From contig CALVVM010000048.1 in NCBI GenBank assembly GCA_944363855.1, positions 1 to 33,720 on the forward strand: 33,720 bases of DNA, in the 5' to 3' direction. Shown here piece by piece: positions 1 through 33,720 of this stretch. The notes beneath the pieces were generated by a model. The model saw only the letters and a list, made by a program, of their open reading frames with translations. It was not told the DNA's origin and did no database searches. The position numbers and the translations under genes were made by a program. Positions within the stretch are counted from its first letter, which is position 1. Each line of letters opens with the position of its first letter. The DNA is from an uncultured Bacilli bacterium (GTDB lineage: Bacteria; Bacillota_I; Bacilli_A; RF39; UBA660).

Positions 1-205
1 TGAAAAAATTTATTCAAATTTTAAATTTGGAATATCAACATATAAACAATTAAATTTAGAAAAATATATAAATAAATTTAGAAATCAAGCAAACAAACTA
101 ATAGATTCGAATAATAAATATAATATAGAATATCATGTAGACAATCATAATTTTAATTCAAAAGATAATTATAGATTAGACTATTTTTTATCTAAAAGAA
201 TATAA
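1..205 (+). CDS. 3' end of an unrecognised gene (truncated by window edge)
   Basis: An open frame enters from the left edge (codons in phase with position 2) and runs 67 residues to TAA at 203-205. The visible tail is rich in Asn, Lys, Tyr and Asp and contains the string NSKDNYRLDYFLSK near the end. I do not recognise the family. A terminator-like hairpin follows directly, which supports a real gene end. It is one of few plus-strand genes in the window and converges on tsf. Function unknown. Confidence 0.55.
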   Translation, partial: EKIYSNFKFGISTYKQLNLEKYINKFRNQANKLIDSNNKYNIEYHVDNHNFNSKDNYRLDYFLSKRI

Positions 206-208
206 AAA

Positions 209-239
209 AATACAAATTAATTATATAACTTGTATTTTC
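209..239 (+). terminator. Terminator after the truncated left-edge gene
   Basis: AATACAA (209-215) pairs with TTGTATT (230-236), followed by a short T-rich tail. It is weak, with a long AT loop, but sits just past the stop codon at 205. Confidence 0.4.
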
Positions 240-352
240 TCTTAAAATTTTCCAACATTTACTTTACTTCACCAAAATCTAATTTACATAAAAATGTAAA
301 TAAAAGATTAATACTTATAGTATTTCTATTTTAAATATTAAAATAAAACAAT

Positions 353-375
353 AAAAAAACAAGTATTTCTACTTG
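353..375 (-). terminator. Rho-independent terminator of rpsB-tsf
   Basis: On the minus strand CAAGTA-GAAA-TACTTG (360-375) is followed by a run of seven T. The stem includes the last codons and stop of tsf, so the gene ends inside its own terminator. Confidence 0.85.
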
Positions 376-1247
376 CTTTGCATTTGTTTTGCTACTTCTT
401 CAGCAAAATTTTCTTCACGTTTTTCCATTCCCTCTCCAACTTCAAAACGAATCATTTCAGAAATTGTACCACCATTATTTTTAACATAATCAGATACGGT
501 TTCTTTATTTTCAGCTTTTACAAATATTTGATTTTCTAAACAAACTTCTTCGTAATATTTTCTAACTTTCCCTACTAAAATATTATCTATTCTATCTGCA
601 GGTTTTCCTTCATTTAATAATTGTTCTCTCATGATTTCTTTTTCTTTATCTAGAACATCAGTTGGAACATCACTTGATTTAACATATAAAGGTTTCATAG
701 CAGCAGCATGCATAGCTACATCTTTAGCTACTTCACTTGAAGCATTATCAACAACAGTTAAAACTGCAATTTTTCCACCCATATGAATATAATCACCAAA
801 TGATTCACTATCTTTTTTAGTTATAACTTCTACTCTTCTAAAACTTATTTTTTCTCCAATAGTAGCAGTTCTGGCAACTATTAAATCTTCAACTGTTCCT
901 TCACTAGTTTCTAATTTCATAGCTTCTTCTAGTGTAGTTACATCACTATTTATAATAGTTTCAAGTATTTCACTAACCATTCCTGTGAATTTTTCATTTT
1001 TAGCAACAAAATCTGTTTCAGCATTAACTTCAATAATAACTGCTTTATTTCCTTTAGTTAAAATAGCAGCAATACCTTCTGCAGCAATTCTATCAGCTTT
1101 TTTAGCAGCTTTAGAAATACCTTTTTCTCTTAACCAATCGATTGAAGCATTAATATCTCCATTGTTAGCTTCTAGTGCTTTTTTACAATCTAACATTCCA
1201 GCACCAGTTTTTTCTCTTAATTCTTTTACCATACTAGCAGTAATCAT
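369..1247 (-). CDS. tsf: Elongation factor Ts
   Basis: Guanine nucleotide exchange factor for EF-Tu in cytoplasmic translation. The 292 residues match the usual bacterial length. The N-terminal UBA-like domain (about 1-55, with VKELREKTGAGMLDCKKAL) is followed by the EF-Tu-contacting motif TDFVAKN (about 78-84) and then the core and dimerisation regions. The start is fixed by AAGGAGG seven bases before ATG. It lies directly downstream of rpsB, the standard rpsB-tsf operon, separated by a hairpin that may lower read-through. Identification is secure. Confidence 0.98.
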   Translation of the reverse strand: MITASMVKELREKTGAGMLDCKKALEANNGDINASIDWLREKGISKAAKKADRIAAEGIAAILTKGNKAVIIEVNAETDFVAKNEKFTGMVSEILETIINSDVTTLEEAMKLETSEGTVEDLIVARTATIGEKISFRRVEVITKKDSESFGDYIHMGGKIAVLTVVDNASSEVAKDVAMHAAAMKPLYVKSSDVPTDVLDKEKEIMREQLLNEGKPADRIDNILVGKVRKYYEEVCLENQIFVKAENKETVSDYVKNNGGTISEMIRFEVGEGMEKREENFAEEVAKQMQSK

Positions 1248-1271
1248 ATTTTTTCCTCCTTATTTATTAAT

Positions 1272-1297
1272 AAAAGATGATTATACAATCATCTTTT
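1272..1297 (-). terminator. Intercistronic hairpin between rpsB and tsf
   Basis: On the minus strand AAAAGATGAT pairs with ATCATCTTTT around a short loop, with only a modest T tract. It lies in the 57-base gap between the two genes. It could be a partial terminator or a processing site that tunes tsf expression relative to rpsB. Confidence 0.6.
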
Positions 1298-1304
1298 TAG
1301 TTCA

Positions 1305-2357
1305 TTAATTTAAAGCTTCTAATAATTCAGCTTTTTTCATTGTAGAATAACCTTTAATTTCTTTTGCTTTAGCAAGTTCTCTTAATTCAGCAACTGTTTT
1401 TCCAGTTAAATCTTCTTTAACTGTGGCTTTTTTTTCAACAGTTTTTTCAGTTTTAACTTCTACTTTAGCAACTTTTTCTTCTTTTTTAGCTTCTTCTACT
1501 TTTACTTCTTTTTCAAAACTTTTTGATGATTTTTTGTTATCAAATGATTTTTTCTTTCTATCGAATTGTCTATCATTAGTTTTTCTATCTTCTTTTTTCT
1601 TAACTGATTCAACAGCTTTTTTCATAATGTCTGTTCCATTTTCTTCAGTTTTTCCACTTACGTAATCAGTAATTTTTCCACCATTAGCTTCAAGTATTGC
1701 GTTATTCATAACACCTATAATTAATTTAACAGCACGAATTGCATCGTCGTTAGCAGGTATTACATAATCTACCATATCTGGATCACAGTTGGTATCAACT
1801 ATACCAAATACAGGTATATTTAATTTTTTAGCTTCACGAATAGCTATTTCTTCTTTAGAAGGATCTACGATAAACATAGCTTGTGGTAATTTATCCATAG
1901 AACGAATACCACATAATAATTTATCTAATTTAGCATATTCTTTTCTTAATCCAATAACTTCTTTCTTTGGAAGTAAATCGAATGTCCCATCTTGTTCCAT
2001 TCTTTCGATTTGTTCTAATCTTTTTACTCTATTTCTAATAGTTTTAAAGTTTGTAAGTGTTCCACCTAACCATCTTTCAGTTACATAGTAAGATTCACTT
2101 TTGATAGCTTCTTCTTTAGTAGCTTCTTGAGCTTGTTTTCTTGTTCCTACAAAAATAGTTTTACCACCATTTTTAGCTATTTCAGCTAAAGCAGTGTAAG
2201 CTTCTTCTATTTTTTTTGCAGTTTTTTGTAAATCGATAATATAAATTTCATCTCTTGAAGTAAAAATGTATTCTTTCATTTTTGGATTCCATCTTTTAGT
2301 TTGATGACCAAAATGAACACCAGCTTCTAATAAATTGTTCATAGACACAACTGTCAT
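1305..2357 (-). CDS. rpsB: Ribosomal protein S2 with C-terminal SAP/Rho-N-like extension
   Basis: Small-subunit ribosomal protein S2. Residues 1 to about 230 carry the normal S2 fold ([15 protein letters not shown] near the N-terminus, [38 protein letters not shown]). Typical S2 is 225-260 residues; this one is 350. The extra part is a Lys/Glu-rich linker (about 236-315) and a 34-residue terminal module (about 317-350, with [19 protein letters not shown]), which looks like a SAP or Rho-N-terminal helix-extension-helix. GGGAGG seven bases before ATG sets the start. It is first in the rpsB-tsf operon, with its own promoter 110 bases upstream. S2 identity is certain; the role of the extension is inferred only. 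Confidence 0.97.
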
Positions 2358-2467
2358 ATTAATTCCTCCCTTTCGTTACATCTTCCATTCATATCAACTT
2401 CATACATCACCAATTTGGCACTAGACATATAAATCCATGAATGTGTTTAATTAAAAAAGCCATATAT

Positions 2468-2495
2468 ATTATAACACATTATATGACTTTTGCAA
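2468..2495 (-). promoter_or_regulatory. Sigma-A promoter of rpsB-tsf
   Basis: Minus strand TTGCAA (2490-2495), 16-base spacer, TATAAT (2468-2473). It leaves a leader of about 100 bases before rpsB that is GC-richer than its surroundings. Such leaders often carry S2 autoregulatory structure, but I could not identify a known one. Confidence 0.75.
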
Positions 2496-2509
2496 CAATT
2501 TTTTTCAAT

Positions 2510-3151
2510 TTATCTAACTCTTCTTATAGATAGTATTGGAATAATGTACATATTATCTATTCTAATTCCCATTTCTGGTGTTGATGAATGAATTATTTTT
2601 CCATCACCTATATAAATAGCTGAGTGTGTGGCAAATTCATCGTATCCATAAGATACTATATCTCCTACTTCTATTTCATCTATAGAAACTTCTGTCCCTG
2701 ACTTTATTTGTTCAACTGTTGTACGAGGTAATTTAATACCAAATGCAGCATATACAGTTTGAACAAATCCTGAACAGTCAGCACCATTAGTTAAACTAGT
2801 TCCACCAGCTACATAAGGATTACCAACAAACTGCTTAGCAAAATTAACTATTTTAGTTTTAAAAGCAATTCTTTCTTGCTTAGCTTTTTCAAGTCTAAAG
2901 TTTTCCATTTTTAATTTTGCTTGTTCTTGTTTGTATTTTTCAAATTCTTTATTATTAGGATCAGTCTTATATAAGTCAATTATATTTTCAACTGTTCCAA
3001 CTTCTTTTTCTTCTTTTATTTCGTATATTTCGATTTCAATGTTCTTATCAAGTATCGTTATTGCATTTACCACTTGAAATCCGGTTGAGTTTAATAAAGT
3101 AAGCAATAACACATTCGAGAAAATAAATATTCTCTTTAATCTGTCTTTCAC
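2510..3151 (-). CDS. Secreted NlpC/P60 cell-wall peptidase
   Basis: Predicted exported peptidoglycan endopeptidase cutting within stem peptides. Residues 1-30 form a signal peptide (basic MKDRLKR, hydrophobic core, VNA before the likely cleavage site). Residues about 36-100 are charged and probably helical. The C-terminal NlpC/P60 domain (about 102-213) shows the catalytic Cys126 in GADCSGFVQTVY, His176 in THSAIYIGDG and a third polar residue at His188. The start is GTG, preceded by GGAG. No SH3 or LysM anchoring domain is visible, so the charged stretch may position it. It has a consensus promoter and is monocistronic. Confidence 0.9.
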   Translation of the reverse strand: MKDRLKRIFIFSNVLLLTLLNSTGFQVVNAITILDKNIEIEIYEIKEEKEVGTVENIIDLYKTDPNNKEFEKYKQEQAKLKMENFRLEKAKQERIAFKTKIVNFAKQFVGNPYVAGGTSLTNGADCSGFVQTVYAAFGIKLPRTTVEQIKSGTEVSIDEIEVGDIVSYGYDEFATHSAIYIGDGKIIHSSTPEMGIRIDNMYIIPILSIRRVR

Positions 3152-3204
3152 AATAATTCTCCTATACTACAATTTTCCTGTCCTATTTTTTAGGCACATT
3201 GTCG

Positions 3205-3233
3205 ATTATAGCAAATCTAAAAGACAATGTCAA
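3205..3233 (-). promoter_or_regulatory. Consensus sigma-A promoter of the NlpC/P60 gene
   Basis: Minus strand TTGACA (3228-3233), 17-base spacer, TATAAT (3205-3210): a perfect consensus match, 54 bases before the GTG start. Confidence 0.9.
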
Positions 3234-3282
3234 ATTGAATTCTATTTTATTTTTATTATTACCTATTTTTTTTAAATTATTT

Positions 3283-3308
3283 ATCAAAAAAACGAGTCAA
3301 AACTCGTT
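3283..3308 (-). terminator. Terminator of the 241-residue kinase-fold gene
   Basis: Minus strand AACGAG-TTTTGA-CTCGTT followed by a run of T. The stem overlaps the stop codon. Confidence 0.8.
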
Positions 3309-4033
3309 TATTTTCTTACATTTTTTAATACTTTACCAATATGTTCCACTTTTTCTATTTGTGTATCTGCAACATTGTATGCTTTCATACAAAGTTCATT
3401 AAATAATTCTTCAAATTCAATATTTCCTGATGTACATTTGTCTAATAATTTAGTGAATTCTACGTCAGTGTAAGCTAAAGAAGCCAAACCAGTAGTATTT
3501 ATAAATATTGTAACTAACATCTTATTTAATCTAAGTCTATTTAACTCATCTATTTCACCAATGCTTTTATTTAGTTCATATGGATAATTATCTATATCTA
3601 TCATTTTAAAACCTTCATCATACATAACATTAGAAATAAAAGTATCATAAATAACATATTTTAAATCTGTTAGTTTCTTTGTATCTTCGAATAATTTTAC
3701 TGTACTTGAAGCAAATTCACTTACTGATATATCTAATCTAGGTTTTTTTTGTAAATCCTTACCTTTACAATATTTCATCAAATAACCTTTAAACTTATCT
3801 TTAACATATAATAATTTTATCGGAGATATATAAGAATCAATATTTATATTTAATTTTTGTTCATAATTTTCTAATTCTTCTATATTTAATCCATTAAATA
3901 CTTTTAATGCATAAAAATCTTTATCTAATCTAAATTTAAATACATCACCTTGAGAACCATATCCTAAACTTGGTAACATTGAAAATAATTTATTGTCTTC
4001 AAATATTATCTTTTTATCCTCTACTTTATACAT
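3308..4033 (-). CDS. Small protein-kinase-fold protein
   Basis: A 241-residue protein with a minimal, divergent eukaryotic-type kinase layout. The Gly-rich loop GYGSQGDVF is at about 24-32, and ALKVF supplies the ATP-anchoring Lys (about 44). YDTFISNVMYDE stands in for the catalytic loop, with Asp and Asn correctly spaced. MIDIDNY replaces the DFG motif (DID). There is no canonical HRD, transmembrane segment or PASTA repeat, so this is not a PrkC-type sensor kinase. Substrate unknown; it could phosphorylate a protein or a small molecule. A second gene of the same layout lies at 6956-7716, on the other side of gltX. It has its own TTGACA/TAAAAT promoter and terminator. Confidence 0.75.
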   Translation of the reverse strand: MYKVEDKKIIFEDNKLFSMLPSLGYGSQGDVFKFRLDKDFYALKVFNGLNIEELENYEQKLNINIDSYISPIKLLYVKDKFKGYLMKYCKGKDLQKKPRLDISVSEFASSTVKLFEDTKKLTDLKYVIYDTFISNVMYDEGFKMIDIDNYPYELNKSIGEIDELNRLRLNKMLVTIFINTTGLASLAYTDVEFTKLLDKCTSGNIEFEELFNELCMKAYNVADTQIEKVEHIGKVLKNVRK

Positions 4034-4057
4034 AATTTGCCCCCTTTGATGTCGACT

Positions 4058-4086
4058 ATTTTATTATATATTGGTAATTTTGTCAA
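4058..4086 (-). promoter_or_regulatory. Promoter of the kinase-fold gene
   Basis: Minus strand TTGACA (4081-4086), 17-base spacer, TAAAAT (4058-4063). The 5' leader is about 20 bases. Confidence 0.8.
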
Positions 4087-4104
4087 ATTAAAAGAGCCGT
4101 TATG

Positions 4105-4126
4105 TTAAAAGAGCCGTTAAGCTCTC
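4105..4126 (-). terminator. Probable original terminator of tRNA-Glu, now separated from it
   Basis: Minus strand AGAGC-TTAACG-GCTCT followed by TTTT. It lies just downstream of the partial tRNA-Glu 3' end at 4135-4157. This fits the ancestral order tRNA then terminator, before an element inserted between them. Confidence 0.55.
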
Positions 4127-4134
4127 ATCTTTAA

Positions 4135-4157
4135 TAATTGGTGACCCGTATGGGATT
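4135..4157. repeat. Distal attachment-site copy (tRNA-Glu 3' end)
   Basis: A 23-base exact copy of 4863-4885, covering the CCA, discriminator, acceptor 3' strand and part of the T-arm of tRNA-Glu. No tRNA body follows. With the intact gene 728 bases away it forms an att-like direct repeat pair, the usual mark of a tRNA-targeting tyrosine integrase. Confidence 0.85.
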
Positions 4158-4294
4158 TAATGGCAATTTTTTATAATTTGTTGAAAATAAATGCCCAAAT
4201 CAAGATTTACCTTTAAAATAAAGGTAATTGTTTTAATACTTTGCTTAATTTTGTTAATGTTAATTCATTTAAAAAGTTCTTACATTTACATCAA

Positions 4295-4317
4295 ACAAGA
4301 CCAAAACAAGACCAAAA
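4295..4317. repeat. Arm-type direct repeats (two copies)
   Basis: Two tandem copies of ACAAGACCAAA, 11 bases apart start to start, about 138 bases inside the distal att. Tandem repeats placed like this near element ends are typical arm-type binding sites of tyrosine integrases. The same unit recurs at 4792, 8876, 8907 and 11647. Confidence 0.65.
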
Positions 4318-4347
4318 AAACAATTAGATTCTAATTGTTTTATTTTT
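4318..4347 (+). terminator. Terminator inside the tRNA-Glu element
   Basis: CAATTAGA-TT-CTAATTG followed by TTTTATTTTT. It is just downstream of arm repeats, where the 3' end of a lost gene might have been, and also insulates the peptide promoter. Confidence 0.6.
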
Positions 4348-4368
4348 ATAAAAGTTTAACATATACTA

Positions 4369-4397
4369 TTGATATATGAATATATGTTTGCTATAAT
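4369..4397 (+). promoter_or_regulatory. Promoter of the hydrophobic peptide (tRNA-Glu element)
   Basis: TTGATA (4369-4374), 17-base spacer, TATAAT (4392-4397). More than 30 bases around it, including the spacer and the upstream ATATACTA, are nearly identical to the promoter at 11586-11614 in the tRNA-Met element. This links the two modules by descent. Confidence 0.85.
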
Positions 4398-4465
4398 GTT
4401 ATTGGATACATTTGAAATATATCAGGTGCTTTCCCTTTCTTGAAAAAGAAAGGTGGTGGTTAATT

Positions 4466-4543
4466 ATGACAAAAAGAGAATTATCTCAATTTATTATAAT
4501 TCTACTATTATTTTTTATAGTAATCACCTTACTATTTAAATAA
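4466..4543 (+). CDS. Type I toxin-like 25-residue membrane peptide
   Basis: An ATG-to-TAA frame encoding a charged N-terminus (MTKRELSQ) followed by one hydrophobic helix (IIILLLFFIVITLLF) ending in Lys. GGTGGT precedes the ATG. The leader segment CTTTCTT-GAAA-AAGAAAG can fold back next to the Shine-Dalgarno, as in type I toxin mRNAs that hide their start site. A strong promoter, its own terminator and a convergent RNA over the 3' end complete a type I toxin-antitoxin layout. It resembles Fst/TxpA/holin-like toxins in architecture, not in clear sequence identity. Toxicity is inferred. Confidence 0.65.
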   Translation: MTKRELSQFIIILLLFFIVITLLFK

Positions 4544-4627
4544 TAAAAACATCTGATTTCAACAACCGTTGATTTCAGATGCAATCCAATAAGGGAGTGC
4601 ATTTGATTTGCCCAATCAAATGTATCC
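4544..4627 (-). ncRNA. Candidate antisense antitoxin RNA (tRNA-Glu element)
   Basis: Minus-strand TATAAT at 4634-4639 predicts a start near 4627. The RNA would contain a hairpin (CATTTGATT / AATCAAATG) and end at an imperfect long hairpin (4550-4581) followed by TTTTT. It overlaps the 3' untranslated part of the toxin mRNA by about 80 bases, as TxpA/RatA-type pairs do. The motif GGAAACTT-CATATAAT upstream is shared with the second module. Confidence 0.55.
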
Positions 4628-4636
4628 TTTTTTATT
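4600..4636 (+). terminator. Terminator of the hydrophobic-peptide mRNA
   Basis: CATTTGATT-TGCCC-AATCAAATG followed by TATCC and TTTTTT. The same bases read on the other strand form the 5' hairpin of the antisense RNA. Confidence 0.7.
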
Positions 4637-4791
4637 ATATGCAAGTTTCCTTGACATATTTAATATAACACAATTTACTCAAAAAATCAATATTTCAGTG
4701 AATTTACTCTCAAAGTAATTGCAAAAATTATAAAATAATTAATTAATATAAAAAAACAATATATATAGGAATTTACCTACAAATTTTTTTA

Positions 4792-4816
4792 GACAAGGCC
4801 AAAAACAAGACCAAAA
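4792..4816. repeat. Arm-type direct repeats near the tRNA-Glu end
   Basis: ACAAGGCCAAAA and ACAAGACCAAAA in tandem, about 50 bases from the tRNA 3' end. Confidence 0.6.
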
Positions 4817-4866
4817 TGCATTTAGGCACTCAAAAACCCTTATAAAATAAGGGTTTATAAACTAAT

Positions 4867-4943
4867 TGGTGACCCGTATGGGATTCGGACCCATGTATGT
4901 AGCCTTGAGAGGGCTATGTGTTAAACCACTTCACCAACGGGCC
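4867..4943 (-). tRNA. tRNA-Glu (anticodon CTC)
   Basis: A complete cloverleaf of 77 bases with encoded CCA. The acceptor GGCCCGT pairs with ACGGGTC. The D-arm is GTGG-type, the anticodon stem TAGCC/GGCTA encloses loop CTCTCAA (anticodon CTC), and the T-arm contains GTCCGAAT. Its 3' half is the target of the adjacent integrated element, which preserves an intact gene. It follows gltX and has a promoter inside the end of gltX. Confidence 0.93.
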
Positions 4944-4960
4944 ATAATCAATATATACTT

Positions 4961-4989
4961 ATTATAGCATATATTGATTTTTTTGTTAA
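4961..4989 (-). promoter_or_regulatory. Promoter of tRNA-Glu
   Basis: Minus strand TTAACA (4984-4989, overlapping the gltX stop), 17-base spacer, TATAAT (4961-4966). A long AT-rich inverted repeat (AATCAATATAT / TATATATTGATT, about 4947-4980) covers the -10 and may also act as the gltX terminator. Confidence 0.75.
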
Positions 4990-6635
4990 TTTATTTTTGA
5001 ATATCTTTCTTTAATTCTATCGATACCCATTAAACTCATTATTTCAAATAAATCTGGAGTCATTGATTTACTAGTTAAAGCAACTCTTAATACTGTTGAT
5101 ACATCAGCTACATTTCCTTTGAATAATTCAGGATTTTTCTTATATTCTTTCATATTAGAAGCATATCCTAATTCATCACACATGAGTTTAATGTTATTGA
5201 ACCAAGTTTCTTTATTATCTAAACTAATATATTTATTTACATATGTATCTAAAATATTTTTAATTTCTTCTTTATCAGTTATATTTTTCCATTCATATTC
5301 CATTTCTTTATTATAGAATATATCATCATACATATACCATATTAAGTTTTCTATATCAGAGTATTTAGAAATGTCTTTTCTAGGCTTTTCTTGAACTCTT
5401 TCTATATTTAAAATATTTTTATAGTATTCTACATCTTTTTCTATCAATTCTTTTAATGATTCACTATGAACACTTGCCCATTTCAAAGATTCTTCATATA
5501 CTTCATCTTTTGTCATTTTAGATATTATGTTTTTAGATATATCATCTAATTTCATTAAGTCATATAAAGCTCCGCTAGTTGACATTTTAGCTGCGCTAAA
5601 TTCAAAATCAGTGAATTTTTTATCTGGATTAGCTGTGTGCCATTCTTCATAATTAGAATTAATTATTGTCATTAATGATTCAATAACTGCAATAGTTGGA
5701 TATCCCATTTCATCATAATAACTCATACTTGCTTCAGGGTCTTTTCTTTTACTTATTTTTCTTAAAGATTCCCCTTCTTTTTTCATGATGAGTGGTGTAT
5801 GAATATATTTAGGTGCTTCAAATCCAAAAGCAGCAAACATTTGAATATGCTTAGGAGCACTTGGTAACCATTCTTCTCCTCTAACTACATGTGTTGTATG
5901 CATCAAGTGATCGTCTACTACATGTGCGAAATGGTATGTTGGAAGCATATTTTCACTTTTCATAATAACTTCATCTATATCATTTTCATTTAAGAATAGT
6001 TTACCTTGTCTTAAATCATCAAATTCAAACTTATTATCAAAGTTACCATTACTTCTAAATCTAATAACAAATTTTTCTCCATTATTTATTTTTTCTATAG
6101 CTTCTTCTGGAGTAAGTCTTGAGCATCTAGCAAATCTACCATGGTATCCTGTTCTAATTTTCATAGTTTCTTGATTTTCTCTCATTTCTCCTAATTCTTC
6201 TGTTGTACAAAAGCAAGGGTATGCTCTACCTATTTCAATTAAATGTTTAATAAAAGCATGATATATTTCTTTTCTTTCACTTTGAATATAAGGACCATAA
6301 TTACCTACTATTTCCCCATTAAATTCATATTCATCAGGAGTAAGTCCATAATTATTTAAAGTTTGCATTATAAGTTCTACTGCACCTTCTATTTCTCTTG
6401 CTTTATCTGTATCTTCATTTCTTAAGAAAAATACTCCTTTTGATTCTCTAGCAATTACATAATTTATAATTGCTTGAAAAAGTCCGCCTAAATGCATAAA
6501 TCCAGTTGGAGATGGTGCGAATCTAGTTACACATGCTCCTTCACCTAAATCTCTTTTTGGATATTCTTTTTCATAATCACTCACTGTCTTTGTAATATTA
6601 GGAAATATTACGTTAGCTAAATCTTTGTTTGTCAT
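4986..6635 (-). CDS. gltX: Glutamyl-tRNA synthetase
   Basis: Class I aminoacyl-tRNA synthetase charging tRNA-Glu (in Bacillota often also tRNA-Gln, for later amidation). The HIGH-type motif is in RFAPSPTGFMHLGG (about 38-51) and the KMSKS-type motif is KISKR (about 293-297). PCFC at about 140-143 lies in the usual insertion region. At 549 residues it is longer than most GluRS (about 470-500); the first 30 residues precede the Rossmann fold. GGTGAT precedes the ATG. It is regulated by a T-box leader, and tRNA-Glu lies immediately downstream, pairing enzyme and substrate in one locus. Confidence 0.95.
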   Translation of the reverse strand: MTNKDLANVIFPNITKTVSDYEKEYPKRDLGEGACVTRFAPSPTGFMHLGGLFQAIINYVIARESKGVFFLRNEDTDKAREIEGAVELIMQTLNNYGLTPDEYEFNGEIVGNYGPYIQSERKEIYHAFIKHLIEIGRAYPCFCTTEELGEMRENQETMKIRTGYHGRFARCSRLTPEEAIEKINNGEKFVIRFRSNGNFDNKFEFDDLRQGKLFLNENDIDEVIMKSENMLPTYHFAHVVDDHLMHTTHVVRGEEWLPSAPKHIQMFAAFGFEAPKYIHTPLIMKKEGESLRKISKRKDPEASMSYYDEMGYPTIAVIESLMTIINSNYEEWHTANPDKKFTDFEFSAAKMSTSGALYDLMKLDDISKNIISKMTKDEVYEESLKWASVHSESLKELIEKDVEYYKNILNIERVQEKPRKDISKYSDIENLIWYMYDDIFYNKEMEYEWKNITDKEEIKNILDTYVNKYISLDNKETWFNNIKLMCDELGYASNMKEYKKNPELFKGNVADVSTVLRVALTSKSMTPDLFEIMSLMGIDRIKERYSKIN

Positions 6636-6651
6636 AAAATCACCTTTCTAA

Positions 6652-6862
6652 TAAAAAATAGACCCATCCTATATATAAGGACGAATCTATTCGTGGTACC
6701 ACCTTAATTTATGTATTTCTACACCTTTAAACTATAACGTTGTTACCGTACTATGTAAGCTCCAAAGTTTCTTCAAATAATTCATTTATTAGTTCACACC
6801 TACCACTAACTCTCTTTAAAAATCATTATTATACTCTTCTTTTTCTTCGCTTTTTAAATTAC
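6652..6862 (-). promoter_or_regulatory. T-box leader of gltX
   Basis: Minus-strand leader with the conserved T-box AAGGTGGTACCACG (6692-6705), the stem I start AGAGAGT, and a GGTAGGTGTGAA-like distal loop. The terminator is a 10-bp stem GATTCGTCCT / AGGATGGGTC followed by TATTTTTTA (6652-6687). GAAGAA at 6769-6774 offers a GAA (Glu) specifier codon, consistent with sensing uncharged tRNA-Glu. The T-box bases overlap the 5' side of the terminator, as expected for antitermination. Confidence 0.92.
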
Positions 6863-6868
6863 GAACTT

Positions 6869-6897
6869 ATTATAACAAACTTTTTAGTATTTGTAAA
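6869..6897 (-). promoter_or_regulatory. Promoter of the gltX T-box transcript
   Basis: Minus strand TTTACA (6892-6897), 17-base spacer, TATAAT (6869-6874). It is back to back with the divergent promoter at 6902-6930. Confidence 0.8.
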
Positions 6898-6901
6898 TAA
6901 T

Positions 6902-6930
6902 TTGATTTAATTAAAAAAATAGTATATAAT
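6902..6930 (+). promoter_or_regulatory. Promoter of the frameshifted kinase-fold gene
   Basis: TTGATT (6902-6907), 17-base spacer, TATAAT (6925-6930). The leader contains ATCCT-GTTA-AGGAT, a small hairpin that could cover the AAGGA ribosome-binding site. Confidence 0.75.
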
Positions 6931-6955
6931 ACTATCCTGTTAAGGATGGGATAAT

Positions 6956-7716
6956 GTGTTAAAAAGTATAAATCTTTCTAATGAAAAATTAGAAAAAATA
7001 ACTAAAAGAAAATTTTCTGAAGGTAATGAGTCTAATACTTATATATTAAATATAGATGAAAAAAAGAAAATTGTTAAAATATTCAAAAAAGCAAAAAACT
7101 TCCTAATAAACTTATAAAAATCAATTTAATAAAAGATAGATTAAAAAAATATGATTTTGTTGTTCAACCAGAAGTTATATTAAAAAATCAAGGTGAAACT
7201 ATTGGATACATTATGCCTAAAGTTAATGGTAAGATGTTTAATTTACTTGATTATTCTAGAATGGAATGTATACAAGTTTTAAAGGATTTATCTACTAAAT
7301 TAAAAAGACTTCATAAATTAGGAATAGTGGTAGCTGACTTTCATCAAAACTTTATGATAGATGAATATGGTGAAATAAAGTTAATAGATATAGATAACTT
7401 TGCCATTGATGATTTATATGTAGATGTTGAAAATATATACTTGCAAAAATATAGAGAAAAAGTTCAACATTTTGATGAAAATTTTGATAACTATCTATTA
7501 AACTTGTTTACTCTTTCTTGTTTAACAAGAACATATTGCCCTTACCTTTATGATCTATTTAAAAATAATCCAAATAAACTATATTTTAGAGATGATGAAA
7601 TAAATAATATTATATTTAATACTTTTAATTTAAAGAAACAATATAATGAAGATTTAATAATAGATAAAATAAAATGCAAAAAAGATGTAAAAAAAATAAA
7701 GCGAAAGTTATTTTAA
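6956..7716 (+). CDS. Kinase-fold protein requiring a -1 frameshift (or a recent pseudogene)
   Basis: Read from GTG at 6956, frame 0 gives 53 residues and stops at TAA 7115-7117. The rest continues in the -1 frame to 7716. The switch falls at A-AAA-AAC (7093-7099), correctly phased as a slippery heptamer; slippage there gives about 253 residues. Frame 0 holds the Gly-rich loop KFSEGNESNTYIL and IVKIF (ATP Lys). The -1 frame holds HKLGIVVADFHQNFMID (catalytic loop, Asp and Asn) and LIDIDNF (DID in place of DFG). The layout matches the 241-residue protein at 3308-4033. A one-base loss from a seven-A run would give the same picture, so a pseudogene is possible. An internal start at ATG 7213 would lack the ATP-binding lobe. 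Confidence 0.6.
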
Positions 7717-7730
7717 GCTTTATTTTTTAT
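7695..7730. terminator. Bidirectional terminator between kinase and glycosylase genes
   Basis: AATAAAGC pairs with GCTTTATT (about 7695-7702 and 7717-7724), with T tracts on both strands. It serves the two convergent genes. Confidence 0.65.
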
Positions 7731-8547
7731 TTCTTTTATAATTAAACATATATTGTATAGCAAGTCCACTATATTCTTTATATGTATCATATGTAAATTT
7801 TTTTATATTTTGTTCCCCTTCTATATTGTAATCTTCTTTCATAAACTTTTTAACCCAAGTATCTATAGGATATACATCAAACTTTTGATAAGCAAATAGT
7901 AATATACAAGAAGCAACCTTATTACCTATACCTTTAAAACCTATTAAATATTTTAATGAATCTTCACTATTCATGTTATAAATACTTTCTATATCTAGTA
8001 AATTATTTTCAATGCTTCTCATTATTTCATATAAATATTTATCTCTAAAACCTACTTTGCAATTTCTAAAATCTAAAGTACTAAGAGTTTTTAATTTATC
8101 TACACTTGGGAATAAATAATATTCTTTATCTTTAAAAATTACTTTTTCACCATAATTCAAAGATATTAAGTTTAATGCGTTAGCTATAGAAGGAACTCTA
8201 TTATTTTGAGATATTATATAGGCAATTATTGTTTCAAAAGGATCTTGATGTATCATTTTTAATCCTCTACTAAATATTAAAGCAGATTCTAATTTTTTAT
8301 CACACTTTAATATATTTTTTTCAATGATTTCATAATTTCTATCAAGATCAAAATAATCATATATTATTTCTTTTAAATTATCTTCTTTATTAGATTCCAC
8401 TATTATATAATCATTATCTTCTTTCAAGTTTATTACTCTATCTTTTATTATAACTGTATAACTTCCATCTTCTTCTAAAATAAACCTAAATATTTGACCA
8501 CAAGTAATAGTAGATTTTAAATCAAAATCATTTTTTATCTTCAACAT
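7720..8547 (-). CDS. OGG1-like 8-oxoguanine DNA glycosylase
   Basis: Base-excision repair glycosylase/AP lyase of the HhH-GPD superfamily, most like the OGG1 branch. It has an N-terminal OGG-type domain (about 1-105, starting with DLKSTITCGQIFRF) and then the HhH-GPD core. The helix-hairpin-helix LIGFKGIGNKVASCILLF carries the catalytic Lys (about 210), and YPIDTWVKKF supplies the conserved Asp (about 229). There is no FeS Cys cluster, as expected for OGG. Of three nearby ATGs I prefer the one at 8547, because GGTGATGTAT then forms the ribosome site; this gives 275 residues. It should remove 8-oxoG from DNA. Confidence 0.88.
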   Translation of the reverse strand: MLKIKNDFDLKSTITCGQIFRFILEEDGSYTVIIKDRVINLKEDNDYIIVESNKEDNLKEIIYDYFDLDRNYEIIEKNILKCDKKLESALIFSRGLKMIHQDPFETIIAYIISQNNRVPSIANALNLISLNYGEKVIFKDKEYYLFPSVDKLKTLSTLDFRNCKVGFRDKYLYEIMRSIENNLLDIESIYNMNSEDSLKYLIGFKGIGNKVASCILLFAYQKFDVYPIDTWVKKFMKEDYNIEGEQNIKKFTYDTYKEYSGLAIQYMFNYKRNKK

Positions 8548-8634
8548 ATACATCACCACTGCATAAAATTATAATTCTTTTATATAATATAAAATGAATT
8601 CAAATATATTATATCAAAAATTAACAAAAAAGTA

Positions 8635-8663
8635 TTGCAAAAATAAAATAAGTTTGCTATAAT
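8635..8663 (+). promoter_or_regulatory. Promoter of tRNA-Met
   Basis: TTGCAA (8635-8640), 17-base spacer, TATAAT (8658-8663), 14 bases before the tRNA. Confidence 0.85.
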
Positions 8664-8677
8664 TAGTATTGTCTTAT

Positions 8678-8754
8678 GGCGATGTAGCTCAGTTGGCTAG
8701 AGCACATGGTTCATACCCATGGTGTCGAGAGTTCGAATCTCCCCGTCGCTACCA
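8678..8754 (+). tRNA. Elongator tRNA-Met (anticodon CAT)
   Basis: A cloverleaf of 77 bases with encoded CCA. The acceptor GGCGATG pairs with CGTCGCT (G1-U72 wobble, common in this tRNA). The D-arm is GCTC/GAGC and the anticodon stem CATGG/CCATG has loop TTCATAC. The T-loop is TTCGAAT; the T-stem has one A-C mismatch. The paired first base and the overall likeness to elongator Met rule out an initiator. Its 3' end is the insertion site of the following element. Confidence 0.93.
8743..8754. repeat. Attachment-site copy (tRNA-Met 3' end)
   Basis: CCGTCGCTACCA, repeated exactly at 11736-11747, 2993 bases away. The repeat is short, so the case rests on the shared arm repeats at both ends. Confidence 0.7.
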
Positions 8755-8767
8755 ATAGAATTCGACA

Positions 8768-8796
8768 GGCCCTTGTTTTACAAGGGTTTTTCTATT
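8768..8796 (+). terminator. Terminator downstream of tRNA-Met
   Basis: CCCTTG-TTTTA-CAAGGG followed by TTTTTCT. Confidence 0.8.
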
Positions 8797-8875
8797 ATTT
8801 ACTTATTTTTCAAAGGTTTACAAAGGATATTTTATTAATATTTTTTCAAAAAAAGTTTGTTTGTATTTTATAAAA

Positions 8876-8898
8876 ACAAGTCCAAAACAAGTCCAAAA
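8876..8898. repeat. Arm-type direct repeats (tRNA-Met element, tRNA side)
   Basis: Two tandem ACAAGTCCAAAA-type units, a one-base variant of the unit in the tRNA-Glu element. Confidence 0.6.
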
Positions 8899-8906
8899 TG
8901 GGAATC

Positions 8907-8928
8907 TAAGACTAAAATAAGACCAAAA
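8907..8928. repeat. Second arm-type repeat pair (tRNA-Met element)
   Basis: TAAGACTAAAA followed by TAAGACCAAAA, same period of 11 bases. Confidence 0.55.
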
Positions 8929-8976
8929 GTTTTGATAAAATCATTCTTATAAAGTAATAAAAATTTGACTGTTAAC

Positions 8977-9008
8977 TAAAAAAGCAAGTTTATCAAAACT
9001 TGTTTTTT
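8977..9008. terminator. Terminator of the hypothetical operon in the tRNA-Met element
   Basis: CAAGTTT-ATCA-AAACTTG (8985-9002) with T tracts on both strands; on the minus strand it ends the gene series 11234 to 9017. Confidence 0.75.
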
Positions 9009-9016
9009 ATTTTTAA

Positions 9017-9169
9017 TTAATTATTACAAAGTTCAATAGATTCACCTACATCTAAATTACTAATATCTTTGATTTTTTTCCCAAAGTTTTCTAACAACCC
9101 AATTTCTGTTTTTATATAAAAAGTAGCATGATGCAATTTCTCACTATTATCATTAATTTCCATTTTCAT
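9017..9169 (-). CDS. Hypothetical 50-residue protein
   Basis: ATG at 9169 to TAA at 9017-9019. It starts one base after the TGA of the 91-residue gene, so it may depend on translational coupling; no clear Shine-Dalgarno is seen. The product is acidic with no hydrophobic segment and contains ATFYIKTEIGLLENFGKK. No family recognised. It is last before the terminator. Confidence 0.45.
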   Translation of the reverse strand: MKMEINDNSEKLHHATFYIKTEIGLLENFGKKIKDISNLDVGESIELCNN

Positions 9170-9170
9170 T

Positions 9171-9446
9171 TCAAATTAAGATATGCCCAGTTAAATTATA
9201 AGGAAATATTTTTATTGAAAAGACTTCTGCACATCCTTTTTTTAAATTAACTTCATAATACATTTCTTTATTTGTTTTTATATATTTCTCTATTTCATCA
9301 GATATTTTTTTTGAAATAGATTTATCCAAATAAAAATTTTCATTTATATTTATGTATTCGTTAATACAAGTTAATTTAATTTGAAACAAACCATTATTAG
9401 TTATATCACTATCATTCCAAATTTTCTCTATTATAATATTATTCAT
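9171..9446 (-). CDS. Hypothetical 91-residue protein
   Basis: Soluble, Ile/Asn-rich, with no signal or membrane segment and no motif I recognise. An AGTGGG-like site precedes the ATG. It sits between the membrane gene at 9470-10081 and the 50-residue gene, with short gaps, so it is probably co-transcribed with them as element cargo. Confidence 0.55.
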   Translation of the reverse strand: MNNIIIEKIWNDSDITNNGLFQIKLTCINEYININENFYLDKSISKKISDEIEKYIKTNKEMYYEVNLKKGCAEVFSIKIFPYNLTGHILI

Positions 9447-9469
9447 TTTTTACCCACTTTCAATATTAC

Positions 9470-10081
9470 TTAATAATCAGTATCTACATAATACCAATTA
9501 TCTTTTAATTTTTTAATATTTATTATTGGATGTCCTGTTTCATTTTCTTTTATTAAATTTTCTCCACCTGAAGAATACATTAATTGATGTGAACCACTTA
9601 ACATTCCTCTAAAAATCCAAAAACATATAACTTGTCCATTTTCATCATTCTGAAATATAGTTATTACTCCATCTGATGAAAGTTTTCTTAAATTCTTAGG
9701 TAAATCTACATTACCATTTTCATCGGTTTCTATTTCCTTATTTTTTACCATTTCTACTATTTTTAATCTTTCATCCTCATAAACATATAATTCTAATACT
9801 GTTCTTATATTTCTAAATGGAAATATAAATCTAAATATTGTAGAAACAATTCCAATTATAATTGCAATTAAAATTAACTTAGATTTATTTATTCTTCTAG
9901 ATATTAAAGCATATAATATAAATATTATATTCAATAAAATTATAAAGCCATCTAAAATAATAGGAACAAAAAATATTGAATTATAAATTTTATCGCTATA
10001 CCACCCCAACAAAAAATTCAAAATAAATAAAATTATTGACATTATTAACATAGTTATTCCAATACCATCTTTATTTTTCAT
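9470..10081 (-). CDS. Hypothetical membrane protein, 203 residues
   Basis: AAGGAG before the ATG at 10081 sets the start. Three hydrophobic segments lie in the first 110 residues (about 9-27, 36-60, 68-88). A soluble domain of about 110 residues follows, containing SSDGVITIFQNDENGQVICFWIFRG in part and ending YYVDTDY. The layout, short membrane anchor plus small globular domain, is common in cargo genes of integrative elements. I know no function. It lies between two other small genes of the same strand. Confidence 0.6.
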   Translation of the reverse strand: MKNKDGIGITMLIMSIILFILNFLLGWYSDKIYNSIFFVPIILDGFIILLNIIFILYALISRRINKSKLILIAIIIGIVSTIFRFIFPFRNIRTVLELYVYEDERLKIVEMVKNKEIETDENGNVDLPKNLRKLSSDGVITIFQNDENGQVICFWIFRGMLSGSHQLMYSSGGENLIKENETGHPIINIKKLKDNWYYVDTDY

Positions 10082-10100
10082 AAACTTACTCCTTAACAAT

Positions 10101-10553
10101 TTATTTATGTAATTCTAATAGGTAATCATTATATGTATAACACTCCATATTTTGATGAGTATATTTATCGCAATAGAATTCAGATGAAACACTATTGTGA
10201 TTATAAAAATCCTCATTATCAAATAAATTCATTAAATCATTTTTATCATTTATATTTATATTTTTAGTACAAAACAATTCTCCAGGTTCATTCCCAAAGG
10301 GACACATATTACCATGCTTACAAGTCATACAACAAGCTATAACAATTCCTTTTGGTAAATTAGTCTGTAAATTGGCAAAAGCATCTGCCCATAGATAATC
10401 AGTACCTACACCAACATATTTTATTTTATTATAAATAATAGATATTTCTATTTTTTGTTCTATTTCATCATCATTATTTATTTTTATAGTCAACGGAACT
10501 TTTAATATATTAGATGAATCTATCAAATTAATATATGAATTAATTTCTTTCAT
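10101..10553 (-). CDS. Cys-rich hypothetical protein, 150 residues
   Basis: Soluble protein with a Cys-rich segment CCMTCKHGNMCPFGNEPG and two further Cys (LFCTK, EFYCDKY), a likely metal-binding region. The preceding stretch VGVGTDYLWADAFANLQTNL looks like a conserved fold. I have a general impression of similar proteins in gut Bacillota but cannot name the family. Start chosen at ATG 10553 because AGAGG lies at proper distance; a longer frame reaches 10574. Confidence 0.6.
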   Translation of the reverse strand: MKEINSYINLIDSSNILKVPLTIKINNDDEIEQKIEISIIYNKIKYVGVGTDYLWADAFANLQTNLPKGIVIACCMTCKHGNMCPFGNEPGELFCTKNININDKNDLMNLFDNEDFYNHNSVSSEFYCDKYTHQNMECYTYNDYLLELHK

Positions 10554-10664
10554 GCATATATTCCTCTCTTTCAAATATGTAATTTTCTATCATACTTTCA
10601 TATAATTCTTTTGTTTTCTTATTTTTATTTAATAAATGTTACTCACTTAAACTAAGATTAAAGA

Positions 10665-11234
10665 TTATTCATAAACAAATGAATTTACTTCAGTTTTGAT
10701 AACTACTTCATTTTTATCCAAATATATATTATATGTAATTACCCTATTATCAACATTACCTAAATAGTATTCAATTACTAAGTCTGTATTAACATCTTCT
10801 TCACCTAATATAGTAAATACCTCTTCTTTACCCATACCAACAAAATTATATTTTTCTTGTAAATCATCAATCATCAAATACCTATAAGACTGAATCATAT
10901 TTGTCCATTTTTTTGTTGTGAAAGTGCTAAAATGACTTTTTATACATAACTGCATAGTTGGTATAATTAAAACTAAATATAATATTGTAACAAAAGAACT
11001 TAATATTATAGAAGTTATAAAGTTCTTGTTAAACACTCTTTCTATTATTGTGGGCAAAAAAATTAGAAAGAAAGGGATAATATTATAACAAATAATAAAA
11101 AGAATAGATGAAAATCCAATTATCAATTGATTTTCAAAAATACCCTATAAAAAATAATATATAAAAATCAAAATTAAAATAATAGAATAGAGTGCTCCTA
11201 AAATATAATCTAATTTTTTGTATTTGTTTTTCAT
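10665..11234 (-). pseudogene. Membrane protein gene interrupted by an in-frame TAG
   Basis: From ATG at 11234 the frame encodes 29 residues including a hydrophobic segment, meets TAG at 11145-11147, and continues in the same frame to 10665. The downstream part (TTG at 11126 could start it, 153 residues) has two more hydrophobic segments. It ends in a soluble region with GMGKEEVFTILGEED and VIEYYLG, reminiscent of small SmpA/OmlA-like domains. Together this makes about 189 residues with three membrane segments. A sigma-A promoter lies just upstream of 11234, supporting the longer gene. Either a nonsense mutation or reinitiation at TTG explains it; UAG decoding is unlikely. Confidence 0.5.
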
Positions 11235-11266
11235 TGCATCAACTCACTTTATATTCTACTAAACTC

Positions 11267-11294
11267 ATTATATCACATCAAATTTAATTTTCAA
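11267..11294 (-). promoter_or_regulatory. Promoter of the hypothetical operon in the tRNA-Met element
   Basis: Minus strand TTGAAA (11289-11294), 16-base spacer, TATAAT (11267-11272). Confidence 0.6.
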
Positions 11295-11354
11295 AACTTG
11301 CACAATTAATATATTTATGATAAAATGTATTTAGTGAGGGAAACTTCATATAAT

Positions 11355-11389
11355 AAAAAAGGAACACTTAATACGTCATGTTGAGTGTT
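11355..11389 (-). terminator. Terminator of the second hydrophobic-peptide mRNA
   Basis: Minus strand AACACT / AGTGTT stem with a 15-base loop, then CC and TTTTTT, matching the position of the terminator in the first module. Confidence 0.6.
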
Positions 11390-11445
11390 GCCCATAAATG
11401 TGCATCACCTAATTCAATGCGTTTGAGTTAGGTGATTCTTTTATT
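11361..11445 (+). ncRNA. Candidate antisense antitoxin RNA (tRNA-Met element)
   Basis: TATAAT at 11349-11354 predicts a start near 11361. The RNA has a 5' hairpin (AACACT/AGTGTT) and ends at a strong terminator (ATCACCTAA / TTAGGTGAT, 11404-11436, then TTCTTTTATTTT). It overlaps the 3' end of the convergent toxin mRNA. The stem sequences differ from the tRNA-Glu copy but the fold and order are the same. Confidence 0.55.
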
Positions 11446-11524
11446 TTAGAATTACAAACAGCAATACTATAAGTAAAAGGATAATGATAATCAAAGAGAA
11501 GATTAAAAAATCTTTTTTTGACAT
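11441..11524 (-). CDS. Type I toxin-like 27-residue membrane peptide
   Basis: ATG at 11524 with GGAAGGAGGTGAT in front, one of the strongest ribosome sites in the window. The product is MSKKDF followed by an unbroken hydrophobic helix (LIFSLIIIILLLIVLLFV) ending in Lys. The leader can pair CTTTT-CAAAAG next to the Shine-Dalgarno. The promoter is nearly identical to that of the 25-residue peptide at 4466. Same architecture, divergent coding sequence. A type I toxin is the best reading, not demonstrated. Confidence 0.68.
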   Translation of the reverse strand: MSKKDFLIFSLIIIILLLIVLLFVILK

Positions 11525-11585
11525 CTTATCACCTCCTTCCTTTTGAAAAGAGGCATCACCCAACTATTAAATGTTCCTACTTATA

Positions 11586-11614
11586 ATTATACCAAACATA
11601 TATTCATATATCAA
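11586..11614 (-). promoter_or_regulatory. Promoter of the second hydrophobic peptide
   Basis: Minus strand TTGATA (11609-11614), 17-base spacer, TATAAT (11586-11591). Conserved with 4369-4397. Confidence 0.85.
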
Positions 11615-11646
11615 TAGTATATATTTATTTTTTTATTATTTTTGAA

Positions 11647-11671
11647 AATAAGACTAAAAGCAAGACCAAAA
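11647..11671. repeat. Arm-type direct repeats (tRNA-Met element, distal end)
   Basis: AAGACTAAAAG and CAAGACCAAAA in tandem, followed by the CCCTTTAT inverted repeat and the att copy. Confidence 0.6.
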
Positions 11672-11735
11672 TTATTTTCATACCCTACTTTACCCTTATA
11701 AATAAAGGGTTTATAAAAAACGAGATAGACGTATG

Positions 11736-11747
11736 CCGTCGCTACCA
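11736..11747. repeat. Distal attachment-site copy (tRNA-Met 3' end)
   Basis: CCGTCGCTACCA, identical to the last 12 bases of tRNA-Met, followed by a terminator hairpin that was probably the original tRNA terminator. Confidence 0.7.
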
Positions 11748-11754
11748 TTTGAAA

Positions 11755-11787
11755 ATAAAACGAACTGGCTAGTTCGTTTTATTTTAT
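11755..11787. terminator. Bidirectional terminator (tRNA-Met side and murI)
   Basis: AAAACGAACT-GGCT-AGTTCGTTTT with T-rich flanks on both strands. Confidence 0.85.
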
Positions 11788-12489
11788 TATAAAATCTTTT
11801 TTTTCTAAAATAGAATTAACATTTCCAATTAACTTATCATTTAACTCACTAAAATATAATTCTATACTTGCTTTAACTTCATTTGTTATATCACTTATAC
11901 ATTCTGACATATCAAGTAATTTTATATTATTATTTAAATATTTATTTATTTCATCTTTAATTATAGGATAATGAGTACAACCAAGTACTATTATATCTCT
12001 ATCTTTTAAAACATTTAAATAAGCATCTAAATACTTTTGTAATTCAGTTAAATTATTACTTTCTATTATAGGCACAAACATAGGACAAGCTACTTCCTTT
12101 ATATCTTTATTTAAACTTTTGCTAAATACTTTACTATTTATAGTAGCATTAGTAGCTATTACACCTATTTTTTCATATTCATGATTGTTTAAATAATTTA
12201 TAACAGGACTAATAATATCAACTATTTTTACATTATATTTTTCTTTTAAATAATCTGATAAATTAGAACTAACTGTACCACATGCAATAACTATCATATC
12301 TACATTCTTACTTATTAAAAATTCGACAATATTAGAAGCAAGTACTTTTAATTCTTCTATACTTTTATCTCCATAAGGAATATTTTTAGTATCTCCATAA
12401 TATATATATTCATTATTTGGATACTTATCAATTAGTCTTTTAAGTACTGTAAGACCGCCTATTCCTGAATCAAATACACCTATTTTCAC
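11779..12489 (-). CDS. murI: Glutamate racemase
   Basis: Cofactor-independent L/D-glutamate racemase supplying D-Glu for peptidoglycan. It begins MKIGVFDSGIGGLTVL (substrate-binding Asp/Ser). The two catalytic cysteines are Cys70 in VIACGTVSS and Cys171 in GCTHYP; YYGDTKNIPYG is also conserved. At 236 residues it is a little short for the family (about 255-270), with a trimmed C-terminus. GGTGATT precedes the ATG. It follows the Tim44-like gene by four bases, so the two are co-transcribed. Confidence 0.95.
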   Translation of the reverse strand: MKIGVFDSGIGGLTVLKRLIDKYPNNEYIYYGDTKNIPYGDKSIEELKVLASNIVEFLISKNVDMIVIACGTVSSNLSDYLKEKYNVKIVDIISPVINYLNNHEYEKIGVIATNATINSKVFSKSLNKDIKEVACPMFVPIIESNNLTELQKYLDAYLNVLKDRDIIVLGCTHYPIIKDEINKYLNNNIKLLDMSECISDITNEVKASIELYFSELNDKLIGNVNSILEKKDFIIK

Positions 12490-12493
12490 ATAA

Positions 12494-13033
12494 TCACCAA
12501 GTTTTTATACTAGTGAGTACCCAATCGTAATTTTCTTGATTATAAGTACTATGACAGAACTCACAATAACCAGATTTATTTACATCCATAGGATGTCCAC
12601 AATTAGGACAAAATCTAACTACACTTTGTACTTTAGCACTTCTTTTTTTCTCAAATACTAATATATTTTCTTTTTCTACTCTAGAAGTATTATTACCTCT
12701 TTTAAAATTTCCACTTTCTTTATCTATAATATAATCCATATATCTAGAAATTATTCTAACTGTAATTATATATTTTTCATCTGTTATATCTACTTTCATT
12801 ATTTCTGTAGATTTAACATTTAACTCATCAAACATTTGTCTTTCATTATTACTATTTAAAACATTAAGTCTATTATTAAACTCTTCATATACATTATCAC
12901 TTATAAAATGATCTACTCTTTTCATATTATCTGTCATTAAACTCATGTGCAACATAACAAAAATATTATCTACTTTTGTTTTAAAACTACTTTCTGTAAA
13001 TGTTGGATCTAAATTAATTAATTCGTTTAACAT
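12494..13033 (-). CDS. Tim44-like domain protein with C-terminal zinc ribbon
   Basis: Residues 1 to about 135 resemble a bacterial Tim44/NTF2-like domain (FTESSFKTKVDNIF, then VDHFISDNVYEEF and YIITVRIISRYMDY). The C-terminus has a CPNCG...CEFC zinc ribbon (about 142-162). There is no membrane segment, unlike many Tim44-like proteins of Bacillota. Function unknown; such domains bind hydrophobic partners or membranes. It has a promoter with a very short leader and precedes murI. Confidence 0.7.
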   Translation of the reverse strand: MLNELINLDPTFTESSFKTKVDNIFVMLHMSLMTDNMKRVDHFISDNVYEEFNNRLNVLNSNNERQMFDELNVKSTEIMKVDITDEKYIITVRIISRYMDYIIDKESGNFKRGNNTSRVEKENILVFEKKRSAKVQSVVRFCPNCGHPMDVNKSGYCEFCHSTYNQENYDWVLTSIKTW

Positions 13034-13048
13034 ACTATCACCTATTTA

Positions 13049-13077
13049 ATTATATCAAATATAAATATTTAATACAA
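13049..13077 (-). promoter_or_regulatory. Promoter of the Tim44-like gene and murI
   Basis: Minus strand TTGTAT (13072-13077), 17-base spacer, TATAAT (13049-13054), only 15 bases before the start codon. Confidence 0.75.
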
Positions 13078-13764
13078 TTATCTATTCTGTATTTTTAGTT
13101 TACTTATTACTTTTTTCTCTATTCTAGATATATATGATTGACTTATACCAAGGGAAGAAGCAACTTCTTTTTGAGTCATTTCTTTTTTTCCAAACAACCC
13201 ATATCTTAAAGTCATTATTTCTTTATCTCTATCGTTTAATTTAGTTAATTCTTGATATAATATTTTCTTTTCTATTTCTTCTTCTAGAGGACGTGTTACT
13301 ATATCATCAGCAGTACCTAATATGTCTTCTAGGTGTAACTCATTACCTTCACTATCATAACTTAAACTGTCTTCAAAACTTACTTCTCCTCTTCTTCTTT
13401 TATTCTTTCTTAAAAACATAAGTATTTCATTATCAATACATCTAGATGCATAAGTAGCAAGTTTTATATTTTTATCTAACTTATAAGTATTAACTCCTTT
13501 TATTAATCCAATAGTACCTATACTTACTAAATCTTCTAAATCTACTCCTGTATTTTCATACTTTTTAGCAAGAAATACAACTAGTCGTAGATTGTGCTCT
13601 ATAAGTTTATTTCTAGCGAACTCATCACCCATCATAGATAATTCTACGTATTTTACTTCGTCTTCCTTAGTTAAAGGCTCAGGAAGTTTATCAGTACTAC
13701 CTACAAAATATACACCTTCACTACTAAGTAACTTCTTTATAAAATTAATTATATCTCTTATCAT
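13078..13764 (-). CDS. sigE: Sporulation sigma factor SigE (pro-sigma-E)
   Basis: Mother-cell sigma factor for early sporulation, made as an inactive precursor. Residues 1-25 form the amphipathic pro-segment with the VYFVGS motif that SpoIIGA recognises. Region 2 follows (NLRLVVFLAKKYENTGVDLEDLVS, then KLATYASRCIDNEILM), and region 4 has a helix-turn-helix (TQKEVASSLGISQSYISRIEKK). At 228 residues it is a near-normal length. Directly after spoIIGA, whose last codons hold the GGAGG site. Its presence argues for an endospore-forming lineage. Confidence 0.95.
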   Translation of the reverse strand: MIRDIINFIKKLLSSEGVYFVGSTDKLPEPLTKEDEVKYVELSMMGDEFARNKLIEHNLRLVVFLAKKYENTGVDLEDLVSIGTIGLIKGVNTYKLDKNIKLATYASRCIDNEILMFLRKNKRRRGEVSFEDSLSYDSEGNELHLEDILGTADDIVTRPLEEEIEKKILYQELTKLNDRDKEIMTLRYGLFGKKEMTQKEVASSLGISQSYISRIEKKVISKLKIQNR

Positions 13765-13765
13765 A

Positions 13766-14542
13766 TTAACCCTCCAATAACTTTCTATTCAATATTACAT
13801 CTACTCCTTCTAAACTAATTTTATCCATAATCCCTAGTAAAATATTACTGTATTCTTTATCATTAAAAATAAGTTTATCTATCTTTACTACTTTAATCAT
13901 ATTACTTCCATTTACTCCCATATAAGGAATCAATCTAAATTCCTTTATATTAAAAAGTAATTTTCTTTTATCTATTAAAATTACTATTTTCTTAGTTAAT
14001 ATATCTACAAGTACATTCCCACTATCCATATACCCTATATATTTATATCTTTTATTTTTATTTATTATTTCTATATTATAATAATTTGAATAATTATATC
14101 TTAAGTTTTTAGTTTGCTTTATATAAATATATAAAATTACAGGAGAAAATATTATTAAAAATATAAAATTTATACTAAGTCCATTATTAAAAAATATCAT
14201 ACCTATATGTTTATATGAAAATTCTAAATTAAGTAAATATAAAAACCCGCCAAGAATTATACTAGACATATGTAAGTAAAGTATATTTACTAATGTATAT
14301 TTTATTGTTTTATATCCAAATGTAGTTAAAATCATTAAAATACTTATTAATATTTTAAATATAAATAATAAAAAACTATTTATATTAAAGAATAAAAATA
14401 ATATACTTAATCCACCTATAAAAGCACCTAACATTATTCTAGTTAGTTTAACATTTCTTTTAAGTATAATTGATACAGTAAGTAATAATATAAAATCTAT
14501 AGCAAAATTAAGTATCATTACTAGATCTAAATATATAGTCAT
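13766..14542 (-). CDS. spoIIGA: Sigma-E processing peptidase SpoIIGA
   Basis: Membrane aspartic protease that cleaves pro-sigma-E after asymmetric division. The N-terminal half has about five hydrophobic helices (from about 4 to 140). The C-terminal domain has the retroviral-protease-like catalytic motif MDSGN in YIGYMDSGNVLVD, and then PYMGVNGSNMIKV. Start moved to ATG 14542, where TTGGTGATGAT is the ribosome site, giving 258 residues. The spoIIGA-sigE order matches Bacillus and Clostridium. Sequence is divergent, but motif, topology and neighbour agree. Confidence 0.92.
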   Translation of the reverse strand: MTIYLDLVMILNFAIDFILLLTVSIILKRNVKLTRIMLGAFIGGLSILFLFFNINSFLLFIFKILISILMILTTFGYKTIKYTLVNILYLHMSSIILGGFLYLLNLEFSYKHIGMIFFNNGLSINFIFLIIFSPVILYIYIKQTKNLRYNYSNYYNIEIINKNKRYKYIGYMDSGNVLVDILTKKIVILIDKRKLLFNIKEFRLIPYMGVNGSNMIKVVKIDKLIFNDKEYSNILLGIMDKISLEGVDVILNRKLLEG

Positions 14543-14561
14543 ATCATCACCAAAAACATTA

Positions 14562-14586
14562 TAAAAAAAAAACACTATTAAAAGTG
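14562..14586 (-). terminator. Terminator of the 221-residue gene upstream of spoIIGA
   Basis: Minus strand CACT-TTTAAT-AGTG with a long T tract, between the ImmA/IrrE-like gene and spoIIGA. The stem is short. Confidence 0.55.
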
Positions 14587-14608
14587 ACGTTTTTTATATT
14601 ATATTTTA

Positions 14609-15274
14609 TTATTTTTTGTCAGTTTTTTGTCCTATTTTTTTAACTTTAGGTTTATCTTCTACTAAATTATTTTTTCTAAATGTTTCTGCCATTTTTTCTT
14701 GTTGACGTCTAATTTCAGGATTTGGTTTGACATTTAAAAATTCTTCCGTTTTATCAGGCGCAACTACAAAAGGCCTTTTGCCTGGAACAGCTAAAACAGT
14801 AAATCTTTGTTTGCTATCTACTTTTAATAATTGAAGTTTAGATAATCCATCTATTATTTCTTGTGTAATATTAGGGGTTTCATGAACTCTTTTTAAAATA
14901 ACATTATTATCTAATAAAAACTTATTTATATTTCTTACTTGTCTTATCCTTGCACATATAATATTTTTACTTACATCATATTTTTTCATTAAATCTTCAA
15001 TAAATTTTATTTCATCCATTTTAGGACTACTTATATCATATTTTGATAATTCTACTAGTATTTCTTCAAAAGGAATAATGCAAGCAATGTTAAAATACTC
15101 CCAATCTTCAACTGTTAATTGGTCACCCTCTAATAATTCTATATTTTTGGAATAAAATGTTAATTTTTTTGCTTTAATAAAACCTTTAGATTCTGGATAT
15201 TTACTTATAATTTCATATATTTTATGTTCTAAATAAGCCATTCTTTTTATTTGTTCTAATTTTTCTTTTTGCAT
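14609..15274 (-). CDS. Hypothetical protein, possible degenerate ImmA/IrrE-like
   Basis: A 221-residue soluble protein. The middle (about 62-120) with NIACIIPFEEILVELSKY and LMKKYDVSKNIICARIRQV resembles the C-terminal part of ImmA/IrrE proteins (a 'LLMP' segment followed by a helix with VS..-..R). The zinc-protease HExxH motif is absent. The C-terminal 50 residues are basic and disordered (PEIRRQQEKMAETFRK, ending KKIGQKTDKK), which could bind nucleic acid. The family assignment is weak; function unknown. It has its own promoter and terminator. Confidence 0.5.
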   Translation of the reverse strand: MQKEKLEQIKRMAYLEHKIYEIISKYPESKGFIKAKKLTFYSKNIELLEGDQLTVEDWEYFNIACIIPFEEILVELSKYDISSPKMDEIKFIEDLMKKYDVSKNIICARIRQVRNINKFLLDNNVILKRVHETPNITQEIIDGLSKLQLLKVDSKQRFTVLAVPGKRPFVVAPDKTEEFLNVKPNPEIRRQQEKMAETFRKNNLVEDKPKVKKIGQKTDKK

Positions 15275-15292
15275 ATACTCATCTCCAACTTA

Positions 15293-15322
15293 ATTATAAC
15301 ACATTTTAATTTCTAATAACAA
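15293..15322 (-). promoter_or_regulatory. Promoter of the 221-residue gene
   Basis: Minus strand TTGTTA (15317-15322), 18-base spacer, TATAAT (15293-15298), about 18 bases from the start codon. Confidence 0.6.
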
Positions 15323-15905
15323 TAAAAGGATATTTATATAAATCTTTTAAAGTTTTAAAATTGTTAAGTTCTAATTTTTGTAACATCTTTAAAAATATTA
15401 AAGCAGTACCTTCACTATCATAATCTGCTCTATGATGTTTATCTTCATTCCAAGGTATATTATATCTTTTAACTAAAGTAGCTAGATTGTGATATCTTTC
15501 TTTAGATTCTAAATATCTAGATAAACCTAATGTATCTATAACTATATTTTTTAAATTACCCATATTATATTTAGAAAAAGCATTCTCTACAAAAGAAATA
15601 TCGAATTTAGCATTATGAGCAACCATAGGTAAATCACCTACCCAATTCATAAAGTCTTTTAATACATCTTCTTCTTTTCTTTTATCTTTTAACATTTCAT
15701 TATCTATTCCAGTAATTTTAATTATCTCTTCACTTAATTCTTTACCTGGATCAATCAATTCATCAAATCTATCAACAATACTACCATTATTTATTTTAAC
15801 AGCGCCTATCTCTATCATAGTATCTCCTCTATTAGGATAAAGCCCTGTTGTTTCTAAATCAAATACTACATAACTATCACTTAATAAAGTTAATTCTTCT
15901 GTCAT
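15306..15905 (-). CDS. PolC/DnaQ-type 3'-5' exonuclease, stand-alone
   Basis: DEDDh exonuclease of about 199 residues resembling the exonuclease domain of PolC. Motif I is FDLETTGLYPNRGD with EIGAVKI, motif II is AHNAKFDISF, motif III is HHRADYDSEGTA (His and Asp). No polymerase or helicase domain is attached. Probable roles are proofreading in trans or repair/RNA trimming. Start set at ATG 15905, where ATGGAGG precedes it; a longer frame would run into the structured RNA. It begins 16 bases after that RNA's terminator, so read-through could contribute to its expression. Confidence 0.85.
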   Translation of the reverse strand: MTEELTLLSDSYVVFDLETTGLYPNRGDTMIEIGAVKINNGSIVDRFDELIDPGKELSEEIIKITGIDNEMLKDKRKEEDVLKDFMNWVGDLPMVAHNAKFDISFVENAFSKYNMGNLKNIVIDTLGLSRYLESKERYHNLATLVKRYNIPWNEDKHHRADYDSEGTALIFLKMLQKLELNNFKTLKDLYKYPFIVIRN

Positions 15906-15920
15906 ACAACCTCCATAATT

Positions 15921-16098
15921 AAAAAGCCAGAAGAGCGGCATCCCGAATCGAATAAAACCTAGTCTCCCAGGTGGGCATCACATCAAAACCTTTAGGATCC
16001 CTAAATAAATTTAGGTATTCTACACCGGCCTGAATTAGATTCCCAATATTTTCGATTAGTAGGTTTTTCATATGGGATTATTTATCGCATCTTCCAGC
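15921..16098 (-). ncRNA. Structured RNA of about 178 nt, unknown class (6S-like candidate)
   Basis: No gene covers 15906-16139, yet the stretch is clearly GC-richer than its surroundings. A promoter at 16105-16133 predicts a start at 16098, exactly at GCTGGAAGA. This pairs with TCTTCTGGC just before TTTTT at 15921-15925, so the ends form one closing stem ending in a U tract. Inside, ATCCC/GGGAT and AAAACCTA/TAGGTTTT can pair, as can a terminal CCTAAA/TTTAGG hairpin. AATCGAA/TTCGATT could form as an alternative. Size, promoter-to-stem spacing and a long rod with an end stem are like 6S RNA. A central bubble with its normal 3' hairpin is not clear, so the class stays open. Confidence 0.55.
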
Positions 16099-16104
16099 AA
16101 TTTA

Positions 16105-16133
16105 ATTATATCATTTTTAAAAAGTAGATTCAA
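16105..16133 (-). promoter_or_regulatory. Promoter of the structured RNA
   Basis: Minus strand TTGAAT (16128-16133), 17-base spacer, TATAAT (16105-16110), seven bases from the predicted 5' end. Confidence 0.8.
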
Positions 16134-16139
16134 TATTTT

Positions 16140-17333
16140 TTATTCAATTTCTTTTTCTTCTTCTACATATTCTTCTATTTGTTGATACTCTGTTATATCT
16201 TCTACTACATTAAAAAATATATTTAAAGTTATAGAATCACTATGTTTAGTCTTATTTAAAATCTTATAATCTTTTACATATTCTCCATCTTTTAATTTTT
16301 CTTCCATTTTCTTTTTAGATAGATTTATAGCTTTTTCTATTAACTTGTCTTCTGTATTATTTTCATCAATTACAATAGTTTCTATTTGTTTTTGTTTAAC
16401 AAACTTTATAGGCAATATATTATTTTTTAATATTGTTTTATTTTCTACTTTATTAGTTTTATATTTATTGAAATTAAATAGTTCTATATCTTTATTTAAT
16501 AATTTAATTACAAATATTTCCTTACTATTTCCTGTTTCTTTTATCTCTTTATACTTATATGGATAATCAATGGTTACTTTATACCATGTTTCAGCATATA
16601 CACTACCACTACTACTTACAGTATCTTTAACACTTCCATTTAAACTAATATAACCACTAACTATAATATCTCCTTTTTTCACATAAGAATCTATATCCTT
16701 AACAATTTGTCCACTTGATATATTCATATCTCTAATAACACCAGATTTTTTAGCTATTATATGCCTTAAAGGTGTGTCAACATTTATATTATTTTTTATT
16801 CTAGGTTCATATCTTATTATATATTTAGTACCTATATTTTCTATTTCTATCCATTCCAATTCTTCTTTATGATTACTTAATAGCTTGCTCTTTATTTCTT
16901 GTAACTCCATATAATTCTTTTTAAATCTATATCTTTTTATACCATATTCTTCTAATTCCTCTATCAGTATATTTTCCATCTTTGAATCGTTAGTAATTAC
17001 ATCTACTTCAAATATTAAACTAGTTACTAAATATAAACTTATCAAACTAATAAGTATAAATATTATTATATATTTATTACTTAATAAATTATTTTTTGTT
17101 TTTATTAAGCCATAATAATCTATTATTTCTACCTCATATATAGTTTTTAACTTAATTACTTTATCATAGTCTTTTTTATATATTTTTATATTTATTTCAT
17201 CTTTAGAAATATAAACTATATTTAATATTTCTATATTATTATTTTTAAGTCTTTTTATAAATCTTTCTATATTATGTCCTTTAATATTAAGATTTAATTT
17301 ACTTTCTATTAAATAGAGTACATTATTTTTCAA
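16140..17333 (-). CDS. yqfD: Sporulation protein YqfD
   Basis: Membrane protein of the sigma-E regulon in endospore formers, also called SpoIV-type YqfD. It has an N-terminal domain of about 90 residues, one membrane helix (about 84-106, YIIIFILISLISLYLVTSLI), then a large extracytoplasmic region. That region includes PLRHIIAKKSGVIRDMNISS and the GDIIVSGYI stretch typical of the family. Length 397 is normal. The start is TTG, with GGTGATA as ribosome site. It follows yqfC by four bases; the pair is conserved in spore formers. Confidence 0.9.
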   Translation of the reverse strand: MKNNVLYLIESKLNLNIKGHNIERFIKRLKNNNIEILNIVYISKDEINIKIYKKDYDKVIKLKTIYEVEIIDYYGLIKTKNNLLSNKYIIIFILISLISLYLVTSLIFEVDVITNDSKMENILIEELEEYGIKRYRFKKNYMELQEIKSKLLSNHKEELEWIEIENIGTKYIIRYEPRIKNNINVDTPLRHIIAKKSGVIRDMNISSGQIVKDIDSYVKKGDIIVSGYISLNGSVKDTVSSSGSVYAETWYKVTIDYPYKYKEIKETGNSKEIFVIKLLNKDIELFNFNKYKTNKVENKTILKNNILPIKFVKQKQIETIVIDENNTEDKLIEKAINLSKKKMEEKLKDGEYVKDYKILNKTKHSDSITLNIFFNVVEDITEYQQIEEYVEEEKEIE

Positions 17334-17337
17334 TATA

Positions 17338-17577
17338 TCACCTAAATTCTATATTACTAAAATTACCAGTTATAAGTATTTCACTATTCATTAACTTAGA
17401 TACTACTAAGTCACTACCTTTTATTATTACATCATCTATGTCAGTTTTAACTATTATTTCATTAGAATCAAAATGATCAATATCTTTATAATTAACAATA
17501 TTAATTTTATTATTTAGTATTGTTATTTTTAAATCATTTTCAAGTATATAAGACCTAATACCATTAATTATATTCAA
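17338..17577 (-). CDS. yqfC: Sporulation protein YqfC (YabP/YqfC family)
   Basis: A 79-residue protein of the YabP/YqfC family, a small beta-rich sporulation protein. The pattern IVNYKDIDHFDSNEIIV followed by GSDLVVSKLMNSEILITG is characteristic. The start is TTG with AGGTGATA upstream. First gene of the yqfC-yqfD pair, whose sigma-E dependence is known in Bacillus. I did not find a certain sigma-E promoter here. Confidence 0.88.
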   Translation of the reverse strand: MNIINGIRSYILENDLKITILNNKINIVNYKDIDHFDSNEIIVKTDIDDVIIKGSDLVVSKLMNSEILITGNFSNIEFR

Positions 17578-17606
17578 GTTATCACCTATTTAATTTTATT
17601 TACAAA

Positions 17607-17642
17607 ATAAAAAAAAATACTAGAAACTATCTATTCCTAGTA
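17607..17642 (-). terminator. Terminator of xerC/D-tdk
   Basis: Minus strand TACTAG / CTAGTA with an AT-rich loop, followed by a long T tract. The stem overlaps the end of tdk. Confidence 0.7.
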
Positions 17643-18198
17643 CATTTTCAATATAGCATTTACCACACAACGATTCATAAGTAGCATCTATTCCATCTAT
17701 AGCAACTTCTTCACCATCTTTTACATATTCACCATTTATAATTCTAGCATTAAATTTAGCTCTTTTACCACATTTACAAATAGTAATAAGTTCTTCTAAT
17801 TCATCAGCAAGTTCAATTATAGGTTTAGATCCTTCAAAAAGTTCCCCTTTAAAGTTAGTTTTTAATCCATAACAAATAACAGGTATATCTTTTGTTTTAG
17901 CAATTATCCATAATTCCTTTATTTGATCTTTAGTCATAAATTGTACTTCATCTACTAATATACAACTTATATTATCTAATTTTAATAAATCTTTTAATTT
18001 TTCATCAGTATCAACAAGCACATCAACTTTTCTATCTATACCTAGCCTCGAAACTACTTTATTTTCTCCTTTTTTATCAATTTTGGGTTTAATAAGCAAA
18101 ATATTCATTCCTTTTTCTTCATAATTGTGCGCTACTTGTAATAACGCAGTTGTTTTACCACAATTCATTGCTCCAAATCTAAAATATAATTTTGCCAT
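17620..18198 (-). CDS. tdk: Thymidine kinase (class II)
   Basis: Phosphorylates thymidine to dTMP in the salvage pathway. The P-loop is FGAMNCGKTTALL (about 8-20) and the Walker B VDEVQFM (about 84-90). A zinc ribbon with CKCG (about 139-142) and CGKC (about 178-181) is the mark of the class II/TK1 type. Length 192 is normal. It starts eight bases after the Xer recombinase gene and is probably co-transcribed with it. Confidence 0.95.
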   Translation of the reverse strand: MAKLYFRFGAMNCGKTTALLQVAHNYEEKGMNILLIKPKIDKKGENKVVSRLGIDRKVDVLVDTDEKLKDLLKLDNISCILVDEVQFMTKDQIKELWIIAKTKDIPVICYGLKTNFKGELFEGSKPIIELADELEELITICKCGKRAKFNARIINGEYVKDGEEVAIDGIDATYESLCGKCYIENVLGIDSF

Positions 18199-18206
18199 AT
18201 TAATTC

Positions 18207-19097
18207 CTACTTTCTAGCTCTTGGATGAGCACTTAAATATACATTTCTTATTTTTTCATTAGTTAAATGAGTATAAACTTGTGTAGTAGATAGATTTTCA
18301 TGTCCAAGTAATTCTTGAACACTTCTCAAATCTGCACCACTAGTTAGCATATGAGTCGCAAAAGTATGTCTAAGTACATGGGGAGATATTTTTATTTTTA
18401 TACCTGCTATACTTGATGCATCATCTACTATTTTTCTTATTTCTCTTTCATTTATCTTTTTACCTGTTTTACTAAGTAATAAATAATCACTATTATTTTT
18501 ATTTAATATTGGATAACTACTATCTATATATTTTTTTAATAAATTTAAACAAATACTTCCGAAATAAACAATTCTTTGTTTATTACCTTTACCATCTATT
18601 ATAATTGTTTTATTAGAAAGAGATATATCTTTTAACTTAATATTAGTTATTTCACTAACTCTTATTCCTGTTGAATAAAGCAATTCAAGTATTAAAGAAT
18701 TTCTAAGTCCTAAATAATTATTATTATCAAAAGCATTAAGTAATTTTTCTATTTCTTCAAAATTTAAATACTTAGGTAATCTTTTATCTAATTTAGGATT
18801 AGATACTAAAGTACATGGATTATCATCTATATAATTATTTACTTTTAAATACTTGAAGAAACTTCTAATCGCACTTATATGCCTACATATTGTTTTATTA
18901 TTATAATCTAATTCATATAAATAACTTATATAATTTCTTATCTTTTGATAATCTACACTTTTATAACTTTTAATATCATTTTCATTTAAATATTCTAAAA
19001 ACATATATAAATCCGTTTCATAACCTTTAACTGTTAATTCAGAATAATTTTTTTCATATTTTATTTCATCTATAAACTTTAATATTAAATCATTCAT
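18207..19097 (-). CDS. Tyrosine recombinase of the XerC/XerD type
   Basis: Site-specific recombinase, most likely for chromosome dimer resolution at dif. The SAM-like core-binding domain is at about 1-90 and the catalytic domain at about 105-290. The active-site set is complete: Arg146 (STGIRVSEI), Lys170 (GKGNK), His240 and Arg243 (HVLRHTF), His266 (LLGHENL) and Tyr275 (QVYTHL). The C-terminus ends in AHPRARK, as in housekeeping Xer proteins. Length 296 is standard. It is the only tyrosine recombinase in the window; chromosomal context with tdk argues against it being the integrase of the tRNA elements. Confidence 0.92.
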   Translation of the reverse strand: MNDLILKFIDEIKYEKNYSELTVKGYETDLYMFLEYLNENDIKSYKSVDYQKIRNYISYLYELDYNNKTICRHISAIRSFFKYLKVNNYIDDNPCTLVSNPKLDKRLPKYLNFEEIEKLLNAFDNNNYLGLRNSLILELLYSTGIRVSEITNIKLKDISLSNKTIIIDGKGNKQRIVYFGSICLNLLKKYIDSSYPILNKNNSDYLLLSKTGKKINEREIRKIVDDASSIAGIKIKISPHVLRHTFATHMLTSGADLRSVQELLGHENLSTTQVYTHLTNEKIRNVYLSAHPRARK

Positions 19098-19120
19098 AAC
19101 TATTACCCTCTACTATAATA

Positions 19121-19150
19121 ATTATATCATATCGAATAAATGTTTGTAAA
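19121..19150 (-). promoter_or_regulatory. Promoter of the Xer recombinase-tdk unit
   Basis: Minus strand TTTACA (19145-19150), 18-base spacer, TATAAT (19121-19126). The remaining part of the 250-base gap up to 19347 shows nothing else I can support. Confidence 0.6.
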
Positions 19151-19325
19151 TAAAAAACATTATATTTAAATAAAATATAAAAATAATATAGGAATATTTT
19201 TAAATATATGCTATACTTAATTAAGATAAGTAATATAGTAGTTGAGGCATACTTCTTACAAAGGAATTTGCTTTATACTATCCAATATTCTTATTTTTAT
19301 TTTGCTCTTTTTTATAAAAAATTAT

Positions 19326-19356
19326 ACAAAAAAAAGAATAGTTTTTACTATTCTTT
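19326..19356 (-). terminator. Terminator after the coiled-coil genes
   Basis: Minus strand AAGAATAGT / ACTATTCTT followed by a T tract, overlapping the end of the 326-residue gene. Confidence 0.8.
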
Positions 19357-20328
19357 AATATCACTTACTCCACTTTTAAATGAATTAACTAGTTCATTAA
19401 ACTTAAGTAAATTATTTGCAAGTTCATTTTTATCAGATTCATATTGGATTCTATCTAAGCTTAATTGACTTCTTTCTTCATCTAAAGCATCTTTTTGTTT
19501 TCTTAGAACATCTTCAATATGACCTAATTCTTCTCTTCTATCATCATAAGCTGCTTGAACTTCTTTTTGTACTTTTTCAATTTTTTCTGTTTCTTCTTTT
19601 TTATATTTTTCAAATTCTTGTTTTTCTTTTTCTAAAGTGGCTTGAGATTCTTTAAGTAAGTTCAATCTCTTTTCTATTTCCTCTTTTTTCTCAGTTAATT
19701 TTTCTAAAACTTCTTCTTTATAACTATTTACTTCATCTATTTGTTTTTTTCTTGAATTTTCTATTTCAATTTGTAATTTTTTTAATTCATCAAATCTAGT
19801 ATCTATTTTTTTCTTTAAATCAGAATTTTTTCTAAATATATCTGAAGCTTCATTTACATTAACACTTACTTTATCAAATAAACTACTAATATCAGTTTCT
19901 TCTATTTTATCTTCCTTATATTCAGTTAATTTATTTAATTCTTCTATAGGTGTTTCAGATATAACTACTTCATTTTTTTCTTCTTTCTTTTCTTCTGTTA
20001 CTACTTCTTCTTTTTCTTCAACGATTGGATTTTCTTCTACAGTTTCAACAACAGGTTTTTCAATTTTAAAGATTTCTTCTCCTTTAGGTTCTTCAAAATT
20101 ATCTTCTTCTATTTTGAATTCTTCTGCATTAGAAACTATTTCATCTTCAGTATCAAAATCTCCTATTCTAAAATCTGTAGTAAAATCTTCATTTACTTCT
20201 GTTGAAAATAAATCTTCATTCTCATAATCACTTTCACCTAAACCGCTTATAGAATCATAATTAAAATCTTTTGTATCCTCGTTTGTTTCTACACCGAAAC
20301 CAAAAACTTCATTATCAAATTGTTCCAT
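19348..20328 (-). CDS. Acidic/coiled-coil protein, 326 residues
   Basis: Two-part protein. Residues 1 to about 145 are very acidic and low in complexity, with repeated Glu-Asp-Phe patterns and no predicted fold. Residues about 150-326 form a long coiled coil rich in Glu and Lys. The C-terminal tail NLLKFNELVNSF matches the tail of the neighbouring 207-residue protein (KFKELIGQF), so the two are probably tandem paralogues sharing a rod plus end motif. No signal or membrane segment. A cytoskeletal, scaffold or chromosome-associated role is conceivable but not shown. Confidence 0.7.
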   Translation of the reverse strand: MEQFDNEVFGFGVETNEDTKDFNYDSISGLGESDYENEDLFSTEVNEDFTTDFRIGDFDTEDEIVSNAEEFKIEEDNFEEPKGEEIFKIEKPVVETVEENPIVEEKEEVVTEEKKEEKNEVVISETPIEELNKLTEYKEDKIEETDISSLFDKVSVNVNEASDIFRKNSDLKKKIDTRFDELKKLQIEIENSRKKQIDEVNSYKEEVLEKLTEKKEEIEKRLNLLKESQATLEKEKQEFEKYKKEETEKIEKVQKEVQAAYDDRREELGHIEDVLRKQKDALDEERSQLSLDRIQYESDKNELANNLLKFNELVNSFKSGVSDIKE

Positions 20329-20342
20329 ATTGCACCTCTTTT

Positions 20343-20966
20343 TTATTCTTCTTCTTTTAACATAGGATTAAATTTTGAATTAAATTGTCCTATTAATTCT
20401 TTAAACTTATCACATTTTTGTTCTAAGTTTTGAGTTTCTAATTCTATTTTCTTAGTATTTACTTCTTTATACTTTTCAAATTGATTTCTTTCAGATTCTA
20501 AAGTTTCTTGTAAATGTTTAATACGATTTAATTCTAGATTTTTATATGCTTCGAATTGTTCTTTATTTTCTTTTATTTTTTCTTTTTGAATTTCTAATTC
20601 TTTTTTTATAAGATCTAATTCTTTTAAAGAATTTTCCATATTATTTTTAAATTCATTTTCAGCTTTTAAAAGATTTTGTTTTTGACTATCTAGATATACA
20701 TCTACTTGCATCATCTTGTGTTCATACTCTATATTTTTCTCTTTTACATAATTTTCAAATTCTTCTTTAGCTTTATCTATTCTTATTTTTTCTTCTAATA
20801 ATTCTTTTTCTTCAAGTACATTTTCTTTCTTTTGTTTATTAACATCATCAATATATTTATTAAAATTATTTATATCGTTTGTTAAATTGTTAAAAAGACT
20901 ATCTAAATCATTTGAAGAACTAGAATTAGAAGCTAAATCGCCATTCAACAAAAAATCATCATACAT
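20343..20966 (-). CDS. Coiled-coil protein, 207 residues
   Basis: A short Asn/Ser-rich head (1-40) is followed by almost continuous coiled coil (about 40-195), ending FKELIGQFNSKFNPMLKEEE. It precedes the 326-residue paralogue by 14 bases in the same operon. A heteromeric filament or scaffold is a reasonable guess from two adjacent rods. No catalytic motif. GGGTGA precedes the ATG. Confidence 0.7.
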   Translation of the reverse strand: MYDDFLLNGDLASNSSSSNDLDSLFNNLTNDINNFNKYIDDVNKQKKENVLEEKELLEEKIRIDKAKEEFENYVKEKNIEYEHKMMQVDVYLDSQKQNLLKAENEFKNNMENSLKELDLIKKELEIQKEKIKENKEQFEAYKNLELNRIKHLQETLESERNQFEKYKEVNTKKIELETQNLEQKCDKFKELIGQFNSKFNPMLKEEE

Positions 20967-21028
20967 AGTTATTCACCCTTTTTTATTCTATTTTTACTCT
21001 TATATCATATAAATTGTAACACTTTTTA

Positions 21029-21058
21029 CAAAAAAAAACAATACAAAATTGTATTGTT
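21029..21058 (-). terminator. Terminator of priA
   Basis: Minus strand AACAATAC-AATTTT-GTATTGTT (21037-21058) followed by eight or more T. Confidence 0.85.
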
Positions 21059-23215
21059 TTAGATTTTTTTAGGATTTAAGTCTATTTCTAGTGTTATTTT
21101 ATTATTAGTTTTAGATTTTTCTACTATGAATTTTAATTTATCATATACATCTTTTATATTTTTATACTTAATTATTATTTGCATATAATACTTATTATAT
21201 ATTTTAGGAACTGTACAAGGACTTGGACCTAGTACTATATAATTACTATCGTTTAAATATTCTTTTATTTTTTGCGCTTCAATATTTAATTCACTATAAT
21301 CAGTACTTACTAATTTTATTAAGCAAAGATTAAAGTATGGCGGATATTTTAATTTTTTTCTTATACTCATATCCTCTTTATAAAAACTATCGTAATTATT
21401 TTTAGAGGCATACTCTATACTATAATGATCAGTATTAAAGCATTGAATAATAACTTTACCTGGTTTAATACTTCTACCTGATCTACCAGATATTTGATTA
21501 AGTAAACTATATGTTCTTTCACCACTTCTAAAGTCTGGAATATTTAAAGTTGCATCTCCATTTATAACACCTACTAAAGTAACATCATCAAAATCAAGTC
21601 CTTTAGATATCATTTGCGTCCCTATTAAAATATTATACTTTTTATTTCTAAAGTCATTTATTATTTTTTCATGACTACCTTTTTTTCGTGTTGTATCTAT
21701 ATCCATCCTAATAGTTTTACATTTAAATAATCTATTTACTTCTTCTTCTAGTTTTTCTGTTCCTATACCAAAACTATTTATATTTTTACTATTACATTCA
21801 GGACAATTTAAAGGTTTAAAAGTTGTATGATTACAGTAATGACAATTAAGTTTATTACCTGTTTTGTGATAAGTTAAGGGTATATCACAGTTAGGACATT
21901 TTATAGTAGTACCACATTCTTTACAAGTAATAGTAGTTGAGTATCCCCTTCTATTTAAAAGAAGTATTACTTGTTCATGCTTGTTTAATCTATCATTTAT
22001 ATCATCTATTAACTCTTTAGAAAGTATTCTATACCCTTTTTTTATTTCTTCTTTCATATCTATTAACTTTACGTCAGGCATGGTTTTATTTACTCTATTT
22101 TTTAGTTCAAGTAATTTATATGTACCAAGTTTAGCTCTAGTATATGATTCTACTGATGGAGTTGCACTACCAAGTATTATTGGGCAGTTATAGGTTTTAG
22201 CCCTTTTAATAGCTATATCAATAGCATCATATTTAGGATTATTATCTTGTTTATATGTATCTGAGTGTTCCTCATCAAGAACTATTAATCCTATATTAGT
22301 TAGGGGTGCGAATATAGCACTTCTAGCACCTATAACAATAGAAACTTCTTTTCTTTCTATCTTTCTCCATTCATCATACTTTTCACCATCTGATAAAGCA
22401 CTGTGTAGGATAGCTATAGAATCTTTAAATCTACTTTTAAATATACTAACCATCTGAGGAGTTAAACTTATTTCTGGAACAAGTACTATAACTTCTTTAC
22501 CCTCTTTTAAAACACTTTCAATTATATTCATATATACTTCTGTTTTACCACTTCCAGTTACTCCATGAAGAAGATATGGAATAAACGTATCTTTATTTTC
22601 TAGTACTGTATCTACTACTTTTTGTTGATCTTCATTTAGTATAACTCTTTTATCATTATAAGAATTAGTATTATTTAATCTATATGTCTCTTCTTTTATT
22701 TCTTCTATTACTTTTTTACTTAATAATGTATTTACACTTGAAACTGATATTTTAGTTAAATCACTTTTTAAAGCATTACCTAATTTTAATATTTCTATTA
22801 TTTCTTTTTGATTATCATTTTTAGGTATATATTCTTTATCTATTAAACTTATATAACTTATATATTTTTTATTTACATTAAAGTTATTGTGTGCTTTTAA
22901 AGCTGCAGGTAACATCGTTTGATATGAATGTATTAAATTACACAGAGTTTTTAAACTAATATATTTACCAAGTTCTAACATTTCTTCATTTAAAACAGGT
23001 TCTTCATCTATAATATCTATTATTTCTTTTATTTCATAATCTATATCTTTATCTTTTCCTATATTTAATACAAATCCTTCTAAAGTTTGTTTTCCAAAAG
23101 GTACAAGCACTCTTATACCTACTTTAACTTTATCTTTAAGATTACTAGGTATTAAATAAGTAAATGTTTTATCTATTCTTTTAGCTTTTAACTCTACTAA
23201 TACATCAGCAAACAT
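21059..23215 (-). CDS. priA: Primosomal protein N' (PriA helicase)
   Basis: 3'-5' superfamily 2 helicase that reloads the replisome at stalled forks. It has an N-terminal 3'BD (FADVLVELKAKRIDKTFTYL), then a winged-helix region. Walker A is GVTGSGKTE (about 219-227) and Walker B DEEH (about 314-317). The zinc-binding insert has paired CxxC motifs (CKECG, CPNC, CHYC, CPEC; about 425-475), followed by motifs V and VI (QMISKGLDFDDVTLV; QISGRSGR). Start placed at ATG 23215 because GGGTGATAGT is the ribosome site, giving 718 residues. Short promoter-leader directly upstream. Confidence 0.96.
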   Translation of the reverse strand: MFADVLVELKAKRIDKTFTYLIPSNLKDKVKVGIRVLVPFGKQTLEGFVLNIGKDKDIDYEIKEIIDIIDEEPVLNEEMLELGKYISLKTLCNLIHSYQTMLPAALKAHNNFNVNKKYISYISLIDKEYIPKNDNQKEIIEILKLGNALKSDLTKISVSSVNTLLSKKVIEEIKEETYRLNNTNSYNDKRVILNEDQQKVVDTVLENKDTFIPYLLHGVTGSGKTEVYMNIIESVLKEGKEVIVLVPEISLTPQMVSIFKSRFKDSIAILHSALSDGEKYDEWRKIERKEVSIVIGARSAIFAPLTNIGLIVLDEEHSDTYKQDNNPKYDAIDIAIKRAKTYNCPIILGSATPSVESYTRAKLGTYKLLELKNRVNKTMPDVKLIDMKEEIKKGYRILSKELIDDINDRLNKHEQVILLLNRRGYSTTITCKECGTTIKCPNCDIPLTYHKTGNKLNCHYCNHTTFKPLNCPECNSKNINSFGIGTEKLEEEVNRLFKCKTIRMDIDTTRKKGSHEKIINDFRNKKYNILIGTQMISKGLDFDDVTLVGVINGDATLNIPDFRSGERTYSLLNQISGRSGRSIKPGKVIIQCFNTDHYSIEYASKNNYDSFYKEDMSIRKKLKYPPYFNLCLIKLVSTDYSELNIEAQKIKEYLNDSNYIVLGPSPCTVPKIYNKYYMQIIIKYKNIKDVYDKLKFIVEKSKTNNKITLEIDLNPKKI

Positions 23216-23251
23216 ACTATCACCCATTTAATTATAACAAATTTGAATAAA

Positions 23252-23275
23252 GAAAAAAAGTATAATTATATACTT
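23252..23275 (-). terminator. Terminator of the Smr gene
   Basis: Minus strand AGTATA-TAAT-TATACT followed by seven T; it overlaps the end of the gene. Confidence 0.7.
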
Positions 23276-23532
23276 ATTTTAGCTATTGTACAACCTACAT
23301 TATTATAGAATAATTTATATTCTTTTATATCTTTACTTCTTTTTAAAGTATTGTGTACTTCCTGCTTTATAGTACCACTTCCAACTCCATGTACTATACA
23401 AATAATATCATTTTTCATTGTCTTATTATCTTTAATAAATTCTAACACTTTTACTCTAGCAGTATCTCTATCTAAACCGTGCAAATCTATACTAGGCAAA
23501 TCATTAACAAATATAACTTCTTTTAGTTCCAT
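23266..23532 (-). CDS. Stand-alone Smr domain protein
   Basis: An 88-residue protein consisting of one Smr domain, the endonuclease-type module at the C-terminus of MutS2. Signature residues are IDLHGLDRDTA (about 15-25) and HGVGSGTIKQEV (about 49-60). MutS2 bodies end in just such a domain, but no MutS2 remnant precedes it here, so it is a free-standing protein. Role possibly in DNA or ribosome/mRNA quality control; unknown. GGTGGT precedes the ATG. Confidence 0.85.
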   Translation of the reverse strand: MELKEVIFVNDLPSIDLHGLDRDTARVKVLEFIKDNKTMKNDIICIVHGVGSGTIKQEVHNTLKRSKDIKEYKLFYNNVGCTIAKISI

Positions 23533-23568
23533 ATTACCACCATAATTAGTATAACATATTTTTATTAA

Positions 23569-24438
23569 TTATTTTCTTTTTAAAACCTTTTGAAATTCAT
23601 TTTCTTTTATAAGACCATTAGAAGTAAATGAATAATTAATAATAACAATATTATTATCAATTATTTCTGCAGTCAAAAAACCTGGTTTTACTATTACATC
23701 TTTAAGTTGAGGATTAGATACGTAATAAACTGGATCGTCGCACATTGGAGGTATATAAATTTTTTCACTTTTTCCATTTGCTTTTTCTTTTATATGATAA
23801 AAATGAGAATGTCCTTTAAAAGATATATATTCTGCATTAAATGGCAAATTTAATTTAAAATTTTCTATATCGTGCTGCAAACTAATTATATTTCCACACC
23901 ATTTCAAATATGCTTTTTTAAATCCCAACATATTTATATCATTTCTGGAGCATAAAATATCTCTTATTGTTTCATTTTCATTAATTGCTAAATAATCATG
24001 ATTGCCAAACAATGCAAAAGTATTAATACTTTTGTCACAAGGATATTTATTTATAAAATAATTTGCTTGTTTTATAGGACTACATCTTTTTTTAGGCTTA
24101 ACATTAGATTCTATAATATCACCACCATGAAGGATAATATGTATACCATTTGCTACAGCAAAATTAAATACATCATATGTATAATTCATATTTTGGTATA
24201 TTGATCCACAATGGTTGTCACTAATAATTAAAAGTTTATTATCTTCTATATTAGTTTGATACAAATAATTATATATGTTTTCATTATACTTACCAGTTGA
24301 ATAAAGAATGCTATATAATACATTATAATTTAAAAATGGGTAATTTTCTTTCAATGAATTGAAATCATAATTTTTTTCAAAATAATTACAAACTTCATTA
24401 ATTAAACTATTATCAATTTCTGCAAAACTTTTAATCAT
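23569..24438 (-). CDS. Calcineurin-like metallophosphoesterase
   Basis: A 289-residue protein whose metal ligands are all visible: ISDNHCG (D-x-H), HGGDIIE (GD), FGNHD, SLQHD and GHSHFYH. An N-terminal helical part of about 70 residues precedes the catalytic domain. Substrate unknown: phosphodiesters, nucleotides or phosphoproteins. It has a consensus promoter and lies outside the 32-base repeats that bound the neighbouring island, so I do not count it as part of that operon, although it could be related. Confidence 0.88.
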   Translation of the reverse strand: MIKSFAEIDNSLINEVCNYFEKNYDFNSLKENYPFLNYNVLYSILYSTGKYNENIYNYLYQTNIEDNKLLIISDNHCGSIYQNMNYTYDVFNFAVANGIHIILHGGDIIESNVKPKKRCSPIKQANYFINKYPCDKSINTFALFGNHDYLAINENETIRDILCSRNDINMLGFKKAYLKWCGNIISLQHDIENFKLNLPFNAEYISFKGHSHFYHIKEKANGKSEKIYIPPMCDDPVYYVSNPQLKDVIVKPGFLTAEIIDNNIVIINYSFTSNGLIKENEFQKVLKRK

Positions 24439-24463
24439 TATAAAACTCCTTTAAAATGATTTT

Positions 24464-24492
24464 ATTGTAACATGTGCTAATTTGTTTGTCAA
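24464..24492 (-). promoter_or_regulatory. Promoter of the metallophosphoesterase gene
   Basis: Minus strand TTGACA (24487-24492), 17-base spacer, TACAAT (24464-24469). Confidence 0.85.
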
Positions 24493-24522
24493 TGAGATGT
24501 ACTTTTTTATTTAAAACTGCAA

Positions 24523-24545
24523 AAAAAGACTAGAAATTCTAGTCT
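24523..24545 (-). terminator. Terminator at the left boundary of the island
   Basis: Minus strand AGACTAGAA / TTCTAGTCT (24527-24545) then seven T. It follows the ppdK 3'-end copy in the same relation that the terminator at 30499-30526 has to the real ppdK, and now ends the island operon. Confidence 0.8.
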
Positions 24546-24548
24546 AAT

Positions 24549-24580
24549 TTTATTAATTATTTTCTTTAACTACAGCTTGT
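24549..24580. repeat. Direct repeat: copy of the ppdK 3' end (left)
   Basis: 32 bases identical to 30530-30561, covering the last codons, stop and a few following bases of ppdK. Similarity fades upstream of it, and no further ppdK sequence is present. It is probably the displaced original gene end left by integration. Confidence 0.85.
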
Positions 24581-24649
24581 ACCACAGTTTAGTTCGGGAT
24601 GCTTTAATATAAATTTAAGTTAGATGACTTTTTATACAACACCTAAATA

Positions 24650-24949
24650 TTAATCACTAATTCTTACATTAATCCCATCTATATTTTTATATACACGTTT
24701 TTCATTCTTAGAAACTTTTTTTTCAATTTCGTCCGCCAAATCAAAACCTAGCATTTCAGATAATCCCATTAAGTAAATAGCAATATCAGCTAATTCTTCA
24801 TTCAAATCATCTTTTTTCTTTTTCCAAGCATCATATGCTTCAGAAACTTCTCCATATAATAAGCAAAATTCTTTATTCACATCTGTTGTATTAAATCCTT
24901 TGTTTAATTTATTTTGCCAAATATCTTTTTGAATCTTTTTTAATTCCAT
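24650..24949 (-). CDS. MazG-like nucleotide pyrophosphohydrolase
   Basis: An all-helical 99-residue MazG/dUTPase-2 superfamily protein expected to hydrolyse an NTP or dNTP to NMP and pyrophosphate. Metal-binding motifs: LYGEVSEAYDAW (Glu34, Glu37) and EELADIAIYL (Glu51/52, Asp55). Start set at ATG 24949 by AAGGAGG. That site lies inside the end of the preceding gene, and the two overlap by 41 bases, so translation is probably coupled. Last gene of the island operon. Between it and the repeat (24581-24649) I see no gene. Substrate unknown, perhaps the abnormal nucleotide handled by its neighbours. Confidence 0.85.
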   Translation of the reverse strand: MELKKIQKDIWQNKLNKGFNTTDVNKEFCLLYGEVSEAYDAWKKKKDDLNEELADIAIYLMGLSEMLGFDLADEIEKKVSKNEKRVYKNIDGINVRISD

Positions 24950-26498
24950 GTTTTTCCTCCTTAAAATCATTGTAATATTCTATTACCTTATTAACATTAT
25001 ACTCTAAAAATTTATTTAATTCAATCTCACTAAGTGTTTTATCGTTAACAATAGTATATACTGGAATAGTTCGTCCATCAACTAATAAATATCCAAAATT
25101 TTCACCTGTTTTTATATATTCAAATATATCTTTTGAATATACATTGTCCATAGTATCATCAGAAACATAATGTCCACCATTTTCAAATCTTATTCTATTT
25201 CTATTTTTTCTTGTTTCTAAACTAGAAACTAAATTAACAATAATAGAGTTGCTGTTGTTTTCTAAATTATTAATAAAACTTTCTATACTACGAAAATATG
25301 CGTTTTGAGAAAATTGTGACTCATATAGTTCATCCTTACCTCTTGAGAACTGGATTATATTGTGTGTTTCTGAATTTACAACTGACATTTGAATTATATA
25401 ATCCCATAGAATAGGTCTTATTATATCGTGTCCATCTCCCAGCTTTGCAGGTTTAGTATAGTGATTTATTGAATTTATATTATCATTATACTCTTCCCAT
25501 ATTTTATTAACATATTTAAGTTTATTTTTAATTTTTTTAAATTCTTCTATTTTATTTTGATACAACAAATCATCTAACATAAACGTTTCTAATAATGGCG
25601 CTAGATCATCTATATCTGAATATATATTATAGTAGTTTTTAAAATAATCAATAAAGGTTGTTTTTCCAGCACAAGAATTACCTATAACAATAATATTATT
25701 AGGAAGTAATTTTGATTTGGTAGTTTTATCTATACGAGACTCTATATATAATAAAGGTCCTATATTTTCTATAGATCTGCTAGAATTATAGATTCCTTGT
25801 GAAATAGATTCATCTATATCTTGATTAATTATATATTTTGATAAGAAGCCACCAATAAATGAATCTCCAGCACCAGTAGTAGATTTAATATTATGGTTGT
25901 TTATTACATTATAACTAATTGTATTCGTTGACGTTATTGCAATGACAGGCTTGTTTTCATTTGTTACTATTACTAATGGTATATCTTTTACATACTTTTT
26001 TATTATATTGTACTCATTAACATTACAAAATAAGATTTCTATTTTTGAAGTATATTTTTCTATTATAGGTATAAAATCTACAACACTATGTATCATAACA
26101 TCTACCGAAAGATGATTATAATTTAATAATTTATTTTCTAAAATACTTTGGACATCTACACCTTTTCTTAATGACACATGCAAATGATTGACATCTATTT
26201 TTGTTTCTAATTTAATTATATCTCTATTATAAAATTGTGATTCACAGGTAGATTTTGATTCATCAATTATAAACTCTGTCATTCTATCAACGATAGTTCC
26301 ATAAAACTCTATTTGTTTTTCTTTTAATAGTAAATTTGTATCGCTATCTACTTTACTTATTATTGCAATTCTGCCATCAAAAGAAGCCCTTGAAGAAAAG
26401 CTTGAATATATACAACTTCCTCCTAATGTATTGTAAGTTTCATTATTTACAACGATTTTATCATTGGAAGAATTACCTACATAACATAAATCAATCAT
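24909..26498 (-). CDS. PfkB-family kinase fused to a P-loop kinase domain
   Basis: A 529-residue two-domain protein. Residues 1 to about 250 are a ribokinase/PfkB fold: LGGSCIYSSF near the start (substrate glycines), TTGAGDSF at 207-214 with the catalytic Asp. PfkB members phosphorylate sugars and nucleosides. Residues about 265-529 are a P-loop nucleoside/nucleotide-kinase-like domain: Walker A GNSCAGKTT (273-281), then SRGKDELYESQF and ETRKNRNRIRFE as candidate lid/Arg region. Two kinases in one chain suggest two successive phosphorylations, or one kinase plus a regulator. It overlaps the preceding gene by ATGA. I know no characterised protein with this fusion. Confidence 0.8.
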   Translation of the reverse strand: MIDLCYVGNSSNDKIVVNNETYNTLGGSCIYSSFSSRASFDGRIAIISKVDSDTNLLLKEKQIEFYGTIVDRMTEFIIDESKSTCESQFYNRDIIKLETKIDVNHLHVSLRKGVDVQSILENKLLNYNHLSVDVMIHSVVDFIPIIEKYTSKIEILFCNVNEYNIIKKYVKDIPLVIVTNENKPVIAITSTNTISYNVINNHNIKSTTGAGDSFIGGFLSKYIINQDIDESISQGIYNSSRSIENIGPLLYIESRIDKTTKSKLLPNNIIVIGNSCAGKTTFIDYFKNYYNIYSDIDDLAPLLETFMLDDLLYQNKIEEFKKIKNKLKYVNKIWEEYNDNINSINHYTKPAKLGDGHDIIRPILWDYIIQMSVVNSETHNIIQFSRGKDELYESQFSQNAYFRSIESFINNLENNSNSIIVNLVSSLETRKNRNRIRFENGGHYVSDDTMDNVYSKDIFEYIKTGENFGYLLVDGRTIPVYTIVNDKTLSEIELNKFLEYNVNKVIEYYNDFKEEKHGIKKDSKRYLAK

Positions 26499-26992
26499 TT
26501 CCTCACCAATTTCTTTACTTGACTTCTAACTTGTTCAATATTTGCTTCGTGAGTATTTATAGCAATTACATCTATAAATTTAGATGAATATTCCATAATT
26601 TCATCATATTTTTTATTTAATTCTTCATAATGATTTGTGATAACTTCATAATCACTTTTTTCATCATTTCTTCTTTTTAATAAAACATCTTTAGGAGCTG
26701 TTAAATAAATAATTTTAGCTCCGGCATTTTTATATGCAATTAATAGTTTTGTATAATCTTCAAGACTTAATTTACATTTATTTCTTATAACTGGTCCATA
26801 AACCATTTCACTAATAAATGATCTATCTAGTACCAATTCACTATCATCTTCTAATAAAACTTTCATGTATTTTGAAAATAAATCCATGTTTTTTGAATCA
26901 TAATCAAAATGATATTTTTTCATTCCACAACTTTGTAAATGCTCAACTAAAGTTGTTTTACCTACACCATCTATACCTTCTATTATTAACAT
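26495..26992 (-). CDS. Thymidylate/deoxynucleoside-kinase-like protein
   Basis: P-loop kinase of 165 residues, shorter than dTMP kinase (about 205-215). Walker A GIDGVGKTT (6-14), DR motif LDRSFISEMVYGPV (Asp56-Arg57, as in dTMP and deoxynucleoside kinases), YLTAPKDVLLKRR and a short lid. The family phosphorylates dNMPs or deoxynucleosides; which one cannot be told here. Its stop shares ATGA with the start of the PfkB fusion. The housekeeping class II tdk is elsewhere (17620), so this is an accessory kinase. Confidence 0.82.
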   Translation of the reverse strand: MLIIEGIDGVGKTTLVEHLQSCGMKKYHFDYDSKNMDLFSKYMKVLLEDDSELVLDRSFISEMVYGPVIRNKCKLSLEDYTKLLIAYKNAGAKIIYLTAPKDVLLKRRNDEKSDYEVITNHYEELNKKYDEIMEYSSKFIDVIAINTHEANIEQVRSQVKKLVRK

Positions 26993-27012
26993 TAGAATTC
27001 CCCCTTTAACTA

Positions 27013-27774
27013 TTATTTCCTACATTTACATTTTACTTCAACACAATCTCTTAATGGACAATTTTCAGGATTATGTTTATTGCAAAAAAAGCGTTTATAA
27101 TAAATAAGAACTAAATGACAAAACCATGTAGCATTATCATAATTTTCTACTTTAAGTTCTTCATATCCATTTTGTTTTATTATTTCTTCCATATTATTAT
27201 TTTTTACTAGTGCTTCTAATTCTTTTCTTAAAATATCGTGCCCTAGTGCGTTTTTATATTGTTCAAATCCTAAACAAGGTAATTCTACATCCTTCATACC
27301 ACTATCCACTGGCATTATACCTGAATAATATCCTCTTATGTACAAAACACAACATTGTGCTACTTTGTAAGATGCACCACTAACATTATCAGCAATTAGT
27401 TTAATCAATTCATCATTAGATAATGTTTTTATTTCATTATCATATTTTTCTATAAAATCAATCATTGATGACAAATATTTATATCTTGTATTTGATAATC
27501 CTAATCCTTTGATTATATTAATTATTTCTTCTTCCGTCATATTTTTGATTTCATCATAAGTGTAACCTTTCAAATCATTTATTACTTTTCTATAGCTATC
27601 TATCATATTATAAGAAATTCTAGTAGAAAGACCAGCAATCAATAATCTTTTTCTATAATCTTCTACTTCTAATGGCCACCATAAGTTATTGTCGTGATTC
27701 TTTTTTACTGCATCTCTTACTTCTTCTTGGTTACTACATATATCAATAATCTTTTTAAATTCTCCTCTTGTCAT
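27013..27774 (-). CDS. HhH-GPD (endonuclease III-like) protein with altered Cys cluster
   Basis: A 253-residue HhH-GPD superfamily protein, which normally excises damaged bases. The hairpin GASYKVAQ corresponds to GVGRKTAN of EndoIII and keeps the catalytic Lys (137), though without the usual glycines. MPVDSGMKD keeps the catalytic Asp (157) of VDTHV. The C-terminus has five Cys: C231-X7-C239-X4-C244-X4-C249-X-C251, unlike the C-X6-C-X2-C-X5-C iron-sulfur loop of EndoIII. The N-terminal part contains NNLWWPLEVEDY. It may act on a special base, or bind DNA/RNA or a nucleotide without glycosylase activity. AAGGAGG precedes the ATG. Confidence 0.8.
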   Translation of the reverse strand: MTRGEFKKIIDICSNQEEVRDAVKKNHDNNLWWPLEVEDYRKRLLIAGLSTRISYNMIDSYRKVINDLKGYTYDEIKNMTEEEIINIIKGLGLSNTRYKYLSSMIDFIEKYDNEIKTLSNDELIKLIADNVSGASYKVAQCCVLYIRGYYSGIMPVDSGMKDVELPCLGFEQYKNALGHDILRKELEALVKNNNMEEIIKQNGYEELKVENYDNATWFCHLVLIYYKRFFCNKHNPENCPLRDCVEVKCKCRK

Positions 27775-27785
27775 ACTTACCTCCT

Positions 27786-28427
27786 TTAAATATTATTGTC
27801 TCTTTTAATCTTTGCAAATAAACTTGAATTGCTTGAAATAATTTGTGTATTCAACTTATATTCTAAGTTTTCTATTACGCCAATTGTAGGTAAATTTGTA
27901 CAAGATATAATAATATTTTCATATTCATTTAAGTAATTTTCTTTTATTAATTTTTCTAATTTATTTATTCCATAATTAAAATAATCTGCAGTATGTAATA
28001 AATCTAAATTTATATTTTTTATAACTTTTATTCCATTATCTTCTAACATTTTTACTATTTCTTTTCCTAATTGATCATTATATGGAGTTATTAATAAACA
28101 TTTTTTAACATTTCTTAATTTTGATTCCTCAATTAATGAAATAGTTGGATTTATTTCTTCTACTCCATTTTCTAATGCTGAAGTAGTACAAAAGAACGCA
28201 TTATAATCAACATCTAAATATTCTAAATCCTTTTTCTTATTATTTATATCTATAGCAAGTTCTTCTAGAAATTTTGATTTATCTTTCTTATAATTTGTTT
28301 TATAATCTAGTTTAGATATATAAAATACACTTTTTTCTATATCGAAATATCCTTTACTAAAAAGCATTTGTAATTCATATTCAACAGTCAAATTTGTTTT
28401 TGGAATCAACAATCCTATTTTTTTCAT
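27786..28427 (-). CDS. Maleate isomerase / Asp-Glu racemase superfamily protein
   Basis: A 213-residue member of the cofactor-free Asp/Glu/hydantoin racemase superfamily, closest in pattern to maleate cis-trans isomerase and arylmalonate decarboxylase. It starts with IGLLIPKTNLTVEYE, then Cys80 in FFCTTSALENG and Cys176 in ISCTNLPTIGVIENLE, followed by ISSN. Two facing Cys are used for proton transfer on a carboxylate or ring substrate. It is not the cell-wall racemase; murI is at 11779. Start overlaps the radical SAM stop (ATGA). In a nucleotide operon the substrate may be an unusual acidic or ring-opened intermediate. Confidence 0.8.
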   Translation of the reverse strand: MKKIGLLIPKTNLTVEYELQMLFSKGYFDIEKSVFYISKLDYKTNYKKDKSKFLEELAIDINNKKKDLEYLDVDYNAFFCTTSALENGVEEINPTISLIEESKLRNVKKCLLITPYNDQLGKEIVKMLEDNGIKVIKNINLDLLHTADYFNYGINKLEKLIKENYLNEYENIIISCTNLPTIGVIENLEYKLNTQIISSNSSLFAKIKRDNNI

Positions 28428-29932
28428 ATTAATTCTCCAATAATTGTTCTATTACCGATGTATCCAACCACTTTAACTTTATAAAATTCATCTAATTTTA
28501 GTTCCTTATTTAAAATTACAACTCTTACCGGACATGTACCCATTTGTCTTAGAATTGAATTACCATCTTTATACATTTCCATTCTTAATTCGCTAATTTC
28601 TAAGCCAATTGGAAAAACATTTTTTAACATTGGAACGATAAATTTGTTTTCTATTGTTTTACTCCAAAAATTAAATTCTTTTAAATCTTCTTCACTATAA
28701 TTATCAAATTGTTCACCATAAGGAGAAGTTAATTTTCTAACAAAAACTCTTCTTACCCAATTTCCAGAATTTAATATTTTATTAAAATTATCTAAATTAT
28801 GTCTTAATGTATTTTCATTTTGCCCATCTAATCCATAAATTATATTAATACCTGGAAGTAATTCAGGCAATCCATTTTTACCTCTTTCTTTTCCATATTT
28901 ATTAATTATAGATATTGATTTATGAACATCATCTAAAGATCCATTTAAATTACATTTTTCTCTTATTATTGGATCGAATGATTCAATTCCAAATGGTGTA
29001 ATGTTTCCTGCTGTAGTATATTTAGCCACTAATTCAGTTATCTTTTCACCTTCTTTAGTATTTACATTATGAGGACTTACATTATCTATATGCAATGTTT
29101 TGATATTTGGACAGGCACTCCAAATTCCTTTAAATAAGTTTTCTATTTCTTCTACATTACAATTCTTATAAGCATAAAAATTTGGTTGCCTTCCTAATCT
29201 AAAGTATAGCGCTCCAACATCATATAAACTTTTTATTTCATCTATAATATCTTCTTTTTCTCTAAACTGTAATGGTAAACCTCTCATTCCTTCTATACAA
29301 AATGTACAACCTGGATTTCTATTACATCCTGTAGCTGTTTCTATTTCAATTACTAAAGGTCTTTCTATTTGTTCTAATACACTCGATGAATCAATTGCAA
29401 TTTGTCTTAAATTATCATAATTTGGATTAAACTTATTGCCGTTTTCACCAATAAAATAATTATAAGTATTACCAAAAATAATATTATTAAATAAATTGCT
29501 AGGTACTGTTTTTCTAATGTTTTCTCTTGTTAATTCACTTCCACCAAGAGAATAAAATAATAATTTATTAGTTTCTTTGTTACAGAAAAGATTTAATAAT
29601 TTTTCTACTTCTAAAAAAGTAGGAGGTTCTGCTGAAACATATTCATATTTAACAAAACATCCCATTACAACATAAATATTTGTTGCATTCTTCAATATTT
29701 CTGAAACGTTGTTAGCATTTTTTGTTTTGTTTATTATTCTTTTATTATATGAATTATCAGAATGTTTTTCTCCATTTGCAAAACGTAAATCATCAATTGT
29801 TAAATAAAAATAGTTAATGTTTTTATTTTTTAAAGCTCCTGCTATATATCTAGAATGTACACTTAAATATGGTGGTACGCCTAATCCTGATGGCTCATCT
29901 GTATAACAATCTATTATTACATCATATTTCAT
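28424..29932 (-). CDS. Radical SAM enzyme with a CX5CX2C cluster motif
   Basis: A 502-residue protein. Residues 1 to about 190 form an N-terminal domain beginning DCYTDEPSGLGVPPYLS, perhaps a B12-binding-like Rossmann fold without obvious cobalamin motif. The radical SAM barrel starts with EIETATGCNRNPGCTFC: Cys203, Cys209 and Cys212, spacing CX5CX2C instead of CX3CX2C. Then DVGALYFRLGRQPNF, FGIESFD and PGINIIYGLDG follow. The C-terminal 30 residues resemble a small beta barrel. N-terminal and cluster motifs recall archaeal COG1031-type radical SAM proteins; that is memory, not a search. ATG 29932 chosen because AAGGAGG precedes it. Confidence 0.85.
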   Translation of the reverse strand: MKYDVIIDCYTDEPSGLGVPPYLSVHSRYIAGALKNKNINYFYLTIDDLRFANGEKHSDNSYNKRIINKTKNANNVSEILKNATNIYVVMGCFVKYEYVSAEPPTFLEVEKLLNLFCNKETNKLLFYSLGGSELTRENIRKTVPSNLFNNIIFGNTYNYFIGENGNKFNPNYDNLRQIAIDSSSVLEQIERPLVIEIETATGCNRNPGCTFCIEGMRGLPLQFREKEDIIDEIKSLYDVGALYFRLGRQPNFYAYKNCNVEEIENLFKGIWSACPNIKTLHIDNVSPHNVNTKEGEKITELVAKYTTAGNITPFGIESFDPIIREKCNLNGSLDDVHKSISIINKYGKERGKNGLPELLPGINIIYGLDGQNENTLRHNLDNFNKILNSGNWVRRVFVRKLTSPYGEQFDNYSEEDLKEFNFWSKTIENKFIVPMLKNVFPIGLEISELRMEMYKDGNSILRQMGTCPVRVVILNKELKLDEFYKVKVVGYIGNRTIIGELI

Positions 29933-29945
29933 CTTAAGTTCCTCC

Positions 29946-30440
29946 TTAATCAATTAAAGTTATAACATGGAATGGAATTACCTTTTCTTTTAGTTCTAAT
30001 AGTGCTAAAAATAATATATCATGTGTATCATCAATTAGAATAGCTAATTCGCATTCGTTCGAATCTAATTTTTCTCTTATTTTATCAATTTTTATTTTCT
30101 TTCTAGATTCAAAGTTTTGTGATAAAACAAAAATTTTATTTTTTTCTTTAATATATGGCATATATTTGTCAAGCCACAAACTTTTTTCCTCTGCTTGTTC
30201 TTTATATAAGCATGAACTTAATATAAACATTTCACAATCTATTTCATCATTAATCCTTTGTAAATTATTTATTGTAGTATATATAGGTCTCTTATTTAAA
30301 TATAGTCCAGGTTTATTGTTCTTTATATTTTCTCCTTCTCCAAATCTGTAATCTGCTACAACTCCATCCATATCTACAAAGATGGAAACTTTCTTAAAAT
30401 TGTTTTCTATTATTTTTTTTATTTCTTCTAATAAATACAT
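29946..30440 (-). CDS. HAD-superfamily 5'(3')-deoxyribonucleotidase-like protein
   Basis: A 164-residue HAD phosphatase like the NT5C family that dephosphorylates (deoxy)nucleoside monophosphates. Motif I is FVDMDGVVADY (nucleophile Asp23, acid Asp25), motif II LSS, and motif IV LIDDTHD. A Lys for motif III is available near residue 119. Start placed at ATG 30440, six bases after GGAGG; the upstream frame extends to 30461. It is first in the island operon and is followed after 13 bases by the radical SAM gene. Substrate within the family unknown. Confidence 0.85.
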   Translation of the reverse strand: MYLLEEIKKIIENNFKKVSIFVDMDGVVADYRFGEGENIKNNKPGLYLNKRPIYTTINNLQRINDEIDCEMFILSSCLYKEQAEEKSLWLDKYMPYIKEKNKIFVLSQNFESRKKIKIDKIREKLDSNECELAILIDDTHDILFLALLELKEKVIPFHVITLID

Positions 30441-30460
30441 AGAATACCTCCAACTAATCA

Positions 30461-30466
30461 TATTAT
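30461..30466 (-). promoter_or_regulatory. Probable -10 element of the island operon
   Basis: TATAAT on the minus strand within CATATTATAACAT (read on plus), about 20 bases before the HAD gene. The -35 region is poor, so strength is uncertain. It is inside the island, which therefore carries its own promoter. Confidence 0.5.
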
Positions 30467-30498
30467 AACATAAATATGAACTTTTTTAATAGTATTAA

Positions 30499-30526
30499 AA
30501 AGACCAAGATTATAAATCTTAGTCTT
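30499..30526 (-). terminator. Terminator of ppdK (island-borne copy)
   Basis: Minus strand AAGACTAAGATT / AATCTTGGTCTT followed by TTTT. It separates ppdK from the island operon. Confidence 0.8.
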
Positions 30527-30529
30527 AAA

Positions 30530-30561
30530 TTTATTAATTATTTTCTTTAACTACAGCTTGT
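30530..30561. repeat. Direct repeat: functional ppdK 3' end (right)
   Basis: 32 bases identical to 24549-24580; here they form the real end of the ppdK reading frame. Confidence 0.85.
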
Positions 30562-33161
30562 GCAGCAGCTAGTCTTGCTAGAGGTACTCTAAATGGACTA
30601 CAAGATACATAGTCAAGTCCTACCTTATGACAGAATTCAACACTACTTGGTTCTCCACCGTGTTCTCCACATATACCCATATGGATATCAGGACGAGTTG
30701 ATTTACCAAGTTTAGCTGCCATTTCAACAAGTTTACCTACACCATTTTGATCTAATTTAGCGAATGGATCATTTTCAAAAATTCCTTTTGTATAGTATTC
30801 ATTTAAGAATTTAGCAGCATCATCTCTTGAGAAACCATATGTCATTTGAGTTAAGTCATTAGTTCCAAATGAGAAGAATTCAGCTTCTTTAGCTATTTCA
30901 TCTGCAGTAAGTGCAGCTCTTGGAATTTCTATCATTGTTCCAACATGATAAGTAAGTTCTACTCCAGCTTCAGCAATTATAGCATCTGCAGTTTCGCATA
31001 CTACTTTTTTAACATATTTTAATTCATTAATATCTCCAACAAGTGGAATCATTATTTCAGGAATTATGTTCATACCTTTTTTATTTACATTGATTGCAGC
31101 TTCAATAACAGCTCTAGTTTGCATTTTAGCTATTTCTGGATATGTAACAGCTAATCTACATCCTCTGTGTCCCATCATTGGATTGAACTCTTTTAATGAT
31201 TCAACACGATTTTTAAGTGCTTCAAAGCTCATTCCTAAACTTTCAGCTAAAGCTTTAATTTCAGCATCTGTATGAGGTAAGAATTCATGTAAAGGTGGAT
31301 CTAAGTAACGAATTACAACTGGATCTCCTTCCATAGCTTCAAATAATCCTTCAAAGTCTTTTCTTTGATATGGTAAGATTTTTTCTAAAGCTTCTTCTCT
31401 CATTTCAACAGTATCAGCAGCAATCATTCTACGGAAGTTGAAAATTCTTTCTTCTTCGAAGAACATGTGTTCTGTACGGCATAGACCTATACCTTCAGCG
31501 CCAAATTTACGAGCTTGAATTGCATCTCTTGGTGAATCAGCATTAGTTCTAACTTTAAGTCTTCTAACACTATCTGCCCATCCCATAAATGTTTCAAAAT
31601 CTCCACTTATTTCTGGTTCAACAGTTTTAACTTGTTCACCGTATACATTACCAGTTGAACCATCTAAGCTCATCCAGTCTCCTTCTTTGTATACTTTACC
31701 ATCAACTGTTTTAACAGTTTTAGCTTCTTCATCTATAACAAGTTCACCACATCCAGATACACAGCAAGTACCCATACCACGAGCAACAACTGCAGCATGG
31801 CTAGTCATACCACCACGAATAGTTAAAATACCGTGAGCAATATTCATACCTTCTATATCTTCTGGACTAGTTTCAAGTCTAACAAGTAATATATCTTTTT
31901 CTCCATTTTTAGCAGCTTCCATAACATCTTCTGCAGTAAAGTAAATTTTACCAGTTGCAGCACCAGGTGAAGCAGCTAATCCTTTAGCAACTACTTTAGC
32001 AGCTTTTAAACTATCAGCATCAAAGTTTGGATGTAATAATTGATCTAATTGTTTTGGTTCAACTTTTAAAAGCGCTTCTTCTTTAGAAATCATTCCTTCA
32101 TTTACTAAATCAACAGCTATTTTTAAAGCAGCTTGAGCAGTTCTTTTTCCGTTACGAGTTTGTAACATGAATAGTTTACCGTTTTCAATAGTAAATTCCA
32201 TATCTTGCATATCTTTATAATGATTTTCAAGTATATTACAAATATTTACAAATTGATCATAGCAATCAGGCATAACTTCTTTTAGAGTATCGATTGTTTG
32301 TGGAGTACGAATACCAGCAACAACGTCTTCTCCTTGAGCGTTCATTAAATATTCACCATATAATTTCTTTTCTCCAGTAGCTGGATTTCTTGTAAATGCA
32401 ACACCTGTACCACAATCATCTCCACGGTTACCATAAACCATTTCTTGAACGTTAACAGCAGTTCCCCAACTAGATGGGATGTCATTTAATCTACGATAAG
32501 TGATTGCTCTATCGTTATTCCAACTTCTAAATACAGCTTTTACTGCTTCTAATAATTGATCTTTTGGATCTTGTGGGAAATCTACACCAGCATGATTTTT
32601 GTATTCATTTTTGTAAATTTCAACAACTTCCATTAAATCTTCAGCAGTTAATTCTGTATCGAATTTAACTCCTTTTTCTTCTTTGATTGCATCGAATTTT
32701 CTTTCGAAAGAACTTTTTGGGAATCCCATAACTACATCAGCAAACATTTGAATAAATCTTCTATAACTATCGTATACAAATCTTGCATTGTTTGTAGCTT
32801 TAGCAAATCCTTTAGCAACTTCATCATTTAAGACTAAGTTTAAAACTGTAGCCATCATACCTGGCATAGATGCTCTAGCACCACTTCTAACAGATACTAA
32901 TAATGGATTTTCCATATCTCCAAATTTCTTTCCAGATTCTTTTTCAAGTCCTTCTAAGTGACTTAAAATTTCATCTTTGATTTCCTCGGAAATGTCTTCT
33001 CCATCATCATAATACTTAATACATGCTTCAGTAGTAACAGTAAATCCTTGTGGAACAGGAAGCCCAATACCTGTCATTTCAGCAAGGTTAGCACCTTTAC
33101 CACCTAACAAGTTACGCATGTCTTTGTTACCTTCTTTAAAGGCATAAACATATTTTGTCAT
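30534..33161 (-). CDS. ppdK: Pyruvate, phosphate dikinase
   Basis: Interconverts pyruvate, ATP and Pi with PEP, AMP and PPi; in anaerobic Bacillota it is often glycolytic. At 875 residues it is normal length. The N-terminal ATP-grasp domain (NLLGGKGANLAEM, SVRSGARASMPGMM) is followed by the swivelling phosphohistidine domain with GGMTSHAAVVARGMG (Thr453, Ser454, His455). The C-terminal TIM barrel has the acid/base Cys831 in GICGEHGG. Positions match the Clostridium symbiosum enzyme. AAGGAGG precedes the ATG. Monocistronic. Its last nine codons are the insertion point of the 6-kb island. Confidence 0.98.
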   Translation of the reverse strand: MTKYVYAFKEGNKDMRNLLGGKGANLAEMTGIGLPVPQGFTVTTEACIKYYDDGEDISEEIKDEILSHLEGLEKESGKKFGDMENPLLVSVRSGARASMPGMMATVLNLVLNDEVAKGFAKATNNARFVYDSYRRFIQMFADVVMGFPKSSFERKFDAIKEEKGVKFDTELTAEDLMEVVEIYKNEYKNHAGVDFPQDPKDQLLEAVKAVFRSWNNDRAITYRRLNDIPSSWGTAVNVQEMVYGNRGDDCGTGVAFTRNPATGEKKLYGEYLMNAQGEDVVAGIRTPQTIDTLKEVMPDCYDQFVNICNILENHYKDMQDMEFTIENGKLFMLQTRNGKRTAQAALKIAVDLVNEGMISKEEALLKVEPKQLDQLLHPNFDADSLKAAKVVAKGLAASPGAATGKIYFTAEDVMEAAKNGEKDILLVRLETSPEDIEGMNIAHGILTIRGGMTSHAAVVARGMGTCCVSGCGELVIDEEAKTVKTVDGKVYKEGDWMSLDGSTGNVYGEQVKTVEPEISGDFETFMGWADSVRRLKVRTNADSPRDAIQARKFGAEGIGLCRTEHMFFEEERIFNFRRMIAADTVEMREEALEKILPYQRKDFEGLFEAMEGDPVVIRYLDPPLHEFLPHTDAEIKALAESLGMSFEALKNRVESLKEFNPMMGHRGCRLAVTYPEIAKMQTRAVIEAAINVNKKGMNIIPEIMIPLVGDINELKYVKKVVCETADAIIAEAGVELTYHVGTMIEIPRAALTADEIAKEAEFFSFGTNDLTQMTYGFSRDDAAKFLNEYYTKGIFENDPFAKLDQNGVGKLVEMAAKLGKSTRPDIHMGICGEHGGEPSSVEFCHKVGLDYVSCSPFRVPLARLAAAQAVVKENN

Positions 33162-33188
33162 AAAATCCTCCTTTTAAAACACAAAACT

Positions 33189-33217
33189 ATTATACATAAT
33201 ATAAAAAATGAAAACAA
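33189..33217 (-). promoter_or_regulatory. Promoter of ppdK
   Basis: Minus strand TTGTTT (33212-33217), 17-base spacer, TATAAT (33189-33194). Confidence 0.75.
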
Positions 33218-33288
33218 GTATTTTTGGTAAAATTTACATTTTTTTTACACAAAAACTTAACACTTTTTTTATTTTATAAAAATTATAC

Positions 33289-33312
33289 AAAAAAAATAGA
33301 GATAACTCTATT
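33289..33312 (-). terminator. Terminator of the small membrane protein gene
   Basis: Minus strand AATAGAG-TTAT-CTCTATT followed by a T tract, overlapping the stop codon. Confidence 0.8.
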
Positions 33313-33448
33313 TAATTAAGAAGAAATAACCTACTATTAAAAGTAATACTACAAAGAAAACTCCTACTAATAGTGATAATTCACTTTTTGATTTAGCAAC
33401 TTTTCTTTTTGCAATAACTTTATTTGAAGGTCTACCCCTTTTAGCCAT
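33308..33448 (-). CDS. Small basic single-pass membrane protein, 46 residues
   Basis: MAKRGRPSNKVIAKRKVAKS is strongly basic and is followed by a hydrophobic helix (about 25-45, LSLLVGVFFVVLLLIVGYFF). AGGAGG seven bases before this ATG decides between two in-frame starts. It has its own terminator. The positive N-terminus predicts a cytoplasmic tail, perhaps binding nucleic acid or ribosomes (RGRP resembles an AT-hook core). Function unknown. No antisense RNA layout is seen, unlike the two peptides in the tRNA elements. Confidence 0.7.
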   Translation of the reverse strand: MAKRGRPSNKVIAKRKVAKSKSELSLLVGVFFVVLLLIVGYFFLIK

Positions 33449-33518
33449 AAACATACCTCCTATTGTATGTTTAAATTATAGCACACATTTTTCATTATAT
33501 CAATAATTATTTAAAAAC

Positions 33519-33570
33519 TGTTAATCCTTTTTTAAAATGTTACATAGAAATTTTTTAGAAATGTTACATT
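33519..33570. repeat. Possible insertion-sequence end
   Basis: TGTTAATCCTTTTTTAAAAT followed by two AATGTTACAT units about 24 bases apart, directly upstream of the partial plus-strand gene. The pattern looks like a transposon terminal region with internal transposase-binding repeats. The opposite end lies outside the window. Confidence 0.4.
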
Positions 33571-33608
33571 ATATTATATAATATGCATCTGAGAGGATGT
33601 GTTTTATT

Positions 33609-33720
33609 TTGAAAAAAGATAAGCAAAAAGCTTTAGAATTAGTAAAGCAAAAAATCAATGGTGAAATTAAAATCACTTATAATGAAATATCTAAACAAAC
33701 TGGATATTCAAGAATGCAAC
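33609..33720 (+). CDS. 5' end of a probable transposase (cut by window edge)
   Basis: The open frame runs off the right edge. From TTG 33609 it reads (M)KKDKQKALELVKQKINGEI, then YNEISKQTGYSRMQ, a helix-turn-helix-type start as found in ISNCY/IS1202-like transposases. An in-frame ATG at 33597 directly abuts GAGAGG, so TTG is the more likely start. The neighbouring repeat region supports an insertion sequence. Identification rests on 37 residues and is tentative. Confidence 0.5.
   Translation, partial: MKKDKQKALELVKQKINGEIKITYNEISKQTGYSRMQ

Follow-up and report, generated by a model that had tools for sequence, protein, structure and literature searches.

A mobile seven-gene operon around a radical-SAM enzyme lacking the helix-hairpin-helix tail of its COG1031-type relatives

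Composition, spread and mobility of the cassette

The real point of interest in the 33,720-nucleotide stretch of DNA analysed here (the window), from an uncultured Bacilli bacterium, is the operon around a radical-SAM enzyme, a cassette that moves as an exact 5.8-kb unit among unrelated sites in RF39-like Bacilli, Clostridia and Dojkabacteria. The whole mobile cassette (24650–30461, minus strand, ~5.8 kb) lies between ppdK (30534–33161) and the smr/priA region (21059–23532). Its genes run in the order NT5C, radical SAM, two-cysteine isomerase, endonuclease III (EndoIII)-like, dTMPK-like, PfkB/P-loop and MazG, all on the minus strand, with operon-like stop/start overlaps between several neighbours (28424–28427, 26495–26498). 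Most of the encoded proteins belong to nucleotide-, sugar-kinase- or base-acting families.

The first gene of the operon (29946–30461) encodes an NT5C-type HAD 5'(3')-deoxyribonucleotidase with a DMDGVVAD motif (Pfam NT5C, 34.3 bits against a cut-off of 24.8) and keeps its place across cassettes. The radical-SAM gene (28424–29932) is followed by a gene (27786–28427) for a protein of the arylmalonate decarboxylase/maleate isomerase/Asp-Glu racemase superfamily, assigned through profile matches and conserved cysteines. Racemases and maleate isomerases have two cysteines and arylmalonate decarboxylase one; judged by its sequence, the cassette protein retains both putative catalytic cysteines (C80 and C176), as the racemases and maleate isomerases do. 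Beyond the EndoIII-like gene (27013–27774) lie three genes assigned from profile matches, for a dTMP-kinase/deoxynucleoside-kinase-like P-loop kinase of 165 residues (26495–26992), a 529-residue PfkB-family kinase (GAGD motif) fused to a second P-loop kinase-like domain (GNSCAGKTTF; 24909–26498) and a MazG-type (d)NTP pyrophosphohydrolase of 106 residues (24650–24970). MazG is the most conserved of the cassette proteins, with 74–91% identity outside Streptomyces. A metallophosphatase gene that adjoins the cassette in the window (23569–24438), with congener homologs only ~30% identical, was rejected as a member as it was not found beside other cassettes, and a hairpin and T-run upstream of NT5C in two loci (L033 and L037) was set aside as not being common to the others. 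An Rfam scan of the locus found no RNA element.

Among 288 genomes of the host's order a full-length copy of the radical-SAM gene is present in six, the window's own included, with 77–82% identity, the other matches being marginal fragments; the gene is absent from the sampled congeners. Both the radical-SAM and the EndoIII-like (HhH-GPD) gene occur in these six genomes and in no others of the order, a perfect co-occurrence. A scan of GTDB genomes gave 15 named loci, 67–87% identical, in Bacilli MAGs, Clostridia-labelled MAGs and one Candidatus Dojkabacteria MAG, where the cassette sits on a 143-kb contig. In none of these loci does the radical-SAM gene stand alone: 11 of the 15 have all seven genes in an unchanged order, and the remaining four are truncated at contig ends. 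The flanks vary from locus to locus and include, with names assigned from sequence, uvrB, secA, recR/rnhC, a penicillin-binding protein, an IS3 transposase, HNH and HD genes. In two of the loci, L033 and L037, a block of exactly 5838 bp is 94% identical within unrelated flanks; it runs from ~50 bp before NT5C to just past the stop codon of mazG, and nothing comparable in similarity lies beyond it. An empty site is seen in a congener (G663), where ppdK, smr and priA follow each other without the cassette. At the same site the nearest congener (G661, ppdK 96% identical) has only mazG (95%; L139, G661:C10, 5776–6093), beside phosphodiesterase-like and NUDIX genes, as though its companions in the cassette had been lost or mazG retained alone. 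In one locus (L029, 5834–7080) IS3-type transposase genes, a possible vehicle for the cassette, lie ~100 bp past mazG.

The base composition bears on the direction of movement. In the Dojkabacteria MAG the cassette has a GC content of 26.9% against 34.6% in its surroundings, and in a Clostridia MAG (L039) 27.2% against 36.3%, whereas in Bacilli it equals that of the host. An AT-rich cassette in these richer hosts, matched to the host in Bacilli, suggests that the donor of the Dojkabacteria and Clostridia cassettes was AT-rich and Bacilli-like. Directly before the Dojkabacteria cassette is a decayed 3' fragment of ppdK (L038, 9179–9440; 55% identity over 69 residues, with an in-frame stop), and the occurrence of ppdK before both this and the window cassette hints at a donor in which the genes were arranged likewise. 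In the Clostridia MAG, which is from roe deer, the radical-SAM frame is interrupted close to its end and the PfkB fusion falls into two parts (L039, 10001–15036), through either sequencing error or decay. No relatives of the cassette were found, by protein or DNA, in viral_contigs or in 50,697 phage records, and a viral or phage origin was rejected on that account.

Streptomyces carries a separate form. A tblastn search of plasmids found full-length radical-SAM homologs on four Streptomyces plasmids (30–31% identity) and on one haloarchaeal plasmid. The order on the Streptomyces plasmids examined is radical SAM, isomerase, HhH-GPD, PfkB, nucleoside 2-deoxyribosyltransferase, dNK and MazG; six components are common to both forms, the deoxyribosyltransferase being found in Streptomyces in place of NT5C and the extra P-loop domain. 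Relative to the window cassette the HhH-GPD protein is 34–37% and MazG 46–53% identical. The GC content of the Streptomyces copies equals that of their hosts, from which we infer an older residence. A 92-residue radical-SAM fragment (42% identity) on the plasmid of Streptomyces NBC_01724 (L073, 6001–6276) is probably a decayed copy.

The radical-SAM enzyme and its HhH-bearing relatives

The radical-SAM reading frame, on the minus strand (a point that the sequence-only reading had left unstated), starts with an ATG at 29932 and encodes 502 residues; a TTG at 29953 was rejected as the start as it is not kept in relatives. Sequence conservation confirms the gene as real, far beyond chance, the close relatives being 77–82% identical over their full length and the distant ones matching with E-values of ~1e-53 to 1e-69. 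The cluster-binding cysteines of the CX5CX2C motif, Cys203, Cys209 and Cys212 (GCNRNPGCTFC), sit where the sequence-only reading had placed them and are invariant in 39 homologs. The start of the protein to which that reading drew attention, DEPSGLGVPPYLS, is likewise present and conserved, with D/E-P..GVPP invariant in the homologs. No N-terminal cysteine that could hold an auxiliary [4Fe-4S] cluster is conserved across the homologs. With the triad supplying the only cysteines conserved family-wide, nothing points to an auxiliary cluster as sulfur donor, and such a cluster was rejected.

Pfam recognises only the Radical_SAM domain (37.6 bits against a cut-off of 29.5), NCBIfam gives faint matches to the MiaB family (22.1 bits against a cut-off of 251) and a sequence search of the PDB found no relatives. 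The predicted structure (pLDDT 75, pTM 0.80) has a three-domain MiaB/RimO-like fold, N-terminal Rossmann-like, radical SAM and TRAM-like, and matches RimO and MiaB over the whole length including the C-terminal strands, with Z-scores of 18–20 over ~400 residues (RimO 4jc0, 20.1; MiaB, 18–19). The cassette enzyme nevertheless differs from the MiaB/RimO/MtaB methylthiotransferases in being only 12% identical to them, in having no conserved cysteine beyond the triad and in scoring 22 bits where the family cut-offs are 251–357. The CX5CX2C motif is also found in HcgA/HmdB (PMC10100467). These are HydE/BioB-like enzymes of [Fe]-hydrogenase cofactor synthesis, whereas the cassette locus has no hmd genes and similarity to them was not detected; despite the shared motif, the HcgA/HmdB models are absent from the NCBIfam matches of the radical-SAM protein (E≤1).

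The kinship with COG1031-type proteins, in which a radical-SAM domain is followed by a C-terminal HhH, was proposed from the sequence and is borne out by full-length homologs with 27–36% identity in Natronorubrum and in the Clostridia phylum. We take COG1031 to be the label of this HhH-bearing family, on the basis of domain architecture; no paper naming COG1031 was found in the open-access literature. The haloarchaeal homolog, Natronorubrum bangense WP_006067939, matches the cassette protein with an E-value of 9e-53 (tblastn, plasmids) and 28.7% identity. In the Clostridia phylum a broader family profile found a homolog in 28 of 398 genomes (27 besides G670), with E-values of 1e-97 to 1e-123. 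Over the full radical-SAM protein 61 residues are near-invariant between the cassette enzyme and these proteins (N. bangense and clostridial L074–L092), and the (V/T)DEP..GVPPY N-terminal loop is common to them. Each of the 19 clostridial homologs read has a C-terminal HhH of ~55 residues, as does the N. bangense protein, and Pfam HHH matched the tail of one of the clostridial homologs. The cassette proteins, on the other hand, stop at ~502 residues without this tail, are 27–36% identical to the family, make up a separate side of the tree and are found inside a nucleotide operon. The cassette enzyme represents a new branch, without the HhH, within a family that is known but uncharacterised.

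The CX5CX2C motif had been singled out as unusual, and within the family it is not: all 19 of the HhH-bearing clostridial homologs read share it, which makes it the norm for the COG1031-type family, while the archaeal protein has CX3CX2C. The length of the cluster loop therefore varies inside one family: CX3CX2C in the haloarchaeal member (L072, 8974–10701), as against CX5CX2C in those clostridial and cassette members that were read. The suggestion of acquisition by transfer stands as far as horizontal spread is concerned; a specifically archaeal affinity does not follow from the identities or the tree, in which archaea are represented by a single sequence. The haloarchaeal protein is 41% identical to one clostridial homolog over 98% of its length, and the cassette enzyme is 27–36% identical to the clostridial proteins and 28–31% to the archaeal one. 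In a maximum-likelihood tree (unrooted, with long branches and one archaeal sequence) the cassette enzymes lie apart from Clostridia and the archaeon, and those of the Bacilli type, Clostridia and Dojkabacteria group with Streptomyces with support of 100/99. In 5 of 15 loci the clostridial HhH-bearing genes precede genes for Thiamine_BP, a cysteine desulfurase and ThiI (e.g. L095, 3959–6650), and the latter two neighbours hint at a link with sulfur or tRNA thiolation for the wider family.

The endonuclease III-like protein

A separate HhH protein had been noted two genes downstream of the radical-SAM gene, and one is indeed encoded there (27013–27774, minus strand). It is a 253-residue HhH-GPD protein whose predicted structure (pLDDT 80, pTM 0.67) has the fold of EndoIII and related glycosylases, with Z-scores of ~10–12; Foldseek alone gave weak matches (best E 0.009) and the PDB sequence search reached EndoIII only at E ~0.14. 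Two methods align Lys137 and Asp157 with Lys120 and Asp138 of E. coli Nth, although the profile score itself is weak. Relative to Nth, with which it shares the fold (Z ~11–12) and the equivalents of this residue pair, the cassette protein is strongly divergent and has its own invariant motifs, NHD.N.WWP and R.R.L.AG.STR.SY. The C-X6-C-X2-C-X5-C loop that binds the Fe-S cluster is not kept in all cassette members: the spacing differs in every one, and those of Streptomyces are without the first cysteine.

It had been supposed that the two genes represent a bacterial split version of an archaeal COG1031 protein, with the downstream HhH protein replacing the C-terminal HhH. Such a split would fit the full-length homology of the radical-SAM protein to the HhH-bearing family, but the downstream protein is a whole EndoIII fold, unrelated to the missing tail; it differs from the fused tail in fold and is ~5 times longer. 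A profile of the fused, ComEA-like HhH tail fails to match the downstream protein, with 2.8 bits at best against the cassette HhH proteins, which is not significant, and the fused family is bacterial as well as archaeal. The idea is largely refuted, and we regard it as very improbable. The EndoIII-like gene is absent from the sampled clostridial genomes with the fused form, and among 289 genomes of the Clostridia phylum the HhH-GPD protein occurs only in the cassette-bearing one. The cassette enzyme is without a tail, and nothing in these comparisons shows it to be split.

Proposed function

We consider it an evenly balanced proposition that the radical-SAM gene is the core of a self-contained mobile operon that makes a modified (deoxy)nucleotide or nucleoside. 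This is inferred from the nucleotide-type gene set (MazG, NT5C, two to three kinases, a glycosylase fold and, in Streptomyces, a deoxyribosyltransferase) together with precedents. MazG and NT5C would supply or drain a (deoxy)nucleotide, which the MiaB-fold, HhH-less radical-SAM enzyme may alter chemically in the nucleotide itself or its sugar; the intermediate would be processed by the two-cysteine isomerase and the PfkB/P-loop kinases and the product phosphorylated by the dTMPK-like enzyme. The maker may then be protected by MazG, which would destroy the triphosphate, and by the EndoIII-like glycosylase, which would remove the analogue from DNA, parts that a triphosphatase and DNA glycosylases play in known nucleoside and genotoxin clusters.

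The closest precedent is thmA-C of Photorhabdus, in which a radical-SAM enzyme, a nucleoside kinase and a self-resistance NTPase make 4'-thiothymidine (PMC12691670), and DNA glycosylases confer self-resistance in several biosynthetic clusters (PMC9040887, PMC8626424, PMC8934636). Both thmA-C and the cassette are compact and sporadic, with changing neighbours, and combine a radical-SAM enzyme with a nucleoside kinase and an NTP-hydrolysing enzyme. They differ in having three genes as against seven, an isomerase, a glycosylase, NT5C and PfkB being unreported for thmA-C (PMC12691670), and they are likened by gene content, not by the sequence of ThmA. The combination of radical SAM, MazG and thymidylate kinase was not found in the open-access literature, nor was a description of such an operon. 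The biological role could be that of a nucleoside antibiotic or a similar competition molecule. Against an antibiotic-type role, the cassette has no transporter or regulator gene, and hosts with genomes of 0.7–1.3 Mb are unlikely as antibiotic makers.

The main rival to nucleoside synthesis is modification of a nucleic acid. In the phages whose thymidine is hypermodified, the nucleic acid itself is the substrate of kinases, radical-SAM enzymes and transferases of HhH origin. By analogy, MazG and the nucleotidase would manage the canonical (d)NTP pool, the kinases would either phosphorylate a base or produce a modified dNTP, and the EndoIII-like and radical-SAM proteins would act on DNA (or RNA) to hypermodify it. 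The retained catalytic pair of the EndoIII fold, the full-length fit of the radical-SAM fold to MiaB/RimO including the C-terminal strands, the sharing of one operon by MazG, dTMPK-like and NT5C genes and the hint of nucleic-acid thiolation from the cysteine desulfurase and ThiI genes near the HhH-bearing clostridial relatives (5 of 15 loci) are all consistent with this. However, homologs are absent from the phage records and viral contigs, the cassette enzyme is without the HhH, and the cassette is not accompanied by any polymerase, restriction or repair partner. The phage pyrophosphorylase (aGPT-PPlase) was also unmatched in Pfam (E≤10) and PHROGs (E≤0.1), searches that would miss divergent members. 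On this evidence hypermodification seems rather unlikely.

A sporadic, mobile and compact operon with the logic of a radical-SAM enzyme plus a nucleotide kinase could also suggest an anti-phage system making a nucleotide that terminates chains or is toxic in some other way, with a function like that of the prokaryotic viperins. PADLOC gave no match to the radical-SAM protein (E≤0.1) and only weak, generic P-loop matches to the dNK-like kinase, and a known defence system was rejected as no PADLOC assignment was obtained. The flanking genes read contain no recurrent defence neighbours, and the CX5CX2C MiaB-fold enzyme is unlike viperin in every search, leaving a defensive function improbable.

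The minimal unit with exact borders, its transfer across phyla and its retention by hosts, tiny-genome gut bacteria among them, with genomes of 0.7–1.3 Mb suggest that the cassette should confer something valuable. Tentatively, and with the balance tilting a little against it, the cassette may represent an undescribed class of mobile nucleotide-modification operon. At its core would be an EndoIII-like glycosylase and a COG1031-type radical-SAM enzyme put to new use, and its product would be a new nucleotide or DNA modification of natural origin, made by bacteria with ultra-small genomes, including Candidatus Dojkabacteria, and separately by Streptomyces. A first function could follow for a radical-SAM enzyme of the COG1031 type, a family of archaea and clostridia whose characterisation was not found in the open-access literature. 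The cassette offers a testable route to a new nucleoside or nucleotide, and it is an instance of metabolic genes passing between Bacillota and Candidatus Dojkabacteria for which GC content hints at the direction.
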